A program made the position numbers and the translations under genes. Shown one piece after another: positions 1-64,000 of a stretch of 64,000 nt of DNA (the first letter of the stretch is position 1; every line of letters starts with the position of its first letter). Below the pieces are notes generated by a model, which saw nothing but the letters and a program-made list of their open reading frames with translations, had not been told where the DNA came from and ran no database searches. The DNA is from Chloroflexus sp. (GTDB lineage Bacteria; Chloroflexota; Anaerolineae; Anaerolineales; Villigracilaceae), in the NCBI GenBank assembly GCA_020723995.1, contig DYHT01000006.1, positions 2,505 through 66,504 of the forward strand, in the 5' to 3' direction.

Positions 1-112
1 TAGGGCGGGTTTCTTACCCGCCATCTTAGTAGGGCGGGTTTCTTACCCGCCATCTTAGTAGGGCGGGTTTCTTACCCGCCATCTGGCGGCAGGTATAGAA
101 ACCTGCCCTACC
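1..112. repeat. Tandem 29-bp hairpin repeat (tagggcgggtttcttacccgccatcttag, about 3 copies) plus a related degenerate copy
   Basis: Copies start at 1, 30 and 59; each has the inverted repeat GGCGGGT/ACCCGCC. The same 23-mer (reverse complement) occurs exactly at 18351..18373 and 39827..39849. Confidence 0.9.
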
Positions 113-124
113 TCTGGAGATGCT

Positions 125-718
125 ATGACCAAGAAAAATATCAATTTCTTGCTGGTAGGAGTGGGCGGACAAGGGACGCTCCTGGCGAGCGACATCCTGG
201 CCGAACTTGGCCTGCGCCTGGGATACGAGGCCAAAAAGGCTGAGATTCACGGCATGTCACAACGCGGCGGCAGCGTGACCTCGACTGTGCGCTGGGGTGA
301 AAAAGTCTTCTCCCCCATCATCGGCAAGGGTGAGGTGGACTTTCTGGTGGCCTTTGAAAAACTGGAAGCCGTGCGCTATATCAGCCACCTGCGCGCGGGC
401 GGCGCGGTGCTGGTCAACAATCAGTGCATCGAGCCGATTACCGTCAAAGCTGGCGACTTGAAATACCCCGATGACGCCGCGATTCAAGCCGGATTGGAAA
501 AAGTGGCCGGACAAATCTTCTGGGTGAATGGGCTGGAAATTGCCGAAAAAGTCGGCAACCCGCGCGCGGCTAACGTGGCCATCCTGGGGGCGCTCTCGGC
601 GCTGCTGGATACGCCGGAAAGCGAATGGCTGGAAGCAATCAAAACCCACCTCCCGGCGAAGCACATTGCTGTCAACGTAAAAGCCTTTCAGGCTGGACGC
701 GCGGCGGTCAAGGCCTGA
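125..718 (+). CDS. iorB: Indolepyruvate:ferredoxin oxidoreductase beta subunit (2-oxoacid oxidoreductase gamma family)
   Basis: N-terminal NFLLVGVGGQGTLLASDIL and EIHGMSQRGGSVTSTVRWG motifs typical of IorB. Confidence 0.88.
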   Translation: MTKKNINFLLVGVGGQGTLLASDILAELGLRLGYEAKKAEIHGMSQRGGSVTSTVRWGEKVFSPIIGKGEVDFLVAFEKLEAVRYISHLRAGGAVLVNNQCIEPITVKAGDLKYPDDAAIQAGLEKVAGQIFWVNGLEIAEKVGNPRAANVAILGALSALLDTPESEWLEAIKTHLPAKHIAVNVKAFQAGRAAVKA

Positions 719-734
719 ATAGTGCCTGATTGGA

Positions 735-776
735 TAAAAAAAGCCGCGTATCTTGGATGTGCGCGGCCTTTTTTTA
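735..776. terminator. Bidirectional Rho-independent-like terminator between convergent genes
   Basis: aaaaaaagccgcg...cgcggccttttttt hairpin between iorB (+) and plsC (-). Confidence 0.65.
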
Positions 777-1463
777 TGCCGTCACGCTGCCCGGGCGCAG
801 TTTGCGTCTGCACAGGCGCTGCTCGCTCTCTTGCGCCAGCGCCCGGATGCGTTCCATGATATTGAGCGTCACGCCACGCACTTGCTCGCGGTCTTCGACA
901 TCGCCCTCGAATCTCATCGGTTGGCCGACAGTGACGCTGTATGGCCCGCACAGATACCAATTGGCCGTCGTCTGCTTGCCGCTGATGCCCGAGGTGATGC
1001 GCAGTGTCCGCTCACGGGGCAGGTAAATGCCGACCGGAATGACCGGCACGCCAGTCTTCAAGGCCAGCCGCGCCGCGCCGCTGCGCGGGGTGTGGAATCC
1101 GCCCTCCTGCGGACTGATCAGGCCCTCGGGGAAAACCGCCACCGGACGTCCATTTTCAAGCAACCGGCGGGCTTCTTCCAACGCCGCGCTACCCTGCTTG
1201 GGGTCCACGCAAATCTGCCGGGTTTTACGCAGATAGTAACCCAGCACTGGCACTGTGAAGGCATTGACCGTGATCAGCACGCTCATTGGTTGAGGCGCGA
1301 CCAGGTGAATGAGAAACGGGTCGGTTGCGCTGGGGTGATTGGCAACGAACAGTTTCGGCCCCGGCGAGGGATCATCGTGCCAGCGAATATCCAGGTTGAA
1401 CATCAGACGCGCATACAACCGGACGATGCTCCGCCCCAGCAAATATAGCAATTTATTGTTCAA
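774..1463 (-). CDS. plsC: 1-acyl-sn-glycerol-3-phosphate acyltransferase family protein
   Basis: NHPSATDPF (HX4D-like) and FPEGLISPQEGGF motifs. Confidence 0.8.
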   Translation of the reverse strand: MNNKLLYLLGRSIVRLYARLMFNLDIRWHDDPSPGPKLFVANHPSATDPFLIHLVAPQPMSVLITVNAFTVPVLGYYLRKTRQICVDPKQGSAALEEARRLLENGRPVAVFPEGLISPQEGGFHTPRSGAARLALKTGVPVIPVGIYLPRERTLRITSGISGKQTTANWYLCGPYSVTVGQPMRFEGDVEDREQVRGVTLNIMERIRALAQESEQRLCRRKLRPGSVTA

Positions 1464-1534
1464 TATTCAAATCTCGTTTCGTGAGAGTTTTTAATTACGA
1501 TAGCAATAACCCGTAACTTTGCCTGAAGTGACAG

Positions 1535-4369
1535 TCACTTTACTGCCGACTTCACCATATTCCGCAGCACTGTCTGCAGGATACCGCCGTTGCGATAATA
1601 TTCCACCTCCGCGGGCGTATTCAACAGTGCCTGCGTCTCGAAAAGTTCCACCCTGCCATCCGGCTTACGCACGCGCACATTGAGGCTGCCCTGCGGGGGC
1701 ATGTCATCGCGCAAGCACTCGATGTCGAATATTTCGTCACCTTTCAGGCCGAGTGATTCGGCATTCTCGCCGGGCATGAACTTGAGCGGAAGCACGCCCA
1801 TGCCAACCAGGTTTGAGCGGTGGATACGCTCGAAGGATTCAGCTATCACGGCTTTGACGCCCAAGAGCAGCGTGCCTTTGGCTGCCCAGTCGCGGCTGGA
1901 GCCGGTGCCATATTCCTTGCCCGCAATCACAATGGTCGGCACGCTATTTTTTTTGTATTTCATCGCCGCGTCGAAGATGGGCATTCTCTGACCATGGACG
2001 ATGGCCGGTTGACCGTCTACCGTCCTCGGTCCACCGTCTGGCGGCTCGAAGTAGATCGTTACGTTCCCTTCCACGCCCGGCACAAGCAAGTTCTTGAGGC
2101 GGATATTCGCAAACGTGCCGCGCGTCATGACGCGATCGTTGCCGCGCCGTGAGCCGTAGGAGTTGAAGTCGCGCACCACCACGCCATGCGCCTGCAGGTG
2201 CTTGCCAGCCGGGCTATCCGCGGCGATGTCCCCCGCCGGGGAGATGTGGTCGGTGGAGATCGAATCGCCCAGCAGGGCCAGGAGACGAGCGCCTTTGATC
2301 TCAGTAATATGCGCCACATCCAGCGTCATTGACTGGAAAAAAGGTGGATGTTGGATATAGGTCGAGTCTTCATTCCACTGGTAAAGGTCGCTCTCGGTCA
2401 CCTTGATCTGGTTCCATAGATCGTTGCCGGTAAACACATGCGCGTATTTCTCACGAAACATCTGCGCATCGAGGCTGGAAGCAACCGTATCCAGGATCTC
2501 CTGCGTCGTCGGCCAAATATCTTTCAGGTAAACAGACCGGTTATCATTACCCATACCGATCGGTTCGGCAGCCAGGTCAATATCCACTGTCCCAGCCAGG
2601 GCATAGGCGACGACCAGCGGAGGGGAGGCCAGGTAATTGGCCTTGACCAGGGGATGGACGCGCCCCTCGAAGTTGCGGTTGCCCGATATGACCGCCGCAG
2701 CAACGAGGTTGCCGCTGCTAACCGCTTTGGCCACCTCACCCGGCAGCGGGCCACTGTTCCCGATGCAGGTGGTACAGCCGTAGCCGACCACGTTAAAGCC
2801 CAGTTTGGCAAGCGGCTCGATCAAGCCGGCTTGTCGCAGGTACTCGGTTACCACACGTGATCCGGGCGCCAGGCTGGTCTTGACATACGGCTTGACCGTC
2901 AGCCCCTTTTCGACCGCCTTTTTGGCAATCAGGCCAGCGCCGATCATCACCGACGGATTGGAGGTATTGGTGCAGGAGGTGATCGCGGCGATGACCACCG
3001 CGCCGTGACCGATCTGCAGCGAGCCGCCATTGGTGCCGAAGGTAGCCGTGCGGCCAACCTCCTCGGGTTTGAGTTCGTAGCCGCGTTCCTTCACTGGAGT
3101 GGTCAGCGCCTGCTCAAAGACCTGTTTCATATCGTTCAGCACCACGCGGTCATGCGGGCGTTTGGGGCCGGCCAGGGAGGGCACTACAAATCCCAGGTCC
3201 AGTTCGAGTGTGGCGGTGAACTCAGGGTCAGGTGTATTTGCATCCCGGAACAAACCTTGCGCACGATAATACGCTTCGACCAGTTCGACCTGTTCGGCTT
3301 TTCGACCGGTCAGGCGCAGATAGCGCAGTGTCTCGGCATCCACCGGGAAGAAGCCCACCGTCGCCCCGTATTCGGGCGCCATATTAGCCAGGGTGGCGCG
3401 ATCAGGCAGGGACATGCTGTCCAGGCCGTGACCGTAGAACTCGACGAACTTGTCCACCACGCCCTTCTGGCGCAGCATTTGAGTGACGGTCAGAACCAGG
3501 TCGGTAGCCGTGACGCCCTCCGCGAGCTTGCCGTGGAGCTTGAACCCGATCACCTCCGGCAGAAGCATATCCATCGGCTGGCCGAGCATGGCCGCTTCTG
3601 CCTCTATGCCGCCCACGCCCCAACCGAGCACGCCCAGGCCGTTGATCATAGTGGTATGCGAATCGGTGCCGACCAGGGTATCGGGAAAGGCTATTAACTC
3701 GCCGGACTCCGAAGTCTCCTGACTTCGGACTTCCGGCGTCTGGAGACGCCGGACTCCGACGACTTCCGCCAGATATTCCAGGTTGACCTGATGCCCTATG
3801 CCGGTCATGGGTGGGACGACGCGAAAATTGGTGAAGGCTTTCTGTCCCCATTTCAGAAACTCATAACGCTCGCGGTTGCGTTGAAATTCGATCTCGGTAT
3901 TGCGCTGCAGGGCATCCGCGGTGGCGAAGAAATCCACCTGAATCGAATGGTCAATGACCAGATCCACCGGCACGAGCGGGTTGATCTTCTGCGGGTCGCC
4001 ACCCAGTCGGGCGACGGCGGCGCGCATAGCAGCCAAATCCACAACCGCCGGCACGCCGGTGAAATCCTGCATGATGACGCGCGCCGGCAGGAAGGGGATG
4101 CCTGCCCCCCCTTTAGCCCCCCACATGGCTTGCGATGAGGGGGATTGGGTGGGGGCTGGGGCCCAGGCAGCAATATTCTTGACATCTTCCTGGGTGATCT
4201 CGCGCTCGTTGCACTGGCGCAAGGCCGCCTCCAGCATAATACGGATCGAGAAGGGCAGCTTGCTGAGCCTGGTCAGACCGGCCTTTTCGAGCGCATCCAG
4301 GCGGTAGATCGTATATTTTCCGTGTCTGACTTTCAGTACATCACGGGCATTGAAATAATCCGGGGTCAT
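1535..4369 (-). CDS. acnA: Aconitate hydratase (AcnA/IRP type) carrying several in-frame repeat inserts
   Basis: [56 protein letters not shown] motifs. Confidence 0.95.
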
Positions 4370-4417
4370 AAAAACTCCTTTGGCGTCGAATAGACCTTAA
4401 GAGTCTATCCGAAAAAT

Positions 4418-5446
4418 TTAACATCTGAATTCCTTCTCCAGTCGGCTAATCAGCCCGGCGCGCTCCTCATCTGGCAGAAAAGCCGCTCGCGCGGCGGCCA
4501 GGATGCGCTCGTGCAATACTTGGCGCGTCATGCCCAGGGTCTCGCAGGCCTGGCGATATTCATCACCCAGCGTGATCTGCGAGATGCCGGGGTCGTCGGT
4601 GGCCAGCGTGACATTCAGGCCATACTCCAGCATCCTCACTAACGGATGCGCTTCCAGCGCAGGGACGACGCCGCTCTGGTAATTGCTCGTTACGCAGACC
4701 TCAAAGCTGGCGGCGCGCTCGCGGGCCAACGCTACCACGGACTGATCTTCCAAAATGCGCACGCCATGACCGATGCGCTCGGCATTCATGTCTTCAAGCG
4801 CACTGCGCACACTGGCTGCCCCGGCCCATTCCCCGGCGTGGACGGTGATGCGCAGCCCGGCTTGCTGCGCCTCGCGGAAGATGCCGATAAAAGGCTGGAT
4901 GGGAAATTCCGCCTCGTTGCCGGCCAGGTCGAGACCGACCAATCCTTTTTCGATACGGTCAGCCGCCATCCAGGCCACCTGCTCGGCCAATTCCAGGCTC
5001 TCATGGCGGTTGACGCTGGCCAGCAGGCGCACCATAATGCCGAATTCCATTGCCGCCTGCCGGGCGCTTTCGCAGACCCAGTCAATGACTTCATCCAGGG
5101 GAAAACGCTCGGCGCGGCTGAGGGCGACCGGCGTGAAACGCAATTCCAAATAGCGGACATTATCCTGCGCCGCATCCTGGATAGCCTCGCGGGTGATGCG
5201 GTCAATGGCCTCCGGCGAGCGATAGAGCATGCGCAGGGTGGTGAACTTGGCTAGGAAATTCTGATAAGTGAATGGTTCGCCGTTTTGCACCTGGACGAGA
5301 TGGCGCAGGCGTGTGATGTTGGTCGGGAGGGTGATCCCATGTGCTCTGGCAATATCCAGCATAGTCGCCAGGCGTAAAGAGCCTTCCATATGGCGATGGA
5401 GTTCGACCTTGGGTAAGGCTTGATAATAATCCAGCGTGCTCTTCAC
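4418..5446 (-). CDS. add: Adenosine deaminase
   Basis: LPKVELHRHMEGSLR, ITVHAGE, ERIGHGVR, LATDDPGI motifs. Confidence 0.92.
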   Translation of the reverse strand: MKSTLDYYQALPKVELHRHMEGSLRLATMLDIARAHGITLPTNITRLRHLVQVQNGEPFTYQNFLAKFTTLRMLYRSPEAIDRITREAIQDAAQDNVRYLELRFTPVALSRAERFPLDEVIDWVCESARQAAMEFGIMVRLLASVNRHESLELAEQVAWMAADRIEKGLVGLDLAGNEAEFPIQPFIGIFREAQQAGLRITVHAGEWAGAASVRSALEDMNAERIGHGVRILEDQSVVALARERAASFEVCVTSNYQSGVVPALEAHPLVRMLEYGLNVTLATDDPGISQITLGDEYRQACETLGMTRQVLHERILAAARAAFLPDEERAGLISRLEKEFRC

Positions 5447-5488
5447 AGAGGAATTCGTCTAAGGCAGCTGCGGAGCGGCTACCACTAA

Positions 5489-5566
5489 GAGACTATCTCA
5501 AAACTCAGCGGAGACGGTCGAACTGCCGGGCATGGGAGCCCGGCCGGCCTCTTTTGAGATAGTTAC
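5489..5566. repeat. Intergenic inverted-repeat element with nested hairpin
   Basis: ACTATCTCAAAA (5492..5503) / TTTTGAGATAGT (5552..5563) perfect inverted repeat; nested GCCGGGC-ATGGGA-GCCCGGC (5524..5543). Confidence 0.8.
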
Positions 5567-8500
5567 TAATGCCGGTGGCGCTTTTTCTTACGCGGGACCG
5601 TCTGCGCCTGGACAGCCGGGGCCGGTGTGGAGGCCGTTTCCAATGGCGTTGCAATGAAAGGGCGCGGTTGGTAAAGGAAAATACGGCTGATGACCGCCGC
5701 GCGGATCTCGCCTAGCAGGTTCTGGAACATCTCGGAAGCTTGACTTTTGTACTGTACCAGCGGATCGCGTTGGGCATAGGCCTCCAGGCCGATGGAAACG
5801 CGCAGCGCCTCGACCCGCGTCAGGTAATCAACCCACAGCTCGGTGATCGCCCCGAGCAGCACCTGGCGGTAGATCTCGGTCTGGACGCGGCGGCCAAGCT
5901 CTCCGGTCAGGGCGGCGCGCTCGGACTCGGAGAGGGTCGAGGGGGACTGCTCGAGCCGCTCCTCGCCCAGAACGGCGGCAGCCGGCCCAAGGTCCGCGAG
6001 GCGATTTGCATTCTGGCTCAGGCGGCGAAATTCGCTCTCGCCCCAAGCGTTGTTCAGGGCGATCTGCGCCTGCTCGAGGTGTTCCAAAACATCCTCCGTC
6101 AGGGATTCGGTGGAGGCGTCCGCCAGCAGTTCATTGCCCAAATAGACGTAATGCAGGCGAGTGAAAACCTGGCGCATCTGGCGATGGGTCTTGCTATCAA
6201 AATAGGTACGGGCGCCCTGTGCCATGAGCGCCAGCAGGCGCAAACGGAACTGGTTGCCGAGCGGGAGATCGCCCTGGCGTTCGAGGAAGGAATCCAGGTC
6301 GCGGGTGATCTGGCCGTCCTCGCCCACCAGGCGCTCCTGCCGGGAATCGAGCACCTCACGCGTCCTGTCCTCGAGACGTTCAGCGATCTCGTCCCAGTCG
6401 AGCTCTTGGAGTTCGGCCGCCTCCAGGCCGAGACTTTCGCCCAGGCGAAATGCTATGGTGGCAATCAAGCGGGTGAGAGTCAAATTGGCGATGAAAGCCT
6501 CTACCTGATCACGGATGGTATCTTCCACCTGGCGCGGGTCTTCAGCCAGAGAGCGCATCTGTTCGGACGAAAGCCGCAGCGGGATGTGGACGAGGCCCTG
6601 GAGTTCCTCCAGGATCTCTTGCGGGCGACGAGGCCCGCCTTCTTCGTTATCTCTGAAAGCATCGAAGAAGGTATCGAGAGCCTCGGTCCGATCTTTAATC
6701 TGGCTGTCCAGGCTTTCCCCGGCGCGATCAATCTGCTCCTGGATGGCATGGAGGAAATAGGCATGTTCAGCCCGCAGGGTGCGGCGGGCAATATCTATGA
6801 GGGCTGTGCGCAGATCGGCCTTTAAATCCGCAAATTCACGCAGCAGGATTTTGTAAGTGAAGGAGGGGAAAGCGCCCTCGACGACGCCAAAGACCGGCTG
6901 GATCCGTTCTAGCCAGGCCAGCAGGCGCCAAAGCTCCCCACTTTCGACGGCTTCCGAGACGCGCCGCTCGACTTCCAGGCGCAGGAGTTCATCCACATCT
7001 TCGGTCAGGTTTTTCTTCTCGAAGACGCGGTCACGCTGGGAGTAGATCCTCATGCGCTGCGAGTTGAGCACATCGTCGTATTCGAGCAGGTGCTTGCGCA
7101 CGTCGAAGTTGGCGCCCTCGACGCGGTGCTGCGACTGCTCGATGATGCCGCTGACCAGGCGCGCCTGGAGCGGGTAATCGTCGTCAATGCTCAAGCGCTG
7201 CATCAAGCCATTGACCTGTTCGCCGCCGAACAGGCGCATCAGGTCGTCTTCGAGCGAGAGATAGAAGCGCGACGAGCCGGGGTCGCCCTGGCGGGCGGCG
7301 CGGCCGCGCAACTGGTTGTCAATGCGGCGCGCCTCGTGCCGTTCGGAGCCGATGACATGCAAGCCGCCCAGTTCCTTGACGCGTTCCATGTCATCGAAGT
7401 GTTTGAGGAAGAACTTGACCTCGGTCTCGTAGATGCCATAAAGAGAAGGTTCCACCTTCTGGAGCGCCTCGCGGCGTTCCTGCAAGGTCATGTCGTAGGG
7501 GTCTTTGTAACCGGCCTTGCGCAGGACGCGCGCCACCGCGGCGATGATCTCCTCGGCCAGATCTCCGCCCAATTTGATATCCACGCCGCGCCCGGCCATG
7601 TTGGTGGCGATGGTCACCGCACCGAAGGCGCCCGCGCCGGCGATGATCTGTGATTCCTCGGTATGCTTGCGCGCATTAAGCACCTGGTGCGGGACGCCGC
7701 CTTGTAGCACCGACTGAAGTCGGTGCGTGTCTTTTGGCGCGAATTGCAGGATTTCGAGCAGGCGCGTCAGGTTGGCGGCCTCTTCGGGATTGAGTGAGAG
7801 TCCCAGGTCGCGCGCCATCGGGCGCAGCTCCTCGGGGCGGAGTTGGTCGAGCGGCTTGCTCAGCTCGGCGAGTTCCGGGATGGCGCGCCCATCCTCGACG
7901 CGCTCGTTGGTTGCCAGCCAGGCATGGCGGATCAACAGCACCTGCATCAAGCGGCGGATCGGTTCCGCACGCAGCCGGTTCGACAGGCGATCCGAACTCT
8001 CGACCGAGGTCGTACCGACCAGCATCGGCCGTCCTTTGACGTGGTAATAGACGATCTCGCGCACCAGGGCGCGCAGCTTGGCTTCCGCGGTGCGATAGAT
8101 GGTATCGGGATAGTCCTTGCGGCGGTAGAAGACCCCCCCCGTTCTCCCCCCATTTTCTGCGAAAATGGGGGGGGCGGAGGGGGGGGCCTCCCGCTTGGCA
8201 AAGTAAGCGTACTCGTATCCCTCTTCGTCCTTGGCTTTAAGTTCGACCAGCGGCGCATTCGGTCCGACAACCTGGTATTCCAGGTTGGTCGGGATGGGCA
8301 GTACATCGAGTTTATAGATCTTGCTGAACTCTTCCGCCTCGGTCAGGGCTGTGCCGGTCATGCCGGCCAGCTTTTCGTACATACGGAAGTAGTTCTGCAG
8401 GGTGATGGTGGCGTAGGTGATGTTCTCCGGTTCGACCTTTACGCCCTCTTTGGCCTCCACGGCCTGGTGCAAACCATCCGACCAACGGCGGCCGGGCATC

Positions 8501-9630
8501 AGGCGCCCGGTGAATTCGTCCACGATGACCACCTTGCCGCCCTGGACGAGGTAATCCTTGTTGCGCTTGAAGAGGTGCTGGGCGCGCAAGGCCTGCTCGA
8601 GATGGCCAAGCAGGCGCGCCTGTTCAGGGGTCACGTCTTCGGGGTGGTCGGGGTCGCGCAGCGGCTGGCCGAGCAATTGCTCGACATGCGCGCTGCCGAT
8701 CTCGGTCATCGAGACGGTGCGATCTTTTTCACTGATCTCGTAATCCTCTGGGCGTAACTGGCGCACGAGCTGCGCCATCTTGCCGTACCATTCCACGTCA
8801 CCTGAGGCCGGGCCGGAGATGATCAGCGGGGTGCGCGCCTCGTCAATGAGGACGTTGTCCACCTCGTCCACGATGGCGTAGTGGTGGCCGCGCTGGACAC
8901 GATCCTCCAGGCGCATGGTCATGTTATCGCGCAGGTAGTCGAAGCCGAACTCAGAGTTGGTGCCGTAGGTGATGTCGGCCGCGTAGGCCAGGCGGCGATC
9001 CACCAAGCGCAATTGATCCTGGTCTTCACGCGAGGATTCCTTTGACAGGTCGTAAAGGAAGGCCTTTTTACCGTTTTCAGTGGCGGCGGCCATTTGCAGG
9101 ACACCGACCGTCAACCCGAGGGCGTGATAGATCGGCCCCATCCAGCGGGCGTCACGCCGCGCCAGGTAATCGTTGACCGTGACGAGATTACAACCCCTGC
9201 CGGTCAGCGCGTTCAGGTAGAGCGGCAGGGTGGCGACCAGCGTCTTGCCCTCGCCGGTGCGCATCTCGGCGATGGTGCCGCGATGCAGGACGACCCCGCC
9301 GAGCAATTGCACGTCGTAGGGGCGCAGTCCGATGGTGCGTTTACTGGCTTCGCGCACCGCGGCGAAGGCTTCGGGGAGGATTTCGTCGAGAACATCTTGT
9401 TCAGCCTGGCGATGTTCTTTCTCGTCAAGACCCCCCTCGGTCCCCCCCAAGTGGGGGAGGTTTGATGCGATGCGCGCCCGGAACTCGTCCGTTTTGGCGC
9501 GCAGCGCCTCGTCGGACAGGAACTCGAATTCCGGCTCGAGGGCGCTGATCTGGTCCACGAGACCGCTCAGTTTTTCGATCTCACGCTTATTGGGGTCGCC
9601 CCCGAAGGCTTTGACAAATTTTTGGAGCAT
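5566..9630 (-). CDS. secA: Preprotein translocase subunit SecA, unusually long (1354 aa)
   Basis: MRTGEGKTLVATLPLYLNAL, VDEVDNVLIDEARTPLIISG, TNMAGRGVDIKLGG, RGRAARQGDPGSSRFYLSLEDDLM motifs. Confidence 0.96.
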   Translation of the reverse strand: MLQKFVKAFGGDPNKREIEKLSGLVDQISALEPEFEFLSDEALRAKTDEFRARIASNLPHLGGTEGGLDEKEHRQAEQDVLDEILPEAFAAVREASKRTIGLRPYDVQLLGGVVLHRGTIAEMRTGEGKTLVATLPLYLNALTGRGCNLVTVNDYLARRDARWMGPIYHALGLTVGVLQMAAATENGKKAFLYDLSKESSREDQDQLRLVDRRLAYAADITYGTNSEFGFDYLRDNMTMRLEDRVQRGHHYAIVDEVDNVLIDEARTPLIISGPASGDVEWYGKMAQLVRQLRPEDYEISEKDRTVSMTEIGSAHVEQLLGQPLRDPDHPEDVTPEQARLLGHLEQALRAQHLFKRNKDYLVQGGKVVIVDEFTGRLMPGRRWSDGLHQAVEAKEGVKVEPENITYATITLQNYFRMYEKLAGMTGTALTEAEEFSKIYKLDVLPIPTNLEYQVVGPNAPLVELKAKDEEGYEYAYFAKREAPPSAPPIFAENGGRTGGVFYRRKDYPDTIYRTAEAKLRALVREIVYYHVKGRPMLVGTTSVESSDRLSNRLRAEPIRRLMQVLLIRHAWLATNERVEDGRAIPELAELSKPLDQLRPEELRPMARDLGLSLNPEEAANLTRLLEILQFAPKDTHRLQSVLQGGVPHQVLNARKHTEESQIIAGAGAFGAVTIATNMAGRGVDIKLGGDLAEEIIAAVARVLRKAGYKDPYDMTLQERREALQKVEPSLYGIYETEVKFFLKHFDDMERVKELGGLHVIGSERHEARRIDNQLRGRAARQGDPGSSRFYLSLEDDLMRLFGGEQVNGLMQRLSIDDDYPLQARLVSGIIEQSQHRVEGANFDVRKHLLEYDDVLNSQRMRIYSQRDRVFEKKNLTEDVDELLRLEVERRVSEAVESGELWRLLAWLERIQPVFGVVEGAFPSFTYKILLREFADLKADLRTALIDIARRTLRAEHAYFLHAIQEQIDRAGESLDSQIKDRTEALDTFFDAFRDNEEGGPRRPQEILEELQGLVHIPLRLSSEQMRSLAEDPRQVEDTIRDQVEAFIANLTLTRLIATIAFRLGESLGLEAAELQELDWDEIAERLEDRTREVLDSRQERLVGEDGQITRDLDSFLERQGDLPLGNQFRLRLLALMAQGARTYFDSKTHRQMRQVFTRLHYVYLGNELLADASTESLTEDVLEHLEQAQIALNNAWGESEFRRLSQNANRLADLGPAAAVLGEERLEQSPSTLSESERAALTGELGRRVQTEIYRQVLLGAITELWVDYLTRVEALRVSIGLEAYAQRDPLVQYKSQASEMFQNLLGEIRAAVISRIFLYQPRPFIATPLETASTPAPAVQAQTVPRKKKRHRH

Positions 9631-9709
9631 AGGGAACCTTTCGGGGGGTGATTATAGCATTTTCGGCGAATCGTGGTATATTAATTTCATAAGAGGTTTA
9701 TCTTTGGCC

Positions 9710-9931
9710 ATGAAAATACCGCGTTACATTGTCTGGAGCACAGACAGGATTGATACCGCCGATCCATTCCAGCGGCGATGGCTGTTGCGGCAGATTTTGA
9801 CGCACGGGCGGGCCGAAGATGTGTGCGCATTGGATTTACAGGAAGTCCGGCGCGAACTTGAGACCCTCGATCTTCCGCAGCACCTGTACAGCCTGTGGAA
9901 GTATTTCCTTGAGAGCGAATATGCCCGATAA
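9710..9931 (+). CDS. Small protein (73 aa) translationally coupled to an AbiEii-like nucleotidyltransferase; possible antitoxin partner
   Basis: MKIPRYIVWSTDRIDTADPFQRRWLLRQILTHGRAEDV...; stop overlaps the ATG of the next gene at 9921. Confidence 0.6.
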   Translation: MKIPRYIVWSTDRIDTADPFQRRWLLRQILTHGRAEDVCALDLQEVRRELETLDLPQHLYSLWKYFLESEYAR

Positions 9932-10602
9932 ATTGCGGGGATTTGGGATCCTGACGCCGATCCAGAAGGCGTTCTTATCCGTCTTTGCTTCCCTGCCTGA
10001 CCAATCCCAGTTCTTCCTTGCAGGCGATACGGCCCTGGCAGAGTTCTATCTGGGTCATCGCCTCTCATTCGATCTTTATCTTTACCGGTGTGGATGGCCT
10101 TGTTTTACCAACCTCTTACCAAATCGAAAAACACTTTGCCGAACGCGGGCTGCAAGTCAATGTAATACGGCGTTTCTCATCCTTTGCCCAATTCCTCTTC
10201 ACCCAGGGACAGGACAGCCTGAAAATAGACCTGGCGTTTGATTCACCTTACCGTTTCGAGCCGCCTGTGCTGACTGATATGGAAGTATACGTGAACGACT
10301 ATGCCGACTTGCGCGTGGACAAATTACTGGCCTATTTTGGCCGCGCCGAGCCGCGTGGCGCCGTGGATTTGTATTTCATCATGCAGAAAGAACCGCTTGA
10401 GCCATTGCTAGAACAGGCAGCGCAAAAAGACCCTGGTTTTGACCTGTACTGGTTTGCCATTGCGCTCCATCGCGCCGAATCTTTTCCCGACGAAGCCGAA
10501 CGCTGGCCGGTGAAAATGCTCAAGCCCTTCAATCCTGTGGAAATTAAACGTAAATTCCAGGGGTTAGCCTTGGAATTGATGGGAAAGGCGGCCAAAAAGT
10601 AG
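9921..10602 (+). pseudogene. AbiEii/AbiGii-like nucleotidyltransferase, frameshifted
   Basis: LAGDTALAEFYLGHRLSFDL in one frame continues as FTGVDGL...VNDYADLRVDKLLAYFGRAEPRGAVDLYFI in the next; shift near 10080. Confidence 0.75.
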
Positions 10603-10702
10603 GGGGGGGGTTTTGCGCTTGTCCGGGTCGCCCCCGAAGGTTTGATGAATTTCTGGAGCATGAAAAAGTACCTTTCGGAGGGGGATTATATACCTCACAC
10701 GG

Positions 10703-11110
10703 TCACAAATTGCGGTTATTCAAAGAGTTGAAAAAGATGGTGATGGGTATACCGATATAAAGATTGGCAATCTTCTCCAACAGTGCGCACACACTCTCAG
10801 CGGTAATGTAGGCATCGTTGGTGATGGTGGTCATTTCATGCGTGATCGCATTGAGAGCGCCCAAGACATTGAAACGCTGACGCCCCGATGGCGCTCGAAT
10901 AAAAATGCGCGTGGCTGACCAAAGAAAGCCGAGAAAGGCCGATAACACAAAATGCGCTGCATCTACAAAGAGAACAACCCGTTTGCCTGCCTGTGCTTCT
11001 TCTAAACGAGGCTGAATCTCTTGTTCCAGAAACTCTTGCTGCTTTTCTGGATCGGCTTTGGCAGGCAGCATGCCTACTTTGCGGCAACGGAAATTGAGTT
11101 TTTTTGGTTC
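10703..11110 (-). pseudogene. IS630-like (DDE) transposase C-terminal remnant
   Basis: RKVGMLPAKADPEKQQEFLEQEIQPRLEEAQAGKRVVLFVDAAHFV resembles the IS630/DDE_3 domain; the ORF N-terminus is translated repeat. Confidence 0.65.
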
Positions 11111-11255
11111 ATTGGGAATCGCCGTGACTAAGACCTTTTGGACACGGATTACACGGACGGACACGGAAAAACACGGATTTTTAATGCTTTTTTCCGTGTG
11201 AATCCGTGAAATCCGTGGCATCCGTGTACAGAATCACGGCAACTCCCAAAGAGCC
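11106..11255. repeat. 150-bp structured repeat, copy A
   Basis: Near full-length match to the reverse complement of 56392..56541; imperfect terminal inverted repeats (ggttcattgggaatcgccgtgact / reverse complement ggctctttgggagttgccgtgatt). Confidence 0.85.
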
Positions 11256-11361
11256 AAGATTTCTGGGCTGAATTCAAATTGTATCGTCATGCCCTGATAT
11301 TACCAAATCTTTTGTTTCTCGTTTCTTAAAACCGCAATTTATGCCCGCTTTCAGTATAATT

Positions 11362-12495
11362 TCAACTCACAAAGTCTTCAAAATTCTCTTTATGGACAGT
11401 GACCAACTCGGCATTGGGATAGGTTTCGGTGAACTCACGCCGGGTGGCTTTTTTCATCTCACCCTGCCATTTGAATTCAAATCCGTAGAGCCTGCCGCCG
11501 CGTTCTTCGATGCAATCTATCTCTTTCTGATCATAGGTACGCCAAAAATAAGTATTCGCGGAACGACCGGCGTACTGGTTTGCCTTACAGCGCTCGATCA
11601 TCAGGAAATTCTCCCATAATTGGCCGAGGTCGCTGCGCAGGTTGAGCGGGTTGAAATTCATGATGAGGCTGTTGCGCACCCCATTATCGTAGAAATAATA
11701 GCGTGGGTTCTTGCTGATTTCTTTGCGCAGGTTGCGCGAAAAACCGCGCACCTTGAAAATGACAAAAACTTTCTCCAACAGATCAAGATAACGTTCCACC
11801 GTATCGCGGCTCAGGGATAGATTGGAGGCCAGTTCCGCCAGAGAAACCTGGCTGCCAATCTGGAATGCCAGCAGGCGCAGGAGGTCTACGATTTTTTCCG
11901 CACGGCGGATGCCCTCCAGTTCCAGCAAGTCCCGATAGAGATAAGCGCCGACCAGTTCACCGAGCAATTTTTCGCGTGCGGCTGGATTCTCAGTTGTGAC
12001 AACTGCCGGGTAGCCGCCCCAGACCAGCCAGCGTCCCAACTGGTTGTGAGCATCGAAAGCGCCAATCGTTTCCTGGATTTCCTTATAACTAACCGGGTAA
12101 AGCGTGAAGGTGAGGGCGCGTCCGGTAAGCGGCTCACTGATCTTGTTTGCAAGGTCAAATGAGGCCGAACCGGTCGCAATAATGGCCGCTTGGGGGAAAC
12201 TATCCACCAGAATTTTCAGGTTCAGTCCAATGTTTGGCACGCGCTGGGCTTCGTCAATGACCAGCAACTGGTTATCGCCCAGCAACTGGCCGAGTGTCTG
12301 CCGGCTTTGGCTGGAGAGCGCTTCGCGGTAGACCAACTCGTCCGCGTTGATGAAACGATGATGCCGGGCTGTGCGAGCAAGCAGATCTGTGACCAGAGTG
12401 GTTTTCCCCACCTGGCGCGGGCCGTACAGCACCAGCACTTTGCCTGGCGTTATCGTATCTTCGAGTTTTGCAAGCAAAAACCGCTGAATTTTCAT
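11362..12495 (-). CDS. AAA ATPase with DUF4143-type C-terminus
   Basis: VLYGPRQVGKTTLV Walker A, LLVIDEAQRVPNIG Walker B, C-terminal nuclease-like FEFKW region. Confidence 0.85.
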   Translation of the reverse strand: MKIQRFLLAKLEDTITPGKVLVLYGPRQVGKTTLVTDLLARTARHHRFINADELVYREALSSQSRQTLGQLLGDNQLLVIDEAQRVPNIGLNLKILVDSFPQAAIIATGSASFDLANKISEPLTGRALTFTLYPVSYKEIQETIGAFDAHNQLGRWLVWGGYPAVVTTENPAAREKLLGELVGAYLYRDLLELEGIRRAEKIVDLLRLLAFQIGSQVSLAELASNLSLSRDTVERYLDLLEKVFVIFKVRGFSRNLRKEISKNPRYYFYDNGVRNSLIMNFNPLNLRSDLGQLWENFLMIERCKANQYAGRSANTYFWRTYDQKEIDCIEERGGRLYGFEFKWQGEMKKATRREFTETYPNAELVTVHKENFEDFVS

Positions 12496-12657
12496 AAATA
12501 TATTATACTACAACTTGTGTGTTTGTAATTTAGCTGAAAATTCTAGTACATCTTGGCTGAAATAGGTCGTGAGTGATAAGATAGGGCAAACTGCCTGCGC
12601 CAGCCCCGCAGGCACAGGTGAGCGACCGCAGGGAGCGAAGAAAATTATCAAACGCGC

Positions 12658-14010
12658 TCAGTTCGAATAGTCGTAGCCCCAGATTTGGCCTGTATCCAGC
12701 AAGGTGCTGCCGACGCCGCCCAGGAGGTTGTAACGCAATTCCCAAGTACCGGAATTGTTCCACAGATAGAGGAAATGCGTACTGTCCACCCAGGTGATAG
12801 CGCGCATCAGGAATGGATCGGTGGAAAGGGTGGTATAGCCGCCCCCTACGCTCCCCACGTGCGTACCGCCGCGTACCACGAAAACGAATTGCGTGGAATT
12901 GGGCAGCCAGCCGATGAACTCAGCGCTTTCTCCACTGATGTAGACCGTATCGCCAGTGGCGTCGGCGTTGGCCAGGTGCAGCTCGCGCAGGTTGTCGGTC
13001 GGAACGCCAACGGGCACGGCATATCCAACGCGGCTCAGGTCGGGCGAGATGGCCGTATCAGGCCAGGCAAATGAGTTGGTCTGGATGTTCCCGCTGAAAA
13101 CTGCGGGTGAGCCGTCAATGGGGATGTACCAAAGTCCGGTCGGGTTGAGCGGCACAAGCATGGGGTCGGCGGGGGGAATGGCGACGCGCAGCGCGCTGGA
13201 ATCAGCCGCCCAGACGGGGTTGGGGTAGTAAAGATATTCGCTGTAAGTGATCACGGATGCAAACGTGAGCACGTTACGGCGCAGGTTGCTGCCTTCGGCG
13301 TCCGCCAGGCTGATGCTCGTCGGCGTGACTAGGGCAAGCTGGGCGCCGTTGGGAGAGAAGTAGAACACCCCGCCCTCTCCAGGGTTGAAAATGGTCACCT
13401 TTTCAAGGGTATCGGCATTGACCATGCGCAAGTCATCATGCACGACCAGTCCAGGCCCTTCGTAGAGCAACCGGGTGTTGTAATACAGCATGTGGCTGCC
13501 AGGCCGCCAGCCCATGTGGAATACCCCAATTCCGCTTGGGGCGTCGCTGGGGCTGCCGCTGTAAGTCGCCAGGAAATCGGCCGAACTGACCAGTATGCGC
13601 TCACCGCTCCCGTCGCTGTTGATGGCGAGGATTTCCGGGCGGAACGGGATGCTCTCGCGCACGTAGGCCGCCACCTGGCCGTCGTCCGAGATGCGCACAT
13701 CCTGGATACCGCCGGAGGCTGTCAGTTGCATTGCGCCAACGCCCTCCGTCCAAAGCCAGACGTTACCGCTTTTGACGTATGCCACGCGCAGCGGTTGCGG
13801 CAGGGGAGGCAGCGTTGGAGCGGCTTCGGGAGGCGCAGCCGTGGCCAGGTCCGGCGCGCTCGGCGCGAGGGCCGTCAGGGTTGCCGCGAGTTGGGTCGCC
13901 ACTACATCTTTGACATCCAAGGTGGGCGAAACGGTGGGCAGGGTGCCGCAAGCCAGGGTCACGACAATGAACAAGACAGCGACGAACCAGATATGCGAGG
14001 TTTTTTTCAT
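12658..14010 (-). CDS. Lipoprotein with TolB/WD40-like beta-propeller repeats
   Basis: N-terminal lipobox-like LFIVVTLACG and repeated propeller-like segments. Confidence 0.6.
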   Translation of the reverse strand: MKKTSHIWFVAVLFIVVTLACGTLPTVSPTLDVKDVVATQLAATLTALAPSAPDLATAAPPEAAPTLPPLPQPLRVAYVKSGNVWLWTEGVGAMQLTASGGIQDVRISDDGQVAAYVRESIPFRPEILAINSDGSGERILVSSADFLATYSGSPSDAPSGIGVFHMGWRPGSHMLYYNTRLLYEGPGLVVHDDLRMVNADTLEKVTIFNPGEGGVFYFSPNGAQLALVTPTSISLADAEGSNLRRNVLTFASVITYSEYLYYPNPVWAADSSALRVAIPPADPMLVPLNPTGLWYIPIDGSPAVFSGNIQTNSFAWPDTAISPDLSRVGYAVPVGVPTDNLRELHLANADATGDTVYISGESAEFIGWLPNSTQFVFVVRGGTHVGSVGGGYTTLSTDPFLMRAITWVDSTHFLYLWNNSGTWELRYNLLGGVGSTLLDTGQIWGYDYSN

Positions 14011-14113
14011 ATGGGATTCTCCTCTCTTGGCAATAATGATAGCACAAAGAGAAAATGGTGGGGAATTGGTTCCAATCGAGAGGCTTCAGTCCACTTTAGC
14101 GGACTTTGTATTT

Positions 14114-14139
14114 CAGCCTGGGAATTCAATCCCAGGCTG
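14114..14139. terminator. Hairpin CAGCCTGGGA-ATTCAA-TCCCAGGCTG followed by a T-run
   Basis: Perfect 10-bp stem then attttttaag. Confidence 0.55.
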
Positions 14140-14271
14140 ATTTTTTAAGCCAAACATAGGTTCTATCATTCCCTCTGCGTGCTATAATCGCCTTGACCTG
14201 TTTACACATTTACAGGTTCGCAGGTTGGCACGTTAAACCTGCGCCCTGCAACTTTCAACCTTCAACCGGTA

Positions 14272-17200
14272 ATGTCCTTCGCCCACCTCCACGTCCACAC
14301 CGAATACTCACTGCTCGACGGCTTCTCGAACATCAAGAAGCTGGTCAAGCGCGCCAAAGAGATGAATATGCCTGCGCTCGCCATCACCGACCACGGCACG
14401 ATGTTCGGCGTGATCGAGTTCTACCATGCCGCCAAAGAGGCCGGCATCAAGCCCATCATCGGACTGGAAACGTACATGGCGGCGCGGACAATGAAGGAAC
14501 ACGACTCGAAGGAAGATCGCAAGTCTTCGCACCTGCTACTGCTGGCCGAAAACGAGACCGGTTACAAGAACCTGCTCAAAATCGCCTCCGCGGCGCAGCT
14601 CGAAGGCTTCTACTACTATCCCCGCATTGACAAGGAATTCCTCGCCAAACACGCCGAAGGGTTGATCTGTTCCTCCGGCTGCATGTCCGCCGAGGTGCCG
14701 CGTCTGCTCGAAAATGGTCAAGTGGACGCAGCCCGCAGGACGCTCGACTATTACTACGAAGTTTTCGGCAAGGACAACTTCTACCTCGAGCTTCAGCAGC
14801 ACGACATCAAAGAGCTGGAGGGCATCAACAAAAACCTGCTCGAGCTGGGCCACCGCTACGACTCGCGTTTCATCGCCACCAACGATGTGCATTACATTAA
14901 CGCCGAGGACGCCCGCCTGCAGGACATCCTGCTTGCAATCCAGACCAGCGCGCTGCTCACCGATCCCGACCGGATGCGCATGACCGATCCATCTTATTAC
15001 CTGCGCACACCGGAGGAGATGTCACGCCTATTCGCCGAAGCTCCCAAGGCGCTGGCAAATACCCTGCTGATCGCCGAGCGCTGCAACGTGAACCTGGATG
15101 TCAAGGATTACCGGCTGCCAAAATTCGAGCTGCCTGAAGGACTCTCGCCCGAAATCTACCTGCAGAGGCTGTGCGCAGACGGGGCCGCGCGTCGCTACGG
15201 GGAACGGGCGACCAGTCCCACGGTCCGCGCACGGCTCGACTACGAGTTGGGCGTCATCCACAAAATGGGATTCGACGCTTACTTTCTCATCGTCTGGGAT
15301 TTGTGCCGCTACGCCCGTGAACGGGGAATCTGGTACAACGCGCGTGGCTCGGCGGCCGGCTCGATCGTTGCCTACGTGCTGGACATCACGCTGGTTGATC
15401 CCCTTCAGCACGAACTGCTCTTCGAGCGTTTCCTCAATCCGGGGCGCATTTCGATGCCGGATATTGACCTGGATTTCCGCGATGACCGCCGCGGCGAGAT
15501 GTTGGAATACGCCGTCCAAAAGTATGGACAGGACAAGGTCGCCCAGATCATCACCTTCGGCACGTTGGGGGCGCGCGCCGCCTTGCGGGATGTGGCGCGT
15601 GTGAAAGACATCCCCCTCCCCGAAGTGGACCGCATCGCCAAACTTGTCCCGAATATCCCCGGCAAACCGATGACGCTGGCCGAGGCCGTGGAGCAGGTTT
15701 CGGAATTAAAGAAAGAGTATCTAGCGTCGGATCACATCCGTGAACTGATTGATACCGCCTGCAAGATGGAAGGCGTCGTCCGCAACGCCGGGACGCACGC
15801 CGCGGGTGTGGTCATCTCGGATAAGCCGCTGATCGAATACCTGCCGCTGCACCGTCCCACCAGCAATACCGAGGAGACGCCCATCAAAACGGTGACCCAG
15901 TTCGAGATGGGCATCTTGGAAAAACTCAAGATGCTCAAGGTGGATTTCCTCGGCCTGTCCACGCTGACCATCATGGCGCGCGCCTGCGACCTGATCCAGC
16001 AGCGGCACGGGTTCACATTAAACCTGGACAACATCCCCACCGACGATCCCGACACATATCTCATGCTAGGTGAAGGCAATACGGCCGGCGTCTTCCAATT
16101 GGAAGGTTCGGGTATGACCCGCTGGTTGGTACAGATGAAGCCCACTTTGCTGGAGCACGTCATCGCCATGGTGGCGCTCTTCCGCCCCGGCCCGATGGAA
16201 TTTATCCCCGATTACATCAGCCGCATGCACGGCAAGAGCCAAGCCGAATACCGCCATTCCTCCCTCGAACCCATCTTCAGCTCAACATTCGGCATTCCTG
16301 TCTATCAGGAACAGTTGATGCGCGCCGCGGTCGAACTGGCCGGATATACCCCTTCAGAAGCCGATGACTTGCGCAGCGCCATCTCCAAGAAAAAGAAAAA
16401 GGAAATCGAAAAGCATCGCAGCAAGTTCGTTGCCGGCGCGACGGCGCACGGCATCCCGGAGAAGACCGCCGAGGCTATTTACAGTGACTGGGAAGAGTTC
16501 GCCCGCTACGGCTTCAACCGCAGCCACGCGGCTGATTATGGAATTATCGCCGTTCAAACCGCGTACCTGAAGCGCCGCTACCCGGCCGAGTACATGACCG
16601 CCCTGCTCTCGGTCTCGAAGAACCAGATTGAAAAAGTAGCTCTCTACGTTGCCGAAGCCCGCAACCTGGGCATCGAAGTCCTGCCGCCGGATATCAACAA
16701 AAGCGATTGGGATTTCGCCATAGAGCCGGCAGCAGATAGCAAATTGCAGATAGCAGATAGCGAATTGCAGATAGCAAGCGAAACGAGCCACCCGCCATCT
16801 GCCATCGGCTATCAGCTACCTGCCATCAGCCATCCGCCACCAGCCATTCGCTTCGGGCTGGGCGCGGTCAAGAACGCCGGACAGGGAGCGGTGGAGCTGA
16901 TCCTGAAAGCTCGCTCCGCCGGCCCCTTCACCAGCCTGAACGACATCGCCCGGCGGGTTGACCTGCGCGCGGTCGGCAAGCGCGCTTTAGAGTGCTTGAT
17001 CAAAGTCGGCGCCCTCGACCACCTTGGCCGGCGCGCGGCCATGCTGGCCGCCCTCGACCGCATCGTGGCCGTCAGCACGGCCCACTTCCGCGCCGAGCAG
17101 ATGGGCCAGATGAGTCTCTTCGGCGCGGCGACCGGCGTCAGCGACAACATCAGCCTGCCGGATGTCCGTGACCTCGATCCCCGTGAGCAGCTCAACTGGG

Positions 17201-18108
17201 AGCGCGAACTGCTCGGCCTGTACGTTTCCGAGCATCCGCTCACCTCTCACATGGCAACTTTTGCACAGATCGTCAGTTACTTCTCCGGTCAACTGGGCGA
17301 GGCCGCGCACGAAGAGAAAGTGCGCGTAGCCGGCATGGTCGCCAATATCCGCACGCATCAGACCAAGACCGGCAAGATGATGAGCTTCGTCACATTGGAG
17401 GATATCCAGGGCAACATCGAACTGGTGGTTTTCCCGCGCACCTGGACAAAGTTCGAGCCGATTCTGGAGATCGGCCAGATCATCATTGCCGAGGGCAAGG
17501 TAGACGCGCAGTCCTCGCCGCCAAAAGTTTTGGTGGACAACATCCGGACGGACATTAATAAACTGACCGTCTCAGCCGAGAAACGCAAAGCGCAGTCGAA
17601 GGCCGCCGGAACGGACTCCCTGAAGCCTGCTCCCGTTACATCGTCACCGGTGGGGAAAAAGGCCGCGCCACCTGCGCAGCGCGTCGCCGAACCCATCCCC
17701 GCTTATGCCGGCAAGGGCGACTCTGTTCCGCCGCCGCCAGAAGCCTTCCCGCCTGGCTGGGAAGAGGCGCTTTTCCCGCTTCCCCGCACCTCTGCTCCCC
17801 TGCTCTCTCGCTCACCCATCACCTCTCCCGCCCTCTTGGATGCCGACCACCCCCCTCAGATGGTTAACGTGATCCTGCACCCCAGCGATGACCCGGCGCG
17901 TGACTTCCGGCGCATCCAGCGCCTGCATGGGACGTTCATTTCCCACCCCGGCCGGGACCGCTTCTCGCTGGTTATCTTCGAGAATGGGCGTGGTCATTTG
18001 ATCGAATTCCCCAACGATTCCACCAACCTGTGCGATGAATTGCTGGATAAACTCAAGGGCATGGTCGGCAAGGAGAACATTCGTATCGAGCCGATTACGT
18101 ACCAGTGA
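14272..18108 (+). CDS. dnaE: DNA polymerase III subunit alpha with in-frame repeat inserts
   Basis: SFAHLHVHTEYSLLDG PHP domain, ARGSAAGSIVAYVLDIT, PDIDLDFRDDRR motifs, C-terminal OB domain. Confidence 0.95.
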   Translation: MSFAHLHVHTEYSLLDGFSNIKKLVKRAKEMNMPALAITDHGTMFGVIEFYHAAKEAGIKPIIGLETYMAARTMKEHDSKEDRKSSHLLLLAENETGYKNLLKIASAAQLEGFYYYPRIDKEFLAKHAEGLICSSGCMSAEVPRLLENGQVDAARRTLDYYYEVFGKDNFYLELQQHDIKELEGINKNLLELGHRYDSRFIATNDVHYINAEDARLQDILLAIQTSALLTDPDRMRMTDPSYYLRTPEEMSRLFAEAPKALANTLLIAERCNVNLDVKDYRLPKFELPEGLSPEIYLQRLCADGAARRYGERATSPTVRARLDYELGVIHKMGFDAYFLIVWDLCRYARERGIWYNARGSAAGSIVAYVLDITLVDPLQHELLFERFLNPGRISMPDIDLDFRDDRRGEMLEYAVQKYGQDKVAQIITFGTLGARAALRDVARVKDIPLPEVDRIAKLVPNIPGKPMTLAEAVEQVSELKKEYLASDHIRELIDTACKMEGVVRNAGTHAAGVVISDKPLIEYLPLHRPTSNTEETPIKTVTQFEMGILEKLKMLKVDFLGLSTLTIMARACDLIQQRHGFTLNLDNIPTDDPDTYLMLGEGNTAGVFQLEGSGMTRWLVQMKPTLLEHVIAMVALFRPGPMEFIPDYISRMHGKSQAEYRHSSLEPIFSSTFGIPVYQEQLMRAAVELAGYTPSEADDLRSAISKKKKKEIEKHRSKFVAGATAHGIPEKTAEAIYSDWEEFARYGFNRSHAADYGIIAVQTAYLKRRYPAEYMTALLSVSKNQIEKVALYVAEARNLGIEVLPPDINKSDWDFAIEPAADSKLQIADSELQIASETSHPPSAIGYQLPAISHPPPAIRFGLGAVKNAGQGAVELILKARSAGPFTSLNDIARRVDLRAVGKRALECLIKVGALDHLGRRAAMLAALDRIVAVSTAHFRAEQMGQMSLFGAATGVSDNISLPDVRDLDPREQLNWERELLGLYVSEHPLTSHMATFAQIVSYFSGQLGEAAHEEKVRVAGMVANIRTHQTKTGKMMSFVTLEDIQGNIELVVFPRTWTKFEPILEIGQIIIAEGKVDAQSSPPKVLVDNIRTDINKLTVSAEKRKAQSKAAGTDSLKPAPVTSSPVGKKAAPPAQRVAEPIPAYAGKGDSVPPPPEAFPPGWEEALFPLPRTSAPLLSRSPITSPALLDADHPPQMVNVILHPSDDPARDFRRIQRLHGTFISHPGRDRFSLVIFENGRGHLIEFPNDSTNLCDELLDKLKGMVGKENIRIEPITYQ
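16727..16850. repeat. About 120-bp in-frame repeat insert in dnaE (gcagatagc reiterations)
   Basis: Encodes AADSKLQIADSELQIASETSHPPSAIGYQLPAISHPPPA between the conserved segments WDFAIE and IRFGLGAVKN. Confidence 0.8.
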
Positions 18109-18385
18109 AAGAGCTTATCCCGCCGCATGGAACATCCGGAGTTCGTTACACCGTTCACCGTTCGCAATCTTCCCGCTGGCACAACAAGGCCGGCGGGTCG
18201 GCGGGCATCTGCGAGTCGAAGAACTCTGCCATGCGGTTGACGTCCGCACCGGAGCCGTAGGTGATGCCGTTGTTTTCCGACCAGGTCAGTGGCGTGAGCA
18301 TCGTTTTATAGGTAAAAGCCGGCATGACGACAGACGGGAAGACCGCTGAAGGCGGGTAAGAAACCCGCCCTACTCTTTGCGCAGG

Positions 18386-19159
18386 TTATTTTCCAATCCA
18401 ATCCGGCTTGCGTTTCTCGACAAACGCCTTCATGCCCTCTTTCTGATCTTCGGTGGCAAAGAGCATATAAAATGCGCGCCGCTCGGCTTCCAGCCCCTCG
18501 GCCAGTGGCAATTCAAAGGCTTTGTTCACGGCTTCTTTTCCAAGGCGCACCGCCAGCGGCGCCCGCCCGGCAAGTTCAGCCGCCAGCGCCAGCGCCTCGT
18601 CCAGATAACGCTCCACCGGTACGACGTGGTTGACCAGCCCGAACTGGGCCGCCTCGGCAGCCGACAGCATCCGGTTGTTCAGCACCATCTCCATCGCAAT
18701 GGCTTTTCCCACCGCGCGCGCCAGGCGTTGAGTCCCGCCCGCGCCGGGGATGACGCCGATGGTCACCTCCGGCTGGCCGAATTTGGCCATCTCGGAGGCC
18801 ACGATCATGTCGCACGACATGGCCAGCTCGCAGCCGCCGCCCAAGGCATAGCCGGAGACTGCCGCGATAACCGGCTTCTTGATCTTGCGGATACCGTCGA
18901 ATTGTTCGACAAAGCTGCCGGCGAGCATCTCCACGGCCGTAGACTCAGCCATTTCCTTGATGTCCGCGCCAGCGGCAAAGGCGCGCTCGCTGCCAGTGAT
19001 GACGATCGCACTAATGGCCGGGTCAGCATCGAAAGCTGCGAGCGCAGCCACCAATTCACCCAACAGCGTGCCGTTGAGTGCATTCATCGCCTGCGGACGG
19101 TTGAGAGTGATCAATCCAACCCGCCCGCGGGTTTCGGTAAGAATAGATGTATAGGACAT
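18386..19159 (-). CDS. Enoyl-CoA hydratase/isomerase family protein
   Basis: ITLNRPQAMNALN, AGADIKEMAE, GYALGGGCELAMSCDMIVAS motifs. Confidence 0.92.
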   Translation of the reverse strand: MSYTSILTETRGRVGLITLNRPQAMNALNGTLLGELVAALAAFDADPAISAIVITGSERAFAAGADIKEMAESTAVEMLAGSFVEQFDGIRKIKKPVIAAVSGYALGGGCELAMSCDMIVASEMAKFGQPEVTIGVIPGAGGTQRLARAVGKAIAMEMVLNNRMLSAAEAAQFGLVNHVVPVERYLDEALALAAELAGRAPLAVRLGKEAVNKAFELPLAEGLEAERRAFYMLFATEDQKEGMKAFVEKRKPDWIGK

Positions 19160-19179
19160 GGTTCCTCCTCCAGATGGCT

Positions 19180-19764
19180 TCAGCAGCTTTGCCGCATCCA
19201 GCGTTTCACTGCCTCCTGCGGATGGCGGTGATTTTTGATTGCCTCCAGCATCTTTTCTGGTTCAGATTCTACCAGCAACGCGGCGCGGTGTTCGGGAAAG
19301 ATAAAACCTTCTTGTTGGGCGCAGTCGAGCATGGTTAAAAGAGGTGTGAAGTAACCCTTTACATTCAGCAGGCCTATCGCTTTGGCATGGACGCCGATCT
19401 GCGCCCAGGTGAGGGTTTCGAAGAGTTCGTCCAGGGTGCCATATCCGCCGGGCAGGGCGAGGTAAGCGTCGGCCAGTTCGTACATGCGCGCCTTGCGTTG
19501 ATGGATGAAGGGGGTGACTTCCATGCGACTGAGACCGGGGTGCGCCAGAGCGGGTATGTTCATGCTCTCGACGATCACACCGACCACCTGGCCGCCGTTT
19601 TCCAGCGCGCCGTCGGCCAGCGCACCCATCAGGCCAGTGCGCCCGCCGCCGTAGATTAACGTGAGGCCGTGTCGGGCCAGGGTCGCGCCCATTTGGCGCG
19701 CGGCAAGCAGATAGTCCGGGTGGATATTGTCAGCCGAACCACAGTAAACGCAGATGGAATTCAT
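19180..19764 (-). CDS. LOG family protein (TIGR00730, cytokinin riboside phosphoribohydrolase-like)
   Basis: VYCGS, YGGGRTGLMG, LPGGYGTLDELFE motifs. Confidence 0.92.
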   Translation of the reverse strand: MNSICVYCGSADNIHPDYLLAARQMGATLARHGLTLIYGGGRTGLMGALADGALENGGQVVGVIVESMNIPALAHPGLSRMEVTPFIHQRKARMYELADAYLALPGGYGTLDELFETLTWAQIGVHAKAIGLLNVKGYFTPLLTMLDCAQQEGFIFPEHRAALLVESEPEKMLEAIKNHRHPQEAVKRWMRQSC

Positions 19765-19918
19765 GGTATCCTCATATCTGTTATCTTTTGCAAGTCTTGT
19801 TCGGTTAGTATACTCATAAACACGGAAATGCGTCCAGGTTAGAGTTGTATTAGACCGTACCCGTCGCGCTTGACTTTAGAAGTCCGCTCGGCATAGAATA
19901 GTAATAGAAAGTAAAGCG

Positions 19919-20857
19919 ATGGAATACAAGGATTATTACAAAATTCTGGGTGTGGAGCGCGGCGCCACGAACGCCGATATCAAGCGCTCTTACCGCAAAC
20001 TGGCGATGCAGTCCCACCCAGATCGCAACCCGGGCGATAAACGCGCCGAAGAACGCTTCAAGGAAATCAACGAAGCTTATCAGGTTTTGAGTGACCCACA
20101 GAAGCGCTCCCGCTACGACCAACTGGGCGATTCGTACTCGCGCTGGCGGCAGAACGGCGCACCGGGCGGATTCGACTGGTCGCAGTGGTCCACCTCCGAA
20201 ATGCGAGGGGTCGGCGGGCGGCCCGCATCAGGCGCTCCATCCGTGCAATTTGGCGACTTCAACGACCTCTTCGGCGATGGCGTGTTCTCGGATTTCTTCC
20301 GCACCATCTTCGCCGGGATGGACGCCGGCGCGACGACGCGTGGTCGCCAGCGCCCTGTACCCACATACCAACAGGCGGTGACCATCAGCTTGCGCGAGGC
20401 CTACACCGGTACCACCCGCCAGATCAAGACGGATCACCGCCGAATGGAGATCAAAATCCCGGCCGGCACCCGCAGCGGGACGAAGGTGCGCGTCGCCGGC
20501 GGCGGTCCGCCTGGCGCGGGCCGCCAGCCGTCTGACCTTTACCTGCTGCTGGAGGTAGCCGCAGATCCAAATTTCGAGCGTAAGGGTAATGACCTGCATA
20601 CCCAGGTCAGCGTCAGTGTCTTCACCGCCATGCTGGGCGGCGAGGCCCAAGTGGATACCTTGAGCGGCAAGGTGATCCTGACCGTCCCACCCGGCACCCA
20701 GCCGGAACAAGTCTTCCGCCTGGCCGGACGGGGTATGCCGCAATTGAAGAATCCGCAGGTCAAAGGCGACCTGTTTGTGCACCTCAAAGTTCAGGTTCCG
20801 CGCCAACTCAACGCCAAACAAAAGGCCTTGCTGGAAGGGGCGGCGCGCCTGGAGTAA
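19919..20857 (+). CDS. DnaJ/CbpA-like J-domain co-chaperone
   Basis: [36 protein letters not shown] with HPD, plus DnaJ C-terminal domain. Confidence 0.92.
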
Positions 20858-20897
20858 AAGGGTCCTTTGAGAATTCTTGAAAAATGGAGATAAAGTT

Positions 20898-22058
20898 ATG
20901 AGAAAGAAAGTTACCTTACTGGTATTCCTCTCGGCGCTGGTAATTTCGATCATGGCCTGCCAGTTGACGGGTCTCGTCCCGCTGCCACCAACTGCTGCCC
21001 CCACTGCGCCCCAGGCCACCCTGGCAACCTTGCCCGGCGGCCAGACTGATCTTGTCAGCCAGCAGGATCGGATGGTCGCAATCTACGCCCAAGTCAGCCC
21101 CGGCGTCGTAGCGATCCAGACCTCCAAGGCGGATGGCACACCGCTGGGGCTTGGCTCTGGCTGGGTCTATAGCGCCGACGGCTACATCGTCACTAATTAT
21201 CACGTCGTGGAGGCCGCGGACATGGTCGAGGTGGACTTCCCCTCCGGCGATAAAGTCTTCGGGAATATTGTGGGCTCAGACCCGGATTCCGACATCGCGG
21301 TTATCAAGGTGGATGTCCCGGCCGCTATATTACATCCGCTCACTTTGGGCGATTCCGACCAAATCATGGTAGGGCAGATTGTAGTGGCCATCGGCAATCC
21401 ATTCGGGCTGAACGGCACGATGACAACCGGCATCATCTCTGCGGTGGGACGGACTCTACCATCGGACCGCGAAGCGCCCGGCGGGAACGCTTTCTTCTCG
21501 GCCGGCGACATCATCCAGACCGACGCGGCGCTCAATCCCGGCAACTCGGGCGGCCCGCTGCTCAACCTGAATGGCGAAGTGATCGGCGTCAACCGCGCCA
21601 TCCGCACAACCGGGGCAACCGCTACGGGTGATCCGGTCAACTCGGGGATTGGTTTTGCCATCTCGATCAATATTGTCAAACGGGTCGTACCCCATCTGAT
21701 CCAATACGGAAAATACGATTATCCCTACCTGGGAATCTCTGCACTTGACGACTTGCCGCTGCAAATTCTCCAGGAACTGGGTTTGCGACAATATGGCGGC
21801 GCCTATGTTACCAGCGTGGCCCCCAGCGGCCCCGCGGAGCTGGCCGGGCTGCGCGCCGGGACACAGGCGACCAGCTTTCACGATCTGAAGGCCGGTGGAG
21901 ACCTGATCATTGCCATTGACGGTCACGCAGTGCTGAGTTTCGACGATCTGCTCCGCTACCTGATCAATAATAAGTCGCCCGGCGAGACGGTCATATTGAC
22001 TATCCTGCGCGGCGACCAGACAATGGACCTGACTTTGACTCTGGGCAAACGCCCTTAA
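20898..22058 (+). CDS. HtrA/DegP-like serine protease with PDZ domain, lipoprotein signal
   Basis: NYHVVEAAD, DSDIAVIKVD, DAALNPGNSGGPLLNLNGEVIGVNRAI motifs; PDZ at the C-terminus. Confidence 0.93.
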   Translation: MRKKVTLLVFLSALVISIMACQLTGLVPLPPTAAPTAPQATLATLPGGQTDLVSQQDRMVAIYAQVSPGVVAIQTSKADGTPLGLGSGWVYSADGYIVTNYHVVEAADMVEVDFPSGDKVFGNIVGSDPDSDIAVIKVDVPAAILHPLTLGDSDQIMVGQIVVAIGNPFGLNGTMTTGIISAVGRTLPSDREAPGGNAFFSAGDIIQTDAALNPGNSGGPLLNLNGEVIGVNRAIRTTGATATGDPVNSGIGFAISINIVKRVVPHLIQYGKYDYPYLGISALDDLPLQILQELGLRQYGGAYVTSVAPSGPAELAGLRAGTQATSFHDLKAGGDLIIAIDGHAVLSFDDLLRYLINNKSPGETVILTILRGDQTMDLTLTLGKRP

Positions 22059-22287
22059 AGGACATCGGGACGATGTGGCGGGCTAGGCCAGGGAGCGAAG
22101 GGAAGGGTCTCCTCATACAAAAAGGGGGATGCTTCGCTCCGCTCAGCATGACTTTTTAGACAGTCAATTCTGACCGTTTTTATCTTTACTAAGGAGGTGC
22201 AACGTCTCTTTCTCAGCCGGATCACCTGACTTACCCGGCCAATATGGATAGCCCTTTGGATGATCGAACCATTCACAGGAGGTTAAC

Positions 22288-23385
22288 ATGATAACTGATC
22301 GTGACCTGCAGGAATTGCTTGGCTTTTCCAGCCCAGAAACAGTGCTCAGCGTCTACCTGAATACTGAGCCGCTGGAAGGCAATGCCGAAACGCTCAAGCT
22401 GCGGTTACGCAGTATGCTCGAAGTGGTTAGCTCCCCCGAAGATAAGGCCGCAGTATTGAATTACTTTGAACACGCGCACGAGTGGAAAGGTCGCAGTGTG
22501 GCGATCTTTTCATGTGCTGCGCGTGATTTTTTCCGCGCCTTCCCGCTTGCAGCGTCTGTACGCAGCCAGGTGCGCGTGGGGGAACATCCCTATGTCAAGC
22601 CGTTAGCGGACCTGCTGGATTCCTTCGGCGGCTATGGCGTGGTGCTGATTGACAAGCAGGGCGCGCGGCTGTTTTTATTCCAACTGGGCGAATTAATTGA
22701 ACAGGAGGGGATTTTGGGAGAGGCGGTGCGCCACACCAAGCGCGGCGGCGCATCGAGTGTTCATGGGCAGCGCGGCGGGACGGCCGGGCAAACGCGCTAT
22801 TCGGAGGCGGTGGTTGACCGCAACATCAAGGAGGCGGTCGAATTCGCAATCCGCTTCTTTGAGGAGAACCGTGTGCGCCGTATCCTGATCGGCGGCACGG
22901 ACGGCAACGTAGCTCAATTCCGTTCTCATTTACCCAAAGCCTGGCAGAGTTTGGTGGTGGGGACTTTCCCGATGAGCATGACAACCAAGCATACCGAAGT
23001 GTTGGCTCGGACGATGGAAATCGGTCAACAGGCCGAACGTCACCGCGAGGCGCGGCTGGTGGACGCAATCATTACCAGTGCAGCGAAGGACGCGGGCGGC
23101 GTTGTCCGCCTGGACGAGACACTGAGCGCGGTCCACGAGGGGCGCGTCCAGACTCTAATTGTGCAGGAGGGCTACCGTTCAGCCGGCTACCAGTGCAAGG
23201 GCTGCGACTATCTGACCACCCAGAAACTGGCTACCTGCCCCTTCTGTGGCCAGGGCTTCGCCGAGATCGAGGACGCGGTCGAGATGGCCGTCCGTAAGGT
23301 GATGCAATCTGGCGGGGATGTGGAGATCGTGTACGCTAATCCGTCGCTGGAAAAGCTGGGTATCGGCGCCTTGTTACGCTATTGA
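22288..23385 (+). CDS. eRF1-like (baeRF family) protein with C-terminal Zn-ribbon
   Basis: SVYLNTEP N-terminus, IGGTDGNVAQF, CKGCDYLTTQKLATCPFCG. Confidence 0.75.
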   Translation: MITDRDLQELLGFSSPETVLSVYLNTEPLEGNAETLKLRLRSMLEVVSSPEDKAAVLNYFEHAHEWKGRSVAIFSCAARDFFRAFPLAASVRSQVRVGEHPYVKPLADLLDSFGGYGVVLIDKQGARLFLFQLGELIEQEGILGEAVRHTKRGGASSVHGQRGGTAGQTRYSEAVVDRNIKEAVEFAIRFFEENRVRRILIGGTDGNVAQFRSHLPKAWQSLVVGTFPMSMTTKHTEVLARTMEIGQQAERHREARLVDAIITSAAKDAGGVVRLDETLSAVHEGRVQTLIVQEGYRSAGYQCKGCDYLTTQKLATCPFCGQGFAEIEDAVEMAVRKVMQSGGDVEIVYANPSLEKLGIGALLRY

Positions 23386-23394
23386 AAATGGACT

Positions 23395-23968
23395 TTAGTG
23401 ATGGTTGATCTGCTCCAGCAATTCTTCCAGCCGCATATCAGCCAGTGATTTCAGCGTCCAATCTGCGCCTTCGATTTTAAGCTGGCGTGTCAGGTAGTTT
23501 GGCACGGCTACCGTAAAAATCCGTGCCCCTTTGGCAGCCTGCACGCCGTTGGGCGAATCCTCGAAGACCATGGCCTCCTCCGCCCGGATGTGGAGCGCGG
23601 CCAGGGCGGCGCGGTACAGTTCCGGGTCCGGTTTAGTGCGTGAAACGTCGTCGGCGCATTTGACGATTTCGAAGTAATCCCACAGGCCGAGGCGGTTCAG
23701 GTGCGTGTCCACCCAACTGTGCTTCGAACTGGAAGCGATGGCCAGACGGAGACCAAGCTTTTGGGCGTCGTCCAGGTAGTCGCGCACGCCGGGCAAAACT
23801 GCCTGAGCCGCGATCAACTCGTCGCCGCGTTGACGCCAGCGGGCATTTAGCGCCGCGTGGTCAAGCGGATAGCCGAGAAGTTCTTCGAGATGGCGGACAG
23901 CATCGAAGTCCGAAAAACCAGCCCCGCCGATGACTTGTCCCCACATGTCGCCCCATTCGGCAACCCCA
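23395..23968 (-). pseudogene. HAD-superfamily hydrolase (beta-PGM-like), N-terminally truncated
   Basis: SSSKHSWVDTHL, KPDPELYRAAL, FEDSPNGVQAAKGA present, but the N-terminal DxDG motif is absent; homologous sequence begins at AEWGDMWGQVIGG directly beside the OppF stop. Confidence 0.7.
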
Positions 23969-24979
23969 CTATTGTAGCCAACAAGCCACCCAATGATCGG
24001 CTTTGACCTCTTTGAAGAGTGGCTCTTCGAGCGAACACTTGTCAATTGCCACCGGGCAGCGCGGATGGAAGCGGCAGCCCTTGGGCGGGTTCAAAGGACT
24101 GGGGACGTCGCCCTTCAGGAGGGTGCGCTCGCGCTTGACCGTCGGGTCGGCAATGGGGATGGCTGACATTAACGCCTTTGAATAAGGATGCAGGGGGTTT
24201 TCGTAGAGTTCTTCGCGGCCGGTCAATTCGACCATCTTACCCACATACATAACGCCCACACGGTCAGAGATGTGCTCTACCACGCTCAGATTATGGGCAA
24301 TGAACATGTAGGTCAAACCAAACTCACTCTGCAGGTCTTTCAAGATGTTCAACACCTGTGACTGAATGGACACATCCAGCGCGGAGACCGGCTCATCGCA
24401 AACAATGAATTTTGGGAATAGAGCCAGGGCGCGGGCGATGCCAATACGCTGCCGCTGGCCGCCCGAGAATTCGTGCGGATAGCGGCGGGCATGATAGTCT
24501 TCCAGGCCGACCTTCTTCAAAATCTCAAGCATGTTTTCGTAACGCTCACGCGGCGTACCGATACCATGGACATTCAAACCCTCCATTACCGATTCGCCAA
24601 TCGGCATGCGCGGGTCGAGCGAGGCATACGGGTCCTGGAAGATAACCTGCATGTTGCGGCGCATTTCTTTCATTTCCCGGCCGCGCAATGCGAAGACCTC
24701 CTGCCCGTCGAACGTGACCGAGCCCGAGGTGGGTTCAATCAGGCGCAGCATGGTACGGCCAATGGTGGTCTTGCCGCAACCGGATTCCCCAACCAGCCCG
24801 AAAGTTTCCCCCTCCCGGATGGTAAAACTGATATCATCCACAGCCTGCACCCAAGCCGTAACACGTTGCAACAGACCCGCTCGCACGGGGAAATATTTGA
24901 CCAGGTTCTTGACGATGACCAGGTCTCTCTTCGGACTTTCTTTTCTCGTCACCGGTTTGCTCATCAAGTACAACTCCAA
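23969..24979 (-). CDS. oppF: Oligopeptide ABC transporter ATP-binding protein (OppF-like)
   Basis: [32 protein letters not shown]-terminal [12 protein letters not shown]. Confidence 0.92.
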
Positions 24980-25015
24980 TGTTTTATTATTGAGTCCACT
25001 GCAAAAAGGCTCATT

Positions 25016-25083
25016 TCCACGAAGGACACGAAGACTTTAAGAAGAAAGGATTTTCTTAGTGTTTCTTCGTGAACTTCGTGGAT
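25016..25083. repeat. Near-palindromic repeat (cacgaaggacacgaag...cttcgtgaacttcgtgg)
   Basis: Reiterated CACGAAG/CTTCGTG half-sites in inverted arrangement. Confidence 0.75.
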
Positions 25084-25148
25084 TCCCTTTTTTTGCAGTA
25101 AAGTCATTATTACAGAGTTAAGAACCAAGCTTGCTTGGCGATTATTAT

Positions 25149-26234
25149 TTACCGGCCGGCATGCGCCAAAGGGGCACGGTGTTCATCACCGTTCTGATGC
25201 GCAGCACTATTCGTGTACAACCAGCAGCGGACGGTGTGATCAGGAGCGGCCTCAACCAGGTCGGGTTCCAGCTCAGTACAGATTGTCAACTGATGCTCGA
25301 TGCGCGCCTGGCAGCGGGGAGTAAAACGACAACCGGCCGGCAGGTTGATCAAGTTGGGTACGTTGCCAGGGATAACATCCAGCCGATCCTTGAGCTTACC
25401 CAGAATGGGTATGGATCCAATCAGGCCCTGCGTGTAGGGATGGAGAGGCTTAGCGAACAAAGTCTTTACGTCCGCCTCTTCTACGATCCTGCCCGCATAC
25501 ATCACGGCCACGTTTTCCGCCATCTCCGCGATGACCCCCAAGTCATGGGTGATGAGGATGACCGAGGCGCCCACTTTGGTGCGCAGGTCACGCATCAAGT
25601 CCAGAATCTGGGCCTGAATGGTGACGTCCAGGGCGGTAGTTGGCTCGTCGGCGATCAACAGATCTGGCACGCAGGCCAGCGCCATGGCGATCATCACGCG
25701 CTGCGCCATACCGCCCGAAAGCTCGTGAGGGAAGGCTTCAGCGCGTCTCTCTGCTTCTGGGATACCCACCATTTTGAGCAGCTCGATGGCTCGTTTCTGT
25801 CCGGCCTCCTTGCCCAGATCCTGGTGAATGTTCAAGACTTCGGAAATTTGATCGCCGGCGCGGAAGACGGGATTGAGCGCTGTTTGGGGCTGCTGGAAGA
25901 TCATCGAAATGCGGTTGCCACGCACGCGCATCATCTCGCTCTCACTTACTTTGAGCAGGTCCTGACCTTCGTAGACGATCTCACCTTCGATGACTTTGCC
26001 GGGCTGGCTGATCAGGCGCATGATCGAGAGGGCGGTCACGCTCTTGCCACAGCCCGACTCGCCTACCAAGCCAAGCACTTTGCCGGGATAGACTTTGAAG
26101 TCCACGCCATCTACGGCTTTGACCACACCATCTTCTGTGTAGAAGTAGGTTTTAAGGTTTCGCACCTCAAGCAGCGGTTGTTTGTTTTCCTGAGTCACAG
26201 ACGTTCTCCTAATGTAGATGTTTTTCGCATACAC
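25149..26234 (-). CDS. oppD: Oligopeptide ABC transporter ATP-binding protein (OppD-like)
   Basis: [44 protein letters not shown]. Confidence 0.92.
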
Positions 26235-27239
26235 TTAGAGTTTCAAGCGTGGATCAAGAGCGTCGCGCAGGCCATCGCCGATATAGTTGAAGGATAGGGA
26301 GCAGATGAAGATGGGCAATCCAGGCACGAGCGGCAGCCACGGGCGGTCAAACATATAGGTCTGCGTCCCTGAGAGCATATTCCCCCAAGTCGGCACAGGG
26401 TCTTGTATACCAAAACCCAGGAAGGCCAGCGCGGCCTCGGCGACGACATAGCCAGCCAGGCCAAGCGAAGCAGAAACGATGATCGGAGCCATCGCGTTGG
26501 GGATCATGTGCCGCAAAATGATCCATATATTGGAAGCCCCCAGCGAACGGGAGGCCTCCACAAAGGTCTGTTCACGCAGCGACAGGATCATGCCGCGCAT
26601 CAATTGGGCAGACCCCATCCAGCCCAAGCCAGATAGAACCAGCACAATCAGGACGGCGCTGCGCGTATCGCGTGGACCTAAAAGCATGATCTTGCCGACA
26701 ACATTTAGGACCACTGGCGGGATTGGGATCAAGGCCTCATTCGCCAGAAGCATGGAGGAGATAATCAACAGTAAGGGCAGCGAGGGGATCGTCAACATGA
26801 ATTCGACAAAGCGCATCAGAACTGCATCCAGCCACTTGCCATAAAAACCGGAGGTCGAACCGACCACGATCCCAATCGTCTCCGAGATGATTACCGAAAG
26901 GAAGGCCACCGCCAGGGAGATACGGCCGGCAAAGATCAACCGCGAGAAATAATCACGGCCAATATTATCCGTGCCCAGATAATGTATGCGCCCGGTTTCT
27001 TCGTCCACTGCCCCGAAAGGGACAAAATAATCGCCAACTCTAATTTCCTGAACATCAAAAGGAGCGATATAAGGCGCCAAGATCGTGATGATGAGGATCA
27101 CCGAAATAACAACCAACGCGGCCATCGCCAGTTTGTGCCGCCTGAATCGCCTCATAACGATCTGGAACGGGGTGCGTTCCTCGAGTGTGATCGCATCTCC
27201 CGAGAGTTCAGCGATCTGGTTTTTTGTATTTATAGCCAT
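26235..27239 (-). CDS. oppC: Oligopeptide ABC transporter permease (OppC-like)
   Basis: LGTDNIGRDYFSRLIFAGRISL and EAALAFLGFGIQDPVPTWGNML motifs. Confidence 0.92.
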   Translation of the reverse strand: MAINTKNQIAELSGDAITLEERTPFQIVMRRFRRHKLAMAALVVISVILIITILAPYIAPFDVQEIRVGDYFVPFGAVDEETGRIHYLGTDNIGRDYFSRLIFAGRISLAVAFLSVIISETIGIVVGSTSGFYGKWLDAVLMRFVEFMLTIPSLPLLLIISSMLLANEALIPIPPVVLNVVGKIMLLGPRDTRSAVLIVLVLSGLGWMGSAQLMRGMILSLREQTFVEASRSLGASNIWIILRHMIPNAMAPIIVSASLGLAGYVVAEAALAFLGFGIQDPVPTWGNMLSGTQTYMFDRPWLPLVPGLPIFICSLSFNYIGDGLRDALDPRLKL

Positions 27240-27259
27240 TCAGTCATTCCTCATAACAA

Positions 27260-28462
27260 TCAGGATAGACGGATACGGGGATCAACGACCGTATAAAGAA
27301 TATCACGCAGTAGCGTGGCGATCACGGTCAGCACAGCCAGGATAAAGAAAATTGCCATCGCTACCGGGTAATCATAATCGCCCAAAGCCAGCAGATACAA
27401 CCGGCCCATCCCTGGCCAGGCAAAGATGCTCTCGGTAATGATCGCGCCGCTGAAAAGGCCGGGCAGGGTAAAGACAACAATGGTCACAAACGGGATCAAA
27501 CCGTTGCGCAAGGCGTGTTTCAGAATGACAACCGATTCCTTCAGACCCTTGGCGCGCGCCGTGCGCACGTAGTCTTGGCGCAGCACCTCCAACATGCTGG
27601 AGCGGATATAACGACTCCAGAAGGAAACGTTGACCATCGTCAGCACCGCCACTGGCAGGACCAAATGCAGAGCGCGGTCCGCGGCAGAACCGGCCGTAAT
27701 CGTTCCAAGCAGCGGGATGGTATAGTCGCGCACCGATTCAGAGAGTCCAGCCGGAAGGTAAGGAAGACCGGCGTTTTTTGGCAAGATCGAAAAAGCAATG
27801 ATCATCAGCAGGCCGAAAAAGAAGGTTGGCATGGCCGAACCCATAAACGCCAGGGAGGTGAAAAAATAGTCAAACTTGGAATATTGCTTGACGGCCGAAT
27901 AAACCCCCAGAGGGATACCAATCAGTATGGATAGAAGCGTCTCCAGACCAATCAGTTGCAGAGTCTTCACCAAACGGCTTAACAGCAAATCGCTCACCGG
28001 GCGATCGCGCAGCAATCGCCAGGATAATCCAAAATCGCCAAACAAAATGCCTCGGCTGGTGCGCCGTCCGACCAGATCTTTCAGATGGACATAATGGACA
28101 CAACCAGTGATCCTGGTTTCATAGGCGCCGCTTTTTTCATTCAGAAATTCCTCTTCGACCGGCTGGCTGCATCCGATGACCAGATCACCAAAGAATTCTT
28201 TTCCCCCAATCACGAGCGGGCCGCGCGGCTGGCCGATCCACCAGCGGCTGAAGCGGACAGGCAGGTACAAATCTAACTCATATTGGGCGCGAATGCGGGC
28301 GATATCTTCCTGGGTAATCTGGAAGCGACCGCTCTGCTGGATCTGCCGCAAACCGGCCAGCGGGCCCCCGGGTGCAAGGCTCAATAACGCATAGGTCGCA
28401 ACTGAAGAAATGAAAATTACCAGAATCATCTGCAGCACGCGGCGAATCAAATATACGCTCAT
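27260..28462 (-). CDS. oppB: Oligopeptide ABC transporter permease (OppB-like)
   Basis: YIRSSMLEVLRQDYVRTARAKGLKESVVILKHALRN permease signature. Confidence 0.92.
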   Translation of the reverse strand: MSVYLIRRVLQMILVIFISSVATYALLSLAPGGPLAGLRQIQQSGRFQITQEDIARIRAQYELDLYLPVRFSRWWIGQPRGPLVIGGKEFFGDLVIGCSQPVEEEFLNEKSGAYETRITGCVHYVHLKDLVGRRTSRGILFGDFGLSWRLLRDRPVSDLLLSRLVKTLQLIGLETLLSILIGIPLGVYSAVKQYSKFDYFFTSLAFMGSAMPTFFFGLLMIIAFSILPKNAGLPYLPAGLSESVRDYTIPLLGTITAGSAADRALHLVLPVAVLTMVNVSFWSRYIRSSMLEVLRQDYVRTARAKGLKESVVILKHALRNGLIPFVTIVVFTLPGLFSGAIITESIFAWPGMGRLYLLALGDYDYPVAMAIFFILAVLTVIATLLRDILYTVVDPRIRLS

Positions 28463-28563
28463 GCTTCTCTCCGATAAAAAAAATAAAATAACTTCTTATG
28501 AGTAAGGTAGGTGTGACCCATCAGGATCACACCTACCTAATCTAACTCAGACAAGCAAGCGGC

Positions 28564-30453
28564 TTACCGGATGAACAACGCGAGATCGATGTGTTCCCAG
28601 GTAGCGCCAGCGACGGAGTAGGTCTTGATCTTGCCTTCTGCTTCGGCTTTGCCCAGAGTTTCGGTAATGCCAGCCAGAGTCTCGGAGGCGAGGACGTCAA
28701 CTTCGCCGCCCAGCAGCAGGGCTTCGGCGGCTTCGGGCGTGATGATCTGGATCACGAATTTCGGGGTTTTGGGAGCGCCGAATACCCAGAATGGGTTGGC
28801 CTCATAGACGAGTTTCTCGCCTTTGACCCAGGAGACCAGCTTGTACGGGCCCCAGCCGATCGGTTTCTCGGCGATCTCGGGCAGGGTCGTCCATTCTTTC
28901 GCCGGGACATCCTTCAACATGCGGCCGTCTGCGATGACACGATGGGAAGGATATGTGCCCCAAACCGGCACGAAATACAACGGATCCTGCACGCCAGGCA
29001 CCCAGGTGTGAGTATAGCCGACATCGAAGAACTCAACGTTAGCGGTCTTGTTGCAGGTGATGAAGGAGGTCGCGCCGGATTCGGGATCGCAGTTGATTTT
29101 GCGGGCCAGTTCGAAATCTGCGCTCTTGAGTGGCTCGCCATCTTCCCACTTGATGCCGTCAATATACTTGAATGTGGAAACCAGTTGCTTCATCGTGACG
29201 GGGCTGCCGGTGAACTCTACGGTCTCGCCGGCCGCGTTGATAATCTTCATGCCAGCCGCCAGTTCGACAACATCACCGTTGGCATCCACAACCTTGTCGC
29301 CAGCCTTGACTTCAACGTCGTTGTTGATGCTCAGGCCGCTCTCGATTGTGGGCATTTCGGTGATATACACTGGCTGGAACTGGTAGTTCAGAGTAGTGAT
29401 CGAACCGGGTAGGACAATATAGAGCGCCAATTGAGCCACGAAGGCATCTTCAACCAACCCAAACAGCGAGGCGGGTTCCTGCGTGAAGCCAAGCACAATG
29501 GTGTCTCTGCCAGGGACTTCCCATTCGCCCACATTGTACAGGTAGTACTCCTGACCAGGGGTGGGAGCAAAGTTGAGCATGCCGGCCACGGTGGCAAAGG
29601 TCTCAGAGCGGTTGAACAGCGGGATGGTCGGAATATCCTTGGTGTACTCCGTTTGCAGAATCCTATAGTTGTCAATGCGTTCCTGCAGGATCAAAGTGTT
29701 GTTGGCCTTTTTGATGGCGGCGCTGGCAGCTTCATTGCACCAGCCGGGGTAGTTCTGGCCTTCCCAACCATTCGCCGGGCTGGCGATCTGATCACAGGCG
29801 TACAAGGTCTGGCCACCGGGATCAACCTGACCGACCCAGGCGTAGGCGCCCAGTTCGAAATCGCGGCGCGCCAGGCCGGTCGTGTCACCAAACCACCAGG
29901 AGGCGGGAACGTGTAGGCGCAACATGCGGATGCCGCATGTTTTATACTGGGATTCCAAGACGGCGGCCCAGGTCTGGCGGAAGGCCGCGGTGGTGGTGGT
30001 GAATTTCAAGGCCAGTTCCTCGCCAGCCGCATTGGCGCGGTAGGTGGCACCTTCGGCGAGCGTCCAGCCAGCCTCTTCCAGCAGGGCTTTACCCTTGTCA
30101 GGATCATACGGGTAGATGGTGATGTTCTCATCGCCGGCGTAAGCCCAGTGTCCATTTGACATCATGGTGTTCAAGATCAGGGTCTTCTGCTGGTCTTCAG
30201 GGATCAGCGGATAGACTGCCTTAATCAAGTCGAGTTTGTTGGTGCAGTAGGACAGCGCCTGGCGCACTCTCAGGTCGCCAAGGATCGGATGCGGCGTGGT
30301 GAACGCCTCGCGCTCGACCTCGACTGTCACTTCCTTCGTGACGATGACTTCGACTTTTTCGGGAGTCGCGGGGGGCTTCGGGGCGCAGGCTGCCAATACC
30401 ATACTGGCAATAAGCACCAAACCGAAGACCAACATTATGCGTTTGCGTAACAT
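28564..30453 (-). CDS. Family-5 (OppA-like) substrate-binding lipoprotein, apparently circularly permuted
   Basis: Lipobox MVLAACAP; LRVRQALSYCTNK...IPTIPLFNR (normally C-terminal) precedes TIVLGFTQEPASLF...PIGWGPYKLVSWVKGEKL...EHIDLALFIR (normally N-terminal). Confidence 0.88.
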   Translation of the reverse strand: MLRKRIMLVFGLVLIASMVLAACAPKPPATPEKVEVIVTKEVTVEVEREAFTTPHPILGDLRVRQALSYCTNKLDLIKAVYPLIPEDQQKTLILNTMMSNGHWAYAGDENITIYPYDPDKGKALLEEAGWTLAEGATYRANAAGEELALKFTTTTAAFRQTWAAVLESQYKTCGIRMLRLHVPASWWFGDTTGLARRDFELGAYAWVGQVDPGGQTLYACDQIASPANGWEGQNYPGWCNEAASAAIKKANNTLILQERIDNYRILQTEYTKDIPTIPLFNRSETFATVAGMLNFAPTPGQEYYLYNVGEWEVPGRDTIVLGFTQEPASLFGLVEDAFVAQLALYIVLPGSITTLNYQFQPVYITEMPTIESGLSINNDVEVKAGDKVVDANGDVVELAAGMKIINAAGETVEFTGSPVTMKQLVSTFKYIDGIKWEDGEPLKSADFELARKINCDPESGATSFITCNKTANVEFFDVGYTHTWVPGVQDPLYFVPVWGTYPSHRVIADGRMLKDVPAKEWTTLPEIAEKPIGWGPYKLVSWVKGEKLVYEANPFWVFGAPKTPKFVIQIITPEAAEALLLGGEVDVLASETLAGITETLGKAEAEGKIKTYSVAGATWEHIDLALFIR

Positions 30454-30688
30454 TGTCTTTCTCCTCCAGATAGAATTGAACAGGTTAGGGTGAAATATGA
30501 ACTATCAGCAAGTTGATGTTTTTTTTGAGAATCACCTCCTTCTGCATAGATTCGCCAAACACCCCGCTGATCAGCTTGTTAGGCTATCCACCAGGGTAAG
30601 CTATTGGTAGATTAACACAAGAACAATAAAAAGTCAAGTGCGCCTGTTTCTGTTTTTCTACGTTTTTATCTTTTCGCAATTTACTTTC

Positions 30689-30907
30689 TCACACGTCGTG
30701 GTCAGGAGACTCCGAAACATCTAAGCGGCGGCGTAGGCTCGCACCAACACCCCTACCGATCCGACCCCATTCCACATCGCGCTGAAGGGCATCACGCTGG
30801 TAGTCAATTTCTTCCAACTGCTCATGTCCCAGTTCCTTCAACACAACCTCTTGACGGCGTCGGGTCACCACAAAAGTCAGTTGTTGGATTAACGCTGTCT
30901 CATTCAC
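30689..30907 (-). CDS. Hypothetical 72-aa protein between two SBP genes
   Basis: Intact small ORF co-oriented with the operon; no family recognised. Confidence 0.35.
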   Translation of the reverse strand: MNETALIQQLTFVVTRRRQEVVLKELGHEQLEEIDYQRDALQRDVEWGRIGRGVGASLRRRLDVSESPDHDV

Positions 30908-30925
30908 GGTTTATCTCCAAAATTC

Positions 30926-31076
30926 GTAACTGTTCAGCCAGCGCTGAGTACACCGATTTGTCACTCTGAGCGGAGCGAAGAGTCCCCTCCAGCGTGGGGG
31001 ATGCTTCGTCGCACACCGTCCTGGCGGTCGGTGCCAGGGAAAAACGCTCCTCAGCATGACAGGCCTGAATAGTTAC
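30926..31076. mobile_element. MITE-like element copy 1 (151 bp), IS66-like ends
   Basis: TIRs GTAACTGTTCAG / CTGAATAGTTAC (11/12); flanked by perfect 8-bp direct repeats caaaattc (30918..30925 and 31077..31084). Confidence 0.85.
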
Positions 31077-31136
31077 CAAAATTCAATTCTAATTCAATCT
31101 GCTCTATTACGCTTTTCTGCAGCGATTTAAGGCATT

Positions 31137-33071
31137 TCACTCTCCACACCTATCACCGTAGTCGAATGCCTCGATGTTCCACAAATCACTCGCCGCGCTC
31201 GGATCGAGGCTGAAGCTGCACAGATCAAGACGCGCCGCGGCCACTTTCAGCCGCCAATACAATGGGACAATGGGCAAGTCTTCCGCGAAGATGGCCTGTG
31301 TCGCACGGTAGCCATCTGCGTAGTCAGCCTCGCCGGGTAAGGCGCCTCTGGCGGAAAGGCAGGCCGCATCGTAGGCCGGGTTGGTGTAACCGCTCAGGTT
31401 GGTGCCGACCCAATGATTCGCAGAGTTCGGGATCTCGCCGCTGGTGAACCATGCACAGGGCGGTTCTACGCCCGTGCTGCCCATGGCGAACCCGGCCAGG
31501 TCGAACTTGCGCCCGAACAACACTCCATCCGGACCCTGAGCATAAAGCTCGGTGGGTTCATAGTACTGTATATTGACTTTAATCCCGCACTGGGCCAACG
31601 AGTCGGCCAGGATCTGGCTGACCTGCCGGCGCTGGGCTGCGCCGGTCGTCCAGTAATTCAAGACCAACGGCATCCCAGCCGGGATGTTGGCAATGCCCCA
31701 GGCCTGGCGCGGCGTGCCGGCATCATTATCCTGATCCCGCCAGCCGGCCTGCTCCAGCAGTTGATTGGCTGCAACAACATCGAAGGGATAGGCTTTCACG
31801 TCCGGGTTGTAAAGCGGATGGCTGGAAGGGGTGTAGGCATTCGGCACCGTCGTCAGCCCATACAGGACGGTATCCACCACCTTCTGCCGGTCCAGGCACA
31901 TGGCAATCGCCTGGCGGACGCGTTTGTCGCTTAGAAAATCCGGGCGGTCGCCTGTGCTGGGGTTGTAGCCGTTATCATAAGCCGCCGGGCGGATGCCGAA
32001 ATCCAGGCGTTCCATCACATTCGTAGGGGAGAAGATGGCCTTGAGTTGACCCCCGGAATCGAAACTCTCTAGAATACCGGCCTGGCCATCCAGGTGCAGG
32101 CTGGCATCCAGGAGATCACACCGCCCGGCCAGCAATTCACTGATGGCGGTTTCCGGCCCAGAGATAAAACGAAAGACCAGCGTATCGAACTTCGGCAGGC
32201 CTTCACCCGCTCGGAAGTAAAATGGATTCTTCTTCAACGTAACGGCGTCCCCGCTGACCCATTCAGCCATTGCGTAAGGCCCCCAGCCAATCGGATTGCG
32301 CGCGGCCGCCTCGGACTCAGGCAGCTCAGCGGGAGTATATTGGCTCCACACGTGCCTGGGATAAGGAGTCCAGAAATTGGTGAAGTAGGTTGGGTCAAGG
32401 TAGCCCGGCTTGCCCCACCACTGGACGGTCTGTTCATCCACCGCCTCGTAGGACTGCGTGCGGTCAATCAGGTACTTTGAAGCGGGTGTGCTGGCGTCCG
32501 CCGCCAGGTTATATGAATAGACCGAATCATCCACTGTCAGGGGCATGCCATCCGACCAGTAGAGGCCGGGGGACAGGCTGAAATTGACTACCATCTGATC
32601 CATCTGGATCTCGCCCTTGCCATCATAGACGACAGCGCACTCGTCGCTGCGACAGCCGCTCGGCCGGAGGCGCACGCCCGGCGCCAGCGTGACCGGCAGG
32701 TCGTCCGCATCCACCACCTCATCGCCGACATAGACGGAAACGGCGCTGATCAGCGCGTCTCCATCCGCCAGGCTGGGCAGCTTTTTCAGGATGACCGCCT
32801 GATAACCGTATGAATTGGTATCAATTGGGCCATCGTAGATCGCGGCCAGAATGCTGCGCGCCGACGACGAGGGGTTCCCAAGCGGATACAGGCTGGCCGG
32901 TTCCTGCCCCAGGCAGATCGTCAACGTGCGCGGCGGGACGGGGGTCGGCGTGGGCGTGGCGGGGATGGGTGCGGGCAGCGGCGTGGCTGTCTCCTTTGGC
33001 CCACAGGCAGCCAGGAGAACAGCCAGGAAAACGAACAGGCTTACGAAAACAGATCGGCGATCAGGCATCAC
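31137..33071 (-). CDS. Family-5 (OppA-like) substrate-binding lipoprotein, canonical domain order
   Basis: Lipobox VLLAACGP; TLTICLGQEPASLYPLG... then LSDKRVRQAIAMCLDRQKVV... then LPIVPLYWRLKVA. Confidence 0.9.
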   Translation of the reverse strand: MMPDRRSVFVSLFVFLAVLLAACGPKETATPLPAPIPATPTPTPVPPRTLTICLGQEPASLYPLGNPSSSARSILAAIYDGPIDTNSYGYQAVILKKLPSLADGDALISAVSVYVGDEVVDADDLPVTLAPGVRLRPSGCRSDECAVVYDGKGEIQMDQMVVNFSLSPGLYWSDGMPLTVDDSVYSYNLAADASTPASKYLIDRTQSYEAVDEQTVQWWGKPGYLDPTYFTNFWTPYPRHVWSQYTPAELPESEAAARNPIGWGPYAMAEWVSGDAVTLKKNPFYFRAGEGLPKFDTLVFRFISGPETAISELLAGRCDLLDASLHLDGQAGILESFDSGGQLKAIFSPTNVMERLDFGIRPAAYDNGYNPSTGDRPDFLSDKRVRQAIAMCLDRQKVVDTVLYGLTTVPNAYTPSSHPLYNPDVKAYPFDVVAANQLLEQAGWRDQDNDAGTPRQAWGIANIPAGMPLVLNYWTTGAAQRRQVSQILADSLAQCGIKVNIQYYEPTELYAQGPDGVLFGRKFDLAGFAMGSTGVEPPCAWFTSGEIPNSANHWVGTNLSGYTNPAYDAACLSARGALPGEADYADGYRATQAIFAEDLPIVPLYWRLKVAAARLDLCSFSLDPSAASDLWNIEAFDYGDRCGE

Positions 33072-33102
33072 AATCTCCCTCGAGAAGGTTCATGGCACGA
33101 TT

Positions 33103-33125
33103 ATGGTAGCCTTCAAGGCTACCAT
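33103..33125. promoter_or_regulatory. Perfect palindrome atggtagcctt-c-aaggctaccat upstream of the SBP gene; possible operator
   Basis: 11-bp arms with 1-nt centre. Confidence 0.45.
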
Positions 33126-33236
33126 TATACAACAACCTGCGACGCCAGGTTCGTTGACATCCCCCTACCCTGACGGTACAATGAAGCCGCTGGATAAAAA
33201 CCACACCAGAAAAAACCCGACCCAACGCCGGCCGTG

Positions 33237-33322
33237 CCGACCACCAAGGAATGTCCGCACTGCTTCACAACCATTCCGATCAAGGCGACCCGCTGCCCAC
33301 ATTGCACCTCAGAGATCAAGTA
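33237..33322 (+). pseudogene. Zn-ribbon tail remnant resembling a MscL C-terminus
   Basis: [28 protein letters not shown] in frame; no upstream channel domain. Confidence 0.5.
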
Positions 33323-33440
33323 AGCAAGGAAACAAGTAGACAGGTAGATACGGAAAAACGTCCCGCAGAATTTGGAGACAAACCTGTGGGACGATTTTTC
33401 CAATGTCAATTCATCCTTCATCTTTCATCCTTTCCACCCC

Positions 33441-35726
33441 ATGGATCTCCTCGACAAACTCAACCCCCAACAACGCCAGGCTGTGACGGCCGGGGCCGGC
33501 CCGGTTTTGGTGCTGGCCGGCCCCGGGTCCGGAAAGACGCGCGTCCTGACCCAGCGCGCGGCTTATCTTATCGGTCACGAAGGCGCGCGCCCCTACCAGA
33601 TGCTGGCGGTCACCTTCACCAACAAGGCCGCCCGCGAGATGGAAAGCCGCGTCCGCAAACTGCTGGACGAAGAGGCCACGGCAGGCCTATGGCTGGGCAC
33701 CTTCCACACCACCTGCGCCCGGCTGCTGCGCCGCGAAGCCGAGCATCTTCCCTTCGACTTCGCTCAGGGCAAGCCCTTCGGCTCCGCTCGGGGCAGGCCA
33801 TTCGATCCAAACTTCGTCATCTTCGACGCCGACGACCAGATAAGTGTTGTCAAGACCGCCATCCGCAGCCTGAATCTGGATGACAAGACCCACCGCCCGC
33901 CGTCGGTGCATGGTTCGATCTCACGTGCCAAGAATGAGCTGATTTTCTCCGCCGACTACCCCACGCAGACCTACCGCGACGAGGTCGTCAAACGCATTTA
34001 TCAGCGTTACCAAGAACTGCTCCAGCAATCCAACGCGGTGGACTTCGACGACCTGCTGCTCTGGACCGCCCACCTGCTGGAAGAAAATCCCGCCGTGCGC
34101 GAGAAGTATGCCCAGCGGTTTCACCACATCCTTGTGGACGAGTATCAGGATACGAACTACGCTCAATATATCTTGCTAAAACATCTGGCATCTGTCCACA
34201 GGAACGTCTTCGTCGTGGCTGACCCCGATCAATCGGTGTACCGCTGGCGGGGCGCGGACTATCGCAACGTCCAGCGCTTCGAAAAGGATTATCCCGACGC
34301 ACAAATTATCCTGCTCGAACAGAATTATCGCTCGCGGCAGACCATCCTCGACGCGGCCATGTCGGTCATTGACCGCGCTCCGCACCGCCGCCGCAAACAG
34401 CTCTTCACCGAGCGCGGCGCAGGCGAGAAAATCTTTTATTATGAAGCCAACGACGATTACGGCGAGGCATCATTTGTAGTGGACACCATCGCCAGCCTGG
34501 TGGCAGCGCGCCTCACCGAACCCGGCGAGTGCGCCGTGATGTACCGCACCAACGCCCAATCCCGCCTGCTGGAAGAGGCCTTTTTGCAGGCGCGCCTGCC
34601 CTACCGGCTGGTCGGCGCGCAGCGCTTCTATGGACGGCGCGAAGTCAAAGACATCATCGCCTGCCTGCGCCTGGTGCACAACCCGGCTGACGAGGTCTCG
34701 CTCGAGCGCGTCATCAACGTCCCGCCGCGCGGCATCGGCGAGAAGACCGTGGCTGCGCTGCACACCGCCGCCCTCGCCGCGCAGATCGCTCCCGCTATTG
34801 TGCTGATTGATCTGGCGCGCGGCGAGGCCTCGCCCTTCTGGACGCAGTTCAGCAGCCGCGCCGCCCTGCCCCTGGCCGATTTCGGCGCCCGGCTGGCCAA
34901 CTGGCGCGCCCTGAGCCGCCGCCCTGAGCTTGTCGAAGGGCTGTCGAAGGACGCCGCGCCCACCGTCACCGAACTCTTCGACCGCATCACCGCCGATATC
35001 AACTACAAAGCCTACCTCGACGACGGCACAGAAGAAGGCGCCGAGCGCTGGGAAAACGTGATGGAACTGCGCCGCTTGACGGTCGAGTACGAGTCCCGCA
35101 CCCTGACCGAGTTCCTCGAAAACGTGGCGCTCATCTCCGACCAGGATACCCTCACCGAAGGCCGGAACGCCCCCACCATGCTCACCCTGCACGCCGCCAA
35201 AGGCCTGGAATTTGGTGTGGTCTTCATCGTTGGGTTGGATGATGGTCTCATTCCGCACAGTCGCTCATTCGACGAAGTCGAAGCTATGGATGAAGAACGC
35301 CGCCTGTTCTACGTCGGCATCACGCGCGCCAAAGACCGGTTGTATCTCCTGCGCGCCCTGCGGCGCGGCGGCCGCGGCTATTCGGAGGAAACACTTCCAT
35401 CCCGTTTTCTGGATGACATCCCACCCGAACTACTGAACGGCAGGTCCCGGGCCGGACGCTCCATCTTCCACCCTTCGCTACGCTCAGGGCAGGCTCCCCC
35501 ACGCTCGCAGGCATGGACGCTTCCTTCGGCCCCTCATCCTGCTCCCGCTATCGAAGCCCGCTTCAAGGCCGGGATGCGCGTCAAGCACCCCGTCTGGGAC
35601 GAGGGTATTGTATTGAATAGCAGAATCCAGGATGAGGACGAGATTGTGGACGTGGTCTTCGAGTCGGTTGGCATCAAAAGATTGGCGGCTTCGCTGGCAA
35701 AACTGACGATAGACGATAGACCGTAG
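33441..35726 (+). CDS. UvrD/PcrA-like superfamily 1 DNA helicase with in-frame repeat inserts
   Basis: LNPQQRQAVTAGAGPVLVLAGPGSGKTRVL, VDEYQDTNYAQY, LHAAKGLEFGVVFIVGL. Confidence 0.94.
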   Translation: MDLLDKLNPQQRQAVTAGAGPVLVLAGPGSGKTRVLTQRAAYLIGHEGARPYQMLAVTFTNKAAREMESRVRKLLDEEATAGLWLGTFHTTCARLLRREAEHLPFDFAQGKPFGSARGRPFDPNFVIFDADDQISVVKTAIRSLNLDDKTHRPPSVHGSISRAKNELIFSADYPTQTYRDEVVKRIYQRYQELLQQSNAVDFDDLLLWTAHLLEENPAVREKYAQRFHHILVDEYQDTNYAQYILLKHLASVHRNVFVVADPDQSVYRWRGADYRNVQRFEKDYPDAQIILLEQNYRSRQTILDAAMSVIDRAPHRRRKQLFTERGAGEKIFYYEANDDYGEASFVVDTIASLVAARLTEPGECAVMYRTNAQSRLLEEAFLQARLPYRLVGAQRFYGRREVKDIIACLRLVHNPADEVSLERVINVPPRGIGEKTVAALHTAALAAQIAPAIVLIDLARGEASPFWTQFSSRAALPLADFGARLANWRALSRRPELVEGLSKDAAPTVTELFDRITADINYKAYLDDGTEEGAERWENVMELRRLTVEYESRTLTEFLENVALISDQDTLTEGRNAPTMLTLHAAKGLEFGVVFIVGLDDGLIPHSRSFDEVEAMDEERRLFYVGITRAKDRLYLLRALRRGGRGYSEETLPSRFLDDIPPELLNGRSRAGRSIFHPSLRSGQAPPRSQAWTLPSAPHPAPAIEARFKAGMRVKHPVWDEGIVLNSRIQDEDEIVDVVFESVGIKRLAASLAKLTIDDRP
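33750..33797. repeat. Two tandem 24-bp repeats (cccttcgacttcgctcagggcaag / cccttcggctccgctcggggcagg) inside uvrD
   Basis: Same 24-mer family at 49989..50012 (inside mutS2) and 35471..35493. Confidence 0.85.
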
Positions 35727-35777
35727 ACGGCGGTCCATCGTCAGTCGTCCATCCTCCAAAATCGAAAGGAAACCCTC

Positions 35778-37487
35778 ATGCTCAAAAACATCCCCTCCAA
35801 CCCAACTGCCCTCATCAACTGGAAATGGGAAGAAATCGCACTCCACTATAAAGACCTCGCCGCGCGTCCGCTCACTGCCTCCAACGCTGACGGCTGGCTG
35901 GCCGACTGGTCACGCCTGGGTGAACATCTCGAAGAGCTGTACGCCCGCCTTCAGGTTGCCACCTCGGTCAATACCACCGATAAAGAGGCCGATGAACGGA
36001 TGAACAAATTCCTCAATACCATCTATCCGAATGCAATGGCCGCCGAGCAGAAACTGAAAGAAAAACTGCTCGCCAGCGGCCTGGAACCGAAAGGCTTCGA
36101 GATCCCGTTGCGCAACATGCGCGCCGAGGCGGATTTGTTCCGCCAGGCCAACCTGCCGCTGCTGGCCGAGGAGAAAAAATACAATCTCGAATACGATAAA
36201 ATCCTCGGCGCACAGACGGTGCAATGGGATGGTGAAGAAGTCACCCTGACCAAACTCAAGACCGTCTTCCAGGAACCTGAGCGCGCCAAACGCGAAAAGG
36301 CCTGGCGCGCCATTGCCGAGCGCCAACTGGCCGACCGCAAAGCCATTAACGAACTCTGGCAAAAGTACATGCCCCTGCGCGGCAATATCGCCAGGAATGC
36401 CGATAAGCCCAGTTACCGCGAGTACGCCTGGCAGCAACGGCTGCGCTTCGATTTCACAGCCGCTGACTGCAAATCGTTCCACCAGGCGATTGAAGAAGTC
36501 GTCATCCCGGCTGCGACGCGCATTTACGCCCGCCGCCGCAAGGCTCTCGGCGTGGATACCCTCCGCCCGTGGGATCTGGAGGACGGCTGGTACTCACGCC
36601 CGACACCGCCGGCCGGAGAGCCCGCCCTCAAGCCGTTCACAGGCATGGACGAACTGAAAGCCAGCTCCTCGGCCATCTTTCACAAGGTTGATCCAGTGCT
36701 GGGCGGCTACTTCGACACCATGCTGCGCGCAGGTTTGACCGACCTGGATAACCGCAAGAACAAGGCTCCCGGCGCGTTCTGCACTTCATATACGTCCATT
36801 CGCAAGCCGTTCATTTTCGTCAACGCGGTCGGCACGCACGACGACGTGCAGACCACACTGCACGAATCCGGACACGCCTTCCACGTTTTTGAGACGGCTA
36901 ATATCCAGTATGTGCAGCAACTTTCCGTCCCCATGGAATTTGCCGAGGTGGCCTCGATGGGCATGGAACTGCTCGCCGCGCCCTACCTGACCGAGTTCTA
37001 CACCGCAGCCGAGGCGGCGCGTGCCCGCATTGAACATCACGAACGCTCGATCCTCTTCTGGCCCTTCATGGCCGTGGTGGACGCATTCCAGCACTGGGTC
37101 TACGAGAACCCGACCGAGGGCGCGCAGCCCGACAAGTGCGATGCCAAATGGGCCGAACTGTGGCGGCGTTTCATCCCCGGTGTGGATTGGAGCGGGCTGG
37201 AAGATGTGATCAGCACCGGCTGGCAGCGCAAACTGCACATCCACCAGTATCCGTTTTATTACACCGAATACGGCATGGCGCAACTGGGCGCGGTGCAAAT
37301 CTGGGACAACGCCATCAAAGACCAGGCCGGCGCGGTCTCCGCCTATCGTAAGGCGCTGGCGCTGGGAGGCACGGTCACGCTGCCCGAACTCTTCGCCGCT
37401 GCCGGCGCCAAATTCGCCTTTGATTCCGCCACACTGAAGAAAGCCGTGGATTTGATGGAGCGCGTGATCGAGGAATTGGAAGCCTGA
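35778..37487 (+). CDS. M3 family oligoendopeptidase
   Basis: LHESGHAFHVFE (HExxH) and C-terminal M3 signature. Confidence 0.92.
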   Translation: MLKNIPSNPTALINWKWEEIALHYKDLAARPLTASNADGWLADWSRLGEHLEELYARLQVATSVNTTDKEADERMNKFLNTIYPNAMAAEQKLKEKLLASGLEPKGFEIPLRNMRAEADLFRQANLPLLAEEKKYNLEYDKILGAQTVQWDGEEVTLTKLKTVFQEPERAKREKAWRAIAERQLADRKAINELWQKYMPLRGNIARNADKPSYREYAWQQRLRFDFTAADCKSFHQAIEEVVIPAATRIYARRRKALGVDTLRPWDLEDGWYSRPTPPAGEPALKPFTGMDELKASSSAIFHKVDPVLGGYFDTMLRAGLTDLDNRKNKAPGAFCTSYTSIRKPFIFVNAVGTHDDVQTTLHESGHAFHVFETANIQYVQQLSVPMEFAEVASMGMELLAAPYLTEFYTAAEAARARIEHHERSILFWPFMAVVDAFQHWVYENPTEGAQPDKCDAKWAELWRRFIPGVDWSGLEDVISTGWQRKLHIHQYPFYYTEYGMAQLGAVQIWDNAIKDQAGAVSAYRKALALGGTVTLPELFAAAGAKFAFDSATLKKAVDLMERVIEELEA

Positions 37488-37507
37488 AAAAGACGTAGGA
37501 GAAATTC

Positions 37508-38071
37508 ATGGACTGGAAAATAATCTGGGATCTCTTTCTTATCTGCGCCAAAGTTTCACTGGTTACCTGGGGCGGCGGACCGGCCTTGATCGCCCTGATG
37601 CAACGTGAGACGGTCGCGGCTGGCTGGCTGACCTCCGAAGAATTTGGTGACTCGGTCGCCATCGGCAATGCGCTGCCCGGCCCGATCGCCCCTAAGCTGG
37701 CGGCCCACGTTGGCTACAAAATGGCGGGGATTCTCGGCGCGCTGGCCGGCGTGACCGGCTCCGTGCTGCCGACCACCATCATCATGCTGCTCGTGGTGGC
37801 CTTCTTTTTCAGCATCAAAGACAAGCCTCAGATGCACTCCATGCTCAAGGCAGTGCGTCCGTTGGTGGTGGGCATGTTGATTTGGACAGCTTACGACATG
37901 GCCTTAGAAGTCTTCGACGCCGACCAACTCGGCTGGGGCAAGGCACTGACCCAGGGCTGGAGCCAGATTCTCATCGTGGCGGCCTCTTTCCTGTTATTAA
38001 CCTTCACTGCAATCAACCCGGTCTGGTTGGTCATCGCCGCGGCCGCGTTGGGGTTTATAATCTATCGGTAA
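37508..38071 (+). CDS. Chromate transporter, single-domain
   Basis: SLVTWGGGPALIALMQRE and IGNALPGPIAPKLAAHVGYK motifs. Confidence 0.85.
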   Translation: MDWKIIWDLFLICAKVSLVTWGGGPALIALMQRETVAAGWLTSEEFGDSVAIGNALPGPIAPKLAAHVGYKMAGILGALAGVTGSVLPTTIIMLLVVAFFFSIKDKPQMHSMLKAVRPLVVGMLIWTAYDMALEVFDADQLGWGKALTQGWSQILIVAASFLLLTFTAINPVWLVIAAAALGFIIYR

Positions 38072-38472
38072 TGAACCCATTTGAAGCTGTCTTTTGGGGC
38101 GCGCTGCTTTCGCTGCAATGCCTGGTCATTGCTCCAATGTTGGCCTTTGGCATTCATTTTTTGCGACCAGGTTTTGGCAAACACAACAAATGGCGCTATC
38201 TGGGAATAGCTCTTTTTGGCATTTCATCCCTGATTATTGCCTGCCTGTTCATCGCGCTGGCCACCGCACCAGGGTTTGACTTTATTGACCGCTGCCGCCC
38301 GCCAGGAACGGGTATGTGCATAGACAGGAGAACTTTCGAAGCCGTGCGCTTGGAAATTCTGGGCGATTTTTTACTGGCGGGTTTGCTATATATTGTGCTG
38401 CCCATCGGCCTCGGCGCAGGTGGAATCCTGCTCATCCTGCACCGCATAACCGACAAAATTGCCGTAAAATAG
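38071..38472 (+). CDS. Hypothetical membrane protein
   Basis: ATG overlaps the chromate-transporter stop; hydrophobic segments. Confidence 0.5.
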   Translation: MNPFEAVFWGALLSLQCLVIAPMLAFGIHFLRPGFGKHNKWRYLGIALFGISSLIIACLFIALATAPGFDFIDRCRPPGTGMCIDRRTFEAVRLEILGDFLLAGLLYIVLPIGLGAGGILLILHRITDKIAVK

Positions 38473-38603
38473 TAACTACTCAGGCTTGTCATGCTGAGCG
38501 GAGCGTTCGTTGCGGAGCGAAGCATCTCGGCCTGCTTTGAGAGAGATTCTTCGCCGCTGGAAGAGCACCAGCGGCTCAGAATGACACTCGGCTGAGTAGT
38601 TAC
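38472..38603. mobile_element. MITE-like element copy 2 (132 bp), IS66-like ends
   Basis: Perfect 12-bp TIRs GTAACTACTCAG/CTGAGTAGTTAC; flanked by perfect 8-bp direct repeats gtaaaata (38464..38471 and 38604..38611). Confidence 0.85.
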
Positions 38604-38698
38604 GTAAAATAAGGATATAAAGCGAAGTTGACCTGCCCTGGCGGGCTAGGCCAGGGGATACTTCGCACTCCTTTGCACAAATGGCGTAAAATAGTAGT

Positions 38699-39739
38699 AT
38701 GACCATGAAAATTGTCATCCCTACCGCTGGCTGGGGCACGCGCATGAGACCCCACACCTGGTCCAAACCCAAGCCGCTCATCAGCGTGGCCGGCAAGACC
38801 GCCCTCGACCAGCTGTTGGGTACTTTCAAGACCGTTCCAGAGCCGCGCAATGTCGAATATGTGATCATCCTCGGGCCGTATCTGGGCGAACAGCAAATCC
38901 CACCCTACATGCAGCAGCATTATCCGGACGACAAGGTGCATTACATCCTTCAGTCGGTGATGAAGGGCCAATCGGACGCCCTGTGGCTGGCGCGCGAATA
39001 CCTGAGCGGCCCGATGCTGATGATCTTCTCGGATACGCTGATCGAGACCGACTTCTCGTTTCTGGCCGATGAAAAAGCGGACGGTGTGGCCTGGGTCAAG
39101 GCCGTCCCCGACCCGCGGCGCTTCGGCGTAGCGGAAGTGGACAAAGAGGGCCGGGTGAGTCACCTGATCGAGAAGCCGCAATCGTTGGAAAATAACTTGG
39201 TCTTGGTCGGTTGTTATTACTTCCGCGAAGGCCGCGAACTGGTCTCAGCCATCGAAGAGCAAATGCGGCGCGGCACAGCCCTGAAAGGCGAGTTCTTCCT
39301 GGCCGACGCCATCAACATCATGCTCGAACGCGGCGCGCATTTCCGCATCCAGAAAGTGGATGTCTGGCTGGATACCGGCACGATAGAGGCCACACTGGAA
39401 ACTAACCGGTATTTGTTGGAACGGTTGCACGTTGACAGGCTAGAACCTGCCAACCTTCCAATCTTCCAACGTGCAAACGTTAAAGTGGTGCCACCTGTTT
39501 TCATCCACGCAACTGCTGAAATCGCTAATTCAACCATCGGGCCGCACGCCTCCATTGGAGCGAACTGTAAAATCACGGACAGCAAAATCGAAGACTCCAT
39601 CCTCGAGGACGGGACAACGGTGAACGCGGCGGCGTTGACTGGCTCGTTTATCGGCCGGCAGGCCAAAGTCGAGGGACGCGGCGCGGAGGGCCAGCCGATG
39701 ACGTTGAATGTTGGTGATGATTCTGTTATCAAATTGTAG
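38699..39739 (+). CDS. Nucleotidyltransferase (NDP-sugar pyrophosphorylase-like)
   Basis: IPTAGWGTRMRPHTWSKPKPLISVAGK motif; C-terminal left-handed beta-helix repeats. Confidence 0.9.
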   Translation: MTMKIVIPTAGWGTRMRPHTWSKPKPLISVAGKTALDQLLGTFKTVPEPRNVEYVIILGPYLGEQQIPPYMQQHYPDDKVHYILQSVMKGQSDALWLAREYLSGPMLMIFSDTLIETDFSFLADEKADGVAWVKAVPDPRRFGVAEVDKEGRVSHLIEKPQSLENNLVLVGCYYFREGRELVSAIEEQMRRGTALKGEFFLADAINIMLERGAHFRIQKVDVWLDTGTIEATLETNRYLLERLHVDRLEPANLPIFQRANVKVVPPVFIHATAEIANSTIGPHASIGANCKITDSKIEDSILEDGTTVNAAALTGSFIGRQAKVEGRGAEGQPMTLNVGDDSVIKL

Positions 39740-39850
39740 GGCGGATTTCCATATCCGCCAACCCCGGCGGGTAGATACCCGCCCTACCGTTGATTAGTGT
39801 CGCGGATTTCCATAGCCGCCCATTCTGGCGGGTAAGAAACCCGCCCTACG
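39739..39850. repeat. Cluster of tagggcggg...cccgcccta hairpin repeats
   Basis: Same family as 1..112 and 18351..18373. Confidence 0.85.
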
Positions 39851-39853
39851 ATC

Positions 39854-40066
39854 ATGACCGATATCGTCGAGTGCCATTCCGGGTACGAATACGCCGAAAA
39901 GCCCCTCACCCTGACATGGGAGGGGAAAAGGCTCGAGATCGCCGCAATCCTGGCACGCTGGCGCATCCCTGGCGCGAAGTGCTTCCGCGTCAAAACAAAC
40001 GACGGGCAAATCTTCGAGCTGTTCTACGGCGAGCTGTACGACGAGTGGCGAATCAACCGACCGTGA
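39854..40066 (+). CDS. Hypothetical 70-aa protein
   Basis: Intact ORF directly upstream of the aminotransferase. Confidence 0.5.
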   Translation: MTDIVECHSGYEYAEKPLTLTWEGKRLEIAAILARWRIPGAKCFRVKTNDGQIFELFYGELYDEWRINRP

Positions 40067-40075
40067 GGAGTAGGA

Positions 40076-41254
40076 ATGCAGGAATTCTCTGACGTGCGCT
40101 ATCTTTCGAAGCGGGTGTCTGGACTGAAGCCCTCGGGCATCCGCAAGTTTTTCGACATCGCCGCCACCATGAAGGACGTCATCTCGTTGGGTATCGGCGA
40201 GCCGGATTTCACCACACCCAAGCCGATCATGGACGCCGGCCGCCGCGCCCTGGACGCAGGCGAGACGCATTACACCTCCAACGCCGGCAAGCTGGAGCTG
40301 CGCCAGGCGCTGACAGACCACTTGCTGAAACTCTACGGCGTGAAGTACGACCCGCTGGGCGAGGTGGTCATCACGGTCGGCGTTTCGGAGGCGCTCTACC
40401 TGGCGATGACCGCCCTGCTCGACCCGGGCGACGAGGTCATCATCCCCACGCCCTGCTTCGTCTCGTACCAGGCGGAGGTGATCCTGGCAGGCGGCGTGCC
40501 GGTCGAGATCCCCAGCCGGATGGAAGACAACTTCCAGCTCGACCCCGACCGCGTGCGCGCGGCGATCACGCCACGCACCAAGGTGATCTTCGTCGGCTAT
40601 CCGAGCAACCCGACCGGCGCGGTCGCGGCGCGCGAGACCCTGAACGAGGTCGCGAAAATCGCCGATGAGCGTGACTTGATCCTGATCTCGGACGAGATCT
40701 ACGACCGGCTGGTCTACGATTTCCAGCACGTCTGCGTCCCGGCGCTGGGCGAGAGCATCCAGAAACGCACCGTGCTGCTGGGTGGCTTCTCGAAGGATTA
40801 CGCCATGACCGGTTGGCGCATCGGCTACGCGGCCGGGCCGGCGGAGATCATCAAAGGGATGGTACGCATCCACCAGTACACCATCATGTCCGCGCCGACC
40901 ATCGCCCAGGAAGCAGCCATCCAGGCATTGTTGAATGGCGAGCAATACGTGCAGGAGATGGTGGCGGAGTATGACCGTCGGCGCCGGCTGATCGTGGCCG
41001 GTCTCAACCGCCTGGGTTTGACCACCTTCGAGCCGCGCGGGGCATTCTACGCTTTCCCGCGCATCACCGCCTCTGGCATGGAGGATGAAACTTTCGCCGA
41101 GAAACTGCTACATGAAGAGCACGTGGCCGTTGCGCCCGGCAATGCCTTCGGTGCAGGCGGGGAGGGATTCGTGAGATGTTCCTACGCGACGGCCTATGAG
41201 AAGGTCGAGGAGGCCCTGCGCCGGATGGAGAAGTTCATGAATCGCTACGGGTGA
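40076..41254 (+). CDS. Class I/II aminotransferase (aspartate/aromatic type)
   Basis: SLGIGEPDFTTP, GYPSNPTGAV, GGFSKDYAMTGWRIGYAAGP. Confidence 0.93.
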   Translation: MQEFSDVRYLSKRVSGLKPSGIRKFFDIAATMKDVISLGIGEPDFTTPKPIMDAGRRALDAGETHYTSNAGKLELRQALTDHLLKLYGVKYDPLGEVVITVGVSEALYLAMTALLDPGDEVIIPTPCFVSYQAEVILAGGVPVEIPSRMEDNFQLDPDRVRAAITPRTKVIFVGYPSNPTGAVAARETLNEVAKIADERDLILISDEIYDRLVYDFQHVCVPALGESIQKRTVLLGGFSKDYAMTGWRIGYAAGPAEIIKGMVRIHQYTIMSAPTIAQEAAIQALLNGEQYVQEMVAEYDRRRRLIVAGLNRLGLTTFEPRGAFYAFPRITASGMEDETFAEKLLHEEHVAVAPGNAFGAGGEGFVRCSYATAYEKVEEALRRMEKFMNRYG

Positions 41255-41306
41255 TTTACCACGGAGTAGGTCACGCATCCTGCGTGACTTAGAGAGGAGA
41301 AATGCC

Positions 41307-42005
41307 ATGATTTTCCGTGTCGGCATAGAAAACAACAACGAAGGATTCCGCTCCATCGCCTGGGCGCTGGAGCATCCCGGCTGCTTCACCTACGGCGCGG
41401 ACGGGGACGCGGCCCTGGTTGCCCTGCCCGAAGCCATCCGCACCTATGCAACGTGGATTGAAAAGCGCGAGCCTTCATGGGTGGATGTAAGCAAAATCGA
41501 ATTACAGGTCGAGGATACATGGACGGATTACAACATTGACGAAACCTACGACCGCAACCCCAAAAGCGACTATTACATGGTGGACGCCTGGTTCCAGCAC
41601 GACTGGAAGCCACTGACCGCCCTCGACATCCAGCGCGGCCTGAAACTGCTGGCCTGGAGCCGCTCAGACCTGTCAGACCTGTTAGACACACTGACCCCTG
41701 CCAAGTGGGCCTATAAACCCGACAACGAACGCTGGGACATCGCTGGCATTGTCAAACACATTGGCGGCGCTGAGTGTTGGTATCTCGACCGGCTGGCGCT
41801 GGCTCTCCCGCGTGAACAGATACCGGATGAGCCGTTCGCCCGGCTGAAAGTGTCACGGGCACGCCTGAACGAAGTGTTGCCGACGCTCGAAGGCTCAAAG
41901 CAGGTTGTTGGCGTGGATGGGGAATTCTGGAGCCCGCGCAAGATCCTGCGCCGCGCCTTATGGCACGAATGGGACCATATCGAACACATTCGCAAGCTTT
42001 TGTAG
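41307..42005 (+). CDS. DinB-like protein with N-terminal HicB-like domain
   Basis: N-terminal EGFRSIAWALEHPGCFTYGADGDAALVALPEAIRTYATWI; C-terminal DinB-like helices with H..EWDHIEH. Confidence 0.6.
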   Translation: MIFRVGIENNNEGFRSIAWALEHPGCFTYGADGDAALVALPEAIRTYATWIEKREPSWVDVSKIELQVEDTWTDYNIDETYDRNPKSDYYMVDAWFQHDWKPLTALDIQRGLKLLAWSRSDLSDLLDTLTPAKWAYKPDNERWDIAGIVKHIGGAECWYLDRLALALPREQIPDEPFARLKVSRARLNEVLPTLEGSKQVVGVDGEFWSPRKILRRALWHEWDHIEHIRKLL

Positions 42006-42007
42006 GA

Positions 42008-42529
42008 ATGGAGTTTCTCATGCAACCTCATCTCCTCATCGCTCAATTACGCTTTGCGCGGCGCGAGTTCGTCCGCTGTCTCGAAGGGGTCAGCGAGGAA
42101 GAAGCCCGGCGCCGGTTCATGTCAATGAACTGCATTTCCTGGATGGTCGGTCACCTTGCCAACCAGGAACATCGTTATTGGGTTGTCTTTGCCCAGCAAC
42201 AGAACCTGGCGCCGGATCTCAACGATCTGGTCGGTCACGGCAAGCTGGCCAGCACACCTCCGCTGGGAGAAATGTGGGAAGTATGGCGAAAAGTGACCGC
42301 CGAAGCTGACAAATACCTGGACACCCTGACGCCTGAGATCATGCAGAAATACTTGTTCCGGGATGGAAAGCCATTCGACGAAAACGTCGGCACCCTGCTG
42401 ATGCGGAACATCTACCATTACTGGTATCACACTGGAGAGGCAGCCGCCGTCCGCCAGATGCTGGGGCACACCAACCTGCCTGACTTCGTGGGAAACATGA
42501 GGGCGGCGGCGTATCGGCCGGAGAGTTGA
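42008..42529 (+). CDS. DinB family protein
   Basis: MVGHLANQEHRYW and YHYWYHTGEAAAVRQMLGH. Confidence 0.8.
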   Translation: MEFLMQPHLLIAQLRFARREFVRCLEGVSEEEARRRFMSMNCISWMVGHLANQEHRYWVVFAQQQNLAPDLNDLVGHGKLASTPPLGEMWEVWRKVTAEADKYLDTLTPEIMQKYLFRDGKPFDENVGTLLMRNIYHYWYHTGEAAAVRQMLGHTNLPDFVGNMRAAAYRPES

Positions 42530-42567
42530 CAACTGGTTTCTGTGTCATTATTGGTAATGCTGAAATT

Positions 42568-43473
42568 ATGGCTATTGTCTTCGACATAAGGAAATACTCC
42601 ATTCACGATGGGCCAGGCATTCGCACGACGGTTTTCTTCAAGGGTTGCCCGCTGCGCTGCCGGTGGTGTCACAATCCCGAAGGCCAGTTCCTAGGGGTGG
42701 AAGTCATCTTGCGGAGTGCGCGCTGCATCCGCTGCAGGGCTTGCGTGGAAGCCTGTCCGCACGGCGCGGCCAGATTGGGCGAAGCAGGCCCCGAGGTCCA
42801 GCGTGAACGCTGCGAGCGCTGCGGGGAGTGTACCCTTGTCTGCTGCGCAGAGGCGCGGCAGATTGTCGGCCGCGAGATGACCGTCGCCCAGGTGATGGCT
42901 GAGATTGAGGGCGACATCCCCTTTTATGACGAGTCCGGCGGCGGCGTGACTTTGTCCGGCGGAGAGCCGCTCGCGCAGCGCGACTTTGCGCTTGGGCTGC
43001 TCGAGGCCTGCAAGGAAAAGGAAATCCACACCGCGCTGGATACCTGCGGCTTTGCCACCTGGGATACCTTCGAGCGCCTGCGCGCCTGCGTGGACTTGTT
43101 CCTGTACGATCTCAAACTGGTGGATGCCGAAAAGCACCACCAATTTACCGGCGTATCCAATGAGCGCATCCTGGCGAACCTGCAAGCCCTTTCGCAGCGC
43201 GGACATAAAATCCTCCTGCGCGTGCCGGTCATACCGGGGATAAACGATGACGCGGAAACAATCCGCCAGATCGCCTCGTTGGCAGCTTCGTTGCCCCACC
43301 TGGATGGCATAGAACTGCTGCCTTATCATCATATCGGCGTTGACAAGTACACGCGGCTGAATAAGACCTATTTGCTGCCCGATGCTCAACCGCCCTCCGA
43401 AGAAAAGATGGCTGAACTTACTTACATTCTGCAAGCGTATGGATTACCAGTAAAAATAGAGGTAAAGACATGA
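42568..43473 (+). CDS. Glycyl-radical enzyme activating protein (radical SAM)
   Basis: FFKGCPLRCRWCHNPEGQ plus ferredoxin-like cysteine clusters; adjacent to GRE. Confidence 0.93.
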   Translation: MAIVFDIRKYSIHDGPGIRTTVFFKGCPLRCRWCHNPEGQFLGVEVILRSARCIRCRACVEACPHGAARLGEAGPEVQRERCERCGECTLVCCAEARQIVGREMTVAQVMAEIEGDIPFYDESGGGVTLSGGEPLAQRDFALGLLEACKEKEIHTALDTCGFATWDTFERLRACVDLFLYDLKLVDAEKHHQFTGVSNERILANLQALSQRGHKILLRVPVIPGINDDAETIRQIASLAASLPHLDGIELLPYHHIGVDKYTRLNKTYLLPDAQPPSEEKMAELTYILQAYGLPVKIEVKT

Positions 43474-45833
43474 TCAGTGAAAGAGTCGCCCTACTGAGAA
43501 AACAAAGCCTGGAGGCTAGGCCTACGCTTTCGACCGAGCGCGCCGAACTGATGACGGAATTCTACAAGCAGAATCTGGGACTGGTTTCCGCGCCCATGCG
43601 CCGCGCCCTGGCCTTTCAATACTTGATGGAACACAAGACGATCTACATCGGCCCCGCTGAACTGATCGTCGGCGAGAAAGCCACGGCGCCCAAAGCCACG
43701 CCGACCTACCCGGAACTGTGCTGCCACAGCCTGCAAGACCTGGAGATCCTCGACTCGCGCGAAAAAATCCCCTTTGCCGTCAGCCCGCAGGCGCGGCAGG
43801 TTTACCAGGAGACGATCATCCCATTCTGGCAGGGCAAGTCCATGCGTGATTTGCTTTTCGCCGAAATGACCGGTGAGTGGAAAGCCGCTTACGAAGCCGG
43901 CATCTTCACCGAGTTCATGGAGCAGCGCGCCCCCGGTCACACTGTGCTGGACGACAAGATTTACCGCAAGGGCATGTTGGATGTCAAGGCCGAAATTCAA
44001 CACAGTCTGGAAGAATTGGACTATTTCAACGACCCTCAGGCGTACGCCAAAGAACAGGAATTACAGGCCATGGCCGTCTGCGCCGAGGCGCTGATCCGCT
44101 TTGCGCAGCGCCACGCGCACCTGGCGATGGCTTCGGCAAAACGAGAAGCCGATCCGCAGCGCAAGGCCGAATTGGAGCGCATCGCCGAGGTCTGCACCCA
44201 CGTCCCGGCGCAAGCCCCGCGCGATTTCTGGGAGGCGCTGCAATATTACTGGTTCGTCCACCTGGGCGTGACCACCGAACTGAACACCTGGGACGCCTTT
44301 TGCCCCGGCCACCTCGATCGTCACCTGTACCCGTTCTACAAAAAGGGGCTGGAAGAAGGCACGCTCGACCGCGAGCAGGCCGAAGAGTTGTTGCAATGTT
44401 TCTGGATCAAGTTCAACAACCAGCCCGCGCCGCCCAAGGTCGGCGTGACGGCGGAGGAGAGCGGCACCTACACCGACTTCGCCCAGATCAACACCGGCGG
44501 CATAATGGAAGACGGCGCGGACGGCGTCAACGAAGTCACCTACCTGCTGCTGGACGTGATCGAGGCGATGCGCCTCTTGCAGCCCAGTTCTTCGATCCAG
44601 GTCAGCAAGAAGAACCCCGACCGCTTCGTCAAGCGCGCCGCCCGGATCATCCGCACCGGCTTCGGGCAGCCCTCGGTTTTCAACGCCGACCTGATCGTCC
44701 AGGAGCTGGTGCGCATGGGCAAATCCGTGGCTGACGCCCGCAGCGGCGGTTCGTCCGGCTGCGTGGAGGTCGGCGCGTTCGGCAAAGAAGCCTACATCCT
44801 GACCGGTTACTTCAACATGCCCAAGGTGCTGGAGCTGACCTTGCACAACGGCCAGGATCCGCGCACCGGGCGCAAACTCGGCCTGGAGACGGGCAATCCG
44901 GCCACGTTCAAATCCTTCGAGGAATTCTTTGCTGCCTACGAAAAGCAACTGCGCCACTCCATTGACATCAAAATGCGCGGCAACAACGTCATCGAGCGGC
45001 TGTACGCGGCCTACATGCCCGCCCCGTTCCTCTCGCTGCTGATTGACGACTGCATCGCCACGGGCAAGGACTACCACGACGGCGGGGCGCGCTACAACAC
45101 CAGCTACATCCAGGGTGTCGGCCTCGGCACCATCACGGATGCCATGACCGCCATCAAGTACCACGTCTTCGAGGAAAAGACATGGAAGATGGACGAACTG
45201 CTGAAGATCCTCGACGCAAACTTCGAGGGTTATGAGCGCGAGCGCCAGAGGCTGCTGAACAAGACGCCCCGTTACGGCAACGACGACGATTACGCCGACC
45301 GCGTGATGGTAGAGCTGTTCAACGTCTACTTCGACGCAATTGACGGGCGGCCGAACACCAAGGGCGGCGCGTACCGCGTCAACCTGCTGCCGACCACCGT
45401 CCATGTCTACTTTGGCTCGGTCATCGGCGCGACGCCGGACGGACGCCGCGCCTGGCAGCCGTTATCGGAGGGCGTCTCCCCCGTCCAGGGCGCGGACCGG
45501 CACGGCCCGACCGTGGTGCTCAAGTCCGTGGCCAAGATAGATCACGCCCGCACCGGCGGCACGCTGCTCAATCAGAAATTCACGCCCCAGTTGCTCAAAG
45601 ACGAGGAAGGGCTGGACAAGCTGGTAGGGCTGATCCGCACCTACTTCAAACTGGACGGTCACCACATCCAATTCAACGTGGTGGACGCGGCCACGCTGCG
45701 CGCCGCACAGCAGCATCCGGAACAGCACCGCGACCTGATCGTGCGCGTGGCCGGTTACAGCGACTATTTCTGCGACCTCAGCCAGACGCTGCAAGACGAG
45801 ATCATCACCCGCACGGAACATCAGGTGTTTTAA
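43470..45833 (+). CDS. Glycyl radical enzyme, possibly trans-4-hydroxy-L-proline dehydratase-like
   Basis: SSGCVEVGAFGKEAYILTGYFNMPKVLELTL (catalytic Cys) and RVAGYSDYF glycyl-radical loop. Confidence 0.9.
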   Translation: MISERVALLRKQSLEARPTLSTERAELMTEFYKQNLGLVSAPMRRALAFQYLMEHKTIYIGPAELIVGEKATAPKATPTYPELCCHSLQDLEILDSREKIPFAVSPQARQVYQETIIPFWQGKSMRDLLFAEMTGEWKAAYEAGIFTEFMEQRAPGHTVLDDKIYRKGMLDVKAEIQHSLEELDYFNDPQAYAKEQELQAMAVCAEALIRFAQRHAHLAMASAKREADPQRKAELERIAEVCTHVPAQAPRDFWEALQYYWFVHLGVTTELNTWDAFCPGHLDRHLYPFYKKGLEEGTLDREQAEELLQCFWIKFNNQPAPPKVGVTAEESGTYTDFAQINTGGIMEDGADGVNEVTYLLLDVIEAMRLLQPSSSIQVSKKNPDRFVKRAARIIRTGFGQPSVFNADLIVQELVRMGKSVADARSGGSSGCVEVGAFGKEAYILTGYFNMPKVLELTLHNGQDPRTGRKLGLETGNPATFKSFEEFFAAYEKQLRHSIDIKMRGNNVIERLYAAYMPAPFLSLLIDDCIATGKDYHDGGARYNTSYIQGVGLGTITDAMTAIKYHVFEEKTWKMDELLKILDANFEGYERERQRLLNKTPRYGNDDDYADRVMVELFNVYFDAIDGRPNTKGGAYRVNLLPTTVHVYFGSVIGATPDGRRAWQPLSEGVSPVQGADRHGPTVVLKSVAKIDHARTGGTLLNQKFTPQLLKDEEGLDKLVGLIRTYFKLDGHHIQFNVVDAATLRAAQQHPEQHRDLIVRVAGYSDYFCDLSQTLQDEIITRTEHQVF

Positions 45834-45858
45834 AATTGCCATTTTATTATTTCACATG

Positions 45859-47513
45859 TTACACCAACGTCACGGCAACCGGATGCTCCCGAATCCGGTA
45901 GTCGCCCGTTTTCGCCAGCACCTGCGCCAGGAACTTCTCTGGCACATCCACCAGGGTGCGCTTGTCTTCGATATGGATTTTGCCAATCACGTGTCCGGGA
46001 ATATCGGCGTGAAAGGCGATCGTCCCGACCACGTCGTTGGGGCGGATGCCATGCGCCCGGCCTTTGCTGAGCGTCAGGCGCACCATCCCATGTTCGTGAG
46101 AAGTATTCTGCCGGAGCGGATAATTCCGCTGGCCGCCGCGTTTGAATCCACTCCCGGCTTTTGACGGACGCGTCTCCTGCCGAGTAGGTGCATCGCGCAC
46201 CTCGCTGAGGGCGGCAATCGGGCGCTGTTTTTCGTCGGCGCGCGCCAGTTTGAGGGCTGCGGCGGCAATCTCCAGCGGGTCATGGCCGGCCTCGACCAGT
46301 CTGGCTACCAGTTCGCGTTCGCGCTGGTAACGGGCGCGTCCCAGCCAGACGGTCACGCGTTCAAGCAGTTGCGCTTCGCGTTGATTTTTAATATCTTCCA
46401 CCGTCGGCAGTGTAGCGCGTGTGAGCGGCTGTTTGGTAAAATCTTCTATCTGGCGCAGAAGCCGCTTCTCGCGCGGCGTGACGAGGGCAATGGCGATGCC
46501 GGTCTTGCCGGCGCGCGCGGTGCGTCCGATGCGGTGGACGTAAATCTCCGCCTCGTCGGGCAGGTCGTAGTTGAAGACGTGCGAAATATCGTCAATATCC
46601 AGCCCGCGCGCGGCCACGTCGGTTGCGACCAAAACTTTGCTCTGATTCTGGCGGAAACGATTCAAAATTCGTTCGCGGGCATTTTGGTCCAACTCGCCGT
46701 TCAGGGCTTCGGCGGGAAAGCCGTGCACTGAGAGTTCGTTGGCCAGCTCGCCGGTGCCGGCGCGTGTGCGCACGAAGATTAGCGCGCTGGTGATGGGTTC
46801 GCTTTCAAAGAGACGGGTCAGCGCGGCCAGTTTATCGGCCTGGTTGACGAGGTAATAGCGCTGTTCGGTGGTTGCCACGTCACCTGTTCGCGCTGGATGC
46901 GGATGGATTGCGGCGCGCGCATATAGCGCTCAGCCAGACGGCGGATGGCCGCCGGCAGGGTGGCGGAGAAGAGGGCAGTCTGGCGCTCGGAGGGCGTCTC
47001 GCCAAGAATGGACTGGATGTCTTCAATAAAGCCCATGCTGAGCATCTCGTCGGCTTCGTCCAGCACGACGGTTTTGACGCGGCCGAGATTGAGAGCTTTG
47101 CGCTCGATCAAGTCGAGCAGGCGGCCGGGCGTGCCGACGACCATGTCCACACCGCGGTTGAGACGACTGATCTGCGGCCCGTAGGGTTGTCCGCCGTAGA
47201 CGGCCAGCACGCGCGCCTCGCAAAACTGGCCGTATTCGTGGACCGCTTCCGCCACCTGCAAAGCCAGTTCGCGGGTGGGACATAGCACGAGGGCCTGTAC
47301 GTGACGCTGATTCGGTTCAAGGTTGTGCAAAATGGGGAGGGCGAAGGCGGCGGTCTTGCCGGTGCCAGTCTGCGCCTGGCCAATCACGTCCGCGCCGGCC
47401 AGCATGACCGGAATCAAGGCGGACTGGATGGGCGTAGGCTCGGTAAATCCTAGCGCGGCGACGGCCTGCACCAGCTTGGGGTGCAGGTTTAATTCATTGA
47501 AATCAGTGGTCAT
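45859..47513 (-). pseudogene. DEAD-box RNA helicase (CsdA/DeaD-like), split by a 1-nt frameshift
   Basis: N-part AQTGTGKTAAFALPIL, LDEADEML; C-part VATDVAARGLDIDDISHVFNYDLP; ORFs overlap in different frames near 46870. Confidence 0.85.
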
Positions 47514-47530
47514 CAAAACTCCTGTGTAAT

Positions 47531-47625
47531 TGTCATTGCGAGGAGCGCAGCGACGAAGCAATCCCCTGTCTTAACGAGGAGATTGCCGCGCCGCGAAAAA
47601 ACGGCGGCTCGCAACGACATAGTGA
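47531..47625. repeat. Intergenic repeat gtcattgcgaggagcgcagcgacgaagcaatc...cgcaacgac
   Basis: Inverted gtcattgcgag / ctcgcaacgac ends. Confidence 0.65.
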
Positions 47626-47939
47626 TGGGATGTTCTGATGACTCCGCCGAAATTCTTGCCAACAACGGCGCGCCCTCGCGGGCAACGCCTGCCCAACAAA
47701 AAAGCCCGACTACTTGCATCGGGCAATCATTTGGAATGATCAAAACAATTTCCCTGTGCCTGCCACCTGGGTGGCGTGCGCTCTGGGGGGAGCGCGGCGG
47801 GTAGTATACCACGATATTGGGGGAAAAGAGATTCGAGAATAGAGAGTAGAGAATAGAGAGTAGTGGTGGCGGATGGCCATCTGCCTGTTTTGTAAACCGC
47901 GCAGACAAGAAGGCCGCGAAGGTGTAAAATATAGACAAT

Positions 47940-48236
47940 ATGGCTGCTGCATTTCCTTTCAGCGTTCCTCGGTTAATTGATATTTGCCGCCAAAACGACG
48001 TTTCAATGGTGGGCGTTTTTGGTTCGATGGCGCGCGGGGATGCGAAGAAGAAAAGCGATATTGACTTGATCGTCCGTTTTTCAAAGCGAAAAGGTCTGCT
48101 GGCTGTCGTGAGGCTGGAACGCGAACTCTCCGAAGCCTTAGGCCGAAAAGTAGATCTTCTGACAGAGGCAGCAATCAGCCCATACGTGCGCGAGAAGGTA
48201 ATGAAAGATTTAAGGGTGGTATATGGATCACGATGA
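47940..48236 (+). CDS. MNT-type nucleotidyltransferase (HEPN/MNT toxin-antitoxin)
   Basis: VGVFGSMARGDAKKKSDIDLIV motif. Confidence 0.88.
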   Translation: MAAAFPFSVPRLIDICRQNDVSMVGVFGSMARGDAKKKSDIDLIVRFSKRKGLLAVVRLERELSEALGRKVDLLTEAAISPYVREKVMKDLRVVYGSR

Positions 48237-48573
48237 GACTCTCTATTTACGTCACATCATAGACGCAATCAATATTGTTGAAGAATATCTACATGGTGTG
48301 AGTGAGAATCAATTCAACAACACCCGCCTGCTTCAGGATGGGGTCATCCGACAGATTAAAATTGTCGGCGAAGCAGTTCGGCATATTTCAATAGATATTC
48401 GCAAAACATATCCTGAAATCCCCTGGCAGGATGTTGCAGGAATGCGCGACAAACTCATCCATGATTATTTTGGCGTAGACATTGAAAAGGTTTGGGATAC
48501 AGTACAAGAAGATTTGCCCATATTGAAGCAGCAGGTTGGAGGTATTCTCAAAGATTTCAGTCAAGACCTTTGA
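48223..48573 (+). CDS. HepT-like HEPN domain protein
   Basis: MRDKLIHDYFGVDIEKVWDTV (RxxxxH HEPN motif); overlaps the MNT gene. Confidence 0.88.
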   Translation: MDHDETLYLRHIIDAINIVEEYLHGVSENQFNNTRLLQDGVIRQIKIVGEAVRHISIDIRKTYPEIPWQDVAGMRDKLIHDYFGVDIEKVWDTVQEDLPILKQQVGGILKDFSQDL

Positions 48574-48635
48574 CAATTTCCTCGAATGCCCAGCAGACTT
48601 CTGCGCTGGTTTAATTTTGCATTACCCCCAACGCC

Positions 48636-48911
48636 ATGCTCCCGTTGCCCGATCTTGATAAGTATCTTCAGCAAATTCAGCCGCACTTGCAGGATATCGT
48701 CCGTGAGTTGAGAAATATCATCGCGTCTATTGCCCCAACTGCAACCGAAACGGTTCACAGCAAGGGTTTCAGTTACTATTTTGTTGAACGCGGGGGACCT
48801 GTCAGCGCCGGGATTTGCCAGATCAACATCCATAGGGACCACATCCGCCTGGCATTCATTCACGGGGCTTTTTTACCCGATCCAAAAGGTCTCCTCATCT
48901 TCTCGTTTTGA
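48636..48911 (+). CDS. DUF1801-like protein, possibly C-terminally truncated
   Basis: ETVHSKGFSYYF...GICQINIHRDHIRLAFIHGAFLPDPKGLL. Confidence 0.55.
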   Translation: MLPLPDLDKYLQQIQPHLQDIVRELRNIIASIAPTATETVHSKGFSYYFVERGGPVSAGICQINIHRDHIRLAFIHGAFLPDPKGLLIFSF

Positions 48912-49047
48912 TCCCCGATCGCTGCAGATGCAATAACGGCGCGGACTGTGGAATTACACGCGGCCACGCCGTCCGCATTTTCATTTTCCCTTTGTGCCTT
49001 TGTGGCGATTGCCCCCTTTAAAGGGTTGTGGTTAAATTCACCCTGTC

Positions 49048-51564
49048 ATGGATTCCAAAACCCTCCACGTCATCGAATACCCCAAAATCCTCGAGCGCCT
49101 GGCCGCGTTCTGTGATTTCTCCGCCTCGGCGGAATTGGCGCGCCAGTTAACCCCGACCACCAGTTACGACCTGGCCCTCTCCCGCCAGGCCGAGACCAGC
49201 GAAGCGCGCCAGCTGCTCGCGACGCAAGATATATCCATCGGCGGGGCGCACGACATCCGCGACGCGGTGCAGCTGGCGGCGCGCGGCGGCGTACTGGAAC
49301 CCAAAGAATTGCTGGATATCCAGAACACGCTGATTGCCACGCGTACCCTGCGCCGCACGCTGGAAAAACTGGCCGCCGATTATCCCCACCTTTGGAACAT
49401 CGCCCTGTCCCTGCCCGTCCCTTCCGGACTGGTAGAGGCCATCTCGCGCACCGTCTCGGAAGGCGGCGAAGTGCTCGACTCGGCCTCGCCCAAACTGGCG
49501 ACCATCCGCCGCGAAATCCGAGCCGCCCACGAGCGGCTGATGACGCGCCTGCAAAAGTATCTCACCGATTCGAGCACCGCCTCCAAATTGCAGGAAGCTC
49601 TCATCACCCAGCGCGACGGGCGTTATGTGATCCCATTACGCTCGGAATTCAAAGGACAGCTCAAGTCCATCGTCCACGATCAATCCGCCTCCGGCGCAAC
49701 GCTGTTCGTCGAGCCGCTGCCTGTTGTCGAACTCAACAACAAATACCGTGAACTGCAACTCGCCGAACGTGACGAAGTCCGCCGCATCCTGGCCAAACTT
49801 TCGACGCAAGTGGGCGCATCGGCCAGTGAGATCATTCCCGGCATCGAAGCGTTGGCAGAGTTGGATTTGGCATTTGCAAAGGCGAAGTATGCGGATGAAA
49901 TCATGGCGGCGGAGCCGATCCTGCATCAGATAAAAGAAAGTAGAGAGAAGAGAGTAGAGAGTAGTGAAGGCGAACCCGCAACCCGCAACCCTTCGACTTC
50001 ACTCAGGGCAGGTTTGCAATCAACCATTTGCCTGCTCCAAGCCCGCCACCCTCTTCTCGACGCGACATCGGTTGTCCCCATAGATATTGACCTTGCCCCC
50101 GGCACTTTCGCTCTGGTCATCACCGGCCCCAACACCGGCGGCAAGACCGTCTCGCTCAAGACCGTCGGGCTGCTGGCCGTCATGGCGCAATCCGGGCTGC
50201 ACATCCCGGCTCAGTCCGGCTCGGAACTGCCCTGCTTCCAGGCCGTCTACGCCGACATCGGCGACGAGCAGTCCATCGAGCAATCCCTCTCGACCTTCTC
50301 CGGCCACATCACCAACATCGTCCACATCATGAAGAAGGCCGACCACCGCTCGCTGGTTATCCTCGACGAACTAGGCGCCGGCACCGACCCGCAGGAAGGC
50401 GCCGCACTCGCCCGCGCCATCCTGGCGCACCTGCTCGACAGCGGCGTGACCACCTTCGTCGCCACGCATTATCCTGAATTGAAAACCTTCGCCCACAGCA
50501 CGCCGGGCGTGGTCAATGCTTCACTGGAATTTGACATCCAGACTCTGCGCCCAACCTATAAATTGACCATCGGACTCCCCGGCCGCTCCAACGCCCTGGC
50601 CATCGCCCAGCGACTCGGACTACCCGAAGCCATCATCGTTGCGGCGAGGAGCGAGATCAACCCCGACGAGCTGCGCACCGACAAATTGCTCGGCGACATC
50701 CACCGCCAGCGCAAGATCGCCTTCAAGGAAAGCGAAAAGGCCGAACGGTCCCGCTCCGAAGCGCGCCGCCTGGAACGCGAACTGGCCGAGCGGCTCGAAA
50801 AAATTGAAGATGAACGTCAGGTTGTCCTCGAAAAAGCGCGCGCCGAGGGTGAACTGGAAGTGGAAATCCTGAAGGCGCAACTCGAAACGCTGAAGGAAGA
50901 ATTGAAAAAAGCCCGCCAGCCACTGGATGCGCTGAAGGCGATTGAAGAACAAGTTGAGTTGGTGGAAGAGAAAATACAGAAGCCGGTAAAACGGCCTGCC
51001 CTGCCTGCGCCAGTGCCGCAGGCACAGGTGAGCTTGCCGAATGGTAAAACACAAAACGTAAAACCGGTTGGGGCGTTGAAACTGGGCGAAAAGGTATTAA
51101 TTCGCTCACTGAAATCGGAAGGTGTGGTGACGACGCTGGGCGAGGACGACGCCGAAGTCCAAATCGGCGCGTTGCGGATGCGAGTGAAACTGGCAGATTT
51201 GCAGCGCAAGGCAGAGGAGCCGTCAGCCGTCAGCGGTCAGCCGTCAGCGAAAAAACGTAAAACACAAAACGTAACAACCAACCTTCAACCTTCAACCTTG
51301 CACCTTCAACCTTCCCCCGGCCTGGAACTCGACATCCGCGGCCAGCGCGCCGAGGACGGCCTGGATATGCTCGACCGCTATCTCGAAAAGGCTTACCTGG
51401 CCGGCCTGCCCTTTGTGCGCATTATCCATGGCAAAGGCACCGGTAAGCTGCGCCAGGAAGTGCGCGCCGCGCTGAAAGAGCATCCGCAGGTGGCCTCGTT
51501 TGAAACCGGTCACGACAACGAGGGCGGCGATGGCGTGACGGTGGCGAAGATGGTTTCAGGTTGA
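49048..51564 (+). CDS. mutS2: Endonuclease MutS2 with in-frame repeat inserts
   Basis: GPNTGGKTVSLKTVGLLAVM, LDELGAGTDPQEGAALA, C-terminal Smr domain LDIRGQRAEDGLDMLDRYL. Confidence 0.94.
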   Translation: MDSKTLHVIEYPKILERLAAFCDFSASAELARQLTPTTSYDLALSRQAETSEARQLLATQDISIGGAHDIRDAVQLAARGGVLEPKELLDIQNTLIATRTLRRTLEKLAADYPHLWNIALSLPVPSGLVEAISRTVSEGGEVLDSASPKLATIRREIRAAHERLMTRLQKYLTDSSTASKLQEALITQRDGRYVIPLRSEFKGQLKSIVHDQSASGATLFVEPLPVVELNNKYRELQLAERDEVRRILAKLSTQVGASASEIIPGIEALAELDLAFAKAKYADEIMAAEPILHQIKESREKRVESSEGEPATRNPSTSLRAGLQSTICLLQARHPLLDATSVVPIDIDLAPGTFALVITGPNTGGKTVSLKTVGLLAVMAQSGLHIPAQSGSELPCFQAVYADIGDEQSIEQSLSTFSGHITNIVHIMKKADHRSLVILDELGAGTDPQEGAALARAILAHLLDSGVTTFVATHYPELKTFAHSTPGVVNASLEFDIQTLRPTYKLTIGLPGRSNALAIAQRLGLPEAIIVAARSEINPDELRTDKLLGDIHRQRKIAFKESEKAERSRSEARRLERELAERLEKIEDERQVVLEKARAEGELEVEILKAQLETLKEELKKARQPLDALKAIEEQVELVEEKIQKPVKRPALPAPVPQAQVSLPNGKTQNVKPVGALKLGEKVLIRSLKSEGVVTTLGEDDAEVQIGALRMRVKLADLQRKAEEPSAVSGQPSAKKRKTQNVTTNLQPSTLHLQPSPGLELDIRGQRAEDGLDMLDRYLEKAYLAGLPFVRIIHGKGTGKLRQEVRAALKEHPQVASFETGHDNEGGDGVTVAKMVSG

Positions 51565-51646
51565 AAATCCCCTCTCCCCCTTGTGAGAGGGTTAGGGTGA
51601 GGGGGGGCGAGGTCAAAATAAAAACAGGGATATCTCAGCGAACTTG

Positions 51647-51676
51647 TTGACAAATCCCCCCTTATTCCCTTACAAT
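51647..51676 (+). promoter_or_regulatory. Sigma70-like promoter (TTGACA - 18 nt - TACAAT)
   Basis: TTGACA 51647..51652, TACAAT 51671..51676. Confidence 0.5.
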
Positions 51677-51751
51677 TTCCTCATGCTTACCTGCGGCGTG
51701 GAGATCTTCGAGAATGTGGTAAAGGACATCCTGCCACGCTATCCAAGTATA

Positions 51752-51803
51752 AATAAAAAAGAGTGGAGAAAAAGAGCAAACTTTCCCCACTCTTTTTATT
51801 TTC
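51752..51803 (+). terminator. Hairpin/T-run between the promoter and the thiolase cluster; possible attenuator
   Basis: aaaaagagtggagaaa...tttccccactcttttt with one mismatch. Confidence 0.6.
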
Positions 51804-51820
51804 CGTAGGAAGGAGAGCTT

Positions 51821-52972
51821 ATGAACGAACGCGTTGCGATTGTGGGCGTTGGCTGGAGTGGCTTCCGGCCGCGCACGCCCGAAGTTTCATACAAAGAACT
51901 GATTTACGAGGCGGCTGTGCGCGCCTACGCCAATGCCGGCGTGGACCCGCGCGCCGACGTGGAATCCTTCGTCACCGTGGCCGAGGACTTCATCGAAGGG
52001 ACGAGCATCTTCGATGAGTACACACCCGACCAACTTGGCGCGGCGCTCAAGCCTGTCCATACCATCACCGGCGACGGGCTGCACGGGCTGGCGACGGCCT
52101 ACATGCTTATCCGCAGCGGCTATTGCGACGTGGTGGCGGTGGAAGGCCACAGCAAGGCCTCCAACATTTTGACCCATCCTAATATTGTCGCCTACGCCCA
52201 GGACCCCGTGCTCAACCGTCCACTGCGCCTGAATACGCATTTCGTGGCTGGCATGGAGATGCACCGTTATCTCTTCGAGACGGACACCACGCAGGAACAA
52301 TGCGCGCTGGTGGCGGTCAAAAACCGGCGCAATGCGCTGAAAAATCCGCTGGCTTCTTATGCCGCCGACTTGACGCTCGAGGATGTGCTGAACGGCGCAC
52401 CACTGGCCTGGCCTCTGGGCGTGCGCGAGACCGCCGAACATAGCGACGGGGCGGTGGTCATGGTGCTGGCCTCCGAAAAGAAAGCCGAACTGCTGGCTGA
52501 AAAGCCAGTCTGGATCCGGGGCATCGGCTGGTGCAACGGCTCGCCCTCGCTGGAAAGCCGCGAGTGGGGCAGCGTGCCTTACCTCCAGCAGGCGGCGCAG
52601 ATGGCCTACCAGCAGGCCGGCATCCGCAACCCGTGGAACGAAATTGACTTCGCCGAAATTGACGACACCTACGCCTACAAGGAATTGCAGGCCATGGAGT
52701 CGCTCGGACTGTGCGACGCAGGCCAGGCCGGCGCGCTGGTCGAGGAAGGCGCCACCGAGATGGACGGTGAGCTGCCGGTCAACTCATCGGGCGGGAGTCT
52801 CGGCGTCGGGTACATGCTGGAGGCCACCGGTCTGATGCGGGCGTTGGAGGCCGTGCTGCAACTACGCGGCGAGGCCGGTCAGCATCAGATTGAAGATGCC
52901 GGGATTGGTTTGGTTCAATCTTGGCGAGGGGTGCCAACCACCAGCGGCGCGGTCGCAGTGTTGAGCAATTGA
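51821..52972 (+). CDS. Thiolase-superfamily protein lacking recognisable catalytic Cys/His
   Basis: Thiolase fold motifs LPVNSSGGSLGVGYMLEATG; nucleophile region reads HTITGDGLHGLATAYMLI. Confidence 0.8.
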   Translation: MNERVAIVGVGWSGFRPRTPEVSYKELIYEAAVRAYANAGVDPRADVESFVTVAEDFIEGTSIFDEYTPDQLGAALKPVHTITGDGLHGLATAYMLIRSGYCDVVAVEGHSKASNILTHPNIVAYAQDPVLNRPLRLNTHFVAGMEMHRYLFETDTTQEQCALVAVKNRRNALKNPLASYAADLTLEDVLNGAPLAWPLGVRETAEHSDGAVVMVLASEKKAELLAEKPVWIRGIGWCNGSPSLESREWGSVPYLQQAAQMAYQQAGIRNPWNEIDFAEIDDTYAYKELQAMESLGLCDAGQAGALVEEGATEMDGELPVNSSGGSLGVGYMLEATGLMRALEAVLQLRGEAGQHQIEDAGIGLVQSWRGVPTTSGAVAVLSN

Positions 52973-53047
52973 TCCGCTAATCTCCGCGAATTTTCGCTAA
53001 TTTATTCGTGAAGATTAGCGTAGATTAGCGGATAACAGGAGGAGCTT

Positions 53048-54214
53048 ATGGGAATGCGAAAAGTAGCCGTTATCGGCGCGGGCATGACGAAATTCGTGCG
53101 TCGTGCTCAAGAGACACCAAAAGAATTATCTTGGGAAGCGGCGCGCATGGCGCTCGAATCCTGCGAACTGACTATGGATGATATTCAGGCCGTCTGCATG
53201 GGCACCGCTCCGGACGCCTTCGACGGCGTTCACATGAAAGGCGAGTATCTCAGCGATGGCGCCGGCGCGTGGCGCAAACCGTACCTGCGCGCCTTTGTCG
53301 GCGGCGGGACGGGTGTGTTCACCCCCATCCAGGGCTGGTATCACGTTGCTAGCGGCCTCTTTGACGTGGTGCTGCTGGTCTGCGAGGAAAAGATGTCCTC
53401 GTTCTATCCGCACGCCCAGGCCGCCTTCGTCACCATCTTCGACCACACCACCGAGCGTCCGCTCAAGCCCAACCTGCTGTGGATCTTCGCCATCGAAATG
53501 AATCGTTACATGACGGCATACGGCATCAACAAGAAAGACATCGCCCGCGTCGCCGTCCAGCACAAGCAGAATGCTGCCAATCATCCCTGCGCCATGCTGG
53601 GCGAGGCGGATATTACAGTGGACGACGTGCTCAACTCGGAGGTGCTGGCCTGGCCGGTGCAACGCCTGGACGTCAGCCCGGTCTCGGACGGGGCGGTGGC
53701 GATTATCCTGGCGGCCGAGCATGTCGCCAGGCGACTGACCAGCAAACCGGTCTGGATCGAGGGCGTGGGCTGGAATCTAGATACGGCCTACTGGACCAAC
53801 CGTGACCTGGCTTACCCGCGCTATGTCGAGTATGCCGCCCGCCAGGCTTACGAAATGGCCGGAATCCAGGAGCCGCGCAAGGAGATCCACATCGCCGAAC
53901 CGTATGACCCGTTCGACTACAAAGTCTTGCATCACCTCGAAGGCTTGGGATTGGCCGAGCGCGGCAAAGCGGTTGACCTGTACCTCAACGGCACGGCCGC
54001 GCCGGATGGGGACATGCCGGTCTGCCCTTCGGGCGGACTGCTCGGCGTGGGCAACCCGATCGCCGCGGCTGGCCTGATGAAGATCGCCGAGTTGTTCTGG
54101 CAGTTGCGCGGCGAAGCCGGGGCGCGACAGGTGCCTGGTTCGCCCAAGAAGGGCATTGCCCAGGCCTGGGGCGACCTGATGCAGGTCGGCACGGTTGTGA
54201 TCATGGGACGGTGA
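53048..54214 (+). CDS. Second thiolase-superfamily protein lacking recognisable catalytic Cys/His
   Basis: MPVCPSGGLLGVGNPIAAAGLMKIAELFWQLRGEAGARQV; nucleophile region reads FVGGGTGVFTPIQGWYHVASG. Confidence 0.8.
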   Translation: MGMRKVAVIGAGMTKFVRRAQETPKELSWEAARMALESCELTMDDIQAVCMGTAPDAFDGVHMKGEYLSDGAGAWRKPYLRAFVGGGTGVFTPIQGWYHVASGLFDVVLLVCEEKMSSFYPHAQAAFVTIFDHTTERPLKPNLLWIFAIEMNRYMTAYGINKKDIARVAVQHKQNAANHPCAMLGEADITVDDVLNSEVLAWPVQRLDVSPVSDGAVAIILAAEHVARRLTSKPVWIEGVGWNLDTAYWTNRDLAYPRYVEYAARQAYEMAGIQEPRKEIHIAEPYDPFDYKVLHHLEGLGLAERGKAVDLYLNGTAAPDGDMPVCPSGGLLGVGNPIAAAGLMKIAELFWQLRGEAGARQVPGSPKKGIAQAWGDLMQVGTVVIMGR

Positions 54215-54332
54215 ATGGGTAGGCAGGTAGACAGGTAAACAGGCTCTTCTGGACAGCTGGTGGCCTTGATACCTGTATACGGTGTACTTCTATACCCGAA
54301 TGCTTGTAAACACTATTACGAGGAAACGAGCT

Positions 54333-54860
54333 ATGACTGCTAGAATCAAAAACTTCCCCGGTGTCTCGTTGAGCGAAAAGGACTTTGAAGAAGGCAAGAT
54401 ACTCTTCGTTCACGATGAACTCAAAGCCGATTACGCCTGGGATACCGGCATCGGCATCGGCGCATATCTGGCCGGGCTGAAGCGCGGCGTCATCCTGGGG
54501 GTGCGCTGTGGACATTGCCGCAAGATCGTCGTCCCGCCGCGCACGGTCTGCGAGTGGTGCTTCCACCCGATGGACGAGTACGTGCCAGTCAAAGATACCG
54601 GCATGGTCAATACTTTCTCGCTGTGCTACGTGACTTGGGACGTCAAGCGCATCACCGAGCCGGAAATCCCGGCCGTGATCGCCCTGGACGGCGCCTCGGC
54701 GTTGAGCGAAACCTCGGTCATCATGGGTGGCATCATGCACAAACTCGGCGAAGTGGAGCCGAAACAAGTCAAAATCGGGACGCGCGTGCAGGCCGTCTGG
54801 AAGCCCGAGTCCGAGCGCGAAGGCGCCATTACCGACATTTTGTACTTTAAACCGATTTGA
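54333..54860 (+). CDS. DUF35-type Zn-ribbon/OB-fold protein
   Basis: VRCGHCRKIVVPPRTVCEWC rubredoxin-like ribbon. Confidence 0.85.
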   Translation: MTARIKNFPGVSLSEKDFEEGKILFVHDELKADYAWDTGIGIGAYLAGLKRGVILGVRCGHCRKIVVPPRTVCEWCFHPMDEYVPVKDTGMVNTFSLCYVTWDVKRITEPEIPAVIALDGASALSETSVIMGGIMHKLGEVEPKQVKIGTRVQAVWKPESEREGAITDILYFKPI

Positions 54861-54964
54861 CCGCTGAGAACGCGCAGAGCGTAGAGAGAATGGATTTTCT
54901 TCGCGTTCGCTTGCCCCGGCCCTTTGGGGGTTGTGGTCTCTGCGGTTAGACAGGAGACGTTGCT

Positions 54965-55429
54965 ATGACTCTACTCGAACACACCAAAAACGCCCCTCAA
55001 GCCTGGTCTGGGAATCTCCCCGTCACCAGCCGTTATACCTACGGACTGGCTGGTGAGCGCTTCTTTCGCGCCATGAAAGACGAGGGCAAAATCATGGGCA
55101 GTTATTGTCCCAAGTGCGACCATACCTACGTTCCGGCGACGGTCTTCTGCGAGCGCTGCCTGGGCGAACTGAGCGAGTGGGTGGATGTGGGCCTGGTCGG
55201 AGAACTGCACACCTTCACCGTACTGTTTGTGGACTGCGACGGAAATCCGCTCGAAGAGCCTGAACTGGTCGGACTCATCACCTTCGGTGATGGTGGGATC
55301 ATCCACCGCCTGGAGGCTGACCCGGACGAATTGGAAATCGGGATGCCGATGGAGGCGGTGCTCAAACCGAAGGCGAAGCGGAAGGGTTCGATTTTGGATA
55401 TTGAGGGATTCAGAGCGGTGAGCAAGTAA
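54965..55429 (+). CDS. DUF35-type Zn-ribbon/OB-fold protein
   Basis: YCPKCDHTYVPATVFCERCLGEL ribbon. Confidence 0.87.
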   Translation: MTLLEHTKNAPQAWSGNLPVTSRYTYGLAGERFFRAMKDEGKIMGSYCPKCDHTYVPATVFCERCLGELSEWVDVGLVGELHTFTVLFVDCDGNPLEEPELVGLITFGDGGIIHRLEADPDELEIGMPMEAVLKPKAKRKGSILDIEGFRAVSK

Positions 55430-55506
55430 AGTAACGGTTGCGGGTTTACAGTTTGGCAGGTTATAGGTTCAAACTCGCCAACCTTCAACTTTCAAGCTTG
55501 TAAAAA

Positions 55507-56376
55507 ATGCGCACCCGACGAGCCTTGCTCTACGTCCCCGGCAACGACCGGCACAAGATCGAAAAAGCCATCACCCTCGGCGCGGACTGCATCTGCCTCG
55601 ACATGGAAGACGGCGTGGCGCTGAACCGCAAGGCCGAAGCACGCGCCACGATTACCAAAGCGTTGCGGGAATTGGATTTTGGCAGGTCCGAAAAACTGGC
55701 GCGCATCAACGCGGTCGGCTCGGGGCTGGAAAAGGATGACATCGATGCTGTCCTGCCTTATCGTCCGGATGGCATCGTTATTCCCAAAATCGAAACGCTT
55801 GAACAAATCCAGTGGGCTAGTGAGATCATCGAGGCGGCAGAACTGGCGCACGGCTGGCCGGTCAATTCCATCCGCCTGATCGTGGACGTAGAGACTGCCA
55901 AAGGCGTCCTGAACCTCAAGGAGATCGCCGCGCACCCACGCCTGGACGCGCTCATCTTCGGCGCGGAGGATTTCGCCGCCGACATCGGCGCCGTCCGCAC
56001 ACCGGAAGCTTGGGAAGTGTTTTACGCGCGCAGTGCGGTGGTCACGGCCTGCGCCGCTTATGGATTGCAGGCGATTGACATGGTGACGATAGATTTCAAA
56101 GATATTGAGAAAATCCGGCAAGAGGCATTATTCGGCGCGCGGCTGGGCTACACCGGCAAACAAATCATTCATCCGAATCAAGTCGCGCTGGTGCAGGAAG
56201 CCTTCACGCCGGATGACGAATCCGTCGCACATGCCAAACGGTTGATCGCGGCTTTCGAGGCGCAGCAGGCCAAAGGATCCGGGGCGTTTGCGCTGGACGG
56301 CAAAATGATTGACCTGCCGCTGGTCAAGGCCGCCGAGCGCGTGCTGGAGAGGGCGCGCGCCGCGCACAAGATTTAG
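55507..56376 (+). CDS. HpcH/HpaI aldolase/citrate lyase family (CitE-like CoA lyase)
   Basis: RRALLYVPGNDRHKIEKA, CLDMEDGVA, DALIFGAEDFAADIGA. Confidence 0.9.
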   Translation: MRTRRALLYVPGNDRHKIEKAITLGADCICLDMEDGVALNRKAEARATITKALRELDFGRSEKLARINAVGSGLEKDDIDAVLPYRPDGIVIPKIETLEQIQWASEIIEAAELAHGWPVNSIRLIVDVETAKGVLNLKEIAAHPRLDALIFGAEDFAADIGAVRTPEAWEVFYARSAVVTACAAYGLQAIDMVTIDFKDIEKIRQEALFGARLGYTGKQIIHPNQVALVQEAFTPDDESVAHAKRLIAAFEAQQAKGSGAFALDGKMIDLPLVKAAERVLERARAAHKI

Positions 56377-56391
56377 CGGATTTAGAAAATC

Positions 56392-56541
56392 AGCTCTTTG
56401 GGATTTTCCGTGATTCGTACACGGATTGCACGGATTTCACGGAATCACACGGAAAAAACTTTAAAAAATCCGTGCTTTTTCCGTGTTGTCCGTGAAATCC
56501 GTGTCCAAACGGTTTTTAATCACGGCGATTCCCAATGAGCC
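56392..56541. repeat. 150-bp structured repeat, copy B (inverted relative to copy A)
   Basis: Reverse complement aligns end to end with 11106..11255. Confidence 0.85.
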
Positions 56542-56568
56542 AGAAAATCTCAAAGAAGGAGAAAAAAC

Positions 56569-57270
56569 ATGACTGGACCAATGTCCACCGGAACCTGCAA
56601 CCTGTGCGGGAAAGATTTTGCTAAAAATGTCATCTACCGCCACCTCAAGAAATGCTTGCAAGAGCAGGCTGCCGCCTCTCCGGGCGGCAAAACGCAAACG
56701 ACGTTCTGGATCAACGTCTGGGGGCGTTACCAGCCTGAATACTGGCTGCACCTGGAGGTACCAGTCTCAGCGAAACTGTTAAATCTGGATCAATTCTTAC
56801 GCGATACCTGGCTGGAGTGCTGCGGCCACTTGAGCGCGTTCACGATTGATGAGCAACGCTATGAAGTCAGCGTTGACCCAGAATTTGATTACTGGGGGGA
56901 GATACCCAAAAACATGAACCGGCGGATGGGTTCGGTCTTACAGCCCGAGATGGCGTTTGGTTATGAGTATGACTATGGCACAACCACCGAACTGTCCGGC
57001 AAAGTCATCGCCGAGCAGGAAAGCACGCTCAAAGGCAAAGGAGTGCGCGGGCTGGCGCGCAACCTGCCTCCCGAGGTCGCCTGCGGCGTTTGCGGCAAGC
57101 ACGCTGTTTACACATGTTCGTTTTGCAATTACGAACCCTCCGGCTGGCTGTGCAAAGACTGCGCAGAAACGCATAAGTGCGGCGATGAAGGATTCTTGTC
57201 CATTGTCAATTCGCCGCGCGTTGGGCAGTGCGCTTATGGCGCTGAATTTTTCGAAGCAACGGACGTTTGA
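56569..57270 (+). CDS. pRiA4b ORF-3-like protein with Zn-finger segments
   Basis: N-terminal CNLCGKDF...H; FGYEYDYGTTTEL; C-terminal CGVCGKHAVYTCSFC...CKDC. Confidence 0.65.
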   Translation: MTGPMSTGTCNLCGKDFAKNVIYRHLKKCLQEQAAASPGGKTQTTFWINVWGRYQPEYWLHLEVPVSAKLLNLDQFLRDTWLECCGHLSAFTIDEQRYEVSVDPEFDYWGEIPKNMNRRMGSVLQPEMAFGYEYDYGTTTELSGKVIAEQESTLKGKGVRGLARNLPPEVACGVCGKHAVYTCSFCNYEPSGWLCKDCAETHKCGDEGFLSIVNSPRVGQCAYGAEFFEATDV

Positions 57271-57923
57271 TTTCCATTATCTTCGGCCTCCTTTCCGCGC
57301 TGACCTGGGGCGCGGCGGATTTCAGCGGCGGGCTGGTATCCAAGCAGGCGAATGTTTTCGGCGTGGTCATCGGCGGACAGGCAACCGGGCTGATGTTACT
57401 ACTCGTGCTGACCACCCTGCTTGGCGAGCCTGCGCCGCCGTTGGCAGCCTGGCTGTGGGGCGGAGCGGCCGGGCTGGCTGGTGGCATAGGCCTTTCGCTG
57501 CTCTATCAGGCCCTGGCCAACGGCCGGATGAGCGTGGCCGCGCCGGTCTCTGCCCTGCTGGCCGCCATTATCCCGGTCACGAGCATCCTGGCATACGCTC
57601 TCGTCAAAAAGCAGCCCTGGCGTCCGGGACGCGCCCACTGGCCGCTGGTCGCCCTGAGCGGCATTCTCGACCTCGCCGGAAACAGTTTTTACATCCTCGC
57701 CGGTCAGATTGGGCGCATGGACGTGGCTGCGGTGCTTGGCTCGCTCTACCCAGGTTCGACCGTCGCGCTGGCGCGGTTGGTCTTGAAGGAACGCATCACG
57801 CGCCTGCAGGCGGTCGGCATCCTGGCCGCGCTGGTCGCGATTGTATTGATTGCACTCGGAACGATTTGCCATACGGATACAACGTGTTCGTCCAGCAGGG
57901 TGGACTGGACGGACTTTTTTTAA
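57267..57923 (+). CDS. EamA/DMT-family transporter, possibly internally shortened
   Basis: LSALTWGAADFSGGL, ALANGRMSVAAPVSAL, VLGSLYPGSTVALARLVLKERITRLQAVG. Confidence 0.7.
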   Translation: MISIIFGLLSALTWGAADFSGGLVSKQANVFGVVIGGQATGLMLLLVLTTLLGEPAPPLAAWLWGGAAGLAGGIGLSLLYQALANGRMSVAAPVSALLAAIIPVTSILAYALVKKQPWRPGRAHWPLVALSGILDLAGNSFYILAGQIGRMDVAAVLGSLYPGSTVALARLVLKERITRLQAVGILAALVAIVLIALGTICHTDTTCSSSRVDWTDFF

Positions 57924-57955
57924 TTCCTCGTGCTACAATTGGGCCGAGGTGCATC

Positions 57956-59395
57956 ATGGCCGGCTACGCTGAATTCATCCAGAAATATCCCCTCTACGAT
58001 CGAACGCACGATATTGACGACCTGCGCCAGCGCGAATATGCCCGCCTCGACCGCCTCGGTCAGGTCTATCTCGATTACACCGGCGGCGGGCTGTATGCCG
58101 AATCGCAAATCCGCGCCCACCAGCAACTGCTGACCGAAAACGTCTTCGGCAACCCCCACTCGTCCAACCCGACCTCGCAGGCGGCCACGCGGCTGATCGA
58201 GAACGCCCGCGCGTCCGTGCTCCAATTCTTCAACGCCTCACCCGAAGAGTACGTTGTCATCTTTACCCAGAATGCCAGCGGCGCGCTAAAGCTGGTGGGG
58301 GAATCTTATCCCTTTGGGCAGAGCTGTCACTACCTGCTGACCTTCGACAATCACAACTCGGTCAACGGCATCCGCGAATTTGCCCGCACCCGCGGCGCCG
58401 AGGTGACTTACGTCCCAGTCGCCCTGCCTGATATGCGCATGGACGAAACCAAGCTCTATACTTACCTGGACCGTTCGGCTGAGCGCTCACGGCGAAGCCT
58501 CTCGACCGGCTCCTGTGCGCAGCACTCTTCGAGCAACAACCTGTTCGCTTACCCGGCTCAGTCCAACTTCTCCGCCGTTCAGCATCCGCTCGAATGGATC
58601 GAAAAAGCCCACTCCAAAGGCTGGGACGTGCTGCTGGATGTGGCCGCCTTCGTCCCGACCAACCTCCTCGACTTGAGCGCCATCCAGCCGGACTTTGTGC
58701 CAATCTCGTTTTACAAGCTGTTCGGCTTCCCGACCGGTATCGGCGCGTTGATCGCCCGCAAGCATGTTCTTGGAAAGCTGCACCGCCCCTGGTTCTCGGG
58801 TGGGACGATCACGGTCGCCTCGGTGCAGGGTGATAAGTATTACCTAGCCGAGGGCCACGCCGCCTTCGAGGATGGCACGCTGGATTACCTCAACATCCCG
58901 GCTGTGGAGATCGGATTGAAGCACATCGAATCCATCGGCTATCCCGTAATTCACGAGCGCGTGAACTGTCTGACCGGCTGGCTGCTGGACAACCTGACCG
59001 CCATGCAGCACAGCAGCAGCGAGCCGCTGGCGCGCGTCTACGGGCCGGTGACGACGCGCGCCCGCGGCGGCGCGGTGACGTTCAACTTCTTCGATAAGGT
59101 CGGGAGGCCGATTGACCATCGTTTCATCGAGCAGGAAGCCAACAAAGTCAACATTTCCCTGCGGACAGGCTGTTTCTGCAACCCGGGCGCGGGCGAGATT
59201 GCGCTTGGCATCTCCAAGCCCGAACTGGCAGCCTGCTTCTCCAGTCCAGGCCACGATCAGCGCCTGTCCTACGACGACTTCCGCCTGTGCATTGACGGCA
59301 AGGCCTCCGGCGCGGTGCGGGTTTCGGTGGGACTGGTCAGTAATTTCGAGGATGTGCAGGGATTCTTGAGGTTCGCGGAGGGGCTGTTAGGTTAG
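57956..59395 (+). CDS. Class-V aminotransferase-fold protein (MoCo sulfurase/cysteine desulfurase-like)
   Basis: VYLDYTGGGLYAESQ, FGNPHSSNPTS, SFYKLFGFPTGIGALIAR (PLP Lys), RTGCFCNPG. Confidence 0.9.
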   Translation: MAGYAEFIQKYPLYDRTHDIDDLRQREYARLDRLGQVYLDYTGGGLYAESQIRAHQQLLTENVFGNPHSSNPTSQAATRLIENARASVLQFFNASPEEYVVIFTQNASGALKLVGESYPFGQSCHYLLTFDNHNSVNGIREFARTRGAEVTYVPVALPDMRMDETKLYTYLDRSAERSRRSLSTGSCAQHSSSNNLFAYPAQSNFSAVQHPLEWIEKAHSKGWDVLLDVAAFVPTNLLDLSAIQPDFVPISFYKLFGFPTGIGALIARKHVLGKLHRPWFSGGTITVASVQGDKYYLAEGHAAFEDGTLDYLNIPAVEIGLKHIESIGYPVIHERVNCLTGWLLDNLTAMQHSSSEPLARVYGPVTTRARGGAVTFNFFDKVGRPIDHRFIEQEANKVNISLRTGCFCNPGAGEIALGISKPELAACFSSPGHDQRLSYDDFRLCIDGKASGAVRVSVGLVSNFEDVQGFLRFAEGLLG

Positions 59396-59441
59396 CAATC
59401 CAACCACCTGAAAAAATCTATGCACGTGCTATACTACAGTT

Positions 59442-60467
59442 ATGGGAACCAAGAAATCAGTAAAGCGATCGGAAGAAAACAAGAAGGAAATTCGCGAACC
59501 GGCGGCAGAGTACGCGCGCACCAAAGAGATACCAACTTTCTTTGGCCAGCCAATGCTCAGAGGTTCCTTTGTGGAGATTGGTATTTCTCAACTGGATATG
59601 AATCAGCCTGCTTTGTTCTATTCGCACCCAAATGGTGAAATCTGGGTTGGGGATGCGATTGCCTGGTTGCGTTCTTTGGAAACCGCGTCCGTTGACCTGG
59701 TTTTTGCCGACCCTCCTTACAATATCAAGAAAGCGGAATGGGACGAATTCGAGTCACAAGAGCAATACGTCACTTGGTCATTGCAATGGATAGAGGAAGC
59801 CGCGCGCGTTCTCAAACTGACCGGCACACTATATATCTGTGGTTTCTCGGAAATACTCGCTGACATCAAACTCCCCGCGTCAAGATTTTTCAAGGGGTGC
59901 AGGTGGCTGGTTTGGCATTATAAAAACAAAGCCAATCTTGGCTCGGATTGGGGGCGTTCTCACGAGAGTATTTTACACTTCAGGAAAAGCAAAGCATTTG
60001 CAATGAACATTGACGAAGTGCGTATTCCATACGGCGACCACACTTTGAAATATCCCGAACATCCTCAAGCAGAGACCAGTCAATATGGGAATGGGGAAAA
60101 CAGCAAAGGTAGAATTTGGCAGCCCAATCCAGCCGGTGCAAAGCCCAGGGATGTGATCGAAATCCCAACAACCTGTAACGGGATGCACGAAAAAACGAAC
60201 CACCCTACCCAAAAGCCCGAGGAACTATTACGGAAATTTGTATTGGCTTCTTCAAATCCTGGAGACATGGTCGTTGACCCATTTTTAGGCTCCGGGACAA
60301 CCGCGGTTGTGGCAGAACAACTTGGACGGAAGTGGAAAGGATGTGATATATCACCGGAGTATTGCCATTGGGCCGCTGAAAGGATAGAACTAGTGGAGAA
60401 CTGGTCGGTGGAAAAGTGGATTCAATACGATCTTGAAAATGAGCGCAGGAGGAAATCCATCCGATGA
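59442..60467 (+). CDS. Type II DNA methyltransferase (DPPYN, beta-class order)
   Basis: LVFADPPYNIKKAEWDEF then HPTQKPEELLRKFV and DPFLGSGTTAVVAEQLGRKWKGCDIS. Confidence 0.92.
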   Translation: MGTKKSVKRSEENKKEIREPAAEYARTKEIPTFFGQPMLRGSFVEIGISQLDMNQPALFYSHPNGEIWVGDAIAWLRSLETASVDLVFADPPYNIKKAEWDEFESQEQYVTWSLQWIEEAARVLKLTGTLYICGFSEILADIKLPASRFFKGCRWLVWHYKNKANLGSDWGRSHESILHFRKSKAFAMNIDEVRIPYGDHTLKYPEHPQAETSQYGNGENSKGRIWQPNPAGAKPRDVIEIPTTCNGMHEKTNHPTQKPEELLRKFVLASSNPGDMVVDPFLGSGTTAVVAEQLGRKWKGCDISPEYCHWAAERIELVENWSVEKWIQYDLENERRRKSIR

Positions 60468-61420
60468 CTGAAACCACACTCCTTGACCTGCAGGCCAGTG
60501 TACAGGATAAATCAGCCTTCAACACATTGATTGATTACTCCAGGTTGGCTGATGCTTTTTTGGAGTACATCGCCAAAACACAGCCTACCCGGATTGTTTC
60601 ACCCACCCACACCAACTATATCTTCTACCAGTATGGCGAGGAGCATGGTTATCGGCTGACGAGACCGCTCAATACAGACCTGTTCATCGAGCAAAGCAGA
60701 ATGTTCAGAAATTCTTTCGAGCGTTTTGTATCGTTTTTGCAAGACCTTCGGAAATATCAGGGATCCATTTTAGAGCAACAAAACCACAAGAAATTTATCG
60801 AGGCCGGCGAGGTCAATAAGGTCGTATATACGATTCAGCAATCCATAGGCAGCATCGGCGATTCGTTTGACAACCCCAATCAAACTCGCAAACGGGTGGG
60901 ACAACTCTTTGAGACGCTCATCAGGCTGCTCATCCAGGAAGTGGGATTAGAGTGCGAACCGCGCACAATTAATATCCCTATCCCAGGCTATCCTGGTTAT
61001 GAAATGTCATACCAGTTAGACTTGGTTTTCTCGCACAACAAAGCGATTGTTGCCGCCGAAACTAAATTCATTGATGTGACAGAAATCGTCGGCTCGGTGA
61101 AGACCACCAGCAAAGACCGGATAGACAAGGTTTTTCTGGATAAGTACCTTCTGACCAAATTGCTCGGCAGAGACGTGCCCGTAATAGCCATCTTTTTACA
61201 CGATGTTCAGCGTGCCAAAAGGGGAGAGAGCATATTCGGAGTAAATTCTACTTTCAAGAGCGACCATTTCTTGGGCTACACCGTGGCATTGAATCGCTTG
61301 GACGGCGTTTATTATGTTGACCCAAGACCAGAAATGGTCGCGAATGAACGCTTGAGCGAACAGATACGCGATTTTCAGACTTTCCTGGTGCGCGACTTAT
61401 GGCGGCTTTCAGGGGGATAG
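60464..61420 (+). CDS. Probable type II restriction endonuclease (PD-(D/E)XK-like)
   Basis: Overlaps the MTase stop by 4 nt; QLDLVFSHNKAIVAAETKF matches a D...ExK pattern. Confidence 0.7.
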   Translation: MTETTLLDLQASVQDKSAFNTLIDYSRLADAFLEYIAKTQPTRIVSPTHTNYIFYQYGEEHGYRLTRPLNTDLFIEQSRMFRNSFERFVSFLQDLRKYQGSILEQQNHKKFIEAGEVNKVVYTIQQSIGSIGDSFDNPNQTRKRVGQLFETLIRLLIQEVGLECEPRTINIPIPGYPGYEMSYQLDLVFSHNKAIVAAETKFIDVTEIVGSVKTTSKDRIDKVFLDKYLLTKLLGRDVPVIAIFLHDVQRAKRGESIFGVNSTFKSDHFLGYTVALNRLDGVYYVDPRPEMVANERLSEQIRDFQTFLVRDLWRLSGG

Positions 61421-61483
61421 ATTTACTTTGCTGTGACACAACATCTGGCCTCGTTATCGAAAGTTGACCAAAGGTTTGTTTCT

Positions 61484-61678
61484 ATGCATGGCACCAATCG
61501 CACAAACATCAAACCAGGCTTACGCGTCCGCATCGTCTTGAAGAAAGACCAGAACTCTGGCAAACTGACCGAGGGCATCGTCAAGGATATTCTGATGAAC
61601 TCGTCCACGCACCCGCATGGGATCAAGGTTCGCCTGACGAGTGGTGAAGTTGGGAGGGTGAAAGAAATATTGAGCTAA
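61484..61678 (+). CDS. ywbE: YwbE family protein
   Basis: NIKPGLRVRIVLKKDQNSGKLTEGIVKDILMNSSTHPHGIKVRL. Confidence 0.88.
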   Translation: MHGTNRTNIKPGLRVRIVLKKDQNSGKLTEGIVKDILMNSSTHPHGIKVRLTSGEVGRVKEILS

Positions 61679-61732
61679 AGACCTGCGGTCAAAGGCTCGG
61701 CGGGGTCAGGAGACCCTCGCCGAGCGAGAGTG

Positions 61733-63218
61733 TTACTTGGGCTTCACCCGAACAGTATGCAGCTCTCGCTCCAGGCTGTGCCGGTAAGCCAGGATTTGCT
61801 CGTCTGAGCACACCTTGTAGCTGTCGTCCGTGACCTCGACGCGGTAGCCCTTGGGATATTGGTAATCGGGTACAAAGATCAAGCTGGGCTCCGTCACCGT
61901 TGGGTCGTGACGGAAGACGAACTCGAAGACCCGGCGGCGGATGTCGAAGCTCATGCGCAGCGGCTCACCGGCAGTCGCCAGCGCATACGGGCGGACGACG
62001 GCCTGGAGCGCCCTTCCACCCGAATGAATGTCCCCCGGATCGGCCTGCTGGTCACGGCTGAAGATCGAGAGGTCTTCGTCGTTCCACATGTCGCCGCGCG
62101 CGTTGGTGTTGTCGGCGGTGTAGTTCCACAAGGTGTAGCTCAACAGATTATCGTCCATGGCGCGCAGGGTGCGATCCATCGCCGCCACTTGCGTTCTGAA
62201 ATCCCCTGTCCGATACGCCCGCTTTGCATCCAGGTCGAAAGGGATGCCCAACTCGCCGATCAGGACGGGCACAGCCCCCATGTTTTGCGCCGCATGTTCT
62301 TTGAAAGCGGCCAACTCCTGCGAGTACGCACGGCGAATGCGACCCGGCCCGACCAACAGCTTATGGCTGAGGTTATCGGCGCCGAGGAATGGGATGAACC
62401 TCTTCGTGAACAGGACGAAACCATCGTACCAGTGCGGGGCGTAGACGATGTTCGGGGCGAGTCAGGTCGCGCCAGCCGATGTAGCCGCGCAGCGGCTCGT
62501 TCAGGGTGTCATACCCGACCACGTTGGACAGGTCTTTCAGGCGCATGGCGACCTGCTGGATGGCTGCGATGTAGTGGCGCTGCAAGAACTCCTGCGCCGC
62601 TTGGCCGTTGATCTTCGTCTGCGGCGCAAAATCATCCCCGGCAAAGAACAGCGTGAACAGGGTGGCGGTGGCCAGCTTGGTGGCGTTGGTCGGCCAGATC
62701 ATGCGCGGCAGCGGGTCGCCGTGGACCGGGTGCAGGAAAGCCGCGCCGGTCGGCTGGAAGCGGGTCACGTCCATGCCGACCACCTCGAAGGTCCAGCCCG
62801 GCGCGCCGTCTCCGCCGGAGAAGCAGCTCCACATATCCTGGTGAGGGTCAATGAATAGACGGATGCCGTACTGCGCGGCCTTGGCGGCCACGGCGTAAAG
62901 GTATTCCAAGTATTCCAGGTCGTAGACCCCCGGCGCGGCGTGCTCGACCGCCTCCCAGGTCACCAGGAAGCGCAGGAAGGTCAAGCCCCACTTGCGCAGG
63001 CGGGCGAAGTGCTCGTCGGCCTGCTCCAGCGGAAAAGGCCGCCCGACGAAGGATACGTTGCGGTGGTCGAAGAAACCCTCACGGATGTACGTTGCCCCAT
63101 CCGGTTTATAAGGCACTTTGCTGCTGCCTCCCAGGTTGACGCCGCGCAGCAACAGCGTGCGCCCGAATTCATCTTTGAAGCATGGGCCGTCAATGTGCAT
63201 AGTGCAGACTCCTTTCAT
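61733..63218 (-). pseudogene. GH5-like (endoglycoceramidase-type) glycosidase with internal deletion and frameshift
   Basis: N-part DEFGRTLLLRGVNLGG, YDTLNEP; C-part VLIGELGIPFD, LSYTLWNYTADN in another frame. Confidence 0.8.
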
Positions 63219-63474
63219 GCTATACTCATATCGGCAGACATGAGCTGCCTGTTCCGCGTAAAGTTGCTGATTGGATATTATACGGCATCCGCCGATAACG
63301 GCTTAGTTCAACTCGGATTGATGTGGCGGCTCAGTGAACCGGAGCCTCATCTTTCGCCCCTCCCGCCATATCAATCCTTAACCGTTGGCTTGTCCTTGTC
63401 TACGCAAGAATCATGGGGACATTTTATTGTTATTTGCCGATATGGGGTAGCATCAAACCGGAGAAAATAACACT

Positions 63475-64000
63475 ATGACTACTGAAACTACCGAAATCAG
63501 CTTACCCCGTACTATCAGAGAGACAACTGAATATTATCGGACAAAAATTGCAATAGGTACTAATCGAACTTGTTCATGCACTCCAAGTCATTTGAATTGC
63601 TTAACTGCCAAAGAATGGCTTAAGAGTCAAATTGGTGTTTGGCAAATTTTTTACGAAAGCCGAGATGTTCGAGAAAAAAACTTACATCCTGCTATATTTC
63701 CTGTTTCATTAGCAAAAAAGGTTATTGGCCTTTTTACTCACGAAGGCGAATTAGTTCTTGACCCCTTCGTTGGAAGTGGCACAACGCTTTTAGCCGCCCA
63801 AGATTTGAATCGAAATGCTGTAGGTTTTGACCTTCAAGAAAAGTATGTTGAGTTATGTGCCAAACGACTTATTAGCAATAACTTATTTAATCAGGCTCAA
63901 CAAGTGGCTATTCAAGATGACGCTTTGAACATTCCCGATTATCTAGAGCCGGGTTCAGTTAGCCTAATATGGACGTCACCACCATATGCTAATCTCTTGA
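63475..64000 (+). CDS. DNA methyltransferase (alpha-class order; DPFVGSGTT then TSPPYAN), truncated by window end
   Basis: LVLDPFVGSGTTLLAAQDLNRNAVGFDLQEKYVEL ... VSLIWTSPPYANLL. Confidence 0.85.
   Translation, partial: MTTETTEISLPRTIRETTEYYRTKIAIGTNRTCSCTPSHLNCLTAKEWLKSQIGVWQIFYESRDVREKNLHPAIFPVSLAKKVIGLFTHEGELVLDPFVGSGTTLLAAQDLNRNAVGFDLQEKYVELCAKRLISNNLFNQAQQVAIQDDALNIPDYLEPGSVSLIWTSPPYANLL

Follow-up and report, generated by a model that had tools for sequence, protein, structure and literature searches.

P0001, a lipoprotein encoded in the 64,000-nt window of Chloroflexus sp. contig DYHT01000006.1 analyzed here (positions below are those of the window), is very probably a working binding protein of an Opp/Dpp-type importer that descended from a canonical family-5 substrate-binding protein (SBP) by one circular permutation. 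Its status as a circular permutant relative to the family-5 SBPs is supported by profile matches, a rotation scan, structure prediction run alongside a control, and the many homologues that form a monophyletic group: both segments of the protein are homologous to those of the canonical SBPs and stand in swapped order, the termini of the parent protein are joined, and a single fold is predicted. The gene, its subdivisions, and the surrounding operon are listed in Table 1.

Table 1. Permuted SBP gene and the other genes of its operon
Feature	Position	Strand	Basis or remark
Permuted SBP_bac_5 lipoprotein P0001, 629 aa	28564..30453	minus	ORF, PF00496 profile, rotation scan
P0001 signal peptide and lipobox LAAC, aa 1-23; C23, predicted lipidation site	30385..30453	minus	sequence pattern
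P0001 first block, aa 52-312	29518..30300	minus	PF00496 201-358
P0001 new internal junction, aa 311-317, WEVPGRD	about 29523..29503	minus	joins the old C- and N-termini
P0001 second block, aa 314-629	28567..29514	minus	profile, PDB, and NCBIfam matches; conserved C-terminus
Canonical SBP_bac_5 lipoprotein P0002, 644 aa, first gene of the operon	31137..33071	minus	ORF, PF00496
OppB/DppB-type permease with a long TM1-TM2 extracytoplasmic loop (about 112 aa)	27260..28462	minus	
OppC/DppC-type permease	26235..27239	minus	
OppD/DppD-type ATPase	25149..26234	minus	ABC_tran and oligo_HPY
OppF/DppF-type ATPase	23969..24979	minus	assigned from sequence and BLAST, not Pfam

Block order and predicted fold of P0001

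At the N-terminus of P0001, the signal peptide with its lipobox (LAAC, ending at residue 23, recognized by pattern only) is followed by a charged low-complexity linker and then by the block FTTPHPILGDLRVRQALSYC, whose place in ordinary family-5 SBPs is after the first hinge strand. The first block corresponds to the canonical C-terminal half and consists of the C-lobe (FTTPHPILGDLRVRQA...IPLFNR) and the canonical C-terminal tail, which is a part of the N-lobe. At the junction, this old C-terminal tail runs into the old N-terminal strand without a gap (WEVPGRDTIVLGFTQEPASL). The second block corresponds to the canonical N-terminal half (DTIVLGFTQEPASL...GWGPY...WEHID) and stops 6 residues past WEHID; the C-terminal end of the protein, WEHIDLALFIR, coincides with the end of the first hinge strand.

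In a BLASTP comparison with the canonical neighbor P0002, residues 319-626 of P0001 matched residues 52-360 (31% identity, E value 2e-36), and residues 57-316 matched residues 379-641 (28%, 5e-21). A rotation scan of the same pair gave a global score of 538 when P0001 was cut at residue 310 and 320 in its native order; 100 shuffles scored 9 ± 6, with a maximum of 29. With a PF00496 score of 132.9 bits (cut-off, 32.4), P0001 belongs to family 5, but its two partial matches cover profile positions 201-358 first and 18-185 second, as opposed to one collinear stretch (11-347) in P0002. The halves were swapped likewise in NCBIfam and PDB searches with P0001, and a PDB search with the permuted profile produced, among the chains listed, no match over the whole length.

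The first-pass annotation of the region had proposed that the block order is reversed relative to the neighbor, which is where BLASTP, the rotation scan, and PF00496 agree. The internal junction that it placed near 29510 has been located at that site (Table 1), and the lipobox, the linker, and the GDxVVDAxxxxxxLAxG insert, common to P0001 and P0002, are present as described. It had also called for a search for two partial PF00496 matches in reversed order, which were found, and had named as contrary evidence a single collinear match, which was looked for and is absent.

The AlphaFold2 model of P0001, computed from 48 natural sequences, is a confident single structure (pLDDT 86.6, pTM 0.80) in which pLDDT falls below 50 in the linker and one loop only. 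Foldseek comparison of this model with the PDB retrieved family-5 SBPs, the top matches spanning about 220-340 columns (best E value, 2e-11; TM, 0.2-0.4), whereas the P0002 model, obtained likewise as a control (pLDDT 87.5, pTM 0.82), aligned over its full length of about 600-660 columns (best E value, 9e-37; TM to target up to 0.85). The structure-based check thus agrees with the profiles: only one half of P0001 aligns at once, and the protein departs from the collinear order of its family. Matching the secondary structure of both models places hinge strand 1, canonical residues 344-358, at the C-terminus of P0001 (609-624) and hinge strand 2, canonical residues 601-613, at residues 276-289. 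Because of this placement, the C-lobe comes first and the N-lobe second, which would leave a single covalent crossover between them. The new termini lie in the inter-lobe region, where the first-pass annotation had put them.

Operon context and probable role in transport

In the window, the genes for the canonical SBP, the permuted SBP, OppB, OppC, OppD, and OppF follow one another on the same strand, which puts two permeases and two Opp-type ATPases beside the permuted SBP. The order from the permuted SBP to OppF is kept in most loci with a long enough contig, and in the relatives the OppF gene is conserved at the end of the operon. The canonical SBP may be encoded upstream of the permuted one, after OppF, or be missing; the permuted SBP gene is found directly before oppB almost everywhere. 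In three single-contig complete genomes of other families, it is the sole SBP gene in a 19.5-kb stretch, which argues that the permuted SBP can serve the importer alone. It is also the sole SBP gene in most Chloroflexales-type loci. Such a protein would be expected to close on a peptide-like ligand in the flytrap manner typical of SBPs and to pass it on to the OppBC channel of its own operon.

Those Chloroflexales-type OppBCDF operons and the nearly invariable position directly upstream of oppB also speak against the idea that the permuted protein no longer takes part in transport and has become a sensor, a decoy, or an accessory lipoprotein of the canonical SBP. This idea is unlikely for P0001, even though a canonical SBP shares the operon in the window and in many Anaerolineales, and further permuted paralogs have no transporter genes nearby. 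Because of these paralogs, not every permuted family member need be a transporter component.

The additional permuted SBPs (L120, L121, L122, L123, L155, and L156) are about 36-46% identical to P0001, and no OppBCDF set is linked to them within the stretches examined. One of them, L120 (G000:C7), is the second permuted gene of the source genome, found by PF00496 on contig C7; it has a hydrophobic N-terminal segment and no clear lipobox. In L122, the permuted SBP is directly followed by a 958-codon open frame (L122:10604-13477), in which an N-terminal part that looks, by eye, like a PhnD-type binding protein is fused to a canonical SBP_bac_5 protein.

In the E. coli DppABCDF system, residues 32-62 of DppB, which lie between TM1 and α3, form a scoop motif that enters the DppA cleft and contacts both lobes (PMC12136057). 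The corresponding OppB region is 98-114 aa long in all 65 partners of permuted SBPs that were compared (L007-L074), in most cases with a conserved Cys pair; in most of the remaining OppBs it spans 52-82 aa, and one sequence, partial or misaligned, falls below this range. The suggestion that this expansion is unique to permuted systems is weakened by four systems of this OppB lineage that have a canonical SBP only: their loops measure 64, 64, 79, and 218 aa. Since loop length varies within the lineage, co-adaptation of OppB is only a lead, and it is a tentative, rather doubtful proposal that the permutation is functional, i.e., that a tether at the C-lobe/hinge and a single crossover alter flytrap opening or docking and are matched by the enlarged OppB loop. 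The 218-aa loop, between TM1 and TM2, belongs to the OppB encoded at L116:3425-4969. About 2.7 kb from the operon in the window, an open frame on the plus strand (35778..37487) encodes a HESGHAFH motif and resembles M3-type oligoendopeptidases; a predicted enzyme of this kind would fit a peptide-use setting.

Distribution and origin of the permuted form

A scan of species genomes detected 68 loci with the permuted form, nearly all labeled Chloroflexota, and a search for relatives added more full-length copies. The loci retrieved, which come from complete as well as draft genomes, contain 84 long collinear matches to P0001 (the two sources overlap in part), and full-length homologues with the identical two cut points are present at about 80 Chloroflexota loci, complete chromosomes included. 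Among 400 evenly sampled Chloroflexota genomes, 43 carried a permuted copy, 42 of them among the 283 genomes of high quality; the carriers represent 21 of 224 genera and six families, some of which lie outside the class of the source organism. A scan of genome contigs with short exact P0001 peptide patterns, which distant permuted forms would escape, gave no convincing match outside Chloroflexota, and a plasmid search with the permuted query found no place covering 80% of it. A copy in a "Singulisphaera" metagenome-assembled genome (MAG) was rejected as a sign of spread beyond the phylum, being 96% identical to Roseiflexaceae copies.

Within the family, the junction is conserved, and so are the two ends of the protein. 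The stretch from W311 to Q325, which spans the junction, measures 15 or 16 residues in each of the 48 aligned homologues, and 79 of the 84 permuted proteins stop exactly 6 residues past the WEHID motif; the cut points are therefore fixed. A lipobox-like motif is found in 78 of the 84. Comparison with the close relative L007 indicates purifying selection on the permuted gene (dN 0.037, dS 0.26, dN/dS about 0.14).

For phylogenetic analysis, the permuted proteins were restored to the canonical order, and maximum-likelihood trees were built for each half and for both jointly. The survey of homologues, suggested at the outset, showed the permuted form to be a clade in both half-trees, with bootstrap values of 99 (N-half), 100 (C-half), and 100 (joint tree); FastTree also recovered its monophyly. 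Its sister in each half-tree is the canonical Chloroflexota family that contains P0002. Rooting of these trees is limited by the small number of outgroups, and a truncated canonical sequence, L117, shifts its position. Because there is one permuted clade with the identical sister family in both half-trees, the simplest reading is a single ancient permutation event in an ancestor shared by the sampled lineages, with the gene lost afterwards in many genomes; alternatively, the permuted form may have spread horizontally within Chloroflexota.

Circular permutations are usually modeled as gene duplication followed by trimming. Since both halves trace to one canonical sister family, duplication and trimming of a canonical SBP gene is the simplest account of the origin of P0001 as well. 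The first-pass annotation had offered the same scenario; the common sister family favors it, but a tandem-fusion intermediate was not found among the homologues gathered.

The half-trees lend no support to a mosaic origin, in which the C-half and the N-half would come from different SBP lineages and a gene fusion would mimic a permutation. The halves are merely 28-31% identical to the neighbor, which makes a fusion of diverged paralogs conceivable, and a similar possibility was raised for the permuted SBP Tp0684 (see below) by its authors (PMC4990184). A mosaic is nevertheless quite improbable, given the common sister family, the family insert in the N-half, and the C-half cysteines at canonical-family positions; had the fused copies been recent duplicates of a single gene, the outcome could not be told from permutation by duplication. 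A chimera of two SBP genes produced by assembly or binning, named early on as the result that would overturn the proposal and conceivable in a fragmented MAG (82 contigs) where the gene adjoins a canonical paralog, has a negligible chance, being ruled out by homologues in complete chromosomes, by dozens of independent assemblies, single-contig genomes included, that show the identical arrangement and junction, and by a single in-frame ORF under purifying selection.

With duplication and trimming as the preferred account, the ancestor would have been a canonical family-5 (cluster C) SBP that underwent one circular permutation, either before the Chloroflexota lineages sampled here, from at least two classes, diverged or later, with spread among them. 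Trimming of the tandem duplicate would have fused the signal peptide, lipobox, and C-half of one copy to the N-half of the next, joining the old C- and N-termini, both in the N-lobe, through a tight linker. The new termini would sit in the loop past the first hinge strand, each lobe would become contiguous in sequence, the covalent crossovers would decrease from two to one, and the entry of the lipid tether would move from the N-lobe to the C-lobe/hinge side. Terminal redundancy was considered as a scar of the duplication: the hinge segment could be matched both by the 6 residues that follow WEHID and by the start, FTTPHP, but the canonical sister loops (mostly 21-27 aa) vary too much to speak for or against such a scar.

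Comparison with known substrate-binding proteins

Similarly to the SBP_bac_5/cluster C proteins (DppA, OppA, AppA, NikA/NikZ, and Thermus 2d5w), with which it shares homology in both halves, P0001 is a lipoprotein encoded in an Opp-type operon and has a bilobed, in its case predicted, fold. In contrast to these proteins, its halves are swapped and its lipid anchor is joined to the C-lobe/hinge, and the topology of the model implies one covalent lobe crossover instead of two.

The closest analog found comes from another SBP class. Tp0684 (TpMglB-2) of Treponema pallidum, a naturally permuted sugar-binding lipoprotein described as "Type Ic / Cluster Bc," shares with P0001 the natural permutation, the lipoprotein character, the link to an ABC transporter, and the status of a separate family (PMC4990184). 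However, Tp0684 is of type I/cluster B, whereas the profile and structure matches of P0001 are to family 5/cluster C. In Tp0684, three strands are relocated inside the N-lobe by the cut, and the hinge gains a fourth crossing (PMC4990184); in P0001, the cut falls between the lobes and would remove one crossing. No description of a permuted family-5 SBP was found in the open-access literature, subscription papers being outside the coverage. Natural circular permutations of SBPs were rare in the literature searched, with none found for family 5/cluster C, a large group of SBPs.

A deep, conserved permuted clade that includes the sole SBPs of some operons represents a natural experiment on the flytrap features that transport needs, among them the two crossovers, the position of the lipid tether, and the folding order. 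It also supplies natural permutation sites for biosensor design. As in this case, domain annotation can mask a permutation.

The canonical P0002-like SBPs of Chloroflexota, the sister clade of the permuted proteins in both half-trees, resemble P0001 in the GDxVVDA insert, in cysteines by position, and often in belonging to the same operon, but they have the N-then-C order and a loop, mostly of 21-27 residues, where P0001 has its termini. Residues C70, C173, C220, C239, C455, and C467 of P0001 are invariant across the 48 aligned permuted proteins, and four of these six appear, by position, to be common to the canonical neighbor (C392, C495, C539, and C571), which suggests conserved disulfides.
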